A model generated the notes under the pieces. The model ran no database searches. It was not told where the DNA came from and saw only the letters and a program-made list of their open reading frames with translations. Below, in pieces: positions 1 through 64,000 of a stretch of 64,000 bases of DNA. The DNA is taken from positions 1 through 64,000 of the forward strand of contig NZ_LXKA01000338.1 in the NCBI RefSeq assembly GCF_001645125.1, written 5' to 3'. Within the stretch, counting starts at the first letter, position 1. Each line of letters starts with the position of its first letter. Origin of the DNA: Paraburkholderia ginsengiterrae. Its GTDB lineage: Bacteria; Pseudomonadota; Gammaproteobacteria; Burkholderiales; Burkholderiaceae. A program made the position numbers and the translations under genes.

Positions 1-72
1 GCGGCGCTGAACGGATTGTCCGTCGTACGCGAGGTCTTCGCAGAGTCTGGGATACAGCTACCACTCGATTGA
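1..72 (+). CDS. Possible 3' end of a truncated gene, function unknown
   Basis: Frame 1 is open from the first base to a TGA at 70-72 and encodes 23 residues ending AESGIQLPLD. The reading is amphipathic and lacks the Arg/Pro-rich look of shadow frames, so it could be the C-terminus of a gene entering from the left. It is too short to assign a family. It would converge with the minus-strand desaturase that ends at 202. This is a weak call based only on frame openness. Confidence 0.35.
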   Translation, partial: AALNGLSVVREVFAESGIQLPLD

Positions 73-201
73 GGTCCCGGGGCCGGGGCGGGAATAGCCG
101 GTCTCTGGCCTCGGCCGCGCGGGTACCAAGCGCAGCGACCGACCCGATTGTGCCAATCGGCTTAAGTTCGCGATCGTCCGCTCCCAGGTCGCCAGGCGAC
201 A

Positions 202-1128
202 CTATCGCTGCCCCACTCCGCAGTACCGAGGGTCTGCCCGACGCCTTAGCTCTTCTGTTGTTTCCCCTTTGCCGTCTGGCTGCCAGCCGGGCGGTCTGGC
301 TACGTAGCCATATATATCGCGTACAGACCGCGCGGACAGGAGGTCGCGCCACAACGCGTGCCAGTGCTGGAACTCGATAGTGAGAAGGTTATAGGTCGTC
401 GCCGGCCGGACAAGACCGAAGCGACATGGCACGTCGCGCATTTCCGCGATATAGGTACCAAATAGTCGATCGAACACGATCAGCACACCACCATAGTTTC
501 CATCAAGGTATTCGAGGTTGGACGCATGATGCACGCGGTGTGCCGACGGCGTGTTGAAAATCCATTCCAGCGGCCCGAGGCGTGGAATCCAGGTGACGTG
601 CAGCCAGAACTGGTAGAGCAGGTTAAGCGAAAGCAGCATCAACACGCTCTGGGGTGGCAAGCCGAATAGCGGCGCAGCCACGAAAAACAGCATCGAACCA
701 GTAAGACGGCCAGTCCATCCGATGCGGTACGCGGCGGAAAGGTAGAGTTGATTGGGTGAATGATGGACAGCATGGGTGCACCAGAACCAACGCGTCCGAT
801 GGGCCGCACGGTGGTACCAGTAATAGCAGAATTCCTGAACAACGAAGCAGGCCAGCCACCCACTCCAATGGTTCATCGGTAGAGTCCACAGTCTGTGCCG
901 CCAGACCCAGTTCATCGCATCGCTCCAGAACACTAGTGGCAGCAACCAGCGCAACGGATACTCACGAACGAGAAAGTCGACCACCGACACACCGCCTGCC
1001 TTCCAGTCATAGCCGTACCTGCCCCGTCGGACAACGAGCACCAGGGCCTCGGTCATTGAAGCGACGAGGACCAGGACATTGGCGTATTTGAGTACTGCGA
1101 GCAACACAGCCATGGCCGGATCATCCAT
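202..1128 (-). CDS. Sterol desaturase / fatty acid hydroxylase family membrane protein
   Basis: A 308-aa integral membrane protein of the di-iron fatty acid hydroxylase superfamily. The histidine clusters that bind the two irons are visible in order: HRAAH near residue 106, HAVHH near 118 and HRVHH near 197. Hydrophobic segments lie near the N-terminus and between the second and third His clusters, as usual for the family. Members insert oxygen or a double bond into lipid chains or sterol-like rings at the cytoplasmic membrane; the substrate here cannot be read from sequence. The ATG at 1128 is used; a second ATG at 1113 is possible. It lies downstream of, and in the same direction as, the LytTR regulator, about 95 bp away, and could be co-transcribed. 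Confidence 0.85.
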   Translation of the reverse strand: MDDPAMAVLLAVLKYANVLVLVASMTEALVLVVRRGRYGYDWKAGGVSVVDFLVREYPLRWLLPLVFWSDAMNWVWRHRLWTLPMNHWSGWLACFVVQEFCYYWYHRAAHRTRWFWCTHAVHHSPNQLYLSAAYRIGWTGRLTGSMLFFVAAPLFGLPPQSVLMLLSLNLLYQFWLHVTWIPRLGPLEWIFNTPSAHRVHHASNLEYLDGNYGGVLIVFDRLFGTYIAEMRDVPCRFGLVRPATTYNLLTIEFQHWHALWRDLLSARSVRDIYGYVARPPGWQPDGKGETTEELRRRADPRYCGVGQR

Positions 1129-1222
1129 AGGGCGATATCAGCCAGCGTAGTTTGACGCTCCTTGCGCAGCAATCGGCCTGGGACGAACTGAGTCTGCCGT
1201 GGGGCAGATTGGGCGATCCGCG

Positions 1223-1927
1223 CTAGTGCCGCAGGCGCTGCATCAGTGTTTCGCGATGCTGTCGGCTACAGGGGACCTCGACACCACTGCGCAGCACCAC
1301 TGTGGCATCGCCTTTGCCGCGCGGCCGCACAGCGAGCACCGCGGCAAGCGCCACCGCAGCGCCTCGGTGCGTGCGGACAAATGCAGGGGCGAGATCATTG
1401 AGCAAAGCGGCCAGCGTGCGTCGCATCAGCAGGCTCCGTCCGGGAAGATGGATGTTGACGTAGTTGTCGGCCGCCTCCAGCCATTCGATTTCCGCGCAGT
1501 GCACGACATACGTTTGTCCCCGATCGGCGATCATCAAATGCGCCGGCATGCCAGCGCTCGGGCGAGCCGCACCGCGGACTGGCTCGCGCAACCGCTGCAC
1601 AGTACGCGCGAGGCGCTCCGGCTCGACAGGTTTCAACAGGTAGTCGATCGCCTGGGCATCGAAGGCTCTCAACGCATATTGATCGAACGCGGTAACGAAT
1701 ACCAGTGCTGGAGCATCGTCCGGCAACGACGCCGCCACATCGAAGCCGTCGATCTCAGGCATTTGTACGTCGAGGAAAATCACGTCCGGCCGCAACTGCG
1801 CAGCAAGCATCAGCGCTGTTGCACCGTCGGCGGCTTCGGCAATCACCTCGACATCAGGAAATGCCTCAAGCATCCGCAGCAGTTTCCCGCGAGCAAGCGC
1901 CTCGTCGTCGACAATCAGTGCGCGCAT
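1223..1927 (-). CDS. LytTR-family response regulator (AlgR/LytR type)
   Basis: A 234-aa response regulator. The N-terminal receiver domain (about residues 1-115) has the acidic pair D7/D8, the phospho-acceptor D53 in IFLDVQMPE and the conserved lysine in YLLKPVEPE. The C-terminal LytTR DNA-binding domain (about 130-234) carries IEWLEAADNYVNIHL and FVRTHRG. It is the partner of the histidine kinase immediately upstream: the two genes overlap by 13 bp (1915-1927), implying translational coupling. Members activate transcription by binding direct repeats. The target is unknown; the downstream desaturase is a positional candidate. Confidence 0.93.
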   Translation of the reverse strand: MRALIVDDEALARGKLLRMLEAFPDVEVIAEAADGATALMLAAQLRPDVIFLDVQMPEIDGFDVAASLPDDAPALVFVTAFDQYALRAFDAQAIDYLLKPVEPERLARTVQRLREPVRGAARPSAGMPAHLMIADRGQTYVVHCAEIEWLEAADNYVNIHLPGRSLLMRRTLAALLNDLAPAFVRTHRGAAVALAAVLAVRPRGKGDATVVLRSGVEVPCSRQHRETLMQRLRH

Positions 1928-2997
1928 GGCAGGCTCACCCCAACTATCAGGCCATTTCCCGGCCGCAGTCGCAATTCGAGGCTCGCCTGCGTGCCGTACA
2001 ACGATTGCAGGCGGCGCTCGAGGTTGCCAAGACCCACACCACGCTGTTCAGGAAGAAGCTTCAGGTCGCCATCATCCTCGAACTCGATCTGCAACCGGCT
2101 CACACCGCGCTTGATGCGTATTGCGATGTGCGTCAATGCGCTGCGTTTCTCGACAACATGACGAAAGCAGTTTTCCAGCAGCGGCTGGAGTCCGAGTGTC
2201 GGGACGCGGCAATCCTGTGCATTGGCATCAATTTCCCATGAAATCCGGACGCGATCGGCGAAACGCTGAAGCATGATGTCTGCATAGGCGCGCAGCAAAT
2301 TCAGCTCATCGGCCAGCGACTGCTCTGGACGCTGGCTTGCGTCGGTCGCCGTGCGCAACAGGGTCGCCAGACGGGTGAGCAGCATGTCGGCCGCGTCGGG
2401 ATCAGTATGGATCAGCGATGAAACGGTGTTCAGCGCGTTAAACAGAAAGTGGGGTTGCAGTTGCTGGGTCAGTTGTGCGAGTTGCGCCTGTCGCGCGAGG
2501 TTCGCCTGCTTCTCGGCGGCCAACCGCTCTTCCACCCACGCCCTGTAGGACCGGACACCGAAAAGGATACCGCTGAACAGCGCATAGAACATGACGAAAC
2601 TCGTCGCTTCGTAGGCCATCACTTCGAGCCACGGTCCGTGCTGGTACCTGGAGCCTGCCAGTGCATAGATACCAAATCGCAACGCATACATTGCAGTGAT
2701 ATACGCGACCATTTGCAGCGGCATCGACGCCCAGGAGCGGAGAAACCATTGCAGCGGCTGGTTGAGAAGACTATCGCGCCAATCCCTGCGCCTGATGTGC
2801 ACTGCAATCAGCACCGTGGCAGCAAGCGCTGAGGACCCGTTGTTGACAAGCGGCCGCCAGAACTGCAGCTTGCCTGTCCACAGCGATTCCTGAATCCCCA
2901 GAGCCAGCATGAGCAGCCAGAACGTGGCCCACACCCAAAGCAGGCGCCGCCATAAGATCATCGGTTTGGGCTCGCCGAAGAGATAGCTAGTGTTCAT
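1915..2997 (-). CDS. LytS/YehU-type sensor histidine kinase
   Basis: A 360-aa kinase. The N-terminal half (about 15-150) has several hydrophobic membrane segments and no recognisable periplasmic sensor. A short coiled linker (about 155-180) is followed by the PF06580-type phosphotransfer motif QLQPHFLFNALN with H183, and then by an HATPase domain with LQPLLENCFRH (N-box) and a glycine box around QRGVGLGNLERRL. Kinases of this type pair with LytTR regulators, and the regulator gene overlaps this one by 13 bp. The ATG at 2997 follows a weak GGGAAA element. The signal is unknown. Confidence 0.92.
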   Translation of the reverse strand: MNTSYLFGEPKPMILWRRLLWVWATFWLLMLALGIQESLWTGKLQFWRPLVNNGSSALAATVLIAVHIRRRDWRDSLLNQPLQWFLRSWASMPLQMVAYITAMYALRFGIYALAGSRYQHGPWLEVMAYEATSFVMFYALFSGILFGVRSYRAWVEERLAAEKQANLARQAQLAQLTQQLQPHFLFNALNTVSSLIHTDPDAADMLLTRLATLLRTATDASQRPEQSLADELNLLRAYADIMLQRFADRVRISWEIDANAQDCRVPTLGLQPLLENCFRHVVEKRSALTHIAIRIKRGVSRLQIEFEDDGDLKLLPEQRGVGLGNLERRLQSLYGTQASLELRLRPGNGLIVGVSLPCAH

Positions 2998-3354
2998 TTT
3001 CCCGGCTCATTTACGCTCATCCACGACGCAGGCTTCGCCACGCGCCACAATTCGACCATGCCAAATGGCAGTTGTCTCCCCACCCAATCCCGGCGAATGC
3101 TGATTATGGTAATCGCAAAAACTTATCCAGGGCCATGCCAGACCCTGCCTACGTTGACGATTACGGTGTGCACACCCGCTTGGACGGCGTGCTGTGGGCC
3201 CCACCCCGAGGTGCTGGTGGTAGGGTCGATGCGTTCAAGCGTATTCGGAGAGACATCGCTCTCCGGGAAATAGGCTACAGGACAGCGGTCTGATTCATAT
3301 CGCGCCGACACAGCGCAGATCGCGCTCCAGCCACAACGGACCGAACCGGGAAGT
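2998..3354. other. Intergenic region upstream of the LytS kinase
   Basis: 357 bp between the kinase start and the end of the thioesterase. Frames of 58-73 codons exist on both strands but none has a good ribosome site or protein-like composition. The promoter of the kinase-regulator pair should lie here, but I cannot identify it with confidence. Confidence 0.5.
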
Positions 3355-3798
3355 TCAGTCGACGGTATTGACGTTCGGAAACTTGCTACGGAACGCGTGC
3401 GGCATCGGCACGACCTCTTTCATCTCGTAGTTGAAGAACACGAAACCCGACTTCGCCATGGCGATAAGCGCGCCGTCTGCCGGTCGCGTGATGCGGAAGA
3501 TGATGTCGCCGCCATATCGGTTGAAATCCATGATGCCAACTTCAAAGCATAAGCGGTCGCGCGCATAAGCTTCCGCGCGATAGGTTGTGGCGAGATCGGT
3601 CACGATGATGCTCGTGTGCCCTTCCTTCATGTCCTCGATACCGGCGTCGAACAGGAAGCGTGCGCGGGCCTCGGAAATCATCGAGATCATCGAATCGTTC
3701 GCGAGATGGTTCGCGCCGTTGATGTCGGTGACGCGCACCGTGAGATGCGTCGTGTAGTAAAACTGGTTCTCAGGGAACTGCAGGTGAATACGGGCCAT
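3355..3798 (-). CDS. Hotdog-fold acyl-CoA thioesterase family protein
   Basis: A 147-aa protein of the 4HBT-like hotdog superfamily, a typical single-domain length. Recognisable parts are the N-terminal strand TTHLTVRVTDINGANHLAND, in which N/H near residues 28-31 replaces the D-x-N-x-H-x-N signature of 4-hydroxybenzoyl-CoA thioesterases, the helix SMISMISEARARFLF, and the later strands YRAEAYARDRL and MAKSGFVFFN. Such proteins hydrolyse acyl-CoA thioesters in the cytoplasm. Substrate unknown. It is monocistronic and divergent from the GNAT gene. Confidence 0.8.
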   Translation of the reverse strand: MARIHLQFPENQFYYTTHLTVRVTDINGANHLANDSMISMISEARARFLFDAGIEDMKEGHTSIIVTDLATTYRAEAYARDRLCFEVGIMDFNRYGGDIIFRITRPADGALIAMAKSGFVFFNYEMKEVVPMPHAFRSKFPNVNTVD

Positions 3799-4050
3799 GG
3801 CTTGAAACTCGGGTTGAGAAAATGTGCGCCCTTGCAGGGCGCTGATGCCTGATTCTAGCTGGTCGACGTGCAGGACGTGCGTAGAGGAAGGTCCACCGAA
3901 CCAGGGGCGATCACCCCGTAACCGACAAATGCAACTGCCGAAAACGGCCGCGCATACGCGGCGCTGCCACTCGTCTCAATGCACGCGGTTGTTGGTTCCC
4001 GGTCCACATGTTTTAATGGGTCACCTACTTCCGGCTCCCCGGTTCCGATC

Positions 4051-4659
4051 ATGTCATTGTTTCAGCCCGTCACGCTGACTACCCCTCGACTCATTCTGCG
4101 GCCGCTTCGTCAGGACGACGCGCAAGCGCTGTTCGCGATCTGGTCGGACGCGGAAGCGATGCGCTATTTTTCGTTTCCAACCATGACTTCCTTGAATCAG
4201 GCCGTGGATTGTGTCGCCCATATATTGAAGCGGTCCGCAGACGGCCAGGATCTCGCATGCGTGCTTGAGTTGCAGGCAACCGGCGAAGTGCTCGGCAAAT
4301 GCGATCTCTTTCACGCGCATGAGCCATGCCGCCGCGCGGAAATCGGCTTCAGTCTGCTACGCCAGCAATGGGGGCGCGGATACATGCGTGAGGCTGCCTC
4401 CGCGATGATCGAGCACGCGTTCGGTACGCTGAAGTTACGCCGCATCGAGGCAGATATCGACCCGCGCAATCACGCCTCGGCGCGTCTTCTCGAACGGCTC
4501 GGGTTTGTCCGCGAAGGGCTGCTTCGTGAGCGCTGGATCGTCGGTGACGAGGTGTCGGATAGCGCACTCTACGGGCTGCTCGACAGTGATCGTCCAGCCG
4601 CTCTTCCAGGTGAAATTTCCGTAGTTCGATCCGCCAGTCATGCTGGTAGGGTATGTTGA
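4051..4659 (+). CDS. GNAT family N-acetyltransferase (RimJ/RimL-like)
   Basis: A 202-aa acetyltransferase. TPRLILRPLRQDDAQALFAIW is the typical start of the RimJ/RimL subfamily; EIGFSLLRQQWGRGYMREAA is the acetyl-CoA-binding motif A, and RRIEADIDPRNHASARLLERL is motif B. The frame is open further upstream to 3979, but those residues do not look like the family, so I use the ATG at 4051 that begins MSLFQPVTL. The substrate may be a protein N-terminus or a small amine; not decidable from sequence. Confidence 0.88.
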   Translation: MSLFQPVTLTTPRLILRPLRQDDAQALFAIWSDAEAMRYFSFPTMTSLNQAVDCVAHILKRSADGQDLACVLELQATGEVLGKCDLFHAHEPCRRAEIGFSLLRQQWGRGYMREAASAMIEHAFGTLKLRRIEADIDPRNHASARLLERLGFVREGLLRERWIVGDEVSDSALYGLLDSDRPAALPGEISVVRSASHAGRVC

Positions 4660-4788
4660 CAGCCTTCTATGCGATCCTTCAGCCAGATATCTGCGTTGCG
4701 GCACCTGCTAACGGCTGGCAGAGTCCAACATACGAAGCAATTGATACGTCCCAGACCTAATAGTTAGGCATCCAACCGGAGATATCAG

Positions 4789-5451
4789 ATGACACGAGTT
4801 CGCGTTGCCGGCTTCACCATCTCGCTCGACGGATACGGAGCGGGCCCAGATCAAGACATCCAGAATCCGCTCGGCATTGGCGGAACGGATCTGCACCAGT
4901 GGTTAATTCCAACACGCACGTTCCAGCGGTCCCTGTTCGGGAAGGAAGGCGGCACGACCGGGGTTGACGATGATTTCGCCGCTCGAAGCTTCGCGAACGT
5001 TGGCGCCTGGATTCTCGGGAGGAACATGTTCAGCCCCCTTCGTGGCCCGTGGCCGGACATGAACTGGAAAGGCTGGTGGGGAGACAACCCACCGTATCAC
5101 GTCCCGGTCTACATCATGACGCATCATGCGCGCCCATCCATCGAGATGGACGGCGGCACGACCTTCCATTTCGTCACGGGCGGCATTCGCGACGCGCTTG
5201 AAAAGGCACGCGAGGCAGCCGGCGGAATGGACGTACGCATAGGCGGTGGGGCGAATACCATTCAGCAGTTTCTTCGCGAAGGCCTCATCGATGAACTGCA
5301 TATTGCCATCTCGCCCGTCCTGCTCGGCGGAGGAGAACGGCTATTCGAAGGGGTTGACATGCGGGCTCTGGGCTACGAATGCGTCGAATCCGTAGCATCG
5401 GAGAAAGCCACGCACGTGGTCCTACGGCGCAAAGGGCGAGCGGCCGCCTGA
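4789..5451 (+). CDS. Dihydrofolate reductase family protein (RibD C-terminal domain)
   Basis: A 220-aa stand-alone RibD_C/DHFR-like reductase. The N-terminal RVAGFTISLDGYGAGP and the central FVTGGIRDALEKAREAAGG (NADPH-binding loop region), followed by VRIGGGANTIQQFL and a C-terminal ISPVLLGGGERLF, match the YyaP/YwjB group. An appropriately spaced GGAG (CCGGAGATATCAG) precedes the ATG. These proteins are NAD(P)H-dependent reductases of mostly unknown substrate; some homologues confer drug tolerance. Expressed alone, convergent with the SulP gene. Confidence 0.87.
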   Translation: MTRVRVAGFTISLDGYGAGPDQDIQNPLGIGGTDLHQWLIPTRTFQRSLFGKEGGTTGVDDDFAARSFANVGAWILGRNMFSPLRGPWPDMNWKGWWGDNPPYHVPVYIMTHHARPSIEMDGGTTFHFVTGGIRDALEKAREAAGGMDVRIGGGANTIQQFLREGLIDELHIAISPVLLGGGERLFEGVDMRALGYECVESVASEKATHVVLRRKGRAAA

Positions 5452-5566
5452 CCGCCGGTTGCGGCGGCCGGCCGTGCGCGGGTTTTCGCACACGTCCAAG
5501 TTTGAATTTCAGTTCCCGTGATGTACGGCACCTCGCGGCGCGGCCTCGCGAGCCCGCAACCCGCGC

Positions 5567-7279
5567 TCAGGTGCCCTCTTTCACATGCCGGTCCGGCTGC
5601 TCCACCCCGGCCGTGCGCAGCGCCTCGTGCAGGGTGCCGAAAATGCCGCTTTCCTCGACAACCGGTGTGATGCCGTGCCGGTCCATATCCGAACGCAGGT
5701 AGCGGTTCACACGCGCGAAGAGCAGCGTGATGCCTTCGCGCTTCAACGTCTCGCACAACTCGCCCACCGAGCGCGCCGCGGAATAGTCGAGGTCGGTGAT
5801 CGCACCCGCGTCGACCACGAAATGCCGCGGCTTGCTCGGCGCGCCGTCGATCAGCGCCCGAACATCCTCGACGAAAAAGTGATCGTTCGCGTAAAACAGA
5901 TCGGCGCCGAAGCGATAGACGATCAACCCCGGCGCGGTCTGGATGCCTGCCACGGCGGGCACCGGCACCCAGATGCCGTCGCCGCCGGGGGCGAGAATCA
6001 TCGTGTGCGGACGGTAGCTGTGGCGGACGTGCCGCAGCAGCGAAAGCGCCACCGCCACCAGGATGCCGTGCTCGACCCCGATCAGCACCACCGCCGCCGC
6101 GGTGAACACGGCGAGCGCGAATTCACCGGGGCTTTCGCTGCGAATCGCCGACAGCATCTTCAGATTGATGAGGCCGATGGCGATCGTGAACACGATGCTG
6201 GCGAGGATGCAGTGGGGCAGATATTGCAGGAAGCGGCTGAAAAACAGCAGCACCACGACCACCACCGCCGCGAAGGCGAGTTGCGCGAACTGGCTGCGCG
6301 TGCCGGCACGATCGGCCATGGCGGTCTGCGTCGGGCTGCCGTTCACCACGAACGCCCCGGAAAACGCCGCCGCGGCATTCGCCGCAGCAAGCCCCAGCAG
6401 GTCGGCGTTGGTATCCACGGATTCGTGATAACGCTCGGCGAACACCCGGCTGGCGGCGGCGCTTTGCGCGACGATCATCACAAAGCAGGAAGCCGCAACG
6501 GGCAGCAGATCGAGTACCTGCATCCACGTCACCGAGGGCATGCGTAGCGGCGGCAAGCCGCCCGCCACCGGGCCGAGCACGGAGATGCCGTGGGCCGCGA
6601 AGCCGTAGACGTCGCTCGCGGCAATGCCCGCCACGACCGCGATCAACGGCACGGGCGCGCGTGGCAGAAAGCGTTTGCACGTCAGAGTGGCGACGACCAC
6701 CAGCAGCGAAATGGCGAACGTCGGCACATTGATCTGCGCCGCTTCGCGCACCACCAGCATGACCTGATCGACGCTGCGCGCGGCATGGCCGGGCAGGCCG
6801 AGCATGTCGCCCAGCATCGCGATGCCAACCTGTACGCCGACGCCGGCAAGAAAGCCGACCAGTACAGTACGCGACAGAAAGTCGGCGAGAAAGCCTAATT
6901 TGAAGATCCGCGCGACCAGCAGCAACGCGGCGGTGAGCAGCGCGACCATGCCGGCGAGCGCGGCATACTCGGCGCTGGACGCCGGCGCCATGGTGGAGAG
7001 GCGGCTTGCGAAAATGGTGGCGGTAGCAGAATCGGCGGCCACAACGAGGTGCCGCGACGCACCGAAAAACGCAAAGGCGATCAGCGGCAGAAAGACCGTG
7101 TAGAGGCCCGTCACGGCGGGCATGCCGGCAATGCGGGCGTAGCCCAGCACCTGTGGAATATCCATCGACGCCAGCTGGACGCCGGCCAGCGCGTCACGGG
7201 CCGCCGCGGCGCGGCCCAACGGAAGCACGCCCTTCAGCACGCTTACGCGCGCCGTTATATTCGCCAGAAAATCTCGCAT
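5567..7279 (-). CDS. SulP family inorganic anion transporter with STAS domain
   Basis: About 570 aa. The membrane domain (about 20-410) has the SulP signature region IPQVLGYARIAGMPAVTGLY and roughly 10-12 hydrophobic helices. The C-terminal STAS domain (about 440-560) contains FVVDAGAITDLDYSAARSV. SulP proteins move sulfate, bicarbonate, dicarboxylates or other anions; the substrate is not evident. I place the start at the ATG at 7279 (MRDFLANIT). The frame continues 21 codons upstream to a TTG at 7342 without a ribosome site. It stands alone, with a 547-bp intergenic region upstream holding a palindrome. Confidence 0.9.
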   Translation of the reverse strand: MRDFLANITARVSVLKGVLPLGRAAAARDALAGVQLASMDIPQVLGYARIAGMPAVTGLYTVFLPLIAFAFFGASRHLVVAADSATATIFASRLSTMAPASSAEYAALAGMVALLTAALLLVARIFKLGFLADFLSRTVLVGFLAGVGVQVGIAMLGDMLGLPGHAARSVDQVMLVVREAAQINVPTFAISLLVVVATLTCKRFLPRAPVPLIAVVAGIAASDVYGFAAHGISVLGPVAGGLPPLRMPSVTWMQVLDLLPVAASCFVMIVAQSAAASRVFAERYHESVDTNADLLGLAAANAAAAFSGAFVVNGSPTQTAMADRAGTRSQFAQLAFAAVVVVVLLFFSRFLQYLPHCILASIVFTIAIGLINLKMLSAIRSESPGEFALAVFTAAAVVLIGVEHGILVAVALSLLRHVRHSYRPHTMILAPGGDGIWVPVPAVAGIQTAPGLIVYRFGADLFYANDHFFVEDVRALIDGAPSKPRHFVVDAGAITDLDYSAARSVGELCETLKREGITLLFARVNRYLRSDMDRHGITPVVEESGIFGTLHEALRTAGVEQPDRHVKEGT

Positions 7280-7826
7280 ACGCGATGCTGCCCCAAACGT
7301 AGGTAATCGCGCATCGTGCCGTGACCCGGCACTCAAAGGCAAGACTTATGGCGTGAACGCCTCAAGAAAACTGCGCAACCCGGCAAGCGCATGGACAGCG
7401 CAGCCGATGTAACGCGCTTTCGGATTCAACGCTTGAAGTGGCCTGTCAGCGGATCCACGTGCCGCGCGAAACCAATCAACGCGGCAATACAGATCGGACA
7501 GGCGATGAAGAAGACGGACAGCATCTCGCACCCCGTAACAAATTGTTACTAGCAAGTCTAAGCGAACTGCATGCAAAAAAAATTGGGGAAACCGCAAATC
7601 ACTCTTGTCGAGAGCCGCACCAGTCTTGGGGCAACGCCTGCTCGAACACGTCGCGGGAAGAGGGAAATATGCCGCAATTAGCGGGGTGGATGCGCGGCAC
7701 GCTCGCGCGCAAACGCTTGCGGGTGCGTTTATCGATCGGGCGAAGCGCACGCCCGCGTCCCGTGGTTAGGTGAAAACCTCTATGCCCCGAAATACAGCGG
7801 ATGGGGCGCATCTTTCGGCGCGCCCT
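7280..7826. other. Long intergenic region between SulP and the LacI gene
   Basis: 547 bp. Open frames of 111-134 codons occur on both strands but they are Arg/Ala/Cys-rich, lack ribosome sites and resemble nothing I know. The middle (about 7525-7600) is locally AT-rich, with a 15-bp palindrome and an A8 run, and is the likely promoter region for the minus-strand SulP gene. Confidence 0.55.
7535..7549. promoter_or_regulatory. Perfect 15-bp palindrome, candidate operator upstream of SulP
   Basis: GTAACAAATTGTTAC is a perfect inverted repeat (GTAACAA / TTGTTAC around one A) in an AT-rich stretch, 256 bp upstream of the SulP start. The only neighbouring genes are the SulP transporter and the LacI-type regulator. 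The binding protein is unknown. Confidence 0.4.
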
Positions 7827-8897
7827 TCAGGCCGGAAGCGTCGATGCCGCTGTGGCGGATGCCGGCACGCCCGGTGCCATGCCCACCGATTCCCGCATCG
7901 TCACGCTGACGGGAAACTCGCGGACGATCTCCCACGTGGTCCGGTAGCACTGATTGAGCAGCCAGCGCACCGCATTCTGCGTCAACTCCGCAGTCGGGAT
8001 ATGCACCGACGTCAACCCGGGTGCGGCAAACGCCGCCGAATAGTCGTCGTCGTAGCCGATCACCGAGACCTCGCCGGGGACGGCAATGCCCGCCTGGTAA
8101 AAGCGCGCCAGCGCGCTCACCGCCATCGTGTCGTTGGCGCAGAACACGCCCGTGAAGCGGCGCCTGCCATCGAGCAGTTTTTCCGCGGCGGTGTAGCCCC
8201 CTTCCGGCGAGAAATCCGATTCGATCAGCGTGACGTCGTCGCGCGCAATGCCCTCGCGCGCCAGTTCGGCAAAGAAGCCCTCCAGACGGGCCAGGTTGTC
8301 CGAGGAGCTGAACGGCCCGGAGATCACCGCGATCTCCCGGTGTCCGTGATCGAGCAACGTGCGGGCAGCCAGTTCGCCGCCGCGCCGGTGGTCGGCGCAA
8401 AAAGACGCCTCCGGCAACTGGTCGAACGCGCGGTTCAGGAACACCATTTTCGGGTGCATGCGATGCAGCATGAGCAGGTCTTCGTCGTGCAGATCGTGGC
8501 TGATCACCACCACGCCGTCGCAATCGCGGTCGATCAGGAAGCGCACCGCGTCGATGGCCTGCTCGCGCGGCGACAGATCTCCGCTGCCGGTCGCCACCAC
8601 CACGTGGCGGCGCACCGCGCGCAGTTCGGCGTCGGTCTGCTTGAGTATCGTGCCGTAGTAGGAGCCGAAGAAGGTCGGCACGAAAATGCCGACCATGCCG
8701 AGCGACTGGGTCGCCATGGCACGGCCAATGGACGACGGGCGAAAGTTCAGTTGCTCGATGGCCGCCTTCACGCGGGCGGCGGCATCGGCCGAGATGGGTC
8801 CTTTGCCGGAAATGGCGCGCGAGGCGGTCGACATCCCCACGCCGGCCAGTGCGGCGACATCTTTCAGTGTTGCCACGCGATCTCTCCGTCTATCCAT
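7827..8897 (-). CDS. LacI family transcriptional regulator of the beta-glucoside operon
   Basis: 356 aa. The N-terminal HTH ATLKDVAALAGVGMSTASRAI is the classic LacI/GalR domain, followed by a hinge and a periplasmic-binding-protein-like effector domain (about 70-340). The frame runs much further upstream, but the LacI homology starts at the ATG at 8897, which overlaps the end of the ATPase gene by 8 bp. It is thus the last gene of the glucosidase/ABC transporter operon and probably controls it through the palindrome at 14905-14918. The effector is probably the imported sugar or a product of it (inference). Confidence 0.93.
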   Translation of the reverse strand: MDRRRDRVATLKDVAALAGVGMSTASRAISGKGPISADAAARVKAAIEQLNFRPSSIGRAMATQSLGMVGIFVPTFFGSYYGTILKQTDAELRAVRRHVVVATGSGDLSPREQAIDAVRFLIDRDCDGVVVISHDLHDEDLLMLHRMHPKMVFLNRAFDQLPEASFCADHRRGGELAARTLLDHGHREIAVISGPFSSSDNLARLEGFFAELAREGIARDDVTLIESDFSPEGGYTAAEKLLDGRRRFTGVFCANDTMAVSALARFYQAGIAVPGEVSVIGYDDDYSAAFAAPGLTSVHIPTAELTQNAVRWLLNQCYRTTWEIVREFPVSVTMRESVGMAPGVPASATAASTLPA

Positions 8898-10179
8898 GTT
8901 GTATTTTCGGCGACGCCGCGCGCCGGCGCGACAAACGCGCGCCGCCCGCTTCGTCGAACAGCGAGACATGCGTACTGTCGAACGAGAACGCCACGGTGTC
9001 CCCCACCGCCAACGGCGTCTTCGTCTGGTCGATCGATGCGACCTGCATTCCATGATAGTCGAGCCAGATGACGCGGTGGTTGCCCATCGGCTCCACCAGC
9101 GAAACTTTTGCACGCTGGCTCGCGCCCTCGTCTTGCGGCGCTTCTGTTGGCGCGTCTGTTTGCGCGTCGATCCGCTCCCTGATCCGCACGTCTTCCGCTC
9201 GCACGCCGAGCACGCAGCGCAACGCATTCGCGGGCGTGTTTTTAAACGGATACTTCGACACGCCGAGCCGCCAGTTCGCCGTACAGAAGTCCACCGAGCC
9301 GTCCCGCGCTTCGAGCCTGCCTTCGAGCAGATTCATGGCGGGCGTGCCCAGAAAAGTCGCGACAAACAGGTTCTCGGGTCGCGCGTAGACTTCCGCCGGG
9401 GTGCCAAACTGCTGGATCACGCCGCCGCGCATCACCGCCATGCGGGTGGCGAGCGTCATGGCCTCCACCTGGTCGTGCGTCACGTAGATCATCGTCGCGC
9501 CCAGGCGCTGATGCAGTTGCTTGAGTTCGCGGCGCAGCTCGGTGCGCAACTTGGCGTCGAGATTGGAGAGCGGTTCGTCGAACAGAAACACGTCGGCCTC
9601 GCGCACGATCGCCCGGCCGATCGCCACCCGTTGCCGCTGCCCGCCCGAGAGCTGCGCCGGTTTGCGCTTCAGGAGCGGCCCGAGCTGCAGCATCTCCGAC
9701 GCCCGCGCCACGCGCCGCGCGATTTCCGCCTTCGGCGTGCCGTTGATGCGCAACGCGAACGACAGATTGCGCTCCACGCTCATGGTCGGATACAGCGCGT
9801 ACGACTGGAACACCAGCGCGATGCGCCGGTCTTTCGGATCGGCCCAGGTCATGTCCTCGCCGGCAATCTCGATGCTGCCGCCGCTCACGTCGATCAGCCC
9901 GGCAATGCTGTGCAGCAAGGTGGACTTGCCGCAGCCGGACGGCCCGAGCAGCACGACGAATTCTCCCGCCCGCACATCGAGATCGAGGTTCTCGATCACC
10001 GTGTTGGCGCCCAGGCGAATGGTCAGATTGCGCACCGCAACGTTGGCGGCAGTCGTGACGCCCTCTTTGTCCGCCACCTCGGCATGGCTCGCCACGCCCT
10101 CCACTTCAGCCGCCTCGTCGGCCGCCTCATCTGCCTTCGCGCGCGCCACCGCATTTGCCAGATTAGCCACGTTTGTCAT
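8890..10179 (-). CDS. Sugar ABC transporter ATP-binding protein (MalK/UgpC type)
   Basis: 429 aa. Walker A GPSGCGKST, Q-loop FQSYALYP, signature LSGGQRQR, Walker B VFLFDEP and switch His in THDQVEAM are all present. The C-terminal regulatory TOBE-like domain (about 290-425) is typical of carbohydrate importers. An unusual Ala/Glu-rich extension of nearly 50 residues precedes the first ATPase strand (NLTIRLG). A later start would remove it, but no clear alternative start or ribosome site is visible. It energises the two permeases encoded just upstream. Spacing to the upstream permease is 11 bp. Confidence 0.95.
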   Translation of the reverse strand: MTNVANLANAVARAKADEAADEAAEVEGVASHAEVADKEGVTTAANVAVRNLTIRLGANTVIENLDLDVRAGEFVVLLGPSGCGKSTLLHSIAGLIDVSGGSIEIAGEDMTWADPKDRRIALVFQSYALYPTMSVERNLSFALRINGTPKAEIARRVARASEMLQLGPLLKRKPAQLSGGQRQRVAIGRAIVREADVFLFDEPLSNLDAKLRTELRRELKQLHQRLGATMIYVTHDQVEAMTLATRMAVMRGGVIQQFGTPAEVYARPENLFVATFLGTPAMNLLEGRLEARDGSVDFCTANWRLGVSKYPFKNTPANALRCVLGVRAEDVRIRERIDAQTDAPTEAPQDEGASQRAKVSLVEPMGNHRVIWLDYHGMQVASIDQTKTPLAVGDTVAFSFDSTHVSLFDEAGGARLSRRRAASPKIQHG

Positions 10180-10190
10180 CGCCCTATGCC

Positions 10191-11108
10191 CTATCCCTTG
10201 ACGGCGCCCGATGCAATGCCGCGCACGAACCAGCGGCCCGACACGAAGTAGACCGCGAGCGGCACCATGGAGGTCAAAATCGTGGCCGCCATGTTGACGT
10301 TATAGAGCCGCTCGCCGGTCGTCGTATTGATGATGTTATTCAGTTGCACCGTCATCGGCAGATTTTTGGTGCCGGCGAACACGAGGCCGAGAATGAAATC
10401 ATTCCAGATGCCCGTGACCTGCATGATGAGCGCCACCACGATGATCGGCGTGGACATGGGCAGCATGAGCTGCACGAAGATGCGCCAGAAGCCGCCGCCG
10501 TCGATGCGTGCCGCCTTGAACAGCTCCTGCGGAATCGACGCGTAGTAGTTGCGGAACAGCAGCGTCATGACCGGCATGCCGAAGACGGTGTGGATCACCA
10601 CGATACCGGGCAGCGAACTGAACAGATGCACGCTCGCCAGCACGCGCACGAGCGGGTAGACCATCACCTGCACGGGAATGAACGCGCCCATCAGCAAAAC
10701 CCCGAACAGCAGGCCGGCGCCGCGCGGCCGCCAGAACGACAATGCATAGCCGTTCACCGCGCCGATGGCGATCGAGAACAGCGTGCTCGGCACGACGATG
10801 CGCACCGAGTTCCAGAAGCCGACCTGAATGCCGTTGCAATCGAGCCCGGTGCAGGCGGAGTGCCACGCCGCGCTCCATGCGTCCAGCGTGAAATGGGTGG
10901 GAAACGCCAAGAGATTGCCGAGCCGGATCTCGCTCATCGGCTTGACCGAGGTGACGAGCATCACGTACAGCGGCAGCAGAAAGAACAGCGCCGCCGTGAG
11001 CAGAAACGCGTAGACGCCGAGGCGTGCCGGCGTAAATGCCCGGCGGCGGCGCCGATTGCGCGCCCTACCCGGCGTGCCGCCTTTCAGCGGCGAGCTGAGC
11101 GTGTTCAT
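10191..11108 (-). CDS. Carbohydrate ABC transporter permease (MalG type)
   Basis: About 305 aa with six predicted membrane helices, beginning after a basic N-terminus of about 35 residues. The EAA loop appears as FKAARIDGGGFWRIFVQLMLP. The start is the ATG at 11108, which overlaps the stop of the upstream permease as TGATG, indicating translational coupling. The longer frame reaching 11765 is a shadow over the other permease. It forms the inner-membrane channel with the MalF-type partner. Confidence 0.93.
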   Translation of the reverse strand: MNTLSSPLKGGTPGRARNRRRRRAFTPARLGVYAFLLTAALFFLLPLYVMLVTSVKPMSEIRLGNLLAFPTHFTLDAWSAAWHSACTGLDCNGIQVGFWNSVRIVVPSTLFSIAIGAVNGYALSFWRPRGAGLLFGVLLMGAFIPVQVMVYPLVRVLASVHLFSSLPGIVVIHTVFGMPVMTLLFRNYYASIPQELFKAARIDGGGFWRIFVQLMLPMSTPIIVVALIMQVTGIWNDFILGLVFAGTKNLPMTVQLNNIINTTTGERLYNVNMAATILTSMVPLAVYFVSGRWFVRGIASGAVKG

Positions 11109-12049
11109 CACGCCTCCTTGCGCAGGGCTGCGCGGCTGCGGGCATAGAAGAACGGCGCGAGAATCGCCAGCACCGTCGCGAGCAACACGATCGACGCCGC
11201 CGAGGCGAGCCCGATATTGGCGCGGCCGAACAGATAGTCCATGATGAACTTCGCCGGCACTTCGCTCGCCGTGCCGGGTCCGCCTTGCGTCATCGCGACC
11301 ACCGCGTCGAACAGCTTCACGACCATCACGAACAGCAGAACGAACGCGGTGGACAGCGAGGGCCCCAGCATCGGCACGACGATGCTGACATAGACGCGCC
11401 AACGCGGAATGCCGTCGATGCGCGCGGCCTTCCACAATTCGTCGTCGATGCCGCGCAAGCCGGCCAGCATCAGCGCCATCACCAGACCCGAAGCCTGCCA
11501 CACGGTAGCGATGACGATTGTGTAGATCACCCAGTCCTGATCGACGATCCAGTCGAAACGCGCGTGCGCGAAACCGAGTTTGTGCAACACGGCCTGCGCA
11601 CCCAGTTCCGGGTTCAGAATCCACTGCCACACGAGCCCCGTCGCCACGAACGACATCGCATACGGATAGAGGAACACCGTGCGCAATGCGCCTTCCGCGA
11701 CCACGCGCTGATCGATGAAAATCGCCAGCAGCAAGCCGATCACCATGCACGCCACGATAAAGCACGCGCCGTAGATCACGATGTTCTGCAGCGACAGCAG
11801 CCAGCGGTCGTTATTGAAAAGCCGCGCGTATTGCGTCAAACCGGCAAAGTCGCCGGAAGGAAACGTACGTGAATTGCTAAGCGAGACGCGCGCGGTCCAG
11901 ACCATCGTGCCGAGATACGCGAGCACGACGGTCAGGACCATCGGCAGCAAGGCAATCCAGACTGCCAAAGAAAAGCGCTTTTTTAGCGGCTTTCTGGCGC
12001 GCGCTTTTCGTGGTTTCGAGTCGGAGGCCGGCAACTTGAGCGCGTGCAT
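11108..12049 (-). CDS. Carbohydrate ABC transporter permease (MalF type)
   Basis: 313 aa. A Lys/Arg-rich cytoplasmic N-terminus leads into six hydrophobic segments. The EAA loop is ELWKAARIDGIPRWRVYVSIV, the contact site for the ATPase. It lies 9 bp after the binding-protein gene and overlaps the next permease at its stop codon. Substrate specificity follows the binding protein; the GH1 enzyme in the same operon suggests a beta-glucoside such as cellobiose. Confidence 0.93.
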   Translation of the reverse strand: MHALKLPASDSKPRKARARKPLKKRFSLAVWIALLPMVLTVVLAYLGTMVWTARVSLSNSRTFPSGDFAGLTQYARLFNNDRWLLSLQNIVIYGACFIVACMVIGLLLAIFIDQRVVAEGALRTVFLYPYAMSFVATGLVWQWILNPELGAQAVLHKLGFAHARFDWIVDQDWVIYTIVIATVWQASGLVMALMLAGLRGIDDELWKAARIDGIPRWRVYVSIVVPMLGPSLSTAFVLLFVMVVKLFDAVVAMTQGGPGTASEVPAKFIMDYLFGRANIGLASAASIVLLATVLAILAPFFYARSRAALRKEA

Positions 12050-12058
12050 GACGCGCGC

Positions 12059-13297
12059 CTAGCTCTTTAACGCATTGGCAAACGCCTTTTGCGCGTCGTC
12101 GACCGGCTGGTTCTTGTTCCAGAAGTTTGTGATGACGTCGATCAACGCCCCTTGCGTATCAGGCGAGAGCAGCATTTCCGGATTCGGCAACTGACGCGAC
12201 TTGTCCTTCATGATCGCAATGCCCTCCTTCGCGCAAATGTCGAGGCTGCCGGCGTCCACGTCGGGACGAATGGGGATCGAGCCTTTCTTCGCGCTGAATG
12301 CGACCTGCGCGGACGGCGAAGTCATCACCGTGGCCAGCAGATTTTGCGCCTTGATCGTGGTGGCGTTGTCGGTTTTCGGAAACACGAACACGTCGCCCGC
12401 GACGAGATACGGCGAATGCGGGCCGAAACCCGGGAAGCAGCCGAAGTCCTTGCCCGCGCTCTGATTGGCCGCCGAGAATTCGCCCTTGGCCCAGTCGCCC
12501 ATGATCTGCACGCCGGCCTTGCCGGAAATCACCAGCGCCGTGGCGTCGTTCCAGTTACGCCCCGGCGAACCGGGATCGACGAAATCGTGCAGGCGCTTGA
12601 ACGAGACGAGTACCTTTTTGAACGCATCCGACTTCACGGCATTCATGTCGTGATCGCGGTACACCTTGAGGTAGAGATCGGGGCCGCCCACGTCCGCGAA
12701 CACGGCGTCGAACGTGATTTTTTCCTGCCAGGGCTGGCCGCCGAGGGCCAAAGGAATCACGCCCGCTGCTTTGAGTTTGCCGAGATCGGCGATGAACTCG
12801 TCGTAGCTCTTCGGCTCTGCGGCGATACCGGCTTTCTGGAACACCGGCTTCGAGTAGAAGAACCACGCCGGCATATGGATATCGACGGGAGCGGCGTAGT
12901 AATGGCCCTTCACCTTGATGCTGTCGATAATCGACTGCGGGAATATGCCGTTCCAGTTCTCTTTCGCGGCGACATCGTCGACGTTGTTCAGCAGGCCCTG
13001 ATCGATCAGGTCGTGAAACTGCCTGGACGTATTGAATTGCGCGGCCGTGGGTGGATCGCCGCCGACAATCCGGTTGATTGCCGTGGAGCGGGCCTGATCG
13101 GCGCCCGCCACCGCGTTGTCGACCCATTGTCCGCCGGCCTTGTTGTACGCATCGGCAAACTGGCGGATGGCGGCCGATTCGCCGCCCGAGGTCCACCAGT
13201 GAATCACGTTGGCCTTCAAAGGCTCCGCATGCGCGACGGCGCCACTCAACGCCAGCGCTGCAACCACAACTCGCAAGGCCATCTTTTTGCTGTTCAT
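12059..13297 (-). CDS. Carbohydrate ABC transporter substrate-binding protein
   Basis: 412 aa, family 1 extracellular solute-binding protein. A Sec signal peptide (MNSKKMALRVVVAALALSG, cleavage near AHA-E) is followed by VIHWWTSGGESAAIRQFA and later AQFNTSRQFHDLIDQG, characteristic of sugar-binding proteins. The ATG at 13297 has the strong ribosome site GGAGACGGG just upstream, so I do not use the TTG-initiated extension to 13384. It is periplasmic and delivers sugar to the two downstream permeases. Paired with a GH1 glucosidase, it probably binds a beta-linked disaccharide (inference). Confidence 0.94.
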   Translation of the reverse strand: MNSKKMALRVVVAALALSGAVAHAEPLKANVIHWWTSGGESAAIRQFADAYNKAGGQWVDNAVAGADQARSTAINRIVGGDPPTAAQFNTSRQFHDLIDQGLLNNVDDVAAKENWNGIFPQSIIDSIKVKGHYYAAPVDIHMPAWFFYSKPVFQKAGIAAEPKSYDEFIADLGKLKAAGVIPLALGGQPWQEKITFDAVFADVGGPDLYLKVYRDHDMNAVKSDAFKKVLVSFKRLHDFVDPGSPGRNWNDATALVISGKAGVQIMGDWAKGEFSAANQSAGKDFGCFPGFGPHSPYLVAGDVFVFPKTDNATTIKAQNLLATVMTSPSAQVAFSAKKGSIPIRPDVDAGSLDICAKEGIAIMKDKSRQLPNPEMLLSPDTQGALIDVITNFWNKNQPVDDAQKAFANALKS

Positions 13298-13412
13298 CCC
13301 GTCTCCGTCAGTCCGGGCGTTGCGCCCTTGTTTCAAGTCGACATGCAAACCAGCCAAACCTGCCTCTACGTGCAATACGTGCAATACGTGCTCTACGTGC
13401 TTCCGACCGCGG

Positions 13413-14831
13413 CTAACTCCGTGCCTTGCGCTCCTTCAGAAACGCCGACACCCACTCCGCGCTGCGCTTGATCGTACGCTTCTGCGTCGCGTAATCGACA
13501 TGCACGATACCAAAGCGCCGCTCGTACCCGAATGCCCACTCGAAGTTGTCCATCAGCGACCAGAGAAAATAGCCGCGCACGTCGACACCGGCCTGGATCG
13601 CCTGATCGACCGCGGCGAGGTGGCGCCTGAGAAACGAAATGCGCTGGGTGTCATCCACATGGCCGCCGATCACCGTGTCGTCCGACGCCATGCCGTTCTC
13701 GGTGATGTAGATAGGCGGCAGATTCCGGTACGCGGCCTTGAAACCGGTCAGCAGGTCGCGCAAACCGTCCGGATACACCTCCCAGCCCATCTGCGTGCGC
13801 TCCACGCCTTCGGGCGGGACTTCCCTGAAGCCGTGCGCGCCATCGCTCTCGACGTTCGTGCGGAAATAATAGTTGATGCCCAGAAAATCTAGCGGTGCAG
13901 AAATGGTCCGCAGGTCGCCTTCGAGCACGAGCGGCTCGGTGCCCGGCCACAGTTCGAGCAGATCGCCAGGATACGCGCCCTTGAGCAGCGGATCGAGAAT
14001 CCACGCGTTGTGCTGAACCTCGAACAGATGCGCCGCGCGCTGATCGGCGGCGCGCTCGCTGTTGGCCGTGCCGCGTCCGACGTTGGCGACAATGCCCTTT
14101 TGCGACGCCGGATCGTTGGCGCGCAGCGCCGGCACCGCGAGACCGTGCGCAAGCAGCAGATGATGCATGGCCTGCGTGGCGAAGCGTGGATTCGCGAGTC
14201 CCGGCGCGTGGTGGCCGTTGCCGTAGCCGAGATACGCCGAGCACCACGGTTCGTTGAGCGTCGCCCACGCGTCGACGCTGCCGGCCAGTTCACGGCTCAT
14301 CAGGTCGGCGTAATCGGCGAAACGGTAAGCGGTATCGCGATTGAGCCAGCCGCCGCGATCTTCCAGATGCTGCGGCAAGTCCCAGTGATACAGCGTGACA
14401 AAGGTGGTGATGCCCTTCTCCTTCAACCGCGCGAGCAGGCGCCGATAGAAGTCGAGCCCTTTGCGATTCGGCTGGCCGGCCTCATCCATCACGCGCGGCC
14501 AGGCGATCGAGAGCCGGTAGCCTTCGAGACCGAGTCCCATCAGCATGTCGATGTCCGCTTCCCAGCGATGGTAGTGATCGCAGGCCACGGCGCCGGTGTC
14601 GCCGGCCAGCACTTTGCCGGGCGTGGCGGAAAACGTGTCCCAGATGCACGGCAATCGGCCGTCTTCATTCACCGCGCCTTCGATCTGATACGAAGCCGTG
14701 GCTGCGCCAAGCAGAAAGCTCTTGCGCCATAGCGGCGAATCGGCGGGTGGCGCGAGAGGGTCCGCGAGCGGATGGGAACGGGAATGGGGAGAGAGCGCGT
14801 CGGATACAGCGGATAGGTCGTCGGTTGCCAC
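13413..14831 (-). CDS. GH1 family beta-glucosidase
   Basis: 472 aa, the usual GH1 length plus a short polar N-terminal tail. The acid/base glutamate is E194 in TLNEPW and the nucleophile is E378 in YITENG; LLGAATASYQIEG and YHWDLPQHLEDRGGWLN are further family signatures. No signal peptide, so it is cytoplasmic and splits the sugar after import. The start is a GTG at 14831: AGGAG lies five bases before it (14837-14841), while the longer ATG frames to 14882 and 14921 lack a ribosome site and would cover the operator. First gene of the six-gene operon. Confidence 0.93.
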   Translation of the reverse strand: MATDDLSAVSDALSPHSRSHPLADPLAPPADSPLWRKSFLLGAATASYQIEGAVNEDGRLPCIWDTFSATPGKVLAGDTGAVACDHYHRWEADIDMLMGLGLEGYRLSIAWPRVMDEAGQPNRKGLDFYRRLLARLKEKGITTFVTLYHWDLPQHLEDRGGWLNRDTAYRFADYADLMSRELAGSVDAWATLNEPWCSAYLGYGNGHHAPGLANPRFATQAMHHLLLAHGLAVPALRANDPASQKGIVANVGRGTANSERAADQRAAHLFEVQHNAWILDPLLKGAYPGDLLELWPGTEPLVLEGDLRTISAPLDFLGINYYFRTNVESDGAHGFREVPPEGVERTQMGWEVYPDGLRDLLTGFKAAYRNLPPIYITENGMASDDTVIGGHVDDTQRISFLRRHLAAVDQAIQAGVDVRGYFLWSLMDNFEWAFGYERRFGIVHVDYATQKRTIKRSAEWVSAFLKERKARS

Positions 14832-14904
14832 GGATGCTCCTGTGCGGAAGTCAGTTAACCGAGCTACGGCGGATGGCGGCATATCACCGGGTTGACGACT
14901 CCAG

Positions 14905-14918
14905 TGGAAGCGCTTCCA
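14905..14918. promoter_or_regulatory. LacI-family operator upstream of the beta-glucosidase operon
   Basis: TGGAAGCGCTTCCA is a perfect 14-bp palindrome with the central CG step typical of LacI/GalR operators. It lies 74 bp before the GTG of the glucosidase. The operon ends with its own lacI-type gene, so the regulator-operator pairing is straightforward. A weak sigma-70-like TTGCTG / TATCGT pair with an 18-bp spacer lies just upstream on the minus strand, which would put the operator at the start of the transcript. Confidence 0.8.
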
Positions 14919-15026
14919 CACGACCCGTGAACGATAGCAGCGGTGAATTCAACGCAGCAATCAGGGTTTGTCTGGAGCACCGCGGGTTCGACGTCGATAG
15001 ACGCGTGGCTTTGAGGACGGCGCCGC

Positions 15027-15974
15027 TCAGGAACCCGTCATCAGGTAATAACGGCCGTCGGCGCTGACATTGAAGCCGAATCCGCATGCCGTGGGTGAGC
15101 CGCGCGTGATGACATCAAGCGTCTCCGGCGCGGAGAGCCTGAACTCGATCAGGCATTTGTCGCCCCCTTGGGGGACTTCCTTCGACGTGTAGCGCGCGAG
15201 GTTGGTGATTTTTGCGGTGGCCTCGAGCGGCGCGTCGCCGGCGGTCACCATGACCGGCACGCGCGCCACGCCGTCGTAGAAACGCACGTAGGCAGACAGG
15301 CTGCCCATGTTCGCGCCGGGCTGACCATCGGCACCCACGGTCGGATACATGAAATCGCCGTCGATCCGGTAGACGCCGCGCCGCCCTTTCACCGGCTTCA
15401 CCTCAATGTTGTTCCAGGCACCGAAAAACAGGTAATGGGTAAAGCGCGCCCCGCCGGGCGGCACGCCCTTCACCACCGCCTTGCCGTCTATCGCGTCGAG
15501 ACGCTCGCGCGCAGCGGTAGTCGCGCGGCCGACCAGCGTGTCGCCGGGATAGTCGTCGCCGCGGCTCACAGCGGTTCGGTAGTAGGCGCGTGCGTCGGGC
15601 AGCGCGCCCAGCTTCACCTGCACGTCGCCCAGATGGACCAGCGCCATCGCCACGCGTGCCCGCGCGGAACTGGCGGCCTTCGGCGAGTTTTCCTCATCCG
15701 CCTGCATGACAGTGGCTTCGGCAAGCGCGGCCTCCATCCCGACCAGGGTCTGCGCCTCCTTGATGCGCCCTGATTCAAGCGCGGCCACGCCGAGTGCCGC
15801 GCATGACGCATTGGTGCGGCACGGCACGTCCTTACCGGACAGCAGATTACGGCGATAGAGATCGGCACGCGACGCGCGGTACTGTGCATCGGCGTTCACC
15901 GGCGCGGGCATGAGCGCGGCAAGCGTGGTTGAAGCGACAACGACAGTAGCGGCGAATGCGGTTCTGACGTTCAT
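15027..15974 (-). CDS. Secreted protein with N-terminal helical-repeat region, function unknown
   Basis: 315 aa with a signal peptide (hydrophobic stretch AFAATVVVASTTLAALM, cleavage near NADA). The middle, about 55-165, is Ala-rich and helical and resembles TPR-like repeats (LVHLGDVQVKLGALPDARAYYR). The C-terminal half is a beta-rich domain with paired cysteines (CLIEF and ACGFGF). It is probably periplasmic. I use the ATG at 15974 rather than the TTG two codons earlier. I do not recognise the family. It is divergent from the GntR regulator. Confidence 0.7.
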   Translation of the reverse strand: MNVRTAFAATVVVASTTLAALMPAPVNADAQYRASRADLYRRNLLSGKDVPCRTNASCAALGVAALESGRIKEAQTLVGMEAALAEATVMQADEENSPKAASSARARVAMALVHLGDVQVKLGALPDARAYYRTAVSRGDDYPGDTLVGRATTAARERLDAIDGKAVVKGVPPGGARFTHYLFFGAWNNIEVKPVKGRRGVYRIDGDFMYPTVGADGQPGANMGSLSAYVRFYDGVARVPVMVTAGDAPLEATAKITNLARYTSKEVPQGGDKCLIEFRLSAPETLDVITRGSPTACGFGFNVSADGRYYLMTGS

Positions 15975-16080
15975 GTGCAAGAGAATACGGTGACCGTGGC
16001 AAGTCGTCCACGATTGCGCAAATGGATAGCAGAAATAGTTGGTTTGGACGGCGGCACGCGCTCACTAGACTGTGACCCAT

Positions 16081-16094
16081 CTTGTCATAACAAG
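16081..16094. promoter_or_regulatory. HutC/GntR-type operator in front of the AprAB-like operon
   Basis: CTTGTCATAACAAG has inverted half sites CTTGT/ACAAG with a 4-bp centre, the pattern known for HutC-subfamily GntR regulators (TTGT-n4-ACAA). It ends 7 bp before the ATG of the GntR gene. This fits autoregulation and control of the whole operon. Confidence 0.7.
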
Positions 16095-16101
16095 TTGAGT
16101 C

Positions 16102-16893
16102 ATGTCGAAACCGGCCAGCAATCTCGTCCCGCTCGTGCCTCTGCCGCTCTATGCGCAGATCAAGGAAGCACTGCGCACACGCATTCTCGACGGCAGCTAT
16201 GCGCCGCATAGCCAGATGCCGTCCGAGCATGAACTCTGCGCGATGTTCGGCGTGAGCCGCATCACCGTCCGCCAGGCGCTCGGCGACCTGCAAAAGGAAG
16301 GGCTTCTATTCAAGCTGCACGGCAAGGGCACTTTCGTGTCGAAGCCCAAGGCGTTTCAGAACGTCAGTTCCCTGCAAGGCTTTGCCGAAGCCATGTCGGC
16401 GATGGGCTATGAAATCGTCAACCAGTTGCGCAGCTTGCGCGTCGTGAAGGCCGGGCGCCAGGTCGCGGCGCGGCTGAATATCGAAGAAGGCTCGCCGGTC
16501 ACCGAAATCCATCGCGTGCGCCTGCTCAATCGGGAGCCGGTGTCGCTCGAACTGACGTGGCTGCCTGAAACGCTCGGCGCGCGCCTCGCGCATGCGGATC
16601 TCGTCACGCGCGACATCTTCCTGATACTCGAAAACGACTGCGGCGTGCCGCTCGGTCACGCGGACATCGCGCTCGACGCCATGCTCGCTAACGAAGACAT
16701 CGCCGATGCCTTGCGCGTCGACGAAGGCAGCGCCGTCTTGCGCATTGACCGGCTGACGCATGACGCCGATGGCACACCTATCGACTACGAACACCTCTAC
16801 TTCCGCGGCGATGCATTCCAGTACCGGCTCCGCATCGACCGGGAGAAATCCACTCCAACAACCAAGCGCGCGGCAACAAGGAAAGCACCATGA
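16102..16893 (+). CDS. GntR family transcriptional regulator, HutC subfamily
   Basis: 263 aa. The N-terminal winged HTH has the family motifs PLYAQIKEALRTRILDGSY, QMPSEHELCAMFGVSRITVR and KLHGKGTFVS. The C-terminal UTRA effector-binding domain spans about 90-245 (EIHRVRLLNREPVSLELTW; DYEHLYFRGD). HutC-type regulators are usually repressors released by a small metabolite. Its stop overlaps the start of the flavoprotein (ATGA, 16890-16893), so it is part of that operon and the likely sensor of its substrate. A matching operator lies at 16081-16094. Confidence 0.94.
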   Translation: MSKPASNLVPLVPLPLYAQIKEALRTRILDGSYAPHSQMPSEHELCAMFGVSRITVRQALGDLQKEGLLFKLHGKGTFVSKPKAFQNVSSLQGFAEAMSAMGYEIVNQLRSLRVVKAGRQVAARLNIEEGSPVTEIHRVRLLNREPVSLELTWLPETLGARLAHADLVTRDIFLILENDCGVPLGHADIALDAMLANEDIADALRVDEGSAVLRIDRLTHDADGTPIDYEHLYFRGDAFQYRLRIDREKSTPTTKRAATRKAP

Positions 16894-18638
16894 ACACCCA
16901 TGTACTTGAATACGACGTTGTGGTCGTCGGCGGCGGCACGGCCGGACCGATGGCCGCTGTGAAGGCGAAGGAAAGCGATCCGGGCCTCAAGGTTCTGCTG
17001 CTGGAAAAGGCCCACGTCAAACGCAGCGGCGCGATCTCGATGGGCATGGACGGTCTGAACAACGCCGTCATCCCCGGTCATGCGACGCCCGAGCAATACA
17101 CGCGCGAAATCACCATCGCGAATGACGGCATCGTCGATCAGGAGGCCGTGTATGCGTATGCCAAGCACAGCTTCACCACCATCGAGGAACTCGACCGCTG
17201 GGGCGTGAAGTTCGAAAAGGACGGCACCGGCGACTATGCGGTCAAGAAAGTGCATCACATGGGATCGTACGTGTTGCCCATGCCCGAAGGGCACGACATC
17301 AAGAAAGTGCTGTACCGGCAATTGAAGCGCGCGCGCGTGGCGATCACCAACCGGATCGTCGCGACGCGCCTGCTGACGGACGCGCAGGGCAATGTCTGCG
17401 GCGTACTCGGCTTCGACTGCCGTACCGCGGACTTCTACGTGGTGCGCGCCAAGGCGGTGATCCTCGCGTGCGGCGCGGCCGGGCGTCTCGGCCTGCCCGC
17501 CTCCGGCTACCTGATGGGCACGTATGAGAATCCGACCAACGCCGGCGATGGATACGCGATGGCCTATCACGCGGGCGCCGCGCTCGCGAACCTCGAATGC
17601 TTCCAGATCAATCCGTTGATCAAGGACTACAACGGCCCCGCCTGTGCGTACGTCACAGGACCGCTGGGCGGATTCACGGCGAATGGCAAGGGCGAGCGCT
17701 TCATCGAATGCGACTACTGGAGTGGTCAGATGATGTGGGAGTTCTATCAGGAACTGCAAAGCGGCAACGGTCCGGTGTTCCTGAAACTCGACCACCTGGC
17801 CGAGGAAACGATTCAGACCATCGAACAGATCCTGCACACGAACGAACGCCCCAGCCGCGGACGCTTTCATGCGGGCCGCGGCACCGACTACCGGCAGCAG
17901 ATGGTCGAGATGCATATCTCCGAGATCGGCTTTTGCAGCGGCCACAGTGCTTCCGGCGTGTATGTGAACGCGCGCGCCGAAACGACCGTGCCGGGTCTCT
18001 ATGCCGCCGGCGACATGGCCGCCGTGCCGCACAACTACATGCTGGGCGCGTTCACCTACGGCTGGTTCGCCGGACGCAACGCGGCGGCCTTTGTCGCGGG
18101 ACGTGAGCATGCACCACTCGACCAGCAGCAGATCGAGGCCGAACGCGCGCGGATTTTTGCGCCGCTCGGGCGTGAACACGGTCTCGCGCCTGCGCAGGTC
18201 GAGTACAAGCTGCGCCGCATGGTCAACGACTACCTGCAACCACCGAAGGTCACGCGCAAGATGGAAATCGGCCTGCAACGCTTCTCCGAAATCGCCGACG
18301 ACATCGCGTCGATCAAGGCAACGAATCCGCACGAGCTGATGCGCACCGCCGAAGTGCGCGCGATTCGCGACTGCGCCGAAATGGCCGCGCGCGCCTCGCT
18401 ATTTCGCACCGAAAGCCGCTGGGGCCTCTATCACCATCGCGTCGACTATCCGCACCGCAGCGATGCCGACTGGTTCTGCCACACGCATCTGCGCAAGGAC
18501 GACGCGGGCCGCATGATCAGCGAGAAGCGCGCGGTCGAACCGTATATCGTGCCGCTCGCCGACACGGAGCTCGACTCGTATCGCAAGCTGCGCATCCCCG
18601 AAGCGAACGTCCGCCCGCTCGCCGACGCCACCGTCTAA
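16890..18638 (+). CDS. AprA/SdhA-like FAD-dependent oxidoreductase (flavoprotein subunit)
   Basis: 582 aa of the succinate dehydrogenase/fumarate reductase flavoprotein superfamily. The Rossmann FAD motif VVVGGGTAGPMAAVKA is at about 10-25 and the C-terminal FAD contact is LYAAGDMAAVPHNYMLGAFTYG (about 370). KRSGAISMGMDGLNN in the N-terminal part is closer to adenylylsulfate reductase AprA than to SdhA as I recall these families, and a two-cluster ferredoxin follows directly, as in aprBA. There is no sulfate reduction gene nearby and the protein is shorter than AprA, so substrate and direction are unknown. No signal peptide: cytoplasmic. Coupled to gntR by a 4-bp overlap. Confidence 0.85.
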   Translation: MNTHVLEYDVVVVGGGTAGPMAAVKAKESDPGLKVLLLEKAHVKRSGAISMGMDGLNNAVIPGHATPEQYTREITIANDGIVDQEAVYAYAKHSFTTIEELDRWGVKFEKDGTGDYAVKKVHHMGSYVLPMPEGHDIKKVLYRQLKRARVAITNRIVATRLLTDAQGNVCGVLGFDCRTADFYVVRAKAVILACGAAGRLGLPASGYLMGTYENPTNAGDGYAMAYHAGAALANLECFQINPLIKDYNGPACAYVTGPLGGFTANGKGERFIECDYWSGQMMWEFYQELQSGNGPVFLKLDHLAEETIQTIEQILHTNERPSRGRFHAGRGTDYRQQMVEMHISEIGFCSGHSASGVYVNARAETTVPGLYAAGDMAAVPHNYMLGAFTYGWFAGRNAAAFVAGREHAPLDQQQIEAERARIFAPLGREHGLAPAQVEYKLRRMVNDYLQPPKVTRKMEIGLQRFSEIADDIASIKATNPHELMRTAEVRAIRDCAEMAARASLFRTESRWGLYHHRVDYPHRSDADWFCHTHLRKDDAGRMISEKRAVEPYIVPLADTELDSYRKLRIPEANVRPLADATV

Positions 18639-18652
18639 CAGGAGTCCAAACG

Positions 18653-18898
18653 ATGTCCTACACGCCTCACGAAATTTTCCAGCGCAGTTCGGCGCCCGTC
18701 ACGATCGACGAAAACAAATGCATCGCCGACAAGGGTTGCACCGTGTGCGTCGACGTATGCCCGCTCGACCTGCTGGCGATCGACATGAGCAAGGGCAAGG
18801 CCTACATGCAATTCGACGAATGCTGGTACTGCATGCCCTGCGAACAGGATTGCCCGACCGGCGCGGTCAAGGTCGAGATTCCCTACCTGCTGCGCTAG
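18653..18898 (+). CDS. 2[4Fe-4S] ferredoxin, AprB-like electron-transfer subunit
   Basis: 81 aa. Eight cysteines form two cluster motifs: CIADKGCTVCVDVCP and CWYCMPCEQDCP. The second, with its Trp between the cysteines, resembles the AprB motif CWECYSC. It lies 14 bp after the flavoprotein with an AGGAG ribosome site and is almost certainly its electron partner, passing electrons between FAD and an unknown donor or acceptor. Shorter than AprB because it lacks the C-terminal extension that wraps around AprA. Confidence 0.9.
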   Translation: MSYTPHEIFQRSSAPVTIDENKCIADKGCTVCVDVCPLDLLAIDMSKGKAYMQFDECWYCMPCEQDCPTGAVKVEIPYLLR

Positions 18899-18983
18899 CG
18901 CGCAGGTCTTGCACGATCCAATGTATCTCATCGTGTCCCGGCCGTACGCGATCTCCCAACCTCATGCCCCCAAGCCTTTGCTC

Positions 18984-19979
18984 ATGACCGATTTCAATCT
19001 GTTGACTCACGATCCCGATGCGCTCGCGCCCGCCGCGGCAGCATTGCTGCCGCGGCTTGCCGATGCCGACCCGGCCGTGCGCCGGATCGCGCTGCTAGAC
19101 CTCGCGGATCTCGAAGAACCCGGCGCGCTGCCGGCTATCGCGCACGCGCTGGCTCACGACGCCGCCCCGGCAGTCCGGCGCGAAGCGGCGCTCGTGCTGG
19201 GCGCATGGGAAGAAGCATCGATTGTCGACGCGCTCTGCCGCGCATTGCTCGATCCCGCCGCAGAAGTATGCAGCGCCGCTGCCGCCAGCCTGGCCACGCT
19301 GAAGGAAAGCGCGTCCGCTCCAGTGCTGGCCCGCTGGGCCGAACATGACGATCCGTTCGTGCAAGCCGCCGTGCTGCGCGCGTTGCGCGAGCTGCGTTAT
19401 GCCGGTGCTCTGGAACCCGCGCTCCGTGCGCTCGAGCACGCCGACGACAGCGTGCGCGCCGAAGCCGTGGTGCTGCTCGGCTGGCTGAAGGACGCGCGCG
19501 CGTTGGCGCCGCTCGCTCACGCCTTGACCTCGGACGCCAACGCGGACATTCGTCGCGCGGCCGTTGGCGCGTTGGGCTTCGCGCCGCCCACCGACGCCTC
19601 GACCTTGGCCGCGCTGCTGCAAGCGCTTGACGACCGGATCTGGCAGGTCCGCGAAGAAGCCGCGACGACGCTCGGCAAGCTGCGCGTGAACGCCGCGTGC
19701 GACGCGCTGAGCACCGCGCTCGGCGACGACTACTGGCAGGTCCGTCTGCGCGCCGCACGCGCGCTGGGGCAACTCGGCGACCGCGCCGCGGCATGGCCGG
19801 TCGCCGGGCTGTTGTCGAGTCCGATCAGCAATCTGCGCAAGGAAGCCGCGCTCGCGTTGGGTGAACTGCGCGAACCCGCCACGCTGGACGCCTTACGCGA
19901 CGCGCTCGACGACGCGGACCCCGAAGTGCGCAAGGCGGTAAGAATTGCGGTGCGGCAGATCGAGCAAGCCCTGCCATGA
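18984..19979 (+). CDS. HEAT-repeat (PBS lyase-like) protein
   Basis: About 331 aa made almost entirely of 30-residue alpha-helical HEAT/PBS-lyase-type repeats with the recurring pattern VR-REA-LALG-L (for example DPAVRRIALLDLADLEEP, DSVRAEAVVLLGWLKD, DPEVRKAVRIAVRQIEQ). About nine to ten repeats are discernible. Such proteins act as scaffolds or chaperones rather than enzymes; placement after the flavoprotein and ferredoxin suggests help in assembly or partner docking (inference). I use the ATG at 18984; an ATG at 18921 and a TTG at 18909 are in frame. It overlaps the next gene by 4 bp. Confidence 0.87.
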   Translation: MTDFNLLTHDPDALAPAAAALLPRLADADPAVRRIALLDLADLEEPGALPAIAHALAHDAAPAVRREAALVLGAWEEASIVDALCRALLDPAAEVCSAAAASLATLKESASAPVLARWAEHDDPFVQAAVLRALRELRYAGALEPALRALEHADDSVRAEAVVLLGWLKDARALAPLAHALTSDANADIRRAAVGALGFAPPTDASTLAALLQALDDRIWQVREEAATTLGKLRVNAACDALSTALGDDYWQVRLRAARALGQLGDRAAAWPVAGLLSSPISNLRKEAALALGELREPATLDALRDALDDADPEVRKAVRIAVRQIEQALP

Positions 19980-20302
19980 AGTCACCGCACGCGATCGAAA
20001 TGGATGATGAAGCGCACGCCGTGATCCTGCACTGGCCCGGCGACACCGTTCAGCGCATCGCTCAACGCACGCTGCGCGATGCGTGCCCGTGCGCACAGTG
20101 CCGCCGGCTGCGCATCAGCGGCGACAACCCGGCATGCGCGGGCAATGTGACCGTGACCGGCATCCGGCCGATGGGCTACGGCGTCCAGCTGGTGTTCAGC
20201 GACGCGCACGAGCGCGGCATTTTCCCGTGGCCTTACCTCGAAGGCCTGCAAGATACCCTTACAATGGCGGCGGCGAGCTGTCGTGACATGCGGGATACAT
20301 AA
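19976..20302 (+). CDS. DUF971 (GBBH-like N-terminal domain) protein
   Basis: 108 aa. Motifs typical of DUF971, the domain found alone or at the N-terminus of gamma-butyrobetaine hydroxylases, are WPGDTVQRIAQRTLRDACPC, CAQCRR and the C-terminal IFPWPYLEGL. The cysteines in DACPCAQC could bind zinc or an Fe-S cluster. Stand-alone members occur near Fe-S proteins; the function is not established. It overlaps the HEAT gene (ATGA), so the four structural genes behind gntR form one translationally coupled unit. Confidence 0.85.
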   Translation: MKSPHAIEMDDEAHAVILHWPGDTVQRIAQRTLRDACPCAQCRRLRISGDNPACAGNVTVTGIRPMGYGVQLVFSDAHERGIFPWPYLEGLQDTLTMAAASCRDMRDT

Positions 20303-20408
20303 CAAAGACGGCCGGCGCCAATAGCTAACATATTGAAAAACAATTAAACAAGCGCCTCGATCTGTCGATAACCAGTTCAGCCGCTTCCTCCTGGCGGTTG
20401 GACTTAAC

Positions 20409-22478
20409 ATGCAGAGCACATACAATTTTTGGCTGGTAGCGATCTCGTTCGCCGTCGCGACGCTTGCGTCGTACACGGCACTGGATCTGACCGGTCGCAT
20501 TTACATCCTGGCGTCGTCACGTCAGCGGCACGCCTGGCGCCTGGGTGGCGCGGCGGCGCTCGGCGTCGGCATCTGGTCGATGCATTTCATCGCGATGCTG
20601 GCCTTTTCACTGCCGATCCCGCTCGGCTACGATTTCGCGACCACCGCCTGTTCGCTCGCGCTCGCGATCGGTGTCTCGTATCTGGCGCTGACCATCACGA
20701 CCCGTGCGCGGCTCACAGTGGCTCACCTGCTGGCCGGCGGCGTGCTGATGGGGTTCGGCATTGCCGGCATGCATTACACCGGCATGGCAGCCATGCAGAT
20801 GTCGCCGGCCATCCACTATCAGCCGACGTGGTTCGCGGCCTCGATCGCGATTGCGATCGGCGCGGCAACCGCCGCGCTGTGGATCGCCCGCGCGCTCGTC
20901 AACGACGGCCAGCGGCACGTCGTGCGCATGCGCGCCGCCGCGGCGCTGGTGATGGCCGTCGCGATCACCGGCATGCACTACACCGCCATGGCCGCCGCCG
21001 AGTTTCCGCTCGGTGCCGTGTGCGGCGCGGCCAAAGGCGTGAACGCCGACTGGCTCGCCACCACGGTGATCCTGTTCACCTTCGCGATTCTGATCGTCAC
21101 GCTGCTGCTGTCGCGCTTCGACGCGCGCACCACCTTTCTGGCCGGCGCGGTGTCGAACCTGAACGGCCAGATCGTGCGACTCGCCACGCTGGATACGCTA
21201 ACCGGACTGCCCAACCGCACCACGCTGACAGATCGCATCGAACGCGCCATTCATAGTTCGCGCCGGCAGCGAACCCTCTTCGCGATCCTCTTCATGGATC
21301 TCGACGGCTTCAAGACGATCAACGACTCGCTCGGCCACTCCGCCGGCGACCAGGTACTGACCGCGTTCGCCCAGCGGCTGCTCCTGTGCGTGCGTGCGAC
21401 CGATACGGTAGCGCGGCTGGGCGGCGACGAGTTCGTGGTGCTGTCCGAAAATCTCGACAGCCGCGAAGCCGCCGGTGCGCTGGCCGAAGCCGTGCTCGAC
21501 CGGATGCGCCAGGGCATGTGGACCGATTCGCAGCCGCTCCAGGTCATGCCGAGCATCGGCATCGCTCTTTATCCGCACGACGGCGATACCGTCGACACCC
21601 TGCTGAAACACGCGGACGCGGCCATGTACGAAGCCAAACGCGCGGGCCGCAGCACCTACCGCTTCTTCGAGCGCAGCATGAACGAGGCGGCCACGCGCAC
21701 GCTGCAGATTCAGAGTGCGTTGCACGAGGCGCTGGCCGCCGGGCATTTCTCGCTGCACTTCCAGCCGAAGTTTCACGGCCGCGCCGACTCGCTGGCAGGC
21801 GCCGAAGCGCTGATCCGTCTGCATCACCCGCAGCTCGGCGCGCTGGCGCCGCTCGAGTTCATTCCGATTGCCGAGCGCTCGGGGCAGATCGTCCAGATCG
21901 GCTATTGGGTCGTGCGCGAAGCGTGCCGGCAGATCCGCAGCTGGGTCGCGCAAGGCCTGCCGCCGGTCAGAGTGGCGATCAACCTGTCGCCGCGCCAGTT
22001 GCTGCAGCCCGATCTCGTGTCGAGCATCCTCGAGATCGTCCAGGCCGAAGGTGTCGAATGCGACCAGATCATGTTCGAGATCACCGAAACCGTGGCGATG
22101 CAGGACGCGCCCAAAACCATCGAAATGATCCGCGAGTTCCAGGCCAGCGGCTTTGAAATCGCCATCGACGATTTCGGCACCGGCTATTCGAGCCTCGCCT
22201 ATCTGCAGCGCTTTCGCGTCAAGCAATTGAAGATCGACCGGTTCTTCACGAACGGCCTCGACGAGCACGGCCCGGAAGGCAGCGCGATCGTGTCGGCGAT
22301 CATCGCGCTCGCGCACTCGCTGGAAATGGACGTGGTGGCCGAAGGCGTCGAAACGGAATCGCAACGGGACATACTTAGAACGATGAGATGCGATGAGATG
22401 CAAGGCTTCCTGCTTGGCAAACCGCTTAGCGCCGAGGATTTCGGCGACCTGCTGCGGGAAAGGGCGGAGGCCGCATGA
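20409..22478 (+). CDS. MHYT-GGDEF-EAL membrane c-di-GMP signalling protein
   Basis: 689 aa. The N-terminal MHYT sensor domain (about 1-245) has seven hydrophobic segments and three M-H repeats (SMHFIAM, GMHYTGM, GMHYTAM), proposed to bind copper and sense a diatomic gas. A GGDEF domain (about 265-425) has the intact signature RLGGDEF and an EAL domain (about 435-685) has GAEALIR, EITE, DDFGTGYSS and KIDRFF. Both catalytic motifs look intact, so it may make and break c-di-GMP. Monocistronic, upstream of an orphan 7-TM protein. Confidence 0.94.
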   Translation: MQSTYNFWLVAISFAVATLASYTALDLTGRIYILASSRQRHAWRLGGAAALGVGIWSMHFIAMLAFSLPIPLGYDFATTACSLALAIGVSYLALTITTRARLTVAHLLAGGVLMGFGIAGMHYTGMAAMQMSPAIHYQPTWFAASIAIAIGAATAALWIARALVNDGQRHVVRMRAAAALVMAVAITGMHYTAMAAAEFPLGAVCGAAKGVNADWLATTVILFTFAILIVTLLLSRFDARTTFLAGAVSNLNGQIVRLATLDTLTGLPNRTTLTDRIERAIHSSRRQRTLFAILFMDLDGFKTINDSLGHSAGDQVLTAFAQRLLLCVRATDTVARLGGDEFVVLSENLDSREAAGALAEAVLDRMRQGMWTDSQPLQVMPSIGIALYPHDGDTVDTLLKHADAAMYEAKRAGRSTYRFFERSMNEAATRTLQIQSALHEALAAGHFSLHFQPKFHGRADSLAGAEALIRLHHPQLGALAPLEFIPIAERSGQIVQIGYWVVREACRQIRSWVAQGLPPVRVAINLSPRQLLQPDLVSSILEIVQAEGVECDQIMFEITETVAMQDAPKTIEMIREFQASGFEIAIDDFGTGYSSLAYLQRFRVKQLKIDRFFTNGLDEHGPEGSAIVSAIIALAHSLEMDVVAEGVETESQRDILRTMRCDEMQGFLLGKPLSAEDFGDLLRERAEAA

Positions 22479-22593
22479 GCGCCGCGACGTTCTGATCCGC
22501 GCGGCGCAGCGTTGTTTTGGGTCACGTCGCCACAAGCAGCGGACCTAGCTTCAGAAACGAATAATTACAAGCAGGCCAGGTGTTGGAGATTTC

Positions 22594-23400
22594 ATGAAAT
22601 TCGACGTAGCGACGTTTACATCGTTGTGGCTGATCACGTTTCTCTGCTGTGCCCTCCTGACGACCGCACTGTCGCGCATGTTCAAGCACGTCACAGCTTT
22701 CCGTTTCTGGGCAATCGGTTTCTTCCTGCTCTGCGCTTCATCGGCATGCTTCGCGCTGCACCTCACGTGGCGCAACGACCTGCTGCTGGTCGCCACTGCC
22801 ACCTTCGCTCTGCAAAGCCGCATGTTTATCTGGGTCGGCACGCGCGACCTGTTCGGCCTGACGGTGCCGTGGCGCGCCGCGCTTGCCGGCACCGCGGTGT
22901 TCTGCGTTCTCTTCGGAAGCGCACTGATGCTCCGGGCGCCGATCGTGCTGCGCGCCATGCTGCTCGTGATGTTTTTCCTGCCGTACCGCGCCGCCACGCT
23001 CTACGAAGTGTGCCGCCGGCGCCGCCCAAGGCTCGGCCCGGCTCGTCTGATCGTGCTCATCGGCGCGACGATTGCCACGCTCAATGCGGCCGTGCCGCTC
23101 GTGCTCGTGCTGCTCGACCGCGGCAATGCGTCGCTTCTGCTCGGCAATCCGCAGAACACCTCGGCGATCTACGCAGTGGTGTTCGCCGGCGACCTGATGC
23201 TGGCGTGCGGTCTGATCGTGCTGGCCTTCAAGCTGATGATGGTCGAACGGGACATGCTCGACACGCTCGAGCGCGGCGCCCTGCAGCGCCTCGGCACCTC
23301 CCGGCGGGCGTGGGGCGGGCAGGACGCACGAGGCTCGAGCGGCGATGCGCTCGGCCACGACACTCCCGTGCAACGCACGTCGCTGCCGGGGCCGATTTGA
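22594..23400 (+). CDS. Orphan 7-TM protein resembling the sensor half of diguanylate cyclases
   Basis: 268 aa with about seven hydrophobic segments (near residues 8-25, 36-55, 62-80, 92-111, 115-130, 149-172 and 190-212), then an amphipathic helix KLMMVERDMLDTLERG and a polar 40-residue tail. This architecture, seven helices followed by a signalling helix, is what normally precedes a GGDEF domain in membrane diguanylate cyclases, but no GGDEF follows: the frame ends at 23400 and bactofilin begins on the other strand. It may be a truncated relic or a stand-alone sensor. It lies 115 bp after the MHYT protein. Confidence 0.72.
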   Translation: MKFDVATFTSLWLITFLCCALLTTALSRMFKHVTAFRFWAIGFFLLCASSACFALHLTWRNDLLLVATATFALQSRMFIWVGTRDLFGLTVPWRAALAGTAVFCVLFGSALMLRAPIVLRAMLLVMFFLPYRAATLYEVCRRRRPRLGPARLIVLIGATIATLNAAVPLVLVLLDRGNASLLLGNPQNTSAIYAVVFAGDLMLACGLIVLAFKLMMVERDMLDTLERGALQRLGTSRRAWGGQDARGSSGDALGHDTPVQRTSLPGPI

Positions 23401-23405
23401 CGCGG

Positions 23406-23423
23406 CGCCTCGCGTCCGAGGCG
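23406..23423. terminator. Hairpin between convergent genes, possible terminator
   Basis: CGCCTCG and CGAGGCG form a perfect 7-bp stem with a CGTC loop, filling the 24-bp gap between the 7-TM gene and the bactofilin gene. There is no T-run on either side, so intrinsic termination is uncertain. Confidence 0.4.
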
Positions 23424-23424
23424 T

Positions 23425-23859
23425 CTAGCCGATATCGCTTTTGCTGAACTCCGTGTCGGACACCGACGGCAGAAGCGGTCTCGCCGCCTGCGCGGCATCG
23501 CGTTTGGTGAGCTTGCCGTCCACTGAAGCGCCGCAATCCATCCGCAACTGCTGGTAGTCAATGTTGCCGGTCACATGCGCGTTGCTCTGCAACTCGACGA
23601 AGTGATCGGCAATCACATCGCCGACGATCCTGCCGTTGACCACCACGTCATAGCCATGCACGTTGCCCTCGATCGAGCCACGGTCGCTCAATACGAGCAG
23701 CGTCTGACTGCCCGGCTCGCCGCTGACGTTGCCGTGCACGTGGCCGTCCAGGCGTAGACCGTCGCTGAACTGCAGATCTCCGGTGATCCGCACGTCGGGA
23801 GCAATCAGGGTGGCGAGCTTGGTCTGCTGAATGCCGGCGGGTTTCTTCTTGTTGAACAT
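23425..23859 (-). CDS. Bactofilin (polymer-forming cytoskeletal protein)
   Basis: 144 aa with the right-handed beta-helix bactofilin core from about 18 to 120: repeating short strands such as ITGDLQFSDGLRLDGHVHGN, SDRGSIEGNVHG and VVNGRIVGDVIAD. Short disordered tails flank it. Bactofilins polymerise without nucleotide, attach to the membrane and position cell-wall enzymes. The start at 23859 (MFNKKKPAG, with GAGAG nearby) is preferred over the longer upstream frame. The M23 endopeptidase two genes upstream fits the recurrent bactofilin-peptidase pairing. Confidence 0.92.
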   Translation of the reverse strand: MFNKKKPAGIQQTKLATLIAPDVRITGDLQFSDGLRLDGHVHGNVSGEPGSQTLLVLSDRGSIEGNVHGYDVVVNGRIVGDVIADHFVELQSNAHVTGNIDYQQLRMDCGASVDGKLTKRDAAQAARPLLPSVSDTEFSKSDIG

Positions 23860-23959
23860 CACTACTCTCTTGCAAATGAAAAAGGCCGTCACACCGATGC
23901 TGCGCGGGCGACGACACGGTGGTTGTCTTGTGTGTTGCCGATTGGTTTGACGGATGGAC

Positions 23960-24358
23960 TCAGCGCCGCGGTGCAGCATCCTGCGCCAGTGAGCGGCCCT
24001 TGCTCTGGCCGCGCAGAAACTGCACTTCCGCGTTGAGCCGGGCGACATCGGCGGCGGCGCTGTCCGCGGTTTTCTGCACTACCGCGCGCGCCGCAGATTC
24101 CTGCGCCAGCGCGAGCCGTGCGCGGATCAACTCTTTCTGCTGCGCGCTCTCGTCGACGGGCGCCACGATGCATTGCGCGGGCGGCATGCCGGCGCGCCTC
24201 GCGTGCCAGGCGGTCGCAACCACGCCGCCGACGGAGGCACACAGCACACCCTTCGCGGCCCATGCGGTCAAACGGAAAGCCAGCGAACGCACGGGCCGAA
24301 GCGCGTAAGCGCGGTGGGTGAGAATGCCCGCTTTGTGCGGGAAATGCCGGTCAGCCAT
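23960..24358 (-). CDS. Small membrane-anchored coiled-coil protein of the bactofilin operon
   Basis: About 132 aa. A basic N-terminus is followed by one hydrophobic segment near residues 32-52 (AAKGVLCASVGGVVATA) and a long Ala/Gln/Glu-rich helix predicted as coiled coil (about 70-120: AQQKELIRARLALAQESAARA). The ATG at 24358 overlaps the stop of the M23 gene by 8 bp, which supports it as a real gene even without known homology. It could link the periplasmic peptidase to the cytoplasmic bactofilin scaffold (inference). Confidence 0.7.
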   Translation of the reverse strand: MADRHFPHKAGILTHRAYALRPVRSLAFRLTAWAAKGVLCASVGGVVATAWHARRAGMPPAQCIVAPVDESAQQKELIRARLALAQESAARAVVQKTADSAAADVARLNAEVQFLRGQSKGRSLAQDAAPRR

Positions 24359-25325
24359 GAGACGCGGGCGCGAACAGCGCGAGATAGGCGGACGGTTCAA
24401 CCGGCGCGCTGTTGACCAGCACTTCGAAATGCAGATGCGGACCGGTGGAACGGCCGGTGGAACCGACATCGGCGATATATTGGCGCGGCAGCACCAGATC
24501 GCCGACATGCACGACGATGCGCGACGCGTGGCCATAGCGGGTCATGAGGCCGTTGCCGTGATCGATCTCGACCGCGTTGCCGTAGCCCGCTTTCTCGCCG
24601 GCGTACACCACGCGGCCGCCCGCCGCCGCCAGAATCGGCGTACCCGTTGGGGCAACCAGATCGAGGCCCGGATGAAAGCTCAAACGATGCGTGAACGGAT
24701 CGATACGGTTGCCGAACGGCGAGCCGAAGCGCGCGCCGTCGGCCGGCATGCGGCCGGGAAAGGCGGCGTACGCGAGCGCGTGGTCGGCGGTCTGCTGCTC
24801 GAGCGCCGACAAGGTCGCGGCGATGCAATCCAGTTGCTGGCCGGTGCGCTCGGCATCGGCATGCCGGCCCAGCGGCGTGAGAGCGTTGCAGCGGCGCGGC
24901 GGCAGCGCCGGCCCGCCCTCGCCTTCGCTGTCGGTTGCGGACGTGTCGGGTGCGGAAGCCGCGCCGGGCGTTGCTGGCATCACGGGCGCGCGCGGCGCGG
25001 GCCGCGGCGTATTCAGGCGCGCTTCAAAATCGTGCAAGGCGCCGACCTGCGCCGTGAGTCGCGCGATGCGCGGCTCGATCTGCGCTACTGTCGCGTTCAA
25101 TTTGCCAAGCTGATCGATTGCGTAATCGTGCTCGACGCGGCCCGCTGCCCGCTCGTCGGCGCCGCCGCGCGCGGCCCAGTGCAGGCCGATTGTGAAGCCC
25201 GTTGCAAGCGCAAGCGCAGCCGCGCCGATGGCTGCGCTCACGGCCACGGTCAGCGCGGTGCGGCGCGTGACGAAGCCGATGGAACCGCTGGCAAGCTGAC
25301 TGCCGGCGTGGAACGCGGAAGCCAT
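24351..25325 (-). CDS. M23 family metallopeptidase (peptidoglycan endopeptidase)
   Basis: 324 aa. An N-terminal membrane anchor at about 23-48 is followed by a coiled-coil/Pro-rich linker (about 65-190) and a C-terminal LytM/M23 domain (about 200-315). Zinc ligands are present: the H and D of SFHPGLD, and HLHFEV with the catalytic HxH. Thus an active zinc endopeptidase is expected, cutting peptide crosslinks in the periplasm. First gene of a three-gene operon with a coiled-coil protein and bactofilin, the arrangement known to control cell shape in other bacteria (Csd1/CcmA type). Confidence 0.92.
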   Translation of the reverse strand: MASAFHAGSQLASGSIGFVTRRTALTVAVSAAIGAAALALATGFTIGLHWAARGGADERAAGRVEHDYAIDQLGKLNATVAQIEPRIARLTAQVGALHDFEARLNTPRPAPRAPVMPATPGAASAPDTSATDSEGEGGPALPPRRCNALTPLGRHADAERTGQQLDCIAATLSALEQQTADHALAYAAFPGRMPADGARFGSPFGNRIDPFTHRLSFHPGLDLVAPTGTPILAAAGGRVVYAGEKAGYGNAVEIDHGNGLMTRYGHASRIVVHVGDLVLPRQYIADVGSTGRSTGPHLHFEVLVNSAPVEPSAYLALFAPASHG

Positions 25326-25715
25326 TAGCGGCGCCTCGTATGTGAAGCACGTAACGCTTGCAGCGCGATCGCGGCGCGCGTCCGAAACGGTGCGGCGAGA
25401 CGCATGTTCGACACCGGCAACGCGTTCAGCACGCCGGGCGCGCGACGCGTTTCACACAGCGGCAAACGGGACAAAAGATCAGCGGACAAAACTGGCTGCA
25501 TGCGGCATCGACCGGAGACACACCGGCCGCGAGAGTGGACAGAGGGCGCCGATTATCCCCTGGCAGCACGAAGCATCATCTCAAATACAGGACGAAGGGA
25601 CGATGCGCTGCGGGCGGCATGGCGTGCCATGAACGGCGGGCCGCGTCGCCGTCCGCACCACCCGCCTCTACCGCCTGTCTCACGCGCCCCGGTCCGGTCT
25701 TGAGAGAACCCGCGT
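25326..25715. other. Intergenic region upstream of the M23-bactofilin operon
   Basis: 390 bp. Overlapping plus-strand frames of 96-138 codons are Arg/Pro/His-rich with no ribosome site and look non-coding. A 14-bp near-palindrome CATGGCGTGCCATG occurs at 25618-25631. The promoter for the M23 gene should be within this stretch, but none stands out. Confidence 0.5.
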
Positions 25716-26636
25716 TCAAATTACGGGTTCAGTGGCCTGCACCGCTGCATCCTTACCGGTATCCAACGCGATGAGCCGCTCGAGCAATGCACTGCTCGCA
25801 CGCGTCATGGGTGCGCGCAGCTCATCGCGTATCGCCCCTTGCGCGGCCAGCAGCGCCTTCACCGGCGCGGGATTCGGCTCGGCGAACAGCGCCTCGATCA
25901 ACGGCGCGAGCGCGTGGAAAATGCGCCGGCCTTCGTCGAGCCGGCCCGCCGCCAGCGCGCGGTACAGCGCAACGAAGCGTTCCGTGCGCAGATGCGCGGA
26001 CGCAGCGATCGCCCCACTGCCGCCAAGGCACAGCGTGTTGAAGAGATTCATGTCTTCACCCGCGAGCACCTGCAAGCGGCCGTCGCGGATCAGTGCGAGC
26101 GTGGTGTCGAGCGAACCGGCACAGTCCTTGATGGCCTGAATTCGCGGATGCGCCGCGAGGGTCAGCAGCGTGTCGAGTTCGAGCCGCACACCGGTGCGAT
26201 AAGGAATGTCGTACAGCACGACCGGCTTCTCGCTCGCGTCGGCCAGCGCCGTGAAGTGCGCGACGATGCCCGCCTGCGACGGCCGGATGTAGTACGGCGC
26301 GGCCATCAGCACGCCGGCGACCGGCAGCGCGTTCAGCTGCTCGATGCGCTCGCGCATGCTGGCGGTGTGATTGCCGGATAGGCCGGCCACTACCGGCAGC
26401 GCGCGCCCATCGTGCGCATCGTGCGCTTCATGCGCTTCGTCGAGAATCGTCGCCAGCACGGCGTCCTGCTCGGCGGCGTCGAGCGCGGCCGGCTCGCCCG
26501 TCGTGCCGAGCGCCACCAGCCCGGCGACGCCCGCCTCGGCATAGCGGCGCACCAGCGCGCGCAAGGCGGTGTGATCGACCTCGCCGTCGGCAAACGGCGT
26601 GATGAGCGGAATCCAGATACCCGAAAAAATAGACAT
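25716..26636 (-). CDS. Dihydrodipicolinate synthase (DapA) family lyase
   Basis: 306 aa TIM-barrel of the DHDPS/N-acetylneuraminate lyase family. Family motifs: LGTTGEPAAL near residue 44, the catalytic Tyr region YDIPYRTGV, and the Schiff-base lysine in IQAIKDCAGS. The start at 26636 (MSIFSGIWIPLITPF) follows GAGGTAAAGAC. Being a solitary gene away from lysine synthesis, it may act on another 2-keto acid; the sequence gives no substrate. It is divergent from the aspartate carbamoyltransferase gene. Confidence 0.88.
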   Translation of the reverse strand: MSIFSGIWIPLITPFADGEVDHTALRALVRRYAEAGVAGLVALGTTGEPAALDAAEQDAVLATILDEAHEAHDAHDGRALPVVAGLSGNHTASMRERIEQLNALPVAGVLMAAPYYIRPSQAGIVAHFTALADASEKPVVLYDIPYRTGVRLELDTLLTLAAHPRIQAIKDCAGSLDTTLALIRDGRLQVLAGEDMNLFNTLCLGGSGAIAASAHLRTERFVALYRALAAGRLDEGRRIFHALAPLIEALFAEPNPAPVKALLAAQGAIRDELRAPMTRASSALLERLIALDTGKDAAVQATEPVI

Positions 26637-26722
26637 GTCTTTACCTCGATAGCGACCGTATCGATTCCGTGCAGCGGTGCGAGGGAGGAACACAGGAAAG
26701 TGCCCAGGCGGGCGTTGACCGG

Positions 26723-26750
26723 CTGTTCCGTCGCACATCTGACGGAACAG
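26723..26750. repeat. 28-bp perfect inverted repeat between divergent genes
   Basis: CTGTTCCGTC and GACGGAACAG are perfect 10-bp arms separated by GCACATCT. The element lies 87 bp upstream of the DapA-family start and about 195 bp before the -35 of the pyrB-like promoter. It could be an operator or a leader hairpin for the minus-strand gene. No T-run follows on either strand. Confidence 0.5.
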
Positions 26751-26945
26751 CAAGCTCCGGTCAGATGAGCGGCTGTTTTTTGGCTTTGGCGCTAACGTTC
26801 GAAACACACGTGCGTGCGACTGCGGCGCTCGCGAGAGCGAGACAGGCAGAAGTGGACGGACGGAGTCTGAGCGTTGGGCCGAAATGCATGACACGCAGCG
26901 TAACCGCGTCCGGGGCGGCTTGGCAAGGCCCATCGCGAAAAATGC

Positions 26946-26973
26946 TTGACTTCTACGATGGGGAAACTAATAT
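26946..26973 (+). promoter_or_regulatory. Sigma-70-like promoter of the HTH-ATCase gene
   Basis: TTGACT (26946-26951), a 16-bp spacer, then TAATAT (26968-26973). This is the best sigma-70 match I saw in the window and sits in a locally AT-rich stretch. It would give a short leader of about 40 bp before the ATG at 27023. Confidence 0.7.
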
Positions 26974-26985
26974 ACGCACCGCGTA
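26973..26985. promoter_or_regulatory. Inverted repeat at the transcription start of the HTH-ATCase gene
   Basis: TACGC-ACC-GCGTA is a perfect inverted repeat directly after the -10 box. A protein bound here would block initiation. The gene product itself carries an HTH-like N-terminus, so autoregulation is possible (inference). Confidence 0.5.
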
Positions 26986-27022
26986 CATTTTCAGATTACC
27001 CCCTTTCCCGACAGGTGGCCCC

Positions 27023-28315
27023 ATGAGCGTTCCGCAACAAGCCTTCCTACGCGACGCGATGCGTCGCCTGAACATGACGCGCGACACGTTCGCCAGCCGG
27101 ATCGGCGTATCGCGCCGGGCGCTCGACACGTGGCTCCTGCCGGACGACTCGCAGGAATCGCGCGCCATGCCGGAAATCGTGGAGCGCTTCGTGTCGGAAA
27201 TCGTGGTGCACGGCGATCCCGGCGAAAAATATACGCAAAGCGTAGACTCGCAATCGCTTGCCAGCCAGATGCTGTTCGAGGGCAAGCCGCAACTGCTTTC
27301 CGTGGACCAGTTCTCGCGCGACTCGGTGGAGGCGCTGTTTCGCGTGGCCGACATCATGCAACCCATCGCGCGCCGCCGCAAAATCTCCCGGGTGCTGGAA
27401 GGCGCGGTGCTCGGCAATCTGTTCTTCGAGGCCAGCACGCGCACCCGCGTGAGCTTCGGCGCCGCGTTCTGCCGGCTCGGCGGATCGGTTTGCGACACCA
27501 CCGGCTTCACGTTTTCGTCGATGGCCAAGGGCGAGTCGATCTACGACACCAGTCGCGTGATGAGCGGTTACGTGGACGCGCTGGTGGTCCGTCATCCGGA
27601 ACAAGGCTCGGTGGCCGAGTTTGCGCGCGCGACCAACGTGCCGGTGATCAACGGCGGCGACGGCCCGGGTGAACACCCGAGCCAGGCGCTGCTCGACCTG
27701 TACACCATTCAGCGCGAGTTCTCGCGGCTCGGCAAGATCGTCGACGGTGCGCATATCGCGCTGGTCGGCGACCTGAAATATGGGCGCACGGTGCACTCGC
27801 TGGTCAAACTGCTGGCGCTCTACAAGGGCATCAAATTCACGCTGATCTCGCCGCCCATGCTCGAAATGCCGGCCTATATCGTCGAGCAGATTTCACGCAA
27901 CGGCCACGTGATCGAACAGACGCACGATCTGACCGCCGGCCTGCGCGGCGCCGACGTGGTGTACGCCACGCGCATTCAGAAAGAGCGCTTCGCGGACGAA
28001 TCGTTCGAAGGCTATACGCCGGACTTCCAGATCAATCAGGCGCTGGTGGATAGCGTGTGCGGCGCCGATACTTTGATCATGCACCCGCTGCCGCGCGACA
28101 GCCGGCCGGGCGCGAACGATTTGAGCGTCGACCTGAATCACGATTCGCGGCTGGCGATTTTCCGGCAAACCGATAACGGCATTCCGGTGCGTATGGCGAT
28201 TTTCGCGGTGCTGCTGGGTGTGGAGAAACTGGTCCAGCATTCCATGCGCGACGCCGCATGGCGCCCGCCGGTGTATCTCGGTCCGGACGACGCGGTGTTT
28301 CACGGCATCGATTGA
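27023..28315 (+). CDS. Aspartate carbamoyltransferase with N-terminal HTH extension
   Basis: 430 aa, about 110-120 longer than catalytic PyrB chains. Residues 1-65 form an HTH-like module (LRDAMRRLNMTRDTFASRIG and VSRRALDTWLLP). The catalytic part follows, with the carbamoyl-phosphate loop FFEASTRTRVSF, GDLKYGRTVHSL and the C-terminal HPLPR of true ATCases. It should condense carbamoyl phosphate and aspartate in the cytoplasm. No pyrI, pyrC or other pyrimidine gene is adjacent. The ATG at 27023 follows AGGTGG; the longer frame to 26669 is not protein-like and crosses the promoter. Confidence 0.9.
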   Translation: MSVPQQAFLRDAMRRLNMTRDTFASRIGVSRRALDTWLLPDDSQESRAMPEIVERFVSEIVVHGDPGEKYTQSVDSQSLASQMLFEGKPQLLSVDQFSRDSVEALFRVADIMQPIARRRKISRVLEGAVLGNLFFEASTRTRVSFGAAFCRLGGSVCDTTGFTFSSMAKGESIYDTSRVMSGYVDALVVRHPEQGSVAEFARATNVPVINGGDGPGEHPSQALLDLYTIQREFSRLGKIVDGAHIALVGDLKYGRTVHSLVKLLALYKGIKFTLISPPMLEMPAYIVEQISRNGHVIEQTHDLTAGLRGADVVYATRIQKERFADESFEGYTPDFQINQALVDSVCGADTLIMHPLPRDSRPGANDLSVDLNHDSRLAIFRQTDNGIPVRMAIFAVLLGVEKLVQHSMRDAAWRPPVYLGPDDAVFHGID

Positions 28316-28339
28316 TTGGCGCGATTTGGCATCATGCGT

Positions 28340-28367
28340 GGCCGACTGATTGGCTCAATCAGCGGCC
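28340..28367. terminator. Strong hairpin between convergent genes, likely terminator
   Basis: GGCCG-a-CTGATTG, a GCT loop, then CAATCAG-CGGCC: a 12-bp stem with a single bulged A, in the 98-bp gap between the convergent ATCase and esterase genes. No T-run, so termination may be partial or factor-assisted. Confidence 0.5.
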
Positions 28368-28413
28368 TCCAGATGGATGGCGAATTCCGAACTGGAATTT
28401 CCGCCGCAAAACG

Positions 28414-29268
28414 TCAAGCCGCTGCGGTGCTCGCCGCAGTGTTGCCATTGTGTTTGAAGGTCCCCGCGAAAAACAGCACCTGGTATTGCACGGCATTTGC
28501 CCAGTACTTCCAGGTGTGGCCGCCGGGCCGCTCCGCGTAGTCGTGCGGCACACCGAGTTCGACGAGGCGCTCATGCAGCGTGCGATTCGACTGCACCAGC
28601 GAATCGTTCACACCGCAGTCGATCGTCAGCGCGATATGCGCGTTCCCGAAACTGCGCGCATTCGCGACAATCGCCTCGTTATTCCAGAAGTCCGCATGCC
28701 GGACCGGATCGCCGAAGATCTGCGCGATGCCGGGCTCATCTTCACAGCCACGCGGGTCCACCGCACCGCTGATACTCCCCGCGGCACCGAACGTGTCCGG
28801 GCGGTCGAGCGCGATATGCAAGGCGCCGAACCCGCCCATGCTCAGGCCGGTAATGGCGCGCGCCTGTTTCCTGGCGATTGTGCGGAAATGCATGTCGACA
28901 AAAGCCACCACCTCTGTACCCACATAGGTTTCGTACAGGCTGCGGCGATCGACGGGACTGTCGATGTACCAGCTTTCGTGACCGCCGTCGGGCATCACGA
29001 GTATCACGTGATAGCGGTCCGCCAGCTTGCCGATCTGCGAATTCGCGGTCCAGTCGGTGTAGTCGCCGCCTGAGCCGTGCAACAGATAGACGACCGGAAA
29101 GCGGTCGGCTCCTTTGCCGCGCGCATATTGATCGGGCAGCACGACCGTCGCTTCGAGCGACTTATGCATGGCCGCACTGGGAATGGTGACGACGCGCGAC
29201 TGAAATGCCCAGCCAGGCGTCGTAATCAGCAGCATCAGAACGAGCCAGAACGCACGCGCTTGATTCAT
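28414..29268 (-). CDS. Secreted esterase of the esterase D / tributyrin esterase family
   Basis: 284 aa alpha/beta hydrolase with a signal peptide (MNQARAFWLVLMLLITTPGW, cleavage near AFQS). FPVVYLLHGSGGDYTDW holds the oxyanion region; the nucleophile serine is in GLSMGGFGAL; the catalytic His is in RPGGHTWKYW near the C-terminus. It belongs to the putative esterase family (EstA/FrmB/antigen 85-like), so periplasmic or secreted hydrolysis of small esters is expected. Start chosen at the signal peptide Met (29268). Confidence 0.9.
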   Translation of the reverse strand: MNQARAFWLVLMLLITTPGWAFQSRVVTIPSAAMHKSLEATVVLPDQYARGKGADRFPVVYLLHGSGGDYTDWTANSQIGKLADRYHVILVMPDGGHESWYIDSPVDRRSLYETYVGTEVVAFVDMHFRTIARKQARAITGLSMGGFGALHIALDRPDTFGAAGSISGAVDPRGCEDEPGIAQIFGDPVRHADFWNNEAIVANARSFGNAHIALTIDCGVNDSLVQSNRTLHERLVELGVPHDYAERPGGHTWKYWANAVQYQVLFFAGTFKHNGNTAASTAAA

Positions 29269-29434
29269 GGTTTGTCGCTCTTCTCTTTGTAGGCGTCCGA
29301 AGAACACTGCCTGACATCAGGCTGCAAAAATTCTGTGGACGACTCTAGCAACGGCGACTTACAACCAAATTTCAGCGAAACATACGATTCGTCAGCTTGA
29401 GTTATGAAGGGAGTACTACGTACGTGCTCGACGT

Positions 29435-30211
29435 TTACGCGACGTGCGCAGCGAATCCCGTCTCGTCTGGCGCGATATCGGCTCGCAGCGTGAGCGCGGG
29501 AATTGTGTACGCGCCGCCGTTCTGCGGCCGGAACGGAATCGGTGCGGTCGTCCAGAGATTGTCCAAACGCTCGCCGAGCGCGTCACGCACGGCGGGATAA
29601 CTGGTTTTGTCGATACGGCTCGTCCGATAGATCACGTACGGCGGCAGCACGTCGAAGCCGGGGTAATAGAGGATGCCGTGTTGAATGGGAAACAGCACGT
29701 CGTCGATTGGACCGTTGATGCCGCGTGGACTGTAGTGCGACTCCCAGCCGCCTGTCGTGACCACCAGCATCGCGCGCTTGCCTGCCAGCTTGCCTTCGCC
29801 ATAGCGCTCGCCCCACCGTGCGTCGGAGTGTTCGCCGACGCCATAGGCAAAGCCGTACGCATACACCCGCTCCACCCAGCCCTTGAGGATGGCCGGCATC
29901 GAGAACCACCAGAGCGGAAACTGCAGAATGACAGCATCCGCCCACAGGAGTTTCTCCTGCTCGCTTGCAATATCTTCGCTCTGCAGGCCGTTTTCGAACG
30001 CATGCTTCGAGTCAAGTGAGGGGTGGAAACGCTCACCGGATTCTTTCGCGAGGCTGTCGCCCGCATCGAGCGGGGCCTTCCACTTCATCGCATATAGATC
30101 GGATACCTGAACAGTATGTCCGGCATCTTCAAGGCGTTTGACGGTGAAGTCCTTGAGGGACCCATTCAGCGATTTGGGTTCCGGGTGCGCGTAAACAAGA
30201 AGAACGTTCAT
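29435..30211 (-). CDS. NAD(P)H:quinone oxidoreductase, flavodoxin-like fold (NQO/MdaB type)
   Basis: 258 aa. The FMN/FAD-binding flavodoxin fold begins LLVYAHPEPKSLNGSL; the motif LQFPLWWFSMPAILKGWVER is highly characteristic of the NQO1/Flavodoxin_2 group, and TTGGWESHYSPRGING follows. It is expected to reduce quinones by two electrons, protecting against redox cycling. The ATG at 30211 replaces a longer frame to 30370. It is divergent from a LysR gene with 93 bp between the starts, so it is the probable LysR target. Confidence 0.92.
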   Translation of the reverse strand: MNVLLVYAHPEPKSLNGSLKDFTVKRLEDAGHTVQVSDLYAMKWKAPLDAGDSLAKESGERFHPSLDSKHAFENGLQSEDIASEQEKLLWADAVILQFPLWWFSMPAILKGWVERVYAYGFAYGVGEHSDARWGERYGEGKLAGKRAMLVVTTGGWESHYSPRGINGPIDDVLFPIQHGILYYPGFDVLPPYVIYRTSRIDKTSYPAVRDALGERLDNLWTTAPIPFRPQNGGAYTIPALTLRADIAPDETGFAAHVA

Positions 30212-30267
30212 AACAGGGTGATCCTTCGTGGCCAAGAGAAAGAAGCCAGAGTAGATCCCGCTCCGGT

Positions 30268-30291
30268 ATATTTGAAATGAATTCCTAATAT
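30268..30291. promoter_or_regulatory. Candidate LysR box between quinone reductase and LysR genes
   Basis: ATATT (30268-30272) and AATAT (30287-30291) form an inverted repeat around an AT-rich centre containing T-N11-A type symmetry (TTGAAATGAATTCCTAA). It lies in the 93-bp divergent intergenic region, where LysR regulators normally bind. Confidence 0.4.
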
Positions 30292-30304
30292 GCCAGGTAT
30301 AGCC

Positions 30305-31198
30305 ATGAATAATCTCAGGAGGCTGGACCTCAATCTGCTGCTCACGCTGGACGTGCTGCTGGCGGAACACAACGTCACGCGAGCGGCGGAACGCCTGAAC
30401 TTTTCCCAGCCTTCAGTCAGCGTGCATCTGGCCAAACTGCGGGATGTGCTGGGCGACCCGCTGCTGCTGCCGGGACCACGCGGCATGCGGCCCACCGCTC
30501 GTGCCGAGGCGTTGCGCGAACCCTTGCGGGAGGCGCTCGAAGCGCTAGAGCAGGCGGTGGCGCCGGCCCGCCCTTTCAATCCCGCCGAGGCGAGCCACGC
30601 CTGGCGCGTCGCCGCGACTGACTACGCCGAATCGACGATCATCCTGCCCGCCCTGGCAGGCTTACGTGCGGCGGCGCCCGGCACGCGCCTCGCCGTTGTC
30701 GAAGCGGTACCGCCACGCCTTGCGAGGCAGGCGGAACAGGGAGAAATCGATCTGGGGTTTCATACCAGCGAAGGCGCGCCAGAGGGACTGCGCGGCAAGG
30801 TGCTGTTTGCCGAGCGGTATGTGCTGGTCGGGCGCGCCGGCCACCCGCGACTGAAACGCCGGCCCACGCTCGCGCAATTCTGCAAGCTCGAGCACGTGAT
30901 CGTGTCGCCGGATGGCGGCGGCTTCATTGGCGTGACCGATGAAGCGCTTGCGAAGGTGGGTCTGACACGCAAGGTTGTGCTTTCGGTGCCGCACTTTCTA
31001 TTCATGTCGTCGGTGCTGGCGAGCTCCGACCTCGTGGGGATGCTTCCCGCGAGGCTCGTGCGTGGCAATGGCGCGCTGCAGATGGTCGAGCCGCCCGTGG
31101 AGGTGCCGGGGTATGAGATGGCGATGCTCTGGCATGAGCGTGTGCATCGCGATCCGGCGCATCGGTGGTTGCGGGAGTTTATTGCGGGGGCGGTGTGA
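30305..31198 (+). CDS. LysR family transcriptional regulator
   Basis: 297 aa. The N-terminal winged HTH is LDLNLLLTLDVLLAEHNVTR followed by AAERLNFSQPSVSVHLAKLR; the effector-binding domain covers about 90-295. The LDLNLL start and overall form place it in the NodD/LeuO/NahR-like branch. I prefer the ATG at 30305, which has AGG eight bases upstream, over the ATG at 30290, which overlaps a candidate LysR box. Likely regulates the divergent quinone reductase. Confidence 0.92.
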   Translation: MNNLRRLDLNLLLTLDVLLAEHNVTRAAERLNFSQPSVSVHLAKLRDVLGDPLLLPGPRGMRPTARAEALREPLREALEALEQAVAPARPFNPAEASHAWRVAATDYAESTIILPALAGLRAAAPGTRLAVVEAVPPRLARQAEQGEIDLGFHTSEGAPEGLRGKVLFAERYVLVGRAGHPRLKRRPTLAQFCKLEHVIVSPDGGGFIGVTDEALAKVGLTRKVVLSVPHFLFMSSVLASSDLVGMLPARLVRGNGALQMVEPPVEVPGYEMAMLWHERVHRDPAHRWLREFIAGAV

Positions 31199-31233
31199 GG
31201 TGAGCGTCGTTGGACGAAGGGGTTCATGGGTAC

Positions 31234-31250
31234 GGGGGCGTTGCGCCCCC
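31234..31250. terminator. GC-rich hairpin between convergent LysR and aldo/keto reductase genes
   Basis: GGGGGCG-TTG-CGCCCCC forms a perfect 7-bp stem in the 57-bp convergent gap. No T-run follows, so it is only a possible terminator. Confidence 0.4.
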
Positions 31251-31255
31251 ACCCC

Positions 31256-32260
31256 TCACCCCACCCGCCGCCCTTCAACCGGATACCCCGGATCGGTATA
31301 CCCCGGCGTCGACGCATGCCCCGGCGCAACGAGCCTATCCACCAGCTTCTCGTCCTCGGGCCCAAGCTCCACTTTCAACGCTTCCACATAACTATCCCAC
31401 TGCGCCTCGGTACGCGGCCCGGCAATCGTGCTGCTGACAAAACGGTTCTTGAGCACCCACGCCAGCGCGAACGCAATCGACGTCGTACCACGCTCCGCCG
31501 CATGATCGGCGATCGTCCGCGCGATCCTGAGCGACTCCGGACGCCACTCGGTCTGCTGAATACGCTTGTCGCCGCGGCCTGCGCGCGAGTCGGCCGGAGG
31601 CGGCGCATCCACTGCATATTTGCCGCTCAACACACCGCGCGCCAGCGGACTGTATGACACAACGCCCAGACCGTAATGATGCGCGGCCGGCAATTGCTCG
31701 ATCTCCGCCGTACGATCAACAAGGTTGTAAAGCGGCTCGCTCGCAACCGGCCGATCGATGCCGAGCTGATCCGCAAGACGCACAATCTCGGCAATGCGCC
31801 AGCCGCGGAAATTCGACACGCCGAAGTAGCGGATCTTGCCCTGTCGAATCAGATCGCCAATCGCGCGCACGCCTTCTTCGAGCGGCGCATCCGCAAGCGC
31901 TCGATGAAAATACAGGATATCGATGTAGTCGGTACCGAGCCGTTTCAAGCTCGCTTCGACCGACTGTATGATCCACTTGCGCGACTGCCCCTGCTCATTC
32001 GGCCCTTGCGCAGTTGGATAGCCGAACTTGGTCGCCACGACCCAGTTGTCGCGCCGCTCCGCAATTGCCCTGCCCACGATTTCTTCCGAGCGGCCCGCGT
32101 GATACACGTCCGCCGTGTCGATGAAATTCACGCCCTGCTCATAAGCTTTGTCGATGATGCGCTTTGCGTCCGCTTCCGCGGTCTCGCCGCCGAACATCAT
32201 CGCGCCGAGACACAGCGGCGAAACCTTGAGAGCACTGCGGCCCAGATACCGATAGTCCAT
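31256..32260 (-). CDS. Aldo/keto reductase (YajO/Tas-like)
   Basis: 334 aa TIM-barrel NADPH-dependent reductase. The catalytic tetrad is readable: D and Y in FIDTADVYHAGRSEE, K in VATKFG and H in LYFHRALAD. The C-terminal TSIAFALAWVLKNRFVSSTI holds the cofactor 2'-phosphate region. GGAG stands nine bases before the ATG at 32260. It is followed at its 5' side by a carboxymuconolactone decarboxylase-like gene 62 bp upstream on the same strand, with a divergent LysR regulator beyond. Physiological substrate unknown. Confidence 0.93.
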   Translation of the reverse strand: MDYRYLGRSALKVSPLCLGAMMFGGETAEADAKRIIDKAYEQGVNFIDTADVYHAGRSEEIVGRAIAERRDNWVVATKFGYPTAQGPNEQGQSRKWIIQSVEASLKRLGTDYIDILYFHRALADAPLEEGVRAIGDLIRQGKIRYFGVSNFRGWRIAEIVRLADQLGIDRPVASEPLYNLVDRTAEIEQLPAAHHYGLGVVSYSPLARGVLSGKYAVDAPPPADSRAGRGDKRIQQTEWRPESLRIARTIADHAAERGTTSIAFALAWVLKNRFVSSTIAGPRTEAQWDSYVEALKVELGPEDEKLVDRLVAPGHASTPGYTDPGYPVEGRRVG

Positions 32261-32322
32261 CACTTGTTCTCCGTTCAGGCCACGCCCGATAAACACATTG
32301 CTTGCGAAACCGATTCGCGGGC

Positions 32323-32661
32323 TCAAGCCTCGCGGCCCGCGAAAACCTGCCGTGCGACTGTCAATGCCGTAGCCGCAGTCGGCCAGCCCGAGTAGAACGC
32401 AAGGTGCGTGATCAACTCGATCAGTTCATCCCGGGAGATGCCGTTGTCGAGCGCCTTGCCGATGTGAAACGGCAACTCGTTGCCGCGATACAGCGCAACG
32501 AGGCTCGCCACGGTAATCAGACTCCGATCACGGGGTGACAGCCCAGGGCGCTCCCAGACGTCGCCAAACAGCACCTTGTCGGTGTACTCCGCGAGTGCGG
32601 GCGCGAGATCGCCAAACGCCTTGCGCGCGGCAACGGGTTCGGCAGCAGGTTCATGAGGCAT
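32323..32661 (-). CDS. Carboxymuconolactone decarboxylase family protein
   Basis: 112 aa all-helical CMD-family protein. LSPRDRSLITVASLVALYRG, the His in LPFHIGKALDNGISRDEL and LIELITHLAFYSGWP match the CMD domain. It has no CxxC, so it is not an AhpD-type peroxidase. A GGAG precedes the ATG at 32661; the frame extends upstream without homology. Such small CMD proteins often sit next to aldo/keto reductases under LysR control; the reaction is unknown. Confidence 0.9.
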   Translation of the reverse strand: MPHEPAAEPVAARKAFGDLAPALAEYTDKVLFGDVWERPGLSPRDRSLITVASLVALYRGNELPFHIGKALDNGISRDELIELITHLAFYSGWPTAATALTVARQVFAGREA

Positions 32662-32815
32662 GGCATACGCTCCAGTTCGAATCAGGGTTGCGACTGACAG
32701 CTCAGGCGGTTCGCGCCCCAAGCAGTCCCAATCGCTGACCACGTCGAATTTAATCGCTGCCCCACTCGGCGACTAGACGGTAAAATCGGCAAACACCCAT
32801 GAGCAGGATTCATGA

Positions 32816-33709
32816 ATGGCACGCGAAAACCTGAACGACCTGCTGGCCTTTCTCGCGGTCGCCCGCGAGCGCAGCTTTACCCGCGCGGCGGCAAAACTGG
32901 GCGTCTCGCAATCCGCGTTGAGCCACACGATTCGCGGTCTCGAAGCGCGGCTCGGCATTCGCCTGCTGACCCGAACCACGCGAAGCGTTTCGCCCACGCC
33001 GGCCGGCGAACGGCTGCTGGCTACCGCGGGTCCGCGCCTCGATGAAATCGACGAAGAGCTCGCCGCGCTTGGCGAACTGCGCGACAAACCCGCGGGCACC
33101 ATCCGCATCACGACCGACGAATATGCCGCCAGCGCCATTCTCCAGCCGAAGCTGGCGCAACTCATGCCGGAGTATCCGGACATCAAGGTCGAAGTGATCG
33201 TCGATTTCGGGCTGACCGACATCGTCGCTCAGCAGTACGACGTGGGGATACGGCTCGGCGATCAGGTGGCCAAAGACATGATCGCGGTATGCATCGCGCC
33301 GGATCTGCGCATGGCGGTGGTCGGCGCGCCCTCCTACTTCGCGAAACGCTCGCGGCCGAAAACACCACGGGATCTCACGAACCACAACTGCATCAATCTT
33401 CGCCTGCCGACCTACGGCGGACTTTATGCCTGGGAGTTCGAAAAATCTGGCCACCAACTGCATGTGCGTGTTGAAGGTCAACTGGTGTTCAACGGCACGC
33501 ACCAGATGCTCGCAGCGGCGCTGACCGGCTGCGGGCTTGCCTACGTGCCCGAGGAACTGGCCCGCCCGCACATCGACGACGGACGGCTCAAACAGGTTCT
33601 CAGGGACTGGTGCCCCACCTTCCCGGGCTATCACCTGTACTACCCGAGCCGCCGTCAATCCTCGCGCGCACTGGCCGTGCTGATCGACGCGTTGCGCTAC
33701 CGGCCTTAA
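32816..33709 (+). CDS. LysR family transcriptional regulator
   Basis: 297 aa. The HTH region is LNDLLAFLAVARERSFTRAA and LGVSQSALSHTIRGLEARLG, typical of the DsdC/PerR-like LysR branch; the sensor domain covers about 90-295. It is divergent from the CMD/aldo-keto reductase pair (154 bp between starts), its probable target. AGGA precedes the ATG; an ATG 4 bp earlier is out of frame. Its stop abuts the stop of the convergent second aldo/keto reductase with no intergenic base. Confidence 0.93.
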   Translation: MARENLNDLLAFLAVARERSFTRAAAKLGVSQSALSHTIRGLEARLGIRLLTRTTRSVSPTPAGERLLATAGPRLDEIDEELAALGELRDKPAGTIRITTDEYAASAILQPKLAQLMPEYPDIKVEVIVDFGLTDIVAQQYDVGIRLGDQVAKDMIAVCIAPDLRMAVVGAPSYFAKRSRPKTPRDLTNHNCINLRLPTYGGLYAWEFEKSGHQLHVRVEGQLVFNGTHQMLAAALTGCGLAYVPEELARPHIDDGRLKQVLRDWCPTFPGYHLYYPSRRQSSRALAVLIDALRYRP

Positions 33710-34597
33710 TTACTCCGCGGGCTGGCCATGCGCACCGCCAATCGCATCTAGCTCCGCAAGCACTTCATCAGTCAGTATCAACTGTGATGCCCGCAGATTC
33801 TCACGCAAATGCTCAACCGACGACGTCCCGGGGATCAGCAGAATATTAGGTGACCGATACAACAGCCAGGCGAGCGCCACCTGCATTGGCGTTGCATCGA
33901 GCTTCTGCGCGATGCCCGAAAGTGCCGACGATTGAATGGGCGTGAACCCGCCTAGCGGAAAGAACGGCACATACGCGATCCCCTTGCCGGCGAGGTCGTC
34001 GATCAGCGCGTCATCCGCCCGGTGCACCAGGTTGTAATGGTTCTGCACGCACACCACCTCCGCGATGCTTCGCGCCTCGGCAATCTGCGCAGCGGTGACG
34101 TTGCTCAAGCCGATGTGGCGCACCAGTCCGCGACGCTGAAGTTCGGCAAGAGCCGTGACCTGCTTTTCGATCGAACCTTCAGAAGGCTCATGCACGCTGC
34201 CCATGATTCGCATGTTGACGACTTCGAGCGCGTCAAGGCCGAGATTGCGCAGATTGTCATGCACGGCGCGCTCGATATCCCCTGGTTCGAACGCGGGCAG
34301 CCATGCGCCGTCGCTGCCGCGCACCGCACCGACCTTGGTGACGATCACAAGATCGTCGGCATAGGGATGCAGCGCTTCGCGGATCAACTGGTTGGTAACG
34401 TGAGGCCCGTAAAAATCGCTCGTATCGATGTGATCGACGCCCGACGCCACCGCTTCGCGCAACACCGCAATGGCGGCGTCACGATCCTTGGGCGGCCCGA
34501 ACACGCCGGGGCCCGCCAGTTGCATGGCGCCGTAACCCATGCGGCGCACAGAGCGGCCGGCCAACTGGAAGGTAGTCGCAGGGGTGAGATTCGACAT
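33710..34597 (-). CDS. Aldo/keto reductase, YdbC/PdxI-like
   Basis: 295 aa AKR barrel with D and Y in HIDTSDFYGPHV and K in VIVTKVG. Where most AKRs carry the fourth tetrad residue His (LLHR), this protein reads VVNMRIMG, as in the YdbC/pyridoxal reductase-like group as I recall it, so the catalytic His is apparently missing. AAGGAG is well placed before the ATG at 34597. It is divergent from another LysR regulator (104 bp). Confidence 0.9.
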   Translation of the reverse strand: MSNLTPATTFQLAGRSVRRMGYGAMQLAGPGVFGPPKDRDAAIAVLREAVASGVDHIDTSDFYGPHVTNQLIREALHPYADDLVIVTKVGAVRGSDGAWLPAFEPGDIERAVHDNLRNLGLDALEVVNMRIMGSVHEPSEGSIEKQVTALAELQRRGLVRHIGLSNVTAAQIAEARSIAEVVCVQNHYNLVHRADDALIDDLAGKGIAYVPFFPLGGFTPIQSSALSGIAQKLDATPMQVALAWLLYRSPNILLIPGTSSVEHLRENLRASQLILTDEVLAELDAIGGAHGQPAE

Positions 34598-34662
34598 GAC
34601 GCTCTCCTTGGTGAGTGGATGAGCGACAGTATGGCGGCGGTTGCATTGTTAAATAAAGCAGT

Positions 34663-34695
34663 CTAACGTGCACAGGTTGTTTCTAAATATGCACA
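34663..34695. promoter_or_regulatory. Direct repeats between aldo/keto reductase and LysR genes
   Basis: CTAACGTGCACA (34663-34674) and CTAAATATGCACA (34683-34695) are related direct repeats about 20 bp apart, two helical turns, immediately before the LysR ATG at 34702. They are a candidate binding site for the adjacent regulator. Confidence 0.45.
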
Positions 34696-34701
34696 ATCAT
34701 C

Positions 34702-35604
34702 ATGGAATTGAACGATCTCGCCGCGTTCGTCTCGGTGGCCCGCGCGGGTGGCTTTCGAGACGCGGCGCGCCAGGGCGGTGTTTCGGCGTCGAGTCTGAGC
34801 ATCGCCGTACGCCGCCTCGAGGCGAAGCTCGGCCTGCGGCTGCTCAACCGTACCACGCGCAGTGTGGCGCCCACTGAAGCGGGATTGCGCCTCATCGAAA
34901 AGCTGACGCCGCTGTTCGGCGAGATGGAAGCGGCGCTGGACGTGCTGAACGTCTTCAGGGACAAGCCGGCGGGCACGCTCAAACTGAACGTGCCGTCGAG
35001 CGCCGCGCGGATCGTTCTGCCCGCGATTATCGCCGCGTTCCTGAAGGCCTATCCGGACATACGCGTCGAAGTCGTGGTCGAGGATGGTTTCGTCGACGTG
35101 CTGTCGATCGGTTGCGACGCGGGCATTCGTTATGACGAAAGGCTCGAACAGGACATGGTCGCGATTCCAATCGGCCCTCGTGTGCAGCGCTTCGCCACGG
35201 CGGCGGCGCCGGACTATCTCGACCTGCGCGGCCGGCCCGTTCATCCGCGCGAACTGCTCTCGCATGCATGCCTGCGTGGCCAGTTCGCCGGGGGCGCAAC
35301 GCCAATCTGGTTCTTTGAACGCGACGGCGAAGTGCTGCAGTTGAATCCTTCGGGCCCGCTGCTCGTGCGTCCGGGTGCGGCGATCGATCTGGCGACCAGC
35401 GCGGCGATCGCCGGCGTGGGCGTCATTCATCTGTTCGAAGACATGCTGCGCCCGCATCTCGACAGCGGCGCGCTGGAGCCGATTCTTGAACCATGGTGGC
35501 AGCGCTTTTCCGGCCCGTTTCTCTACTATCCGGGGCGCCGCCACCTGCCGGCACCATTGCGCGCGTTCGTCGATTTTGTGAAGGCGCTCAACGATGCCGG
35601 CTGA
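34702..35604 (+). CDS. LysR family transcriptional regulator
   Basis: 300 aa. HTH: LNDLAAFVSVARAGGFRDAA and GVSASSLSIAVRRLEAKLG. Effector domain from about 90 (LKLNVPSSAARIVLPAIIAA) to the end. It belongs to the broad PgrR/DmlR-like LysR group. It is divergent from the YdbC-like reductase, its likely target, and separated by 119 bp from the following histidine kinase. Confidence 0.93.
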   Translation: MELNDLAAFVSVARAGGFRDAARQGGVSASSLSIAVRRLEAKLGLRLLNRTTRSVAPTEAGLRLIEKLTPLFGEMEAALDVLNVFRDKPAGTLKLNVPSSAARIVLPAIIAAFLKAYPDIRVEVVVEDGFVDVLSIGCDAGIRYDERLEQDMVAIPIGPRVQRFATAAAPDYLDLRGRPVHPRELLSHACLRGQFAGGATPIWFFERDGEVLQLNPSGPLLVRPGAAIDLATSAAIAGVGVIHLFEDMLRPHLDSGALEPILEPWWQRFSGPFLYYPGRRHLPAPLRAFVDFVKALNDAG

Positions 35605-35723
35605 TGGAAACGCATCGGACGCGACGCCGCCGGATTGAGGGTCATAGTCGTCTTGTTGTCGTCGCATGAGAGCTAGGCAAGCAACATTCCACAAGTGATT
35701 ATTGGAGAGATAATAATCTGACC

Positions 35724-36941
35724 ATGACCGATACCCGCCCTAACCCGCTGCGCAAGTTTGCTGACTTCATCCGAGCGGAGCAGACCCGGCTCACCGAGCA
35801 ATGGATGAAGGCCGTATTCGCCGACGTCGATCTCGTCGAAGCCGACAAGCTCACGTACCAGCAACTCGCCGATCATCTGCCGGAAATTCTCGACGGGCTA
35901 TGCGCGGCGCTCGACGTCGAAGATGTCGAACAGGTCGAATCCGCCATCGAGCGCGATGCGAAAAAGCACGGCAAAGTCCGTTGGCACCAGGGCTACCGGA
36001 TCGAGGAACTCGTGCGCGAACTCGATCTGTTTCGTCAGATGCTCGCCGACGCGGTCGAGGAATACGCCAATCTCGACAGCACGTTCACGCGCCGCCATGA
36101 ACGGCGGGCGCGCCGCGTGATCTCCGAAACATTCAGCGTGGCAACGCTCACGTCGATCAAGGAGGTGCTCAGCGAACGGGACGGCAAGATCGCCGAGTAC
36201 ACCGGCAAGCTGGAGCAGGCTAATCGCGAATTGAGGTTAAAGCAGCAGCTGGTCAGCGATCTGCACGGCTCGCGCATGCAGATTACCCGCAGTGTCGTCC
36301 ACGATCTGCGCAACTTTCTGAACGCGTTTTCCATCGAGCTGGAATTGATCGGCCGCGCGCCAGAAAAAGCCGATGTCGTGTTGACGCTGGCAAACCGCCA
36401 GGCAGCCGACATGAAACAGCTCGTCGACCAGATGGTCGAATACTCCGTAGTGCTCGGCGACAGCACCCCGCTCGCGGTCGAACAGGTTGACCTGCGCGAG
36501 CTTTTCGATGAACTCGTCACGTCTTCGCGCCCGTCGATCGAGGCCAAAGGACTGGTGTTGCGCACGACCTTCGATGCCGCGTTGACGTCAGTCGCATCCA
36601 ATCGGCTCAAGTTGAAACAGATTGCCGTCAACCTGCTCTCCAACGCAACCAAGTACACGAAGCTGGGGGAAATCTCATTCGACTTTGCCACGGCCGGTGA
36701 GCAACACTGGTCGATTCGCGTCTCGGACACGGGCGTGGGCATCGCGCCTTCAGATGCGACCCGCGTGTTCGACGAATTCGAGCGAGCCACGGACGACGAC
36801 ATTCCCGGCACGGGCCTCGGCCTCGCCATCGTCAAGGAACTGTGCCGGGCGTTGAACGGGCATATCGATTTCGCATCGCGCGAGGGGGTGGGAACCACAT
36901 TCGAAATCCGCTTCCCATTGGCGTTCGTCGAGCCGGAATAA
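35724..36941 (+). CDS. Orphan sensor histidine kinase with RsbRD-like N-terminal domain
   Basis: 405 aa, soluble. Residues about 10-125 are helical and resemble the RsbRD N-terminal sensor (FADFIRAEQTRLTEQWMKAV, followed by the heme/oxygen-sensor-like helical bundle with KVRWHQGYRIEELVREL). A coiled coil at about 145-185 leads to the HisKA box RSVVHDLRNFLNAF and an HATPase with NLLSNATKYT, DTGVGIAP and GTGLGLAIVKEL. No response regulator lies nearby, so its partner is elsewhere. No membrane segment is visible. Confidence 0.9.
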   Translation: MTDTRPNPLRKFADFIRAEQTRLTEQWMKAVFADVDLVEADKLTYQQLADHLPEILDGLCAALDVEDVEQVESAIERDAKKHGKVRWHQGYRIEELVRELDLFRQMLADAVEEYANLDSTFTRRHERRARRVISETFSVATLTSIKEVLSERDGKIAEYTGKLEQANRELRLKQQLVSDLHGSRMQITRSVVHDLRNFLNAFSIELELIGRAPEKADVVLTLANRQAADMKQLVDQMVEYSVVLGDSTPLAVEQVDLRELFDELVTSSRPSIEAKGLVLRTTFDAALTSVASNRLKLKQIAVNLLSNATKYTKLGEISFDFATAGEQHWSIRVSDTGVGIAPSDATRVFDEFERATDDDIPGTGLGLAIVKELCRALNGHIDFASREGVGTTFEIRFPLAFVEPE

Positions 36942-37410
36942 AACCTCGCAGCGCGGCGCGTTATTCAATTCCCGGCCAATGCGCTTATTTATTACATTAA
37001 GCAAACATCACCTTATAAATAGTAATAAATAACCGTTGAATGAATTGCGGTGTAAATCCACGCGCTCGCGCCTCATGCGAACTCAAGATCGGCGCACCGA
37101 AGCGGCGCTTACGGAAACCCGTCACGTCCTTGACAAACCAATACCGCGTCACCTATTTTTCCTCTGCTGCCAATACACGATTAATTGATTGCGGCATAAC
37201 CCCATCAAAATTGCTGGAATATCCAATCACGATATTTAGTAATTCTACTCATCTAGCATAGAAATAAATCCGGCTATAAAAATTCAAGCAAGTTGCTCTC
37301 CACCGCGATATCCCGTCGATGCAGCGAGAATATTTCGATCTCCGATGCATCTTCAATCCGGTACCGCGGCCTTTGTGTAACGGTATTTGAACCCACCACC
37401 AAGGATAGAG
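36942..37410. other. AT-rich intergenic region before the S10 peptidase
   Basis: 469 bp, conspicuously AT-rich compared with the rest of the window (for example TTATTTATTACATTAAGC and GATTAATTGATT). No coding frame is convincing. It contains at least one promoter-like sequence and could be a site for a xenogeneic silencer. Confidence 0.6.
37130..37159 (+). promoter_or_regulatory. Sigma-70-like promoter candidate upstream of the S10 peptidase
   Basis: TTGACA (37130-37135), an 18-bp spacer and TATTTT (37154-37159). The -35 is perfect and the -10 matches four of six consensus positions. It would leave a long leader of about 240 bp before the peptidase ATG. Confidence 0.4.
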
Positions 37411-39246
37411 ATGAAACGAGTCGAGCGTCTTCGAGGCAATGGCCCCTTTCGCCAGCACAGGCTGCCGGCGTTAGGGACTCTGGCGGTTGCGGTGATGCTG
37501 GTGAGCGGATGCGGCGGCGGGGACGGCGGTTCGTCCAGCGGCGCGGCCGTGAGCATGCAGCAGACCACGGCGAATTCGCAACTCAGCGCGCAGACTGCCT
37601 CGCAGCCGCAAACGCCGAGCGCCAATCAAACCTATATCGATCCCGTCGCCTATTCGTCCAACGCCACGGACGGTCTCGCGCCCGCCCAGGCCTCGGAGAA
37701 GGCAGCGGTCATGCACTATCAGTGGACGCTGGGCAGGACGCCGATCAACTACACGACCACCACCGGCCATTTGACGGCCGCCGACGCCAACGGCAATCCC
37801 GAAGCAACCATGTCCTACGTGGCTTACACGGCGCCGAGCACGAACGGCTCACCCCGCCCGGTCACATTCGTCTATAACGGCGGCCCAGGATCCTCGTCGA
37901 TCTGGCTGCGGCTCGGCTCGTTCGCGCCGACCCGCGTGGCCACGACCGACCCGGTGTTCGGCAACTGGCCGAATTACCCGCTGGTCGATAACAAGGAGAG
38001 CCTGATCGACACCACGGACATGGTGTTCATCGACCCGCCGGGCACGGGCCTGTCCGAAGCGATCCTGCCGAATACGAATCAGAAGTACTGGACGACCGAC
38101 GCCGACGTCAACATCATGCGCGATTTCATCGAGCGCTATCTGGCGGTCAATAATCGCGGCAGTTCGCCCATCTACCTCTACGGCGAGTCGTACGGCACGC
38201 CGCGCACCGACATGCTGGCGCTGGCGCTCGAATCAGCCGGCGTGCATCTGACGGGCATCGTCCTGCAATCTGCAATCCTGAACTATTTCGCCGACGCGAT
38301 CGAGGCGGTCGCCATTACGAATTCGTCGAGCGCGCTCGCTCTGGATACGGATACGCTGGCGGGTTATTTCCCAGGCTACGCGGCGGTTGCGGCGTACTAT
38401 AACCAGGCCTCGCCGGCGCCGCTCAATCAGGACCTTTACGCATTGCAGACAAGCCTGTTCGTCACGGCTGAGTACAACAAGTTCAGGCGCTACTCGCAGT
38501 CATGGGTGCTCAGTCAGTTGGGCATACCGGACGCGCTGGGCACGCCGGTGTTTCCGAACGCCAAAACGATTCAGGCGTGGACCTTGCCTTCCGGTTTGAC
38601 CGTGCAGGCATTGCAGGGCTACTTCAACGTCAACCCGTTCTCGTCAACCCTGTTGCCCGGCACGACGATCGGCCGCTATGACGGGCGCGTGTCGTTGCCG
38701 AACTCGGATCCGCGTCTGCAGAACGACGGCGACCCGTCGGACATCCTGATCTCCCAGCCGTTCACCACCGCACTCGCCACGCAGATGCCGGACTATCTCG
38801 GGTACACGGCGCCGAACGCCACCTATATGCCGCTGAACGACAACATCATTCAGGTCTGGGATTTTTCGCACGACGGGCAGCCCTTGCCTGACACGATTCC
38901 GGACCTGCTCGGTGCGCTGACGCTCAATCCGCAACTCAGGGTGCTGTCGGAAAACGGCTTCCACGATCTGGCCACGCCGTTCTTCAACACCGAGAAGCAG
39001 TTGGCGCGGCTCCAGACGGTGCCTGGCCTGAATCCGGACTTGCAGGTCAACTTCTTCCAGGGCGGGCATATGATTTATCTTGATGACGTCGCCCGTCCGC
39101 TGATGAAACGCGACCTGGTGCGCTTCTACCGTGGCACGCCGATGCCCGACGCGCTCACGCTCTGGACGCTGCCGGCACCGTGGCGCGATGAGAGCCCGGC
39201 CAGTGAGCCGACCGCCACCGCCTCGGCGCAACTGAGCGCGCCCTGA
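37411..39246 (+). CDS. S10 family serine carboxypeptidase-like lipoprotein
   Basis: 611 aa. A type II signal peptide ends in the lipobox LVSGC with C34, so it is probably lipid-anchored in the outer or inner membrane facing the periplasm. The S10 fold is shown by FVYNGGPGSSS (oxyanion region, near 155-163), GTGLSEA, the nucleophile S260 in YGESYG, and the C-terminal His in QGGHMIYLDD. Aspartate of the triad is probably in the region preceding NGFHDLATP. AAGGA sits five bases before the ATG at 37411. Bacterial members may be peptidases or acyltransferases. Confidence 0.9.
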   Translation: MKRVERLRGNGPFRQHRLPALGTLAVAVMLVSGCGGGDGGSSSGAAVSMQQTTANSQLSAQTASQPQTPSANQTYIDPVAYSSNATDGLAPAQASEKAAVMHYQWTLGRTPINYTTTTGHLTAADANGNPEATMSYVAYTAPSTNGSPRPVTFVYNGGPGSSSIWLRLGSFAPTRVATTDPVFGNWPNYPLVDNKESLIDTTDMVFIDPPGTGLSEAILPNTNQKYWTTDADVNIMRDFIERYLAVNNRGSSPIYLYGESYGTPRTDMLALALESAGVHLTGIVLQSAILNYFADAIEAVAITNSSSALALDTDTLAGYFPGYAAVAAYYNQASPAPLNQDLYALQTSLFVTAEYNKFRRYSQSWVLSQLGIPDALGTPVFPNAKTIQAWTLPSGLTVQALQGYFNVNPFSSTLLPGTTIGRYDGRVSLPNSDPRLQNDGDPSDILISQPFTTALATQMPDYLGYTAPNATYMPLNDNIIQVWDFSHDGQPLPDTIPDLLGALTLNPQLRVLSENGFHDLATPFFNTEKQLARLQTVPGLNPDLQVNFFQGGHMIYLDDVARPLMKRDLVRFYRGTPMPDALTLWTLPAPWRDESPASEPTATASAQLSAP

Positions 39247-39307
39247 CTGATCTAATGGGATGGACCTCGTTCGCGATACCCTATTCACTCAATCCATGCG
39301 AGTCATC

Positions 39308-39700
39308 ATGTCTCTTATCGATAAGTTGCGGCGTATCTCCCCGTTGATCGCCCTGGGCTGCCTGATCGGCAGCGCGCATGCGTTACCGCCGCAAGCGGTC
39401 GCGCCTGCGACGCCGCCAAACGGCGCAAGAGGTGTCGACGGTCCGTTCTTTCCGCAGAACCGCGCGGCGCCCATCGCGCCGACAACCGGCACGGCCTTGC
39501 AACAGCAGGCTCAACAGCGGCTCGAGGCGCGCCTCGGGGGGAATGCGGCGCTGAGCAATGGCGCGGCGGTCACGAAAGCACAGGCACAATCCCAGGGACT
39601 CGGCTTTGTCGCGAAGCACTTCGACCAGATCGACACGAGTCACAAGGGCAGCGTGACCATGAGCGACGTCAGGCAGTATCTGCAGCAGCAAGGCCGCTAG
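39308..39700 (+). CDS. Small secreted EF-hand protein
   Basis: About 130 aa. Signal peptide MSLIDKLRRISPLIALG with cleavage near AHA-LPP, a Pro/Ala-rich spacer, and a single C-terminal EF-hand-like loop DTSHKGSVTMSDV (positions 1, 3, 5 and 12 of the loop filled by D, S, K and D; Lys at position 5 makes strong calcium binding doubtful). The upstream in-frame Mets are less consistent with a signal peptide. It lies 61 bp after the S10 lipoprotein and ends at a strong terminator, so the two may form an operon. Confidence 0.8.
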   Translation: MSLIDKLRRISPLIALGCLIGSAHALPPQAVAPATPPNGARGVDGPFFPQNRAAPIAPTTGTALQQQAQQRLEARLGGNAALSNGAAVTKAQAQSQGLGFVAKHFDQIDTSHKGSVTMSDVRQYLQQQGR

Positions 39701-39718
39701 CGGCCGCAATCAGCGAGG

Positions 39719-39758
39719 AGCGCTCCCTTAGGAATGCAAATGAGGGAGCGCTTTTTTT
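39719..39758 (+). terminator. Rho-independent terminator after the EF-hand gene
   Basis: AGCGCTCCCT and AGGGAGCGCT form a perfect 10-bp stem with a 14-nt loop (39719-39752), followed by seven T residues. This is the clearest intrinsic terminator on the plus strand in this window. It also lies beyond the minus-strand gene ending at 39784, but the T-run favours plus-strand use. Confidence 0.9.
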
Positions 39759-39783
39759 CATGGCACGCCAGGCGCTGGCCGCG

Positions 39784-40143
39784 CTACCTCATCCGTACGC
39801 CGCTACCTGCCGATAAACATCCGCTCATCGCCCCGCCCCGGTCACTCAATCCGCGCACGACGACCTCGGATGATTTGCCGTCGCGTCTTGCGAGTTCCGC
39901 AAGGTCGAGCAAGGCGGCGTAGCGGGTCGAGCAATCCTGTGATGAATCCCGGGCCGCGCGTTCATCGCCGGGTGACGTGGCGCTGCTCATGGCAATCGCC
40001 CAACCCGCTGCAACGACGAACGCCACCAACGCGCCTGCCTTGTAGAACCGCCGTGCCGATCGGTTATGCAAGGGCGACTGGCGCACCCTGCTCCCACCCT
40101 GTGCGTGCGCCGCATGTCGACTGAATCGCATGAGCGTGCCCAT
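39784..40143 (-). CDS. Small single-TM protein coupled to the repeat-rich secreted protein
   Basis: About 119 aa. A basic N-terminus is followed by one membrane helix near residues 38-56 (AGALVAFVVAAGWAIAM) and a polar tail with two cysteines. The ATG at 40143 overlaps the stop of the upstream gene as TGATG, the same coupling signal seen in the ABC operon, which is the main reason to accept it. I do not recognise a family. Confidence 0.55.
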   Translation of the reverse strand: MGTLMRFSRHAAHAQGGSRVRQSPLHNRSARRFYKAGALVAFVVAAGWAIAMSSATSPGDERAARDSSQDCSTRYAALLDLAELARRDGKSSEVVVRGLSDRGGAMSGCLSAGSGVRMR

Positions 40144-41258
40144 CAGGACCAGTGCGCCGGCACCCACACACGCCCAATCCAGTGCCCCGGCACCCACACG
40201 ACCGGACGCGGCGCCACATAAACCGCGCGCGGTGCGACATACACGGCATGCGGCGGCGCATAGACAACCGGCGGCGCAACCACAACCGGTCTCGGGGCGA
40301 CGACCACCGCTGGCGGCGGCACGACCACCACGGGTTTCGGCGCCACTACCACCGGGGCCGGCGTCACGACAACCGGCGGCGGGGGCGGCGGCATGTAGGC
40401 CACCGGCGGCGCAACCACTACTGGGGCCGGAGCCACGACAACCGGAGGCGGCGGCACGTAGACGGGCGGAGGCGCAACCACGACCGGCTTCGGCGCCACC
40501 ACGACCGTCGTGCCGCCCGTAGCGACCACCCCCGTGGTCGCGACAACCGTGCCGCTCGAGGTCACCGTGTTACCGTGCGTGCCCGTCACGCTCGTCGAGG
40601 TCGTCACGACCCCGGGAGCAACCCGCGTGGCCGTGCCGGAGTGATTGACCGTGCCGCCATCCGAGCCAGTCACGGTACCCGAACGCGAGCACGTCGAACC
40701 GGCGCAGCTAGTCGACGCCGAATGGCTGGACGTATTGCCGTTCGGACCCGTCACGGTTCCCGACGACGTGTACTGTCCCGTGCCGGTCTTCGTCACGTCG
40801 CCCGACGTGGTGGCCGTTTTGCCGTCCGGTCCCGTCATAGTGCCGGTATGCGAGCAGGTGCCGCCGGCACAGTTGGTATCGCCCGAGTGCTGCACCGAGT
40901 TGCCATAGCGCCCGGTCGCGGTGCCCGAGTTCGAGAACTGGCCCGGCGCAGTGCGCGTTACCGTGCCGGTGTTTGTAGCGAGGCCGCCGTAGGGGCCCGC
41001 GACGCCGCCCGCATGCGAGCAGCTGCCGCCGCCGCACGAGCCGTAGCGCGCACCGTTATAAGTGCCATGCGAGGTGTACGCCGTGGCGTGTTGCGACCAG
41101 GCGAACGCCGAGGCGCTGCCAAGCGCGAGAACGGCGGCGGTGGCCGAGAGCACCAGCTTGCGCAGCGCACCGCGCGCGGATGAATGGGATGTCTCCGAAG
41201 AAAGCACAGCGGCAGAAACAGCGGCGGTGGCCGGGACGACGAACGAACGATTTTTCAC
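40143..41258 (-). CDS. Repeat-rich secreted protein with C-terminal YXWGXW-type motif
   Basis: About 371 aa. A long signal-type N-terminus (hydrophobic LVLSATAAVLALGSASAFA) precedes a Gly/Thr/Ser-rich region with four to five imperfect repeats of about 35 residues containing SGTVTGPNGN-like cores and CAGGTCS cysteine pairs. Then comes a Val/Pro-rich stretch of repeated VVVAPPPV units and a C-terminal VPGHWIGRVWVPAHW motif of the BcpO/YXWGXW group. The start is a GTG at 41258 with AAGGA six bases upstream (AGAAGGACATACT); the upstream GTG at 41294 has none. Probably cell-envelope or extracellular. Function unknown. Confidence 0.8.
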   Translation of the reverse strand: MKNRSFVVPATAAVSAAVLSSETSHSSARGALRKLVLSATAAVLALGSASAFAWSQHATAYTSHGTYNGARYGSCGGGSCSHAGGVAGPYGGLATNTGTVTRTAPGQFSNSGTATGRYGNSVQHSGDTNCAGGTCSHTGTMTGPDGKTATTSGDVTKTGTGQYTSSGTVTGPNGNTSSHSASTSCAGSTCSRSGTVTGSDGGTVNHSGTATRVAPGVVTTSTSVTGTHGNTVTSSGTVVATTGVVATGGTTVVVAPKPVVVAPPPVYVPPPPVVVAPAPVVVAPPVAYMPPPPPPVVVTPAPVVVAPKPVVVVPPPAVVVAPRPVVVAPPVVYAPPHAVYVAPRAVYVAPRPVVWVPGHWIGRVWVPAHWS

Positions 41259-41472
41259 AGTATGTCCTTCTGGGATTCGGGCCACTTCTGTCACTGCGGC
41301 GTGGCGACGAACGGACTATAGAAGGACGTGCCGACATAATCGACACGGAAACTATGTCACCCTGTTTCACCACGGCGAGCCCCCGTGGGACAAGGGTTTG
41401 CGGGCGTTTTCCGCGCGCCGCGACATATTTCGACATAGATTGTTGCAGGCCGGATGGTGCTCCGGCCGTTCC

Positions 41473-42462
41473 TCATACCATTGCTTTCTGAGCCAGGGCG
41501 GCGTCGGCGATCTGGTCTGCCTGATACGACGAACGCACCAGCGGCCCCGCCACGACCTCGTGAAAGCCCATCGCGAGGCCCGCTTCGCGCCACGCGTCGA
41601 ACTGTTCCGGCCGCACGTATCGCCGCACCGGCATATGAAAGCGCGACGGCGCGAGATACTGCCCGATGGTCAGGATGTCGACGCGATGCGCGCGCAGATC
41701 GCGCATCGCGTCGAGCAATTCGGCGTCGGACTCGCCTAGACCCGCCATCAAACCCGATTTGGTCAGGATTGCCTCGTTCGCCTGTTTGACGCGCGCGAGC
41801 AGTTGCAACGATCCCTGATAATCCGAGCCCGCTCGCGCGGCGCGATACAACGCGGGCACCGTCTCGAGGTTGTGATTGAAGACGTCCGGCCACGCGCCCG
41901 AGAGCGCCTGCAGGGCCCGCTCGACACGTCCGCGAAAATCCGGCGTCAGCACTTCGACGCGGATGCCCGGCACCCGCTCGCGCAGCAACGCGACACAGCG
42001 GGCAAAATGCGCCGCGCCGCCGTCGCGCAGATCGTCGCGATCCACCGACGTCACCACGACATAGCGCAGGCCGAGCGCCGCCACGGCATCGGCGAGCCGT
42101 GCGGGCTCCGCTTCGTCGAGCGGCGTGGGTCGGCCGTGCGCGACGTCGCAGAACGCACAACGCCGCGTGCAGATGCCGCCCATGATCATGAACGTGGCCG
42201 TGCGCCGCGCGAAACATTCGCCGATGTTCGGGCACATCGCCTCCTCGCACACCGAATGCAAGCGGTGCTCGCGCAGGATCGCCGCAATGCCGGCCACCGT
42301 CTCGCTCATCATCGGCTTCGCGCGCAGCCACGGCGGCTTCGGCAGAACCTCGCCGTCCGTGGCCGGCACGATCTTCACCGGAATCCGCGCGAGCTTGTCA
42401 GCGCTGCGCTTGCCGTGCTGACCGAGCGCGGTGACGCTGTCGCCATGCATTGCGGCGTCCAT
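41473..42462 (-). CDS. lipA: Lipoyl synthase encoded in the acetoin operon
   Basis: 329 aa radical-SAM enzyme. Both LipA iron-sulfur motifs are present: the auxiliary cluster [12 protein letters not shown] and the SAM cluster CTRRCAFCD. It inserts sulfur into octanoyl groups to make lipoyl cofactor. The ATG at 42462 is one base after the stop of acoC, so it is the last gene of the aco operon and presumably serves the lipoyl domain of AcoC. A dedicated lipoyl synthase in an acetoin operon has a precedent (acoS of Pelobacter). A housekeeping copy is expected elsewhere. Confidence 0.95.
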
Positions 42463-42463
42463 G

Positions 42464-43576
42464 TCAATGCCCCAGGAAGTCGTTGAGCAGGCGATTCACC
42501 TCGGCGGCCGCTTCCATCTGCACCATATGCCCCTTGCCGTCGAGCACGTGAACGCGCACGTCGCCTGGCAGATCTCGCGCGTGCGAAGCCGGAATGATCT
42601 GATCATTAGCACCCCAGATCACCAGGCTGCGCGGCGCCAGCGCCGCGAGCCGGTCCCGATAGTTCGTGCGTTGTTCGTTGCCATCGAACGCCGACGCCGC
42701 GATCTGGCGCAGCGCCTCGGGCACGCCTTCGAGCCGCTTGTACTTAACGATGTCCTCCACCAGTTGACGCGTGACGAGGTTCGGGTCGGCGAAAAGTTTC
42801 GCCAGTTGCGGCTTGAGCGCGTTGCGATTGCTACCCTCCGCGAAGCCCTGGATATAGCCGCCGTTGATCTCCTTGCCCAGACCCGCGCCCGAAATCAACG
42901 CGAGCGACGCCACGCGCGCGGGCGCTTTCGCCGCAACCGTCATCGCGATCAGCGCACCCATGGAGTGCCCGATCAGATGCGCGTTGCCGATGCCGCGGTC
43001 GTCGAGGAACGCGATCACGCTGTCCGCAAGTTCCTCGGCGCTGCCGGTATCGAGCGTCTTGCCCGACTCGCCGTGGCCGGGTAAATCCAGCGCCCAAACC
43101 GTGCGATGCGCGGCGAGGTCGGCGTGATTGAACAGCCAGTTGTTCAGATCGCCGCCGAATCCGTGAATCAGCACGGCGGGCGTGCCGCCTTCACCGAGTT
43201 TCAGATAGCGCACCGTGCGCCCGCCGATCTGCGCTTTCTCCGGTTGTGGACCGCTTTCACCGGCCTCCGAGCTGGCCGGCACGAAGTCACGCTGAAACGC
43301 CTCGACCTCGGCGTCGATCTGCGCGCCCGGCGTTTCGGCGTCGGCCACTACAGCGAGCAACGCGCCGATCGGCAGCGTGTCGCCTTCCTGGGCGATCTGC
43401 CGCCGCAAAATGCCCTCGAACGCGCACTCGACACCCGAGGAGATCTTGTCCGTTTCCACGTCGAGGATCTCGTCGCCCTTCACCACCCTGTCGCCGATCG
43501 CCTTGAGCCAGCCGTTGACCTGCCCCTGCTCCATCGACAAGCCCCACTTGGGCATCGTAATCATATGAATCGGCAT
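42464..43576 (-). CDS. acoC: Acetoin dehydrogenase E2: lipoyl domain fused to alpha/beta hydrolase
   Basis: 370 aa. The N-terminal lipoyl domain (about 1-80) has the lipoylated lysine in [11 protein letters not shown]. After a short linker, the C-terminal alpha/beta hydrolase-like domain (about 125-368) has the nucleophile serine in GHSMGALIA and the His in GKGHMVQME. This hydrolase-type E2, unlike the CoA acetyltransferase fold of pyruvate dehydrogenase, is characteristic of AcoC. It transfers the acetyl group from acetoin cleavage to CoA. It lies 3 bp after acoB. Confidence 0.95.
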
Positions 43577-43579
43577 CGC

Positions 43580-44584
43580 TCAGGCCCTCACTTTCATAAC
43601 GGCGTCGGCGATCTGCGCGGCCGACGGGATATACAGGTCCTCCAGCACGCCCGCAAACGGCGCCGGGGTGTGCGGCGCGGTCACCATCTCGATCGGCGCC
43701 TTGAGCGAGTGGAATGCGCGTTGCGCGATCAGCGCGGAGATGTCGGTGGCAATCGAGCAGCGTGGATTCGCTTCGTCGACCACGACCACGCGCCCGGTGC
43801 GCCCGGCGCTTTCGAGAATCGTCTCCTCGTCCAGCGGCGACGTGGTGCGCAAGTCGATCACCTCGACCTGCACGCCGTCTTTCGCGAGCTTTTCGGCAGC
43901 CTCCGTGGCGTAATGCACCATGCGTCCGTAGGTGATGATCGTGGCATCGTCGCCTTCACGCACCACGTTGGCTTCACCGAACGGAATCGCGTACGACTCT
44001 TCAGGCACGTCGCCTTCGCGGCCGTACAGTAGCTTGTGCTCGCAGAAAATGACCGGATCGTTATCGCGGATCGCCTGGATCAGCAGTCCTTTCGCATCGT
44101 AGGGCGTGGATGGGCAGACCACCTTCAAGCCGGGTATGTGCGTGAAGAGCGAAGTCAGCATCTGCGAATGCTGGGCCGCCGCGCGCAAACCGGCGCCCTG
44201 CATGGCGCGAATCACGACCGGCGTGACCGCCTTGCCGCCGAACATGTAGCGGAATTTGGCCGCCTGATTGAAGATCTGATCGAAACACACGCCCATGAAG
44301 TCGATAAACATCAGCTCCGCGACCGGGCGCATGCCGCACGCCGCCGCGCCGACCGCCGCGCCGATATAGCCGCCTTCGGAGAGCGGCGTGTCCAGCACGC
44401 GGCCCGGATACTTGTGAAAGAGTCCCTTCGTCACGCCGAGTACGCCGCCCCACGCGTCCTGTTCTCCGGGCGATCCGGCTCCGCCCGCGTTGTCCTCGCC
44501 CATGACGATGACGGTTTCATCGCGGGCCATTTCCTGACTCAGTGCTTCATTGATAGCCTGAGAGAATGTGATCTTGCGTGCCAT
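43580..44584 (-). CDS. acoB: Acetoin dehydrogenase E1 component, beta subunit
   Basis: 334 aa transketolase-like beta subunit. VIVMGEDNAGGAGSP, LDTPLSEGGYIGAAVGAA, and the C-terminal transketolase domain with VEVIDLRTTSPLDEETILESA are standard for 2-oxoacid/acetoin dehydrogenase E1-beta. Forms the thiamine-diphosphate-dependent E1 with AcoA, cleaving acetoin to acetaldehyde and an acetyl unit. It lies 59 bp after acoA. Confidence 0.95.
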   Translation of the reverse strand: MARKITFSQAINEALSQEMARDETVIVMGEDNAGGAGSPGEQDAWGGVLGVTKGLFHKYPGRVLDTPLSEGGYIGAAVGAAACGMRPVAELMFIDFMGVCFDQIFNQAAKFRYMFGGKAVTPVVIRAMQGAGLRAAAQHSQMLTSLFTHIPGLKVVCPSTPYDAKGLLIQAIRDNDPVIFCEHKLLYGREGDVPEESYAIPFGEANVVREGDDATIITYGRMVHYATEAAEKLAKDGVQVEVIDLRTTSPLDEETILESAGRTGRVVVVDEANPRCSIATDISALIAQRAFHSLKAPIEMVTAPHTPAPFAGVLEDLYIPSAAQIADAVMKVRA

Positions 44585-44643
44585 GTCTGTCTCCGGTTCT
44601 GTGCAAAATATGTTGCAACTCGCTTAGGTATCCGACACGTTAT

Positions 44644-45627
44644 CTACGGATACGACACGTAGACGTCGGTCAGCAGGTCCTCGGCAGTCGGCAACGGCGC
44701 GGCTTTAGCCTCCGCCACCGCACTGTCGATCAGACTCTTGACCTCGGCGTCGACACCACGCAACTGATCCGCGCTCAGCATCTCGGCGCGCACCACACGC
44801 TCTTTAAAACGTTTCAGGCAGTCCTTCTCGTCGCGCAGTTTCTGCACTTCGCCAGGCGCGCGATAGGTTTGCGCGTCGCCTTCGAAGTGGCCGAAATAGC
44901 GCGAGAACTTCACTTCGACGAGCGTCGGGCCGCCGCCCTGGCGCGCGCGCTCGATCGCTTCACCCAACGCTTCATGCACCGCGAAGAAATCGAACCCGTC
45001 GACGATCACCCCCGGCATGCCGAAACCGCTCGCGCGGTCCGCGATGTTGTCGGTCGCCACCGACCACGTCGACGAAGTCGCTTCCGCATAGCCGTTGTTC
45101 TCCGCGACGAAAATGACCGGCAGCCGCCACACCGAAGCCAGGTTCATCGATTCGAAAATCACGCCCTGGTTGGACGCGCCGTCGCCGAAGAAGCACACGC
45201 CGACGCCGCCCGACTTCCTGTACTTGGCCGCGAGCGCCGCGCCGCAAACCAGCGGCCCGCCCGCGCCGACAATGCCGTTGGCGCCCAGCATGCCCTTCGA
45301 CAGATCGGCGATATGCATCGAGCCGCCTTTGCCATGGCACACGCCGGTCTTGCGACCGTAGATCTCGGCCATCATGCCGTGCACGTCCACGCCCTTCGCG
45401 ATGCAATGGCCGTGACCGCGGTGCGTGGTCGCCACATAGTCGGCGTCGTTCAGATGCAACATGGTGCCGACCGCGGATGCCTCCTCGCCCGCGTAAAGGT
45501 GCACGAAGCCCGGAATTTCGCCGGTGGCGAATTCCACGTGCAGACGCTCCTCGAACTCGCGGATCGTGCGCATCATGCGATACGCCTTCAATAGTTCGTC
45601 CTTGCTCAACCCGGTTGAAACCGACAT
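44644..45627 (-). CDS. acoA: Acetoin dehydrogenase E1 component, alpha subunit
   Basis: 327 aa. The thiamine diphosphate motif is GDGASNQGVIFESMNLASVW followed by VIFVAENNGYAE; RGHGHCIAKGVD and GGSMHIADLSKGMLGANGIVG are further E1-alpha signatures. The ATG at 45627 has AGGAG seven bases upstream (AGGAGACACACC); the frame continues to 45759 into the end of acoX without homology. Catalyses the ThDP-dependent step with AcoB. Confidence 0.95.
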   Translation of the reverse strand: MSVSTGLSKDELLKAYRMMRTIREFEERLHVEFATGEIPGFVHLYAGEEASAVGTMLHLNDADYVATTHRGHGHCIAKGVDVHGMMAEIYGRKTGVCHGKGGSMHIADLSKGMLGANGIVGAGGPLVCGAALAAKYRKSGGVGVCFFGDGASNQGVIFESMNLASVWRLPVIFVAENNGYAEATSSTWSVATDNIADRASGFGMPGVIVDGFDFFAVHEALGEAIERARQGGGPTLVEVKFSRYFGHFEGDAQTYRAPGEVQKLRDEKDCLKRFKERVVRAEMLSADQLRGVDAEVKSLIDSAVAEAKAAPLPTAEDLLTDVYVSYP

Positions 45628-45670
45628 GGTGTGTCTCCTATGAATGAACGCACTGCCTGCCCACCACCAC

Positions 45671-46753
45671 CTACTTTTGATGCATGACCCCATTCGCCAC
45701 CACAGCCACATCACGCACGAGTTGACGCGACACCGCATAGCGCAGCGTGCGTTCGACATCGACGGTCAGTGGTCCTTCCCAATCCAGCGCGACCTCATAG
45801 CGATCGCCGCGCTGAAGCTCGATTTCGCGCTCGCCGTCGAACGCGAGCGTGCCGTGTTCCGCGTCGAGTGGCCGCCACGCGCCGATCTCGAAGCGTTCGC
45901 AGGCGCGCATGACGACGCGCTCGACGCGGCCCGGCGCGATCGGCGCGAGCAGCGGCACACCGGTTTCGCCTGATTCGCCAGGGTTGGCGAAGCGCAGATG
46001 CAAACCGTGCGAGGCGGTGCGCTCCACCGGCGCCCACGCACCGCCGATCGACGACAGGCCGATGCCGTCCGGCGCGGCGAAGGTGAGGAAAAGTTCTGCG
46101 ATATCGGCCGGATCGGAGACCGCCCGTGCACCAACGAAGCGCTGACGGCTCACGCACACATCGACGAGCGCGATTTCTTCCCGGCCGCAGTTCGGACCGT
46201 CGATACAGCGCACGATGAGGCGCTTGTTGCGCGTGAGCGCCACCTCCGGCGGCACCGCGCCCGCTGCGACCAGCGCACCGGCGAGGCCCGCCACCGTGGC
46301 TTCGCGCAGATCCGGAAAGGCGTTGTTGGTGCCGGTGGAAAGCGTCAGCAGCGGCACTCGCCCGCACTGCGACGCAACCGCGCGATGCGTGCCATCGCCA
46401 CCCAGCACGGCGATCAGTTCGACACCGGCCTCGCGCATCGCGGCGACCCCGGCGTGGGTATCGGCAACGCTGTCGGTAATCGGCTGGTCGATGAATTCGA
46501 CTTCGGGCCAGCGCTGTCGCGAGGCCACGGCGTCATGTGTGTCGAGTGCTCGCAGCAGCAGCGCCGCTACACCGGTCCGGTCGCGCAGACACAGCACGCG
46601 ATTCACGCCGAGCATGCCGAGACCGGCCAGCAAACGCACCACCATGTTGGCTTTTTCGGCGGTGGGGAACACCGACGCGTAGGACGTGAGGCGACGAATA
46701 TCGCGGCCCGACGCCGGGTTCGCGATCACGCCGACGGTGATGGACGATGGCAC
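45671..46753 (-). CDS. acoX: AcoX, NAD kinase-like protein of the acetoin operon
   Basis: About 360 aa. The fold is ATP-NAD kinase-like: VIANPASGRDIRRL at the N-terminus, the nucleotide motif LGGDGTHRAVA near residue 120 and STGTNNAFP near 145. AcoX is found first in acoXABC operons; its role is still unproven. The start is a GTG at 46753 preceded by AGGAG (GGAGACAAGCACA); the frame extends to 46813 but those codons overlap the palindromic repeats. First gene downstream of the sigma-54 promoter. Confidence 0.92.
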   Translation of the reverse strand: MPSSITVGVIANPASGRDIRRLTSYASVFPTAEKANMVVRLLAGLGMLGVNRVLCLRDRTGVAALLLRALDTHDAVASRQRWPEVEFIDQPITDSVADTHAGVAAMREAGVELIAVLGGDGTHRAVASQCGRVPLLTLSTGTNNAFPDLREATVAGLAGALVAAGAVPPEVALTRNKRLIVRCIDGPNCGREEIALVDVCVSRQRFVGARAVSDPADIAELFLTFAAPDGIGLSSIGGAWAPVERTASHGLHLRFANPGESGETGVPLLAPIAPGRVERVVMRACERFEIGAWRPLDAEHGTLAFDGEREIELQRGDRYEVALDWEGPLTVDVERTLRYAVSRQLVRDVAVVANGVMHQK

Positions 46754-46765
46754 TGTGCTTGTCTC

Positions 46766-46913
46766 CTGTCGACCAGAGTTGGCGCTTTGGCGCCTTACTC
46801 TGGTCCCATGCAAAGCTGTCGACCAGAGTTGGCGCTTTAGCTGTCGACCGGAGTTCGCGCTTTAGCGCGTTATTCCGGTCCCATGCAAAGCACTTACTCT
46901 GGTCCCATGCAGC
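46766..46913. repeat. Array of nested palindromic 50-bp repeats in the acoX leader
   Basis: One complete unit (46766-46815) begins CTGTCGACCAGAGTTGGCGC and ends GGTCCCATGCAAAG; it is a long hairpin (GACCAGAGT / ACTCTGGTC outer arms, GGCGC / GCGCC inner arms). A second complete unit at 46841-46890 has compensating changes (GACCGGA / TCCGGTC). It is flanked by the left half of another unit (46816-46840) and a right half (46891-46913), as if it had been inserted into the loop of that unit. The array lies between the sigma-54 promoter and acoX. Confidence 0.85.
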
Positions 46914-46975
46914 TTGCTGCGATGTGAGTAGCGCCTGAGTGATCGAACCGTGCGCCTTGTCATACGCAGGACACT

Positions 46976-46990
46976 GCAAAGGGTGTGCCA
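46976..46990 (-). promoter_or_regulatory. Sigma-54 (-24/-12) promoter of the acoXABC-lipA operon
   Basis: On the minus strand the sequence reads TGGCACACCCTTTGC: TGGCAC, five bases, TTGC, an exact match to the RpoN consensus with the GG and GC at the right spacing. It is 223 bp upstream of the acoX start. The adjacent divergent regulator AcoR is a sigma-54 activator, which makes this assignment strong. Confidence 0.9.
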
Positions 46991-47101
46991 ATCGCTCGAA
47001 CAATTTCGCTGTTGTGCGAAAGTGCCTTATTTCAAGGGCTATACGCATCGACGTGAGACCACGAGACGCCCCACCTGCACTACGCGATGCAGCGAATCCG
47101 G

Positions 47102-47241
47102 CGTCTCAGACACGCCGCTTGCGACCCATGCATAGCCCCCGCCGCCCTAGGCGACACCGCGCAAACCCTTGCCACACGGCCCTCTTCACCATTGAGCCCA
47201 CCGTCTCACCTGAGCTTGAGACGAACGTCTCACGCGTCTCA
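47102..47241. promoter_or_regulatory. Cluster of CGTCTCA heptamers, candidate AcoR enhancer sites
   Basis: CGTCTCA occurs at 47102-47108, 47202-47208, 47226-47232 and 47235-47241, and inverted (TGAGACG) at 47217-47223. The copies at 47217 and 47226 form a perfect palindrome with an AA centre. They lie about 110-265 bp upstream of the sigma-54 promoter, the usual enhancer distance, and before acoR. Confidence 0.7.
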
Positions 47242-47328
47242 CGTGCTGCATTGCAATGTGATTCATCAAACGGGATGTGATACAAAAACAGCCTGATCCC
47301 CCTGTGCGTCGCTCGACCGGAGCCGCCC

Positions 47329-49317
47329 ATGCCTTACGTTTCACAGACCCAGCACATCGACCGCGTGCGCGGCGCCATTGAAGGCCGCCTGCCCGCGCCC
47401 GCCGATTCGCCGCGCCTCGTCTCGTCGTGGCAGCGTTCGTTCGAGCAGTACCGGCTGGACCCGGGCGCGGTGATCGGACCGCGCGTGCTGACGTCGGCGG
47501 AACTGCGCGAAGTGCAAGGCAAGGAAGAAGCGTTTCTGCGCGCGTCGGGGCAATGCCTGACACGCCTGCACGACATGATTCGCGTCGCCGACTATTGCGT
47601 GATGCTCACCGACGCGCACGGCGTCACGATCGACTACCGGATCGACCGCGAGCGCCGCGGCGACTTCAAGCACGCGGGCCTGTATATCGGTTCGTGCTGG
47701 TCCGAGCGCGAAGAAGGCACGTGCGGGGTGGCAAGCGTGCTGACCGACCTGGCGCCGATCACCGTGCACAAGACCGATCATTTCCGCGCCGCCTTCACCA
47801 CGCTCACTTGCAGTGCCGCGCCGATATTCGCGCCGGGCGGCGAGATGATCGGCGTACTCGATGCGTCCGCGGTGCAGTCGCCGGATAACCGCGACAGTCA
47901 GCGGCTCGTGTTTCAGCTAGTGCGGCAAAGCGCCGGTTTGATCGAAGACGGTTACTTCCTCAATCAAACCACCCAGCACTGGGTTCTGTTCGGCCATGCG
48001 AGCCGTAACTTTGTCGAGGCCCAGCCCGAAGTGCTGATCGCGTTCGACGAATGCGGCAATCTGGTGGCCGCCAATCGCAAGGCACGCGAGTGCATTCCGG
48101 CGCTGAACGGTCCGCGCCATATCGACGAGGTGTTCGACACCACCGGCTCGCACCTGCACGACGTCGCGCGCACCGATGCGATTGTCGGCCTGCGGCTGCG
48201 CGCAACCGGGGCCATGCTGTATGCGCGGGTTCGCGCGCCGCTCAAACGCGCGTCGCGCACGTACGCCAATCCGCGCGAGAGCGAGGCGGGCTCGTCACAA
48301 GCCACCGCGCAAAACGACCGGCAGCTCGGCGCGCTCGGCCGGTTTTTACGCAGCGCGGACCCACGCATCGCGCACAACGCGAGCGTGGCATTGCGCGTCA
48401 TGGGCAAGCGTCTGCCCATTCTGATTCTCGGCGAAACCGGCGTCGGCAAGGAGGTATTCGCCCACGCGGTACACGATTCGGGCGCGCGCCGCGGGAGGCC
48501 GTTTATCGCGGTGAACTGCGGCGCGATTCCGGAATCGCTGATCGAAAGCGAACTGTTCGGCTACGCGCCGGGCGCTTTCACCGGCGCGCGCAGCCGCGGC
48601 GCACGCGGCAAGATCGCGCAGGCGCACACCGGCACGCTCTTTCTCGATGAGATCGGCGACATGCCGCTCAATCTGCAAACACGCCTGCTGCGCGTGCTCG
48701 CCGAAGGCGAAGTGTTGCCGCTTGGCGGCGACGCACCTGTGCGCGTCGATATCGATGTGATCTGCGCGACACACCGCGATCTCGCGCAAATGGTTGCGGA
48801 CGGCTCGTTCCGCGAGGATCTCTACTATCGGCTGAGCGGCGCGTCCTTGCCGATGCCTCCGTTGCGCGAACGCGCGGATATTCGCGACGTGATCGACGTG
48901 GTCTTCGACGAAGAGGCGCAAATGGCCGGCCACGTCCTCACGCTCGACGCCGATCTCGCCGAGCGGCTTGCCCGGTTCGCATGGCCGGGCAACATTCGCC
49001 AGTTGCGCAACGTGCTGCGCTACGCCTGTGCGATCTGCGACGGCGCGCGGGTGGAATTGCGCCATGTCGCGCCGGATATAGCGGCATTGCTCGACCCTGG
49101 GGCGTCGCACAATCCGGCCTTACCGCGCATCAACCCGCGTGTCGGCCCGCGCACTGACTCACAGGGGAATCCGGCCGAAGAGCGCGCGCGGATCATCGAC
49201 GCCCTCACGCGCCACCAGTGGCGGCCAAACGCAGCGGCGCAAGCCCTCGGCATGTCGCGCGCGACCTTGTACCGGCGCATCGCGGCGCTGGGTATCGTCG
49301 GGCCGCATCGCCGCTGA
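47329..49317 (+). CDS. acoR: Sigma-54-dependent transcriptional activator AcoR
   Basis: 662 aa. The N-terminal sensor region (about 1-310) includes a GAF-like domain with YIGSCWSEREEGTCGVASVL. The AAA+ domain (about 335-565) has Walker A GETGVGKE, the sigma-54 contact GAFTGA, Walker B LFLDEIGD and the arginine-finger region FREDLYYRL. The C-terminal Fis-type HTH is WRPNAAAQALGMSRATLYRRI. It senses acetoin or a derivative and activates the divergent acoXABC-lipA operon through the sigma-54 promoter at 46976-46990. Confidence 0.96.
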   Translation: MPYVSQTQHIDRVRGAIEGRLPAPADSPRLVSSWQRSFEQYRLDPGAVIGPRVLTSAELREVQGKEEAFLRASGQCLTRLHDMIRVADYCVMLTDAHGVTIDYRIDRERRGDFKHAGLYIGSCWSEREEGTCGVASVLTDLAPITVHKTDHFRAAFTTLTCSAAPIFAPGGEMIGVLDASAVQSPDNRDSQRLVFQLVRQSAGLIEDGYFLNQTTQHWVLFGHASRNFVEAQPEVLIAFDECGNLVAANRKARECIPALNGPRHIDEVFDTTGSHLHDVARTDAIVGLRLRATGAMLYARVRAPLKRASRTYANPRESEAGSSQATAQNDRQLGALGRFLRSADPRIAHNASVALRVMGKRLPILILGETGVGKEVFAHAVHDSGARRGRPFIAVNCGAIPESLIESELFGYAPGAFTGARSRGARGKIAQAHTGTLFLDEIGDMPLNLQTRLLRVLAEGEVLPLGGDAPVRVDIDVICATHRDLAQMVADGSFREDLYYRLSGASLPMPPLRERADIRDVIDVVFDEEAQMAGHVLTLDADLAERLARFAWPGNIRQLRNVLRYACAICDGARVELRHVAPDIAALLDPGASHNPALPRINPRVGPRTDSQGNPAEERARIIDALTRHQWRPNAAAQALGMSRATLYRRIAALGIVGPHRR

Positions 49318-49491
49318 GGTCCCGCTTCGCGCGGCGCGACGTCGCGCGTGACATGACTCATGAAGCAGCGCGGGCCTCGGCGAATATTGCTGCCCACTAC
49401 GCGGTTCCGTAACCCCTACTGACACGATGCCACCTGCATTGGCGGTGGCAAAACCATGTAATCTCTCGGTTTTCCGCTCATCTCAAAATGG

Positions 49492-51825
49492 ATGAACCGA
49501 GTGTCGGTGCGTCATCAACAACTACAACAAACGGCGGCCCGTCTGCGCCGCCCGCGCATCGCTCGGCATTGGCGCTGCACAGTCGTGCTGCTGGCATGCG
49601 GAATCGCCGCCCTGACTCGCCCCGCGCACGCAGCGGATAGCGCCTGCACCGCCGAGGCGGGCGCGCCCGGCCGGCCTTCGGTGGGACTCGTGCTGTCAGG
49701 CGGCGGCGCGCGCGGCTACGCCCACCTCGGGGTCTTGAAGGTACTGGAGGAAAATCGCATCCCGGTGGATTGCATCGCCGCCACCAGCATGGGCTCGGTG
49801 GTCGGCGGGCTGTACGCGAGCGGCATGACGGCGCAGGACATGCAGAACCGCCTCACGGGCATCAATCTGGCGGACATCGCGTTCGATGTCACCGAACGCG
49901 CCGACCTCCCGCAATCGCGCCGTGAGGACGAGCGGCTGTATGTGAACAGCCTCGCGCTCGGCTACGGCGCCAACGGCTTCCGGCTGCCCGCGGGGCTGGT
50001 GCAAGGCAACCGCTTGCAGGCGCTGCTGCAGGATTGGACCTCGGCGGTTCCGGGCAATGTCTCGTTCGACCGGCTGCCGATTCCGTATCGCGCGATCGCC
50101 ACCGATCTGCGAACCGGCCAGAAGGTCGTGCTCGACCACGGCTCGCTGCCGCAGGCAATCCGCGCCAGCATGGCATTGCCCGGCCTGTTCGCGCCGGCCG
50201 ACGTCGACGGGCGCACGCTGGTGGACGGCGGCATCGTCAGCAATCTGCCGATCGAAACGGCCCGCGACATGGGCGCCAACGTGGTGATCGCGGTCGATAT
50301 CGGTTCGCCGTTGCGGCCGCTGGATGCGCTCGCCTCGCCCGCCGACGTGATGCAGCAGATGATCGGCATTCTGATTCACCAGAACGTGGCGCGGCAGCGC
50401 GAACAGCTGCAAGCCGGCGACGTGCTGATCGAACCCGCGCTCGAGTCGCTCAGCTTCACGGACTTCGCCAACGCGAGCCAGGCCATCGAGGCCGGCGCCG
50501 CCGCCACACGCGCCGCGCTGCCGCAGCTCCAGCATCTGGCGCTCTCGCCCGCCGACTACGCCGCGTGGCGGGCCCGCCACGGTGCGCCGTCGGTGCATCC
50601 GGTGCGGATCACGCAGATCGAGATCGTCTCGCACGGCACAGTGCCGGAGTCGCGCATACGCTCCGCGTTGCACGTCAAACCCGGCGACGTCTACGATCCG
50701 GCCGCGCTCAACAAGGATCTGCTCGGGCTCACCACGGCGGGCGACTTCGAAAGCGTGGGCCAGCAACTCGTGGATGATGGCGACCAGCACAAGCTCGTAG
50801 TGGTCGCGCACGAGAAAACGTGGGGGCCGAATTTCCTGCTGTTCGGACTCGGCCTGTCGACCAGTTCGACGGACGAAGGCAGCTTCCGCATGCATCTGGG
50901 TTATCGCCGTCCGTGGCTCACCAGCTCGGGGCTCGAAGGACGCGTGGACGGCACGATTGGTAGCGATCTGGTCGACCTGCACGCGGAATTGCGGCAACCG
51001 CTGTCGAGTTCGTTCGGCTACTACGTCGCGCCGTATGTGGAGTTTCAGCGCCGTTACGCCAACCTCTACGACGACACCGGCAACGTCAAGGTCACGCAAT
51101 ACCGCTTGCAGACCGAACGCGCCGGCGTCGACCTCGGCTTGCCGCTCGCGCGTCTGGGCGATTTCCGCATCGGTCTCGCCTACGCGCATGGTTTCGCCTC
51201 GCCGCAATACAACCTGCCGCTCGACGACAGCCCGAATTCACCGCTGCTGTTTCCGGACATCTACGGGCGGCAGCTCAGTGCGCGCGCACGCCTCGTGATC
51301 GATCAGCTCGACGATCCGCTGTTCGCGCGCAAAGGCTATTTCGGCGAGCTGCGCGTGGAGCGTTCGCTGTTCGCGGGCGACGACAGCTTTACCGAGGTGT
51401 ACGGCAAGAGCATTGTCGCGGCGAGCTATGGGCGGCACAGCATCAATGCGAGTATCGAGGCGGGCAACGACTTCGGCGGCACCAACCTGACCAATCCGTT
51501 CGGCTTCACGCTGGGCGGCTTCCAGCATCTGTCGGCGTACGCCGCCGATCAGCTGTCCGGCGATTCGATGGTGTACGGTCAGATCACGTATATGAACCAG
51601 CTCGCCACGTTCAATGCCTCGCCGATTCGCGGAGTGTTCGCCGGACTGAGCCTTGAAGCCGGCAACGTCTGGACGCGCGATGCGCAGTTCGGCAGCGGCC
51701 CCCTGAAGCGCAGCGTGACGGTATTTACCGCGCTGACCAGCTCATTCGGACCGATGTATCTGGGCGTAGCGTTCGCGCCGGGTGGCCGCCACAACTTCTA
51801 CTTCCAGCTGGGCCACACCTATTGA
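49492..51825 (+). CDS. PlpD-like patatin phospholipase with POTRA and outer-membrane barrel
   Basis: 777 aa. Signal peptide (hydrophobic VVLLACGIAALTRPAHA, cleavage near residue 48). Patatin domain about 60-350: oxyanion GGGARG, nucleophile S99 in ATSMGS and catalytic D245 in LVDGGIVSNL. A POTRA-like domain follows at about 365-440 (RITQIEIVSHGTVPESRI), and the C-terminal 330 residues form a BamA/surface-antigen type beta-barrel ending in an aromatic residue. This is the type Vd autotransporter layout of Pseudomonas PlpD, predicted to expose or release phospholipase A1. Monocistronic. Confidence 0.92.
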   Translation: MNRVSVRHQQLQQTAARLRRPRIARHWRCTVVLLACGIAALTRPAHAADSACTAEAGAPGRPSVGLVLSGGGARGYAHLGVLKVLEENRIPVDCIAATSMGSVVGGLYASGMTAQDMQNRLTGINLADIAFDVTERADLPQSRREDERLYVNSLALGYGANGFRLPAGLVQGNRLQALLQDWTSAVPGNVSFDRLPIPYRAIATDLRTGQKVVLDHGSLPQAIRASMALPGLFAPADVDGRTLVDGGIVSNLPIETARDMGANVVIAVDIGSPLRPLDALASPADVMQQMIGILIHQNVARQREQLQAGDVLIEPALESLSFTDFANASQAIEAGAAATRAALPQLQHLALSPADYAAWRARHGAPSVHPVRITQIEIVSHGTVPESRIRSALHVKPGDVYDPAALNKDLLGLTTAGDFESVGQQLVDDGDQHKLVVVAHEKTWGPNFLLFGLGLSTSSTDEGSFRMHLGYRRPWLTSSGLEGRVDGTIGSDLVDLHAELRQPLSSSFGYYVAPYVEFQRRYANLYDDTGNVKVTQYRLQTERAGVDLGLPLARLGDFRIGLAYAHGFASPQYNLPLDDSPNSPLLFPDIYGRQLSARARLVIDQLDDPLFARKGYFGELRVERSLFAGDDSFTEVYGKSIVAASYGRHSINASIEAGNDFGGTNLTNPFGFTLGGFQHLSAYAADQLSGDSMVYGQITYMNQLATFNASPIRGVFAGLSLEAGNVWTRDAQFGSGPLKRSVTVFTALTSSFGPMYLGVAFAPGGRHNFYFQLGHTY

Positions 51826-51847
51826 GCGCGGGCCGGTCGGCGCGGAT

Positions 51848-52975
51848 TCAAGCGGTGCCCGCCGGCCAGCTTACTTCGAAGCGCGCGCCGCCGAGCGTCA
51901 CCGGATCCGTCACGGCGATCCGGCCGCGATGCGCGCGCAGCACCTGCTGCGTGATCGCCAGACCCAGGCCATAACCGCCGGTCTGCCGGTCGAGGCGCAC
52001 GAATGCATCGAAAATGCGTTCGCGTTGCTCGGGCGGCACGCCGGCGCCGTCGTCCTCGACGTAGATCTCCACATTGCCGTGCCGGATGCTAAGACCGACC
52101 ATGATGGTCGACCGGGCGTACCTGCTCGCGTTGCGCAGCAGGTTGCGCATGGCGTAGGACATCAGGCGCTTGTCCATCGTCACGCGCAGCGACGGGTCGA
52201 TGTCCACGTGCGGGACGATCTGCTTGTCCGCGTAGAGCAGCGTGGCGTCGGTGATCTGGCTATCGAACCAGGCCGCAATCGAGGTGGATTCCAGGTTCGA
52301 TTGCAATGAGCTGTATTCCAGCCGCGCGTAGGTCAGACTCATGTCGATCAGTTCGTCGAGTTCGGTGACGTCCTGGTCGATACTCGCCAGCGCACTGTGA
52401 TATTCGGCCGCGGAGGCCGGTTCGCGCAGGCTTTCTAGCGCGAACCGCACGCGGGCGAGCGGCGTGCGCAGTTCGTGGGAAATACCGTTGGTGAGTTCGC
52501 GCTGCGCGGCGATCAGGCGTTCCATGCGCTCAGCCAGCGCGTTGAGCGTGCGCGCCAGCGGGCCGATGATCACGCTGTGCGATTCGCGCGCGCGAGTATT
52601 GAAGCGGCCGCCGGTGAAGTCGATTGCGCGCTCGCGGACCATTACCAGATCCAGCCAGACGGGGCGCATCCAGCGGTACGCGGTAATGGCCGGCAGCGTC
52701 AAAGTGACGATCGCGATGGGCAGCAGCGCGCGAGGTGTTGCCAGCGTTTGCCAGAGCGACGGCGTGGCGCCGGGCGTCAGGCTCAATGTCGTGAGCGCGG
52801 CGGCCAGCACCAGCACCGTGAGCGTCAGGAGCCGTGTGTAGGCGCGCAGGTACAGTCTCGACCAGCTCGGCACCCGGTCGGCTCGCGTGTCGGTCCAGGC
52901 GCGTCTAAAACGCTGCCAGCGCCACCTGCAATAGCGGTAAGGGTTGAGTTGTTTTTGTTCCGCTGGGTGTGGCAT
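51848..52975 (-). CDS. Sensor histidine kinase (RstB-like)
   Basis: 375 aa. Two membrane helices at about 48-66 and 83-100 with only a very short loop between them, so little periplasmic sensor domain. Then a HAMP-like linker, the HisKA box GISHELRTPLARVRFALE with H167, and HATPase motifs NLLRNASRYA, DDGAGVPP and GYGLGLAI. The C-terminal kinase resembles RstB. It is the third gene of the operon with the response regulator and alpha/beta hydrolase upstream, 13 bp after the hydrolase. Confidence 0.92.
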   Translation of the reverse strand: MPHPAEQKQLNPYRYCRWRWQRFRRAWTDTRADRVPSWSRLYLRAYTRLLTLTVLVLAAALTTLSLTPGATPSLWQTLATPRALLPIAIVTLTLPAITAYRWMRPVWLDLVMVRERAIDFTGGRFNTRARESHSVIIGPLARTLNALAERMERLIAAQRELTNGISHELRTPLARVRFALESLREPASAAEYHSALASIDQDVTELDELIDMSLTYARLEYSSLQSNLESTSIAAWFDSQITDATLLYADKQIVPHVDIDPSLRVTMDKRLMSYAMRNLLRNASRYARSTIMVGLSIRHGNVEIYVEDDGAGVPPEQRERIFDAFVRLDRQTGGYGLGLAITQQVLRAHRGRIAVTDPVTLGGARFEVSWPAGTA

Positions 52976-52988
52976 CTTTCTCTCTTTA

Positions 52989-53789
52989 CTACGGCATCGC
53001 TGGCGACGCCTCCTGAACGAACTTCAGCGTTCGCTGTGCGACCGTGTCACGCTCGTTGTCTAGTGTGATCATGTGGTAGCTGTCGGTCAAGCGCACCAAC
53101 GTGACCGAGCGGCTTCCCAGATTGTCGCAGACGAACTCGGCGGAGCGGATGCTCGTCACCTCGTCCTCTTCCGAATGCATCACCAGCGTCTCGCACTTGA
53201 CTTGCGCCAACGCGCGCTTCGCCGCGAAGCGCATCCGGTCCACCTGCTCGATCGCCGCGAGCGGCACATACGGATAGTGAACGCCGCTGCCCTTCTGCAG
53301 ATGCCGCCGGATCAGATTGCGAATGCGCGCGTTCTTGATGCCGAACGGCTCGCCCTCCGGCACACGGATCAGATTGCGCAGCCCCGGCACGCAATACAGC
53401 AGATAGCGCAGCGGACGCAAGCGCGAGCCGCCCCAGCCGTCGAGAAACACCGGTGGTGAGAGCAGGATAAGGCGCCCGTTCGTCATGCGTTCGCGCGCGC
53501 TCAGCATCAACGCGAGCAAAGCGCCCATCGAAATGCCGACGACGTCGACACGTTCATAACGCGTCAACAACTCGCGATATGTGCGGCTCAGGAGCCGCAT
53601 GTAGTCGCCCGACGTTACGCCGCTCAGCGCGCCAGGATTCGAGCCGTGTCCCGGCAGCGACGGCAGATGCACGTCGCAGCCGATCTGCTCGAACCTGCGG
53701 TCGAGCGTGCCGAAATCATGACGCGTGCCGCCCAGGCCGTGAATCATCAGCACGGCATGGCGGGAATGAGGGGAAACGCAAGCGGACAT
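52989..53789 (-). CDS. Alpha/beta hydrolase (Est30-like monoacyl carboxylesterase)
   Basis: 266 aa, no signal peptide. Oxyanion motif MIHGLGGTRHDF, nucleophile serine in VVGISMGALLAL, acidic residue in VMHSEEDEVTS and His in TDSYHMITLDNE, the last matching the Est30/carboxylesterase group. Probably a cytoplasmic lipase/esterase on small acyl esters. Its position between a response regulator gene and the cognate kinase gene is unusual and hints that its substrate or product is linked to the signal (inference). Confidence 0.9.
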   Translation of the reverse strand: MSACVSPHSRHAVLMIHGLGGTRHDFGTLDRRFEQIGCDVHLPSLPGHGSNPGALSGVTSGDYMRLLSRTYRELLTRYERVDVVGISMGALLALMLSARERMTNGRLILLSPPVFLDGWGGSRLRPLRYLLYCVPGLRNLIRVPEGEPFGIKNARIRNLIRRHLQKGSGVHYPYVPLAAIEQVDRMRFAAKRALAQVKCETLVMHSEEDEVTSIRSAEFVCDNLGSRSVTLVRLTDSYHMITLDNERDTVAQRTLKFVQEASPAMP

Positions 53790-53936
53790 CGCTCAGCCAG
53801 TCGAAGAACAAGCCTGCGATGCTAATCACCCGCGCGCGGGTTGACTGTCGATTTGCTCGGCCAATTGTGTAGTTTTGTCGAGCGATATTTCGGCGGATTA
53901 CACCGGCATGGCGCAGCCGGATCGCGGCCCGCGCCG

Positions 53937-54641
53937 TCAATCCCATGCCAGCTTGCTGAACTGATAGCCCTTGCCGCGTACCGTCTTGATGCGCTGCGGC
54001 GTGGCCGCGCCGTCGTTCAGCTTGCGGCGCAGTTTGGAAATGCCGCCGTCGATCGTGCGATCGAGACCGTCGAACTCGATGCCGCGCAACTGCCGCAACA
54101 GCTCGTCGCGGCTCACCACCTCGCCCGCGCAACGCACGAGCGCCCACAGCAAGTCGAATTCCGCCGAGGTCAGGTCCGGCAGGCTGCCGTCCGGCAGTTT
54201 GACCATGCGGGTGGTCCGATTGATCTCGAACTTGCCGAACACGTAGTGCTCGGGTTCGGCCGCCTCCGGCGCACGCGCGCCGACGCGGCGCAATTGCGCC
54301 TTGATGCGCGCGAGCAGCACGCGCGGCTCGACGGGCTTGTGCACGTAGTCGTCCGCGCCGAATTCGAGGCCCAGCACTTCGTCGAACTGTTCGTCGCGCG
54401 CGGTCACCATGATGATTACGCCATCGAACTGCTCGCGCGCCTCGCGGCAAATCTGGAAGCCGTCTTTGCCCGGCAGATTGACGTCGAGTATCACGAGGTC
54501 CGGGCGGCGCTTGAGAATGGCCGGCACGGCGTCGTTGCCATGCAGCACGGTCTCGACTTCGTAGTCGTGTTTGCGCAGATAGCCGGCGACCAGCGCGGAC
54601 AGGCGGTCATCGTCTTCGACAAGCAGGATCCGGAATGGCAT
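53937..54641 (-). CDS. OmpR-family response regulator (RstA-like)
   Basis: 234 aa. The receiver domain (1-120) has D10/D11, the phosphorylated D53 in LVILDVNLPG, and the lysine in YVHKPVEPR. The C-terminal winged HTH (about 135-232) includes LTSAEFDLLWALVRCAGEVV, LDRTIDGGISKLRRKL and IKTVRGKGYQF. Likely phosphorylated by the RstB-like kinase two genes downstream. Divergent from the VirK/YbjX gene, which is a plausible target. Confidence 0.94.
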   Translation of the reverse strand: MPFRILLVEDDDRLSALVAGYLRKHDYEVETVLHGNDAVPAILKRRPDLVILDVNLPGKDGFQICREAREQFDGVIIMVTARDEQFDEVLGLEFGADDYVHKPVEPRVLLARIKAQLRRVGARAPEAAEPEHYVFGKFEINRTTRMVKLPDGSLPDLTSAEFDLLWALVRCAGEVVSRDELLRQLRGIEFDGLDRTIDGGISKLRRKLNDGAATPQRIKTVRGKGYQFSKLAWD

Positions 54642-54869
54642 GGGGCGAATCGTTCAGGGCTGGGTAAAGATAAAAGCGAATAAAAGCGGGTCAAAAGCGG
54701 CGCAATAGCGCGTTGTCACAGCGGCGGTCTCTCGACGCACAGCATAGCGGATGCGCCGCACATCATGCGACATGCTCGACAAAACTCGACAAATGCGCAA
54801 GCGACTCGACACGGCCGTTCTATCCGCGCGTCTAGCATCGCCCTGGTTGAGATAGCCCAAGGATATGCC

Positions 54870-55847
54870 GTGACGACATTCTCCAACGAAGGGGTTCGCA
54901 CCCGCTCGCCATGGTTCGCGAAAGCCCAAGCATCCATTGCGGCGATTCAGCAAGCTGCTCACGCGCTTTACCCGGGCACCAGCGCCTTTCACCGTTGGCG
55001 GCGGCTGCGCCTGTGGCTGCGCTCGATCATGTCCTGGCGCGCGACACAGATATGGCTCAAGGGCTGCGCCGCTTCGCCCTTGCGCGATCTGGTGCAACGC
55101 CATCCCACCGCGCTGGAGCGGATGCATCGGCCCTTCCTGCATAGCCGCTTCAGTCCGCGCGAACGGCTCGCCGCCAGCCTCGACCATCACGCGCTGACGC
55201 AGCAGCGTGTGCCGCGGCTCGCGGCACGCATCGCCGCTACCGGGTCGGCGCAGATTGCGTCGTTCGCGGTGGGTACTGAGCGCTGGTATGTATCGCTGGA
55301 GTCGATCGAGCGGTTTCAGAAGGAAGGCGACTGGACTTTGTGCATTCGCGATGGGCGCGACCAGCGCATCGTCTCCTGCACGTTCAGTCTTGCGTATCTC
55401 GGCGGCAAGGTGCGGCGGCCCCGGCTGTGCATCGGCTCAGTGCAAGGTCCGGATTGCTCGGTCAACGGCCGCGAACTGTTTCGCGCGCTGACCAAACGAT
55501 GGTATGGCTTGCGGCCCAAAGTGCTGGTGATCTATCTGGCGCAATGCGTCGCGGCGTCGCTCGATGCGGGCGGCACCTTCATCGTCTCGAAGCAGGCGCA
55601 CATCTATGCGAACTGGCGTTATTGCCTGCGCAAGCGCCGCGTCGCCGCCGACTACGACGGCCTCTCGCTCGAATGCGGCGCCCTCGCCCGCTGGAACGGC
55701 TGGTTCGTGCTCGCGCCGCCGGCGCGCTATCTGGCCGAGCACCAGGGCACCGATTCCGGCAATGCGATGCGGCGCAAGCGCTATGCGCTGCGAAGCGCGC
55801 TGACGGCGCAGATTCGCGTGAGCGTCGCGCGGAGCAGGGCATGTTGA
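54870..55847 (+). CDS. VirK/YbjX (DUF535) family protein
   Basis: About 325 aa, soluble. HHALTQQRVPRLAARIAA, LCIRDGRDQRIVSCTFSLA, CIGSVQGPDC and RKRYALRSAL correspond to the DUF535 domain of VirK/YbjX proteins, which in enteric pathogens affect envelope properties and antimicrobial peptide resistance. Length fits the family. The start is a GTG at 54870 with AAGGA seven bases upstream; the frame continues upstream to 54765 but is not protein-like. It is divergent from the RstA-like regulator. Confidence 0.85.
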   Translation: MTTFSNEGVRTRSPWFAKAQASIAAIQQAAHALYPGTSAFHRWRRLRLWLRSIMSWRATQIWLKGCAASPLRDLVQRHPTALERMHRPFLHSRFSPRERLAASLDHHALTQQRVPRLAARIAATGSAQIASFAVGTERWYVSLESIERFQKEGDWTLCIRDGRDQRIVSCTFSLAYLGGKVRRPRLCIGSVQGPDCSVNGRELFRALTKRWYGLRPKVLVIYLAQCVAASLDAGGTFIVSKQAHIYANWRYCLRKRRVAADYDGLSLECGALARWNGWFVLAPPARYLAEHQGTDSGNAMRRKRYALRSALTAQIRVSVARSRAC

Positions 55848-55940
55848 AACATAGGGAATGCGTACCGCCCGCGTAATCGTTTGAATGGATTGCAAATTTT
55901 TTATTGACAAGATCCGCGGCAAAACGGCACACTCATTCTC

Positions 55941-56027
55941 ATGTTGACGCACATCTCCATCGCGAATGCGATTACACACCCGAAGCGAGCCATCATCGGC
56001 TGGCCATTGGGAGTGTGTGCGCGTTAG
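55941..56027 (+). CDS. Possible 28-codon leader peptide
   Basis: An ATG at 55941 opens a 28-codon frame ending TAG at 56025-56027. It lies between a TTGACA-like -35 (55904-55909, without a good -10) and the terminator-like hairpin at 56055-56083. No single amino acid dominates, though isoleucine is frequent (five of 28). There is no strong ribosome site. Offered only because of its position before an attenuator-like hairpin. Confidence 0.25.
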   Translation: MLTHISIANAITHPKRAIIGWPLGVCAR

Positions 56028-56054
56028 CAGTCTGAGTCTGCGTAACCAATCCCC

Positions 56055-56090
56055 AAGGCCCCGCCGGTAACGGAAGGGGCCTTTTGTTTT
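56055..56090 (+). terminator. Terminator-like hairpin in the leader of the DUF2917 gene
   Basis: AAGGCCCC (56055-56062) and GGGGCCTT (56076-56083) form a perfect 8-bp stem, followed by TTGTTTT. It lies 48 bp before the DUF2917 ATG and over 200 bp after the VirK/YbjX gene. It may simply end the upstream transcript, or attenuate the downstream gene; a small hairpin GCAG-n7-CTGC just upstream (56028-56042) could compete with it. Confidence 0.7.
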
Positions 56091-56130
56091 GTGGTCGCCT
56101 CCGTCTGCCGGCTCGATGACGGAGAGCAAG

Positions 56131-56511
56131 ATGGATCAGGCAAGCCCGCAGTGCATGGATAGCGACTCGAGTCTGGTGGCGTATCAGCAGGACGAGTCTC
56201 TGCCGAAGGTCGTAGTGCATTTTTCCGTGATGCCAGGCGCGACGCTCACCTGGCGTGTCGAAGCCGATAGCACGCTCACCGTTCAGGGCGAGCGTCTCTG
56301 GCTCACGCGCATCAGTTCTCCTTACGACTACTGGCTCGCACCGGGCGGGACGTTCCGCTTGCAACGCGGCGAGCGCGTGTGGCTCAGCACGGACGGCGAA
56401 CGCGCCGCGCGCGTGTCGTTGACTTGCGCGCTGCCCACGAAGGGCGGTGTGTTCAGACGCTGGCTGGGAAAACTGGTGTGGTTGAGAATGGGACCGCTCG
56501 CGCCGCGTTAG
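56131..56511 (+). CDS. DUF2917 domain protein
   Basis: About 126 aa. The conserved core includes FSVMPGATLTWRVEADSTLT, GERLWLTR and DYWLAPGGTFRLQRGERVWL, matching DUF2917, a small beta-rich (cupin-like) domain common in Burkholderiales. No signal peptide. GGAG six bases before the ATG at 56131 decides the start over the in-frame ATG at 56116. Function unknown. The leader carries a terminator-like hairpin. Confidence 0.82.
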   Translation: MDQASPQCMDSDSSLVAYQQDESLPKVVVHFSVMPGATLTWRVEADSTLTVQGERLWLTRISSPYDYWLAPGGTFRLQRGERVWLSTDGERAARVSLTCALPTKGGVFRRWLGKLVWLRMGPLAPR

Positions 56512-56552
56512 CCCGACTGGCGGCGGCGGGATAACGAGGCCTGCGTGCCGCG

Positions 56553-56586
56553 AAAAAACAAACACCCCTCAATGAGGGGTGTTTGT
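56553..56586 (-). terminator. Rho-independent terminator for the minus-strand periplasmic protein gene
   Basis: ACAAACACCCCTC and GAGGGGTGTTTGT form a perfect 13-bp stem with an AAT loop (56558-56586). On the minus strand it is followed by TTTTTT (56553-56558). It lies about 105 bp after the stop of the gene at 56692. On the plus strand it may also stop the DUF2917 transcript. Confidence 0.85.
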
Positions 56587-56691
56587 GTTGGCGTGCGCCC
56601 GGATGGTGTTGACCTGACCGGCATGCGTGCCTCAAGCAACGCGATATGCACGTGCAGGCATGACCGCTTCGTCACGCCTGCACGTGTGGCG

Positions 56692-57276
56692 TTACTGCGC
56701 CGCGTCTTGCGGTGTGACCTGTACAGCCGCTGCCGATACGAACACGGCGTGAACCGTATCGCCCACCTTGACGTCCTTCAGATCGACGTCGGGAGCGACT
56801 TCGAGCGTTTGCGTCTGATAGGCGCCGCGCAACGTGACGAGTCGCTTCTTGTGATTAATCTTCTGCACCGTGGCCAGCACCTCGACCTGGCGTGCCGATT
56901 CGTAGCCGCCCGAGGCCGGCGCATACACCTGCGTATCGACTCGCTCGCGAATCCCCTTGTCTTTACCGGTGACCTTTTCGGCCTTCACGAGAAGCGCGTT
57001 CTTGTAGAGCGCGTCCACCCGGTCACCCACCCTCAGCTTGTCGAAACCTGCGACCTCCTGGCTCACGAGCACAACCACCACGTTGCCGTCCTGCCCCTTG
57101 AGCGTGACCGTGCGGCTGCCCTGATCGATGCCGACGATCTGCGCCTTCAAGTGCACCGGCTGCACGGCGCCGACGATGCCTTGCGCGGCGCTGGCCATGG
57201 CGTCCTGTGCCCACGCCGGCTGAGCTGCGGCAAACGCCGCCACCATCAATGCTGCTCCAATCGTCGCTGCCTTCAT
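56692..57276 (-). CDS. Periplasmic protein with two tandem OB-like modules, function unknown
   Basis: 194 aa. Signal peptide MKAATIGAALMVAAFAAAQ with cleavage near AWA-QD. The mature protein has two similar modules: IVGIDQGSRTVTLKGQDG to KLRVGDRVDALY (about 48-92) and VQKINHKKRLVTLRGAYQ to DVKVGDTVHAVF (about 137-182). Both read as a beta-barrel of the type V-x-I-n-VTL-G ... VGD-V. I do not recognise a named family. The start has AAGGAGAAC upstream. Solitary gene, with terminator at 56553-56586. Confidence 0.8.
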   Translation of the reverse strand: MKAATIGAALMVAAFAAAQPAWAQDAMASAAQGIVGAVQPVHLKAQIVGIDQGSRTVTLKGQDGNVVVVLVSQEVAGFDKLRVGDRVDALYKNALLVKAEKVTGKDKGIRERVDTQVYAPASGGYESARQVEVLATVQKINHKKRLVTLRGAYQTQTLEVAPDVDLKDVKVGDTVHAVFVSAAAVQVTPQDAAQ

Positions 57277-57801
57277 TTATGTTCTCCTTGGGAAATCGTT
57301 GAACCAGCCATGACGGCGATCTGAATTCGCGCGACGCCGATTAGCTAATGTCATGCATACGCCACGAATATCATAAGTCTTCGTGACAGTCATTATTAAA
57401 TGGGTAAGGCGAAAAGATTGTACATGCGCGGCGAGAGGCTGCAATTGATTAAACGGTGAATTTCATCTTATTGTGCAAGGCCGCAAAAAGCGCCACAGTG
57501 CCTTGTCGCCTCGATGTCCGAGGCGGTTGATCGTATCGCGTTATTTTCGCCGCAGCGCATATTGAAGATGCGGGTTGTAATGCGGATGGCATTAAATACA
57601 TCCTGCACGAAACCAGAGTGATACTGTGTGCGCTTTGTCAATCGCGACTGAATCAGAAGCTGCTTTTCTGACCGAATGCAAAGCCTATTCCATAAAAACG
57701 AATCCGCGCGCGGCATAAAAAAACAGCCTCGTCGCGTAAGCGGTGAGGCTGTTCATACTGCGGCAACTATCAATCGTGGTGCGGGCTAACCCGCCAGACC
57801 A
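57277..57801. other. AT-rich intergenic region
   Basis: 525 bp between the periplasmic protein start and the thiolase stop. Markedly AT-rich from about 57330 to 57720. An 82-codon minus-strand frame (57468-57716) is cysteine/arginine-rich without a ribosome site and is probably not a gene. The promoter of the periplasmic protein should lie near 57290-57420. The right end contains the thiolase terminator. Confidence 0.6.
57717..57753 (-). terminator. Rho-independent terminator after the thiolase gene
   Basis: AACAGCCTC (57722-57730) and GAGGCTGTT (57745-57753) form a 9-bp stem with a 14-nt loop; on the minus strand the hairpin is followed by a run of seven T residues (57717-57723). It lies about 50 bp beyond the thiolase stop. 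Confidence 0.88.
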
Positions 57802-59004
57802 TCACACCCGCTCGATCGCAATCGCGATACCTTGGCCGACGCCGATACACATCGTGCACAGCGCAAAACGGCCTTGCGTGCGATGCAGCTGATACATCGC
57901 GGTGGTCACCAGACGTGCGCCGCTCATACCCAGCGGATGGCCGAGCGCGATCGCGCCGCCATTCGGGTTCACGCGCGGGTCGTCTTCGGCGACGCCGAGG
58001 GCGCGCAGCACGGCGATGCCTTGCGACGCGAACGCCTCGTTCAACTCGATCACATCGAACTGGTCGATCGTCATATTCAGGCGCGCCAGCAGTTTTTGCG
58101 TGGCAGGCGCCGGACCGATGCCCATCACGCGCGGCGCGACGCCGGCCGTGGCGATACCCAGCACGCGGGCACGCGGCGTGAGGCCGAAGCGCTTCGCGCT
58201 CGCCTCATTGGCGAGCAGCAGTGCCGCCGCGCCGTCGTTCACGCCCGACGCGTTGCCGGCGGTGACCGTGCCGTCCGGGCGCACCACGCCCTTCAGTTTG
58301 GCCAGCGCTTCGAGACTCGTCTCGCGCGGATGCTCATCCTGCAGCACGGTGATCGGATCGCCCTTCTTCTGCGCGATGGTCACGCCGGTGATTTCCTGCG
58401 CCAGCGTGCCGTCGCGCTGCGCGCGCGCCGCTTTCTGCTGGCTGCGCATGGCGAAAGCGTCCTGGTCGGCGCGGCTGACGTTGTAGTCGGTTGCGACGTT
58501 CTCGCCGGTCTCGGGCATCGAGTCGACGCCGTACAGGCTCTTCATCAGCGGGTTGACGAAACGCCAGCCGATCGTCGTGTCGTAGATGTCGGCCTGGCGC
58601 GAGAACGCGCTGGTTGCCTTGCCCATCACGAACGGCGCGCGGCTCATGCTTTCGACACCGCCGGCCAACATCAACGCGGCCTCGCCCGATTTGATGGCGC
58701 GCGCCGCAATGCCGACCGCGTCCATACCCGAACCGCATAGGCGATTCACCGTCGAGCCCGGCACGCCTTGCGGCAGACCGGCCAGCAGCAGGGACATGCG
58801 CGCCACGTTGCGGTTGTCTTCGCCGGCCTGGTTCGCGCAGCCGTAGATCACGTCGTCAATCGCGTTCCAGTCGACGTCTTTATTGCGCTCCATCAGCGCC
58901 TTGAGCGGCACCGCGCCCAGATCGTCGGCGCGCACCGACGACAGCGAACCCGCATAGCGGCCAATGGGGGTGCGAATCGCGTCGCACAGGAATGCTTCGG
59001 TCAT
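57802..59004 (-). CDS. pcaF: 3-oxoadipyl-CoA thiolase (PcaF-type acetyl-CoA acyltransferase)
   Basis: 400 aa, the standard length of PcaF. Nucleophile C90 in VNRLCGSGMDAVG, NEAFA, H in GHPLGMSGAR and C in CTMCIGVGQG complete the thiolase set. MTEAFLCDAIRTPIGRYAGS and the GQG-IAIA end are typical for beta-ketoadipyl-CoA thiolase, which releases succinyl-CoA and acetyl-CoA at the end of the beta-ketoadipate pathway. GGAG precedes the ATG at 59004. No pcaIJ adjacent; paired PcaR-like sites upstream support the assignment, though a broader acyl-CoA thiolase cannot be excluded. Confidence 0.88.
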   Translation of the reverse strand: MTEAFLCDAIRTPIGRYAGSLSSVRADDLGAVPLKALMERNKDVDWNAIDDVIYGCANQAGEDNRNVARMSLLLAGLPQGVPGSTVNRLCGSGMDAVGIAARAIKSGEAALMLAGGVESMSRAPFVMGKATSAFSRQADIYDTTIGWRFVNPLMKSLYGVDSMPETGENVATDYNVSRADQDAFAMRSQQKAARAQRDGTLAQEITGVTIAQKKGDPITVLQDEHPRETSLEALAKLKGVVRPDGTVTAGNASGVNDGAAALLLANEASAKRFGLTPRARVLGIATAGVAPRVMGIGPAPATQKLLARLNMTIDQFDVIELNEAFASQGIAVLRALGVAEDDPRVNPNGGAIALGHPLGMSGARLVTTAMYQLHRTQGRFALCTMCIGVGQGIAIAIERV

Positions 59005-59377
59005 GAAATGTCTCCAGTTGATGAGCTGCGTGCGCCGCGCCGCCACCGGCATGCCGGCCTGGCGTCCCGGCGGGACTTCCTGCGGAGCAAGCGCAACGGG
59101 GAGCGGCTGCAAAGCAGCCGGCACGCCAGATCAGCTTAGCGCAGGATGATGAATGGTGAGCCCAGAGTCGCGGCCATTTGTTCTATATACGAACATAAGG
59201 TCATATATCGAACAACCAGGCTCGATAATAGGCGCGTGGCCGAAACCATGTCAAGCGCGGCCACGTCCGCATCAGGGAATACGCGCGGGCCGCAAAGGCC
59301 CTCACGCAATGATCTGACGATTGACGTGCCCGCCCCGCAGCAGGTGCATGCCGGGATCGGAAGGCGCCTCGCTCCGG
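59005..59377. other. Regulatory region upstream of the thiolase
   Basis: 373 bp between the thiolase start and the stop of the isomerase gene. No gene. Contains an AT-rich block (59175-59230) with two similar palindromic sites listed separately. Confidence 0.6.
59180..59213. promoter_or_regulatory. Paired PcaR/IclR-like binding sites upstream of pcaF
   Basis: GTTCTATATACGAAC (59180-59194) and GGTCATATATCGAAC (59199-59213) share the pattern GnTC-(AT-rich 6)-CGAAC and are spaced 19 bp centre to centre. On the other strand the second site reads GTTCGATATATGACC, which resembles the GTTCGATAATCGCAC-type motif reported for PcaR-family regulators. A third related half, CTCGATAATAGG, starts at 59221. 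They lie about 175-210 bp upstream of the thiolase ATG. Confidence 0.6.
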
Positions 59378-60166
59378 TCAGCTGTTCGCGCCCAGATAAG
59401 GCTTGAGCCAGCCAAGTCCCGCCGACGTGCCCGCGCGCGGACGGTATTCGCAACCGATGTGGCCGCCGTAGCCGAGCGAGTCGATCAGTTCGAACAGATA
59501 GGGATAGTTCAGCTCGCCCGTATCGGGTTCATGCCGCTCCGGCACGCCCGCGATCTGAATATGGCCGATACCCGCCATGTCGCGCTTCAGTTTCACCGCC
59601 AGATCGCCCTCGACGATCTGGCAGTGGTAGCAGTCGAACTGCACCTTGAGATTGGGCGCGCCGACCTCCGCGCAAATCGCCTGCGCTTCGTGCTGGTGGG
59701 TCAAAAAGAAGCCCGGCATGTCGCGCGTGTTGATCGGCTCGATCAGGATCGTGACGCCGTCGGCTTGCGCAGCCCTGGCGGCATACGCGAGATTGCTCAA
59801 GTACACCTCGCGATGCTTCGCGCGCGGCTGATCCGCGCCGACCAGGCCCGCCATCACGTGCAGCTTGCGATTGCCGATCACGCGCGTGTAGGCGAGCGCG
59901 GTGTCGATGCCGCGCCGGAACTCGTCCTCGCGGCCCGGTATCGACGCCATGCCGCGCTCGCCGCCGGCCCAGTTGCCGGGCGGCGCGTTGAAGAGCACTT
60001 GCGTCAGACCGTTCGCATCGAGCCGCGCCCTGATCTCGTCGGCGTGGAAATCGTAGGGGAACAGATACTCGACCGCTTTGAAGCCGTCTTTCGCCGCGGC
60101 GGCGAAACGGTCGAGGAAAGCGTATTCGGTGTACATCATCGTCAGGTTGGCGGCAAAGCGCGGCAT
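59378..60166 (-). CDS. Hydroxypyruvate isomerase family protein (Hyi/OtnI)
   Basis: 262 aa xylose-isomerase-like TIM barrel. [49 protein letters not shown] and [13 protein letters not shown] are strong Hyi/OtnI signatures, including metal-binding Glu and Asp/His. It should interconvert hydroxypyruvate and tartronate semialdehyde or isomerise 2-oxotetronate. GGGAGTAG lies before the ATG at 60166. No glyoxylate carboligase or tartronate reductase gene is next to it. Divergent from the IclR regulator. Confidence 0.92.
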
Positions 60167-60435
60167 AACGGCTACTCCCTGTTTTGTGTCGTGTGGCGTT
60201 ATTTTCGCGGACCTGACGCAAAAAGTCCCCGCGCGGTGCCTCGTTACGGTGCGTGGCGCGCGCGCCGTTCTGGAGATATTGTCTCTATCCATGAAAACCC
60301 TGGGATTTTTGTGCAACCAGTCGCAAAGTTGGCGAAATAGAAGGCTTAAGCTATCGTCACGCCTTTGCGAAGCATTGCACCGGACGAACCCGCGCCACGC
60401 GCGTCCGCCACTTCCCGAACGCACCTTCAAGGTCC

Positions 60436-61260
60436 ATGAGCCAAGCCCTGCCGCCGTCTTCCGCCGATCCAACCAGCGCCGAACCGGCCCCGGACAAACC
60501 GGGCGACTCGTACGTGCAGTCGTTCGCGCGCGGGCTCGCGGTGATCCGCGCGTTCGACGCCAAACGCCCGGAACAGACGCTCACCGACGTCGCCGCCGCG
60601 ACCGGCCTCACGCGCGCCGGCGCACGCCGCATTCTGCTGACTTTGCAGACGCTCGGCTACGTGGAGGCCGAAGGCCGCCTGTTCCGCCTCACGCCGAAGA
60701 TTCTCGACCTCGGCTTCGCGTATCTGACCTCCATGCCGTTCTGGAACCTCGCCGAGCCGGTGATGGAACAACTGTCGGCGCAGGTTCACGAAAGCTGCTC
60801 GGCAGCGGTGCTCGATCGCACCGAGATCGTCTACGTTCTGCGCGTGCCGACGCACAAGATCATGACCATCAACCTGTCGATCGGCAGCCGCTTGCCGGCG
60901 TATTGCACGTCGATGGGCCGCATGCTGCTGTCCGCGCTCGACGACGAAACACTCGACGCGACCCTCAGTTCGACGCCGCTCTACGCCCACACGCCACGCA
61001 CGGTTACCGACAAGGAGGAGTTGAAGAAGCTGATCGCGCAGGTGCGCCGGCAAGGGTGGGCCATCGTCGATCAGGAACTGGAAGGCGGCTTGATCTCGCT
61101 GTCCGCGCCGATTCGCAATCGCCAGGGGCGCGTGATCGCCGCGATGAATATCAGCGGCAATGCGCAGCGCAATTCGGCCAAGCAGATGGTGAAGGCGTTT
61201 CTGGAGCCGCTGCAGCAGGCCGCGCAAACCGTCTCGGAGATGGTGGCGCGGCGCGGGTGA
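60436..61260 (+). CDS. IclR family transcriptional regulator, PcaR/PcaU/PobR branch
   Basis: 274 aa. After a Pro/Ala-rich 25-residue tail comes the HTH ([40 protein letters not shown]) and the GAF-like effector domain (about 95-270) with GRMLLSAL and [25 protein letters not shown] and the overall form match the PcaR/PcaU/CatR branch that responds to beta-ketoadipate or protocatechuate. Likely target is the pcaF gene 1.4 kb away through the sites at 59180-59213, and possibly the divergent isomerase. Confidence 0.92.
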
Positions 61261-61327
61261 CAGTGGCGGGTGCTCGCGCCGCTGTAGTTGCGAGACGAGC
61301 GCGCCGCGGCGCGGCTCGCCTGCCGGC

Positions 61328-62518
61328 TTACTGGCCCAGATAGCGCTCGACGAGCCGCGCCCAGAATGCCGCGCCGACCGGCAGACTGCGGTCGTTGAAA
61401 TCGTAGTGCGGGTTGTGCACCATGCAACCGTCCTCGCCCACTCCGTTGCCGATTCGCAAGAACGTGCCTGGACGCTTTTGCAGCATGAACGCGAAGTCTT
61501 CGCTGCCCATCAGAATGTCCGTGTTCGCCACCACCTTGTCGTCGCCGACCAGTTCGCGCGCCACCTCTACCGCGAAATCCGTTTCGGCATCCGAATTGAC
61601 GACCACCGGATAGCCTTCGATATATTCCACCACCGCGCGGGCGCCATAGCTCGCGGCCTGCGATTCCGCGAGTTCGGTAATGCGCTTCTTCAGCAGCGCG
61701 CGCACTTCCGGGCTGAACGATCGCACGCTCAACTCCAGTTTCGCGCTGTTCGAGATCACATTGTTCGCGGTGCCCGCATGCATCGAGCCGACCGTCACCA
61801 CCGCCGGTTGCGACGGGTCCACGTTACGCGCGACGATAGTCTGCAACGCCATCACGATGCTCGCCGCGACCACGACCGGATCGACCGTCAGATGAGGGCG
61901 CGCCGCATGGCCGCCGACGCCTTCGATCGTGATGACCGCCTTGTCGCCCGCCGACATGAACGGCCCCTTGCGGAACAGCAGCACGCCGGGCTCCGCGCCA
62001 GGATGGTTGTGCACACCGAACACGGCGTCGCAGGGAAAACGGTCGAACAGGCCGTCGTCGATCATTTTCTGCGCGCCGCTGTCGATGCCGCTTTCCTCGG
62101 CCGGCTGAAAGTACAGATGCACCGTGCCCGAGAAATTGCGCGTGGCCGCGAGACGTTGCGCGGCGCCCAGCAGCATGGTCGTGTGGCCGTCGTGGCCGCA
62201 GGCGTGCATCTTGCCGTGCGTGCCGCTCGCATACGGCAAGTCGGTTTGCTCGATGATCGGCAGCGCGTCCATATCCGCGCGAATGCCGATGCTGCGCTTG
62301 CCCTCGCCCACTTTCAGTGTGCCCACCACGCCCGTGCGGCCGACGCCGCGCGTGACCTGCCAGCCCCATTGCTCGAGCTTGTCGGCCACCAGCCCGCCGG
62401 TTTGCAGTTCCTCGTAAGCCAGTTCAGGGTGGTGATGGATGTGATGACGAATCTCGCGCAGGCTTTCGGCAGCAGGCAACAGGTCGGACACTTCGGTAAA
62501 ACGCGCGGATTCGCTCAT
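61328..62518 (-). CDS. M20 family amidohydrolase (hippurate hydrolase-like)
   Basis: 396 aa. IRHHIHHHPELAYEE, IRADMDALPI, HACGHDGHTTMLLG, FQPAEESGIDSG and the C-terminal GSEDFAFML are the M20D metal and catalytic motifs of HipO/AbgA/IAA-amino acid hydrolases. Expected to hydrolyse an N-acyl amino acid in the cytoplasm with a di-metal centre. ATG at 62518. It stands between the IclR gene and the GGDEF-EAL gene; no transporter adjoins it. Confidence 0.93.
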   Translation of the reverse strand: MSESARFTEVSDLLPAAESLREIRHHIHHHPELAYEELQTGGLVADKLEQWGWQVTRGVGRTGVVGTLKVGEGKRSIGIRADMDALPIIEQTDLPYASGTHGKMHACGHDGHTTMLLGAAQRLAATRNFSGTVHLYFQPAEESGIDSGAQKMIDDGLFDRFPCDAVFGVHNHPGAEPGVLLFRKGPFMSAGDKAVITIEGVGGHAARPHLTVDPVVVAASIVMALQTIVARNVDPSQPAVVTVGSMHAGTANNVISNSAKLELSVRSFSPEVRALLKKRITELAESQAASYGARAVVEYIEGYPVVVNSDAETDFAVEVARELVGDDKVVANTDILMGSEDFAFMLQKRPGTFLRIGNGVGEDGCMVHNPHYDFNDRSLPVGAAFWARLVERYLGQ

Positions 62519-62630
62519 CGTGATGGCTCCAGGGATTCAGACCGCAAGACAGTGCGGCAAACAAAATAGCACTATAGCCACGCCGCTTTGTTCGAGTAAG
62601 TCTTTTTCACCCTGATTAGCCGATGTGATG

Positions 62631-64000
62631 TCACCCGCCTGCCCGCGGGTCAGGTGCCGTCTCGGCGACGTCCGATTCGATACTCGACGGGCGCAGCATG
62701 GCGGCGATCGTGTCGCCCGAAACTGCGGCGCTGTAGAGAAAGCCCTGTCCTTCGCTACACCCGTGCTCCACCAGAAAGCCTCGCTGCACGTCCGTCTCGA
62801 CCCCTTCCGCTATCACGGCAAACTTCAATGCCTCGGCAATCGCAATGACCGCGAGTGTCAGTGCTTCGTATTCCGTGCCCTGGCCGATCTCCTGAACAAA
62901 CGCTTTGTCGATCTTGATGCGGTCGATACTGAATCGCTTCAGATAGCTCAGGCTGGAATAGCCGGTACCGAAATCGTCGATGGCGATCTTGACGCCGAGC
63001 TGCCGCAGTTCCTGCAGGACGCGTGCGGCTTCGTCCGCGTTGCGCATCAGCGCGCCTTCCGTCACTTCGAGTTCGAGCATGTCCGCCCGGCAGCCTGTGT
63101 CGGCCAGCACGGCACGCACCATATTGACGAGATCCGAGCGCTCCAGCTGAAGCGGCGAAACGTTCACCGAGACGCGGATGGGCGGGAAGCCCTGCTCGCG
63201 CCAGCTGCACGCCTGCTCGCAGGCGGTTCTCAATACCCATTCGCCGAGCCCCTGAATCAGGCCGGTTTCTTCGGCAATCGGGATGAAAACGGCGGGCGAC
63301 ACCACGCCAAGCTCGTCGTCGCGCCAACGCAGCAGCGCCTCAGCGCCGAAGATGCGCCCCGTCAGCATGTCGATCTGCGGCTGATAGGCGACCTGAAGCG
63401 CTTTGGCCTTCACCGCCCGGCGCAGCCTGGTCGAAAGCTGCAAGCGCTCCGCGGCCGCCCGGTTCAGCTCGGGCCGGTAGAACTGGTAGCCGTTGCGTCC
63501 ACGCGACTTCGCGAGGTACATCGCGGCGTCGGCATTACGGATCAGCGTATCGGCATCGGCGCCGTCCTGCGGATAAGTGCTCACGCCGATGCTGGCCTCC
63601 ACGTACAGCTCCCGCTCGCCGGCGTAGAACGGCTCGGTCATGGGGGCAATCACCCGTTCGAGCATCGGCACCAACTGCTCATCGCCTGAGCGCGCGGCGA
63701 CGATGATGAACTCGTCCCCACCGTAACGCGCGACGAGGTCGTTTGAGCGGACCAGCCGCTGCAAGCGCTTCGCGACGCTCGCCAGCAGCGTGTCGCCGAC
63801 ACGATGGCCGAGCGAGTCATTGACCTCCTTGAAGCGGTCGAGGTCGAGGAACATCACGGATACCTGGCTGCCGGCCTCGGAGGCGCGGCCAATCGCTTCG
63901 CCGAGACGCTCGTCGAGCAAGGTACGGTTGGGGAGTTCGGTCAATGCGTCATATCTGGCCTGGTGCTCGAGGCGGGCCTGATACTCGACCAGCGCCGTGA
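62631..64000 (-). CDS. GGDEF-EAL c-di-GMP protein, 5' end outside the window
   Basis: At least 455 residues, open at the right edge. The visible part starts in a linker (ARLEHQARYDALTELPNRT, the usual entry into GGDEF), then a GGDEF domain with intact YGGDEFI and an EAL domain with GAEALLRW, EVTEGAL, DDFGTGYSS and KIDKAFV. The frame continues past the TTG at 63944 to base 64000 without a stop, so the N-terminal sensor region is missing. Both catalytic signatures look intact. Ends with a short polar tail. Confidence 0.93.
   Translation of the reverse strand, partial: TALVEYQARLEHQARYDALTELPNRTLLDERLGEAIGRASEAGSQVSVMFLDLDRFKEVNDSLGHRVGDTLLASVAKRLQRLVRSNDLVARYGGDEFIIVAARSGDEQLVPMLERVIAPMTEPFYAGERELYVEASIGVSTYPQDGADADTLIRNADAAMYLAKSRGRNGYQFYRPELNRAAAERLQLSTRLRRAVKAKALQVAYQPQIDMLTGRIFGAEALLRWRDDELGVVSPAVFIPIAEETGLIQGLGEWVLRTACEQACSWREQGFPPIRVSVNVSPLQLERSDLVNMVRAVLADTGCRADMLELEVTEGALMRNADEAARVLQELRQLGVKIAIDDFGTGYSSLSYLKRFSIDRIKIDKAFVQEIGQGTEYEALTLAVIAIAEALKFAVIAEGVETDVQRGFLVEHGCSEGQGFLYSAAVSGDTIAAMLRPSSIESDVAETAPDPRAGG

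Follow-up and report, generated by a model that had tools for sequence, protein, structure and literature searches.

Five co-oriented genes were found on the + strand of the analyzed window, a 64-kb stretch of a Paraburkholderia ginsengiterrae contig (NZ_LXKA01000338.1). The first, gntR (16102..16893), encodes a GntR/UTRA regulator of 263 aa (Pfam GntR 79.5 bits, UTRA 130.9 bits). It is followed by the gene for an AprA-related FAD flavoprotein of 582 aa (16890..18638; Pfam FAD_binding_2 and Succ_DH_flav_C), a member of NCBIfam NF006131 (PRK08275) that scored 1134.2 bits against the curated cut-off of 587. Further downstream are the genes for an AprB-like 2x[4Fe-4S] ferredoxin of 81 aa (18653..18898; Fer4_7), a HEAT-repeat protein of 331 aa (18984..19979; HEAT_2) and a DUF971 (GBBH-like_N) protein of 108 aa (19976..20302; Pfam 64.3 bits). 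A preliminary description of this DNA had given the same five genes and domain identities, together with 4-bp overlaps between gntR and the flavoprotein gene and between the HEAT and DUF971 genes. All of these were recovered here and, with starts set by script, the two overlaps were also seen in 27/34 and 31/34 genus loci, respectively. The start of the HEAT gene is most likely the ATG at 18984, giving a protein of 331 aa, as annotated for P. sprentiae and P. largidicola; an alternative TTG start at 18909, the longer reading for which the HEAT_2 score of 171.4 bits was obtained, was set aside. The chosen start leaves an 85-bp gap after the ferredoxin gene (18899..18983), the site of SBP-permease-ATPase genes in some other loci. 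RNA elements and tRNAs were not detected in the 64-kb window, and promoter and terminator scans gave nothing above shuffles at the start or end of the operon.

The order gntR-flavoprotein-ferredoxin-HEAT-DUF971 was kept in all 34 flavoprotein-carrying genomes of the genus, showing that the grouping is not due to chance; the flavoprotein was absent from the other 25 of the 59 genus genomes sampled. In particular, the HEAT and DUF971 genes, whose conservation beside the flavoprotein was one of two checks set by the preliminary description, both of which came out in its favour, accompany it in 34/34 genus loci and, among a wider set of 117 loci, in 112 and 81 cases, respectively. The module was found in Proteobacteria, Cyanobacteria and Actinobacteria, and also on plasmids. 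The pN/pS of the flavoprotein gene was 0.13 in loci with an importer and 0.12 in those without. The module is a widespread, apparently unstudied relative of the enzymes of sulfate reduction; open-access literature searches returned no paper that could be tied to this operon. A role in anti-phage defence was considered and rejected: in a PADLOC scan of four proteins, the matches were two HEAT-type ones, both to the HEAT protein.

Annotated plasmid records name the flavoprotein of the module fumarate reductase/succinate dehydrogenase. It scored 169.3 bits against TIGR01812 (SdhA/FrdA; cut-off 567.3) and 178.2 bits against TIGR02061 (AprA; cut-off 641.75), and an aprA search at 1e-150 gave no match in genome G000. 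Phylogenetic analysis placed the family in its own clade beside AprA and a methanogen PAPS reductase (MtPAPSR), apart from SdhA and NadB; SdhA/FrdA and NadB have the superfamily fold in common with it, yet form a separate clade. The flavoprotein thus lies outside every characterised clade among those sampled, as the preliminary description had supposed. Other AprA-like proteins of the PRK06854 type were left out of the tree, none being over the cut-off in the 11 genomes searched. The nearest PDB sequence was MtPAPSR alpha, followed by AprA, and both were also top-ranked by Foldseek with an AlphaFold2 model of the flavoprotein. This model is poor (mean pLDDT 62.8), and therefore no claim about the active site is based on it.

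A substrate or role different from that of AprBA had been anticipated, and the flavoprotein alignment agrees with this, as substrate residues of both AprA and SdhA are replaced. In the column of A. fulgidus AprA R265, Arg is present in 12/12 AprA sequences and in MtPAPSR, and Leu in the window protein and 9/9 other family members aligned. The W234 column contains Trp in 12/12 AprA and Tyr in the window protein and 9/9 other members. Both belong to the AprA substrate site, and the loss of the arginine, which presumably binds the sulfate of APS, counts against the sulfo-group chemistry proposed below. In comparison with E. coli SdhA, the Arg/His columns of SdhA/FrdA that are presumably catalytic and dicarboxylate-binding are absent or changed, and the presumed flavin-linking His column is Gly. 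The Q145 column, described as conserved in PMC10322725, is Gln in 12/12 AprA and Val in the window protein and 9/9 other members. The N74 column is retained, and the motif E-C-[FY]-Q-I-N-P-L was present in 117/118 flavoproteins. Since both R265 and the catalytic arginines of SdhA are lost, the name fumarate reductase/succinate dehydrogenase is misleading, and because of it pathway reconstructions may misread the module. A plain SDH/FRD annotation was rejected in view of the scores, the tree and the residues, and a true APS reductase in view of the residues and the TIGR02061 cut-off.

The ferredoxin has the eight Cys (two [4Fe-4S] clusters) and the CWxC tryptophan of AprB. All eight Cys, noted previously, and Trp58 are invariant in 117/117 aligned sequences; Trp58 lies within CWYC, whose counterpart was CWEC in 11/11 AprB rows read beside aprA (locus L162 gave none). 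The long C-terminal tail of AprB is missing, the protein being 81 aa long, whereas the 11 AprB rows gave stop-to-stop frames of 140-205 aa. Thus, AprBA resembles the module in its FAD fold, AprB-type CWxC ferredoxin and conserved Asn and His columns, but differs in this tail and in the R265, W234 and Q145 columns. MtPAPSR of Methanothermococcus thermolithotrophicus (PDB 8a8o), described in PMC10322725, is similar to the module in combining a FAD subunit with a short 2x[4Fe-4S] subunit (104 aa chain). However, it has the Arg and Trp that are Leu and Tyr in the flavoprotein, it groups with AprA in the tree, and it is set apart by the HEAT, DUF971, GntR and ABC partners of the module. Potential electron-supply genes were present in a minority of loci: a ferredoxin-NADP reductase (FNR)-like protein at 12/117, FdxA at 14/117 and a 1196-aa NAD/FAD oxidoreductase at 6/117. 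The FdxA and FNR-like genes of some lineages may be seen as pointing to reductive chemistry.

The AlphaFold2 model of the HEAT protein (mean pLDDT 95.8) is an all-helical repeat solenoid, with alphaRep and other HEAT/ARM repeats as best PDB fold matches. In one actinobacterium HEAT is fused to the flavoprotein, which favours a structural role. The DUF971 protein contains a putative Zn motif, C37-x-C39-x2-C42...H78; these residues are kept in 78 (C37), 79 (C39), 79 (C42) and 82 (H78) of 82 aligned sequences. HCF101 joins an Mrp-type ATPase with DUF971, whereas the DUF971 protein of the window stands alone; as in the HCF101/Mrp-NBP35 Fe-S carriers, an Mrp/NBP35 ATPase is found 3′ of HEAT in three cyanobacterial plasmid modules. 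The earlier suggestion that the HEAT and DUF971 proteins are assembly factors is plausible, and the module provides a testable context for both.

An NMT1/NosL-type ABC importer is usually part of the complete module but is missing from the window lineage. The preliminary description had mentioned neither this importer nor the electron-supply genes, the links to sulfur and sulfatase genes or the operator. Within the genus, the SBP-permease-ATPase genes were part of the operon in 13/34 loci; the other 21, including the window, lack an importer, and the SBP had no match in the whole genome of the window organism at E<=1e-40. Because so many loci lack the importer, their substrate could be internal or different. 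The importer family was also examined in plasmids: among 43 records with the SBP family, 39 also have the flavoprotein, two the sulfatase set and two are A. caldus records. In four genus genomes (L258, L259=L260, L263 and L264), the SBP/ABC family and GntR are accompanied by genes for arylsulfatase, its formylglycine-generating enzyme (FGE) and SulP, and on a Gordonia plasmid the importer family is joined by those for arylsulfatase and FGE and by SulP-like pieces. In such clusters (L260, L261), which have the SBP/ABC and GntR families in common with the module, a hydrolytic formylglycine enzyme and SulP replace the flavoprotein-ferredoxin-HEAT set. The five sulfatase-linked SBPs, from the only five such loci found, have to be placed at two separate positions in a tree with 46 flavoprotein-linked SBPs. 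Among 117 flavoprotein loci, no match was obtained with two queries each for sulfatase and FGE, and a sulfatase query matched 0/398 phylum genomes at the strict limit of 1e-130. Two of the flavoprotein loci, L040 and L143, also have SulP-like matches nearby.

Genes for TauE/SafE or YeiH-type transporters adjoin the module in several unrelated lineages, although such exporters do not prove that sulfite is the product. Sulfur-type neighbours were detected in 7/20 windows versus 1/40 control windows from the same genomes (Fisher p 0.0013), with five of the seven coming from one rhizobial family and the panel having been chosen after neighbours in other loci had been seen; at 1e-25 only 4/20 windows had them.

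Based on gene content and sequence relationships, the module is probably involved in reductive, not hydrolytic, removal of sulfur from an organic sulfur compound. For this module, of which the window has the transporter-less form, we tentatively suggest that a small organosulfur anion, most likely a sulfate ester (R-O-SO3-), loses its sulfo group by reduction, with R-OH and sulfite as the products. In many lineages the NosL-tailed, SsuA-related ABC importer would bring in the substrate, and the window lineage would take it up by a different route. Electrons from NAD(P)H would pass to the 2x[4Fe-4S] AprB-like ferredoxin, in some lineages via the dedicated ferredoxin-NADP reductase and FdxA, and from there to the FAD of the AprA-like subunit. 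Attack of the FAD on the sulfur, analogous to that in APS/PAPS reductase, might then yield a FAD-sulfite adduct with loss of the organic alcohol, and sulfite would leave the adduct for assimilation or export. The HEAT solenoid may hold the complex together, and the DUF971 protein may assist Fe-S or flavoprotein assembly. More doubtful is the specific idea of a reductive sulfatase, in which the ferredoxin-fed, APS-reductase-like flavoenzyme would directly release sulfite from a sulfate ester, leaving an alcohol, or from a sulfamate, leaving an amine.

Alternatively, the same machinery might act on an S-sulfo compound or a sulfonate (C-SO3-), making sulfonate sulfur accessible without O2. The best NCBIfam matches of the SBPs, SsuA_fam and a taurine-binding family, are consistent with this, although below cut-off, as are the SsuA-type SBPs, luciferase-type monooxygenases and TauD among module neighbours; judged by these matches, the SBP could equally carry sulfonates. 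However, the importer family pairs with arylsulfatases, which act on esters, at two separate places in the tree, and a C-S bond would be a chemically poor target for an APS-reductase-like attack. We consider reductive desulfonation unlikely. It is also rather improbable that the flavoprotein is a reductase or dehydrogenase of a carboxylate or other anion, with incidental sulfur neighbours. Members of the FrdA/SdhA superfamily mostly carry out C=C chemistry, and the loss of AprA substrate residues would fit such a role, but the catalytic arginine columns of SdhA are absent as well, the importer family is paired with sulfatases, and APS and PAPS reductases are the nearest relatives.

AprBA is bidirectional in sulfur bacteria, and sulfite/sulfate exporter-type genes adjoin the module, so that a sulfite-oxidising or -detoxifying enzyme, equivalent to AprBA run backwards, was also considered. 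The lost Arg/Trp/Gln columns of AprA, the FNR-like and FdxA genes of some lineages and the dedicated importer in many loci make this very unlikely. An ordinary succinate dehydrogenase or fumarate reductase, for which only the NCBI name speaks, is hardly conceivable given the score far below the TIGR01812 cut-off, the separate clade, the absent catalytic Arg columns and the presence of a separate SdhA-like gene in the same genome.

If the reductive sulfatase reading is correct, neither a hydrolytic step nor ATP-dependent activation of sulfate would be needed, and the enzyme would take the place of the formylglycine arylsulfatase found next to this importer family in two phyla. According to PMC4267179, the major forms of organic sulfur in soil are sulfate esters and sulfonates. 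A reductive route to sulfite, if true, would add to hydrolysis and oxygenases as a way of mobilising soil organosulfur, and the ATP otherwise spent on activating sulfate would be saved.

A palindrome, CTTGTCATAACAAG (16081..16094, + strand), is located 7 bp 5′ of the gntR ATG and is predicted to be a GntR autorepression site. The operator alignment covered L001 and L005-L026 (23 loci), with the upstream stretch taken from 22 of the 23 (not L025). In these relatives the palindrome is conserved directly 5′ of gntR, some copies differing by one or two bases. The pattern CTTGTYATDACAAG was found at a single place in the genome of the window organism and at one place per genome in 34/34 module genomes, where it lies 0.77-0.84 kb 5′ of the flavoprotein gene. 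A search for a wider regulon or a replacement transporter found the exact pattern at this operon only in the genomes searched. CTTGT-N4-ACAAG was not found in the five sulfatase loci or in 11 further loci of the module, implying that the operator belongs to the branch of the window and its near kin. In that branch, GntR is predicted to be an autorepressor, which would repress its own operon at a single palindrome per genome. The pattern CTTGTYATDACAAG was absent from five of six searched genus genomes without a flavoprotein match; the sixth, G008, has a decayed module in which the operator site is retained.

The genome measures 8.53 Mb, with the window on its contig C328, and the closest plasmid records for its flavoprotein come from Paraburkholderia. 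The five genes (gntR, AprA-like flavoprotein, AprB-like ferredoxin, HEAT, and DUF971) lie at 16102 to 20302, all in the same orientation. Overlaps had been claimed for gntR/flavoprotein and HEAT/DUF971, and 4 bp were indeed seen at both junctions. ATG 18984 is the most probable start of the HEAT gene, because the resulting 331 aa agree with the annotations of P. sprentiae and P. largidicola; with this start, the gap from the ferredoxin gene is 85 bp. The flanking genes encode a protein without known function and with a weak TPR match (15027-15980, minus strand) and, as judged from the ORF, a GGDEF/EAL-type protein (20409-22478, plus strand), neither of which has an evident link to the operon.

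The preliminary description considered the enzyme related to AprAB but suspected a different role, and both the tree and the residue columns agree with this: it is neither APS reductase nor SDH. In the phylogeny with AprA, SdhA, and NadB (46 rows, family rows clipped at 640 aa, which shortened both actinobacterial rows; one locus, L004, without match and left out; long branches flagged by the program), the flavoprotein formed a single clade of its own (SH-aLRT 92). Its sister was AprA plus MtPAPSR, the PAPS reductase of Methanothermococcus thermolithotrophicus, with SdhA and NadB as outgroup. R265, W234, and Q145 (Archaeoglobus fulgidus numbering), conserved in 12/12 AprA, have given way to Leu, Tyr, and Val in the window protein as well as in 9/9 other family members, and APS reductase identity was rejected partly on this basis. 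Asn74 and a later His of AprA are retained in the family alignment. SDH was also rejected: besides the separate clade, the catalytic and substrate Arg columns of SdhA are absent, and Gly stands in place of the FAD-carrying His of SdhA. Family motifs are nearly invariant, including ECFQINPLIKDYNGP (Y for F and M for I allowed; 117/118 flavoproteins), DYWSGQM (117/118), and PHNYM[LI]G (118/118). The eight Cys of the ferredoxin, previously described as AprB-like, and Trp58 are invariant in 117/117 sequences. Its CWxC motif recurs in 11 AprB rows taken from the DNA next to aprA (12 loci, with none obtained at one of them), but the ferredoxin lacks the AprB tail.

The five genes are a real, conserved unit. 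Flavoprotein was present in 34 of the 59 genus genomes sampled, own genome counted (E <= 1e-100), and the gene-neighborhood survey found the order gntR-flavoprotein-ferredoxin-HEAT-DUF971 kept in all 34 loci. Upstream of gntR, by 7 bp, is the palindrome CTTGTCATAACAAG (16081-16094), whose pattern has a single location in each of 34/34 module genomes, always 0.77-0.84 kb upstream of the flavoprotein as judged from the hit coordinates; a reversed control pattern occurred in 1/40 genomes. Five of six other genus genomes searched lack it, and the sixth (G008) retains the site with a decayed module (locus L257, 7097-9063), in which the putative operator, a shortened gntR, and ferredoxin, HEAT, and DUF971 matches are left. 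Read by eye, only the C-terminal end of the flavoprotein survives there, at the end of the shortened gntR reading frame.

In the window's phylum, the flavoprotein was detected in 21/398 genomes and 11/212 genera (own included). The plasmid collection gave 51 matching records, some chromosome-sized, adding Rhizobium, Sinorhizobium, Mesorhizobium, Bradyrhizobium, Methylobacterium, Methylocystis, Acidithiobacillus, Acinetobacter, three cyanobacterial genera, Tsukamurella, and Nonomuraea. A 10-row alignment spanning three phyla showed 56-69% identity to its first row, consistent with gene transfer and a single conserved function. Among 117 long loci, ferredoxin was found in 116, HEAT in 112, DUF971 in 81, and the substrate-binding protein (SBP) of an importer in 94 at fixed score limits; all were picked by flavoprotein, many are near-copies, some are cut by contig ends, and the window was subtracted where included. 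In Tsukamurella, flavoprotein and HEAT form a single 893-aa protein, and an Mrp/NBP35 ATPase follows HEAT in three cyanobacterial plasmids. In its structural model (mean pLDDT 95.8), HEAT is a regular solenoid of helices resembling alphaRep proteins; DUF971 retains a putative Zn motif and has sequence matches to three PDB entries without assigned function. HEAT is likely a scaffold and DUF971 a putative assembly factor.

SBP, permease, and ATPase genes lie between ferredoxin and HEAT in 13/34 genus loci and are absent from that position in 21, the window among them. Only one of the 21 importer-less genomes (G025) has an SBP relative elsewhere (1e-40), and this copy is sulfatase-linked. Importer presence switched at least three times on the flavoprotein tree. 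Median flavoprotein pN/pS versus the window was 0.13 in 13 importer-bearing and 0.12 in 20 importer-less loci, and thus the importer-less form looks selected; HEAT (0.46-0.47) and DUF971 (0.54-0.62) evolve faster by the same measure. The module SBP has an NMT1/SsuA-like domain with a fused C-terminal NosL-like domain (L065, 12049-13476; L071, 5833-7344). Also at the cyanobacterial locus L071, adjoining the module, is a fusion of a LysR regulator with an NMT1-like binding domain (9388-11424).

Flavoprotein was also found in 39 of 43 plasmid records with the module SBP family; the other four were two sulfatase records and two from A. caldus, of which the one inspected had no adjoining enzyme gene. 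Two genus genomes of the SBP search carry such an SBP apart from flavoprotein, in an operon of GntR, SBP, permease, ATPase, arylsulfatase, formylglycine-generating enzyme (FGE), and SulP, a reading matched by the deposited annotation of one sulfatase record; two more genus genomes have the same operon type. A Gordonia plasmid contains GntR, arylsulfatase, FGE, and ABC genes, with SulP as separate matches only, and a Mycobacterium plasmid arylsulfatase, FGE, GntR, and SulP. The linked sulfatase is similar to arylsulfatases and steryl-sulfatase, and no signal peptide was seen at its N-terminus when read by eye. In the SBP tree (55 rows, with a long-branch warning), the four genus sulfatase SBPs fall in a 23-member clade with 19 flavoprotein-linked SBPs (95), and the Gordonia SBP groups with both actinobacterial flavoprotein-linked SBPs (92). 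None of the 117 flavoprotein loci matched any of two sulfatase and two FGE queries; SulP-like matches were present in two of these loci. The sulfatase form is rare: its SBP type occurs in 4/197 relatives, and the linked sulfatase was detected in 0/398 phylum genomes at 1e-130 in a search without positive control. In the most economical interpretation, the two enzyme sets share the importer substrate, which the sulfatase would hydrolyze to sulfate and the flavoprotein set would reduce to sulfite.

Redox neighbors in or beside the module include a ferredoxin-NADP reductase-like protein (12/117 loci), an FdxA-type ferredoxin (14/117), and a 1196-aa NAD/FAD oxidoreductase (6/117; downstream of the module at L156 16760-20350 and in relatives). 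Present in a minority of loci, these neighboring genes point to electrons running into the flavoprotein. A reductive role in scavenging sulfur, from an ester or a sulfonate taken jointly, is likely, with moderate confidence; a sulfate ester is our leading guess for the substrate, though a tentative one. No publication on the five-gene module was found in the open-access library searched.

Sulfur-type neighbors occurred in 7/20 windows versus 1/40 control windows of the same genomes (1e-15; Fisher P-value = 0.0013), using a panel of sulfite/sulfate exporter types, SsuA-type SBPs, luciferase-type monooxygenases, TauD, 3-mercaptopropionate dioxygenase, and rhodanese that was set after neighbors in other loci were seen. 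Five of the seven positives are YeiH from one rhizobial family and two are TauD from one family; at 1e-25, applied to the 20 windows alone, 4 remained. Such neighbors were also present in 13/80 named and 10/17 plasmid loci, counts without controls that partly include query-source loci. Adjoining a rhizobial module (L073, 19302-23445) are genes for two LLM monooxygenases, an M20 aminoacylase, and a GNAT protein, a set that resembles an S-alkylcysteine salvage operon.
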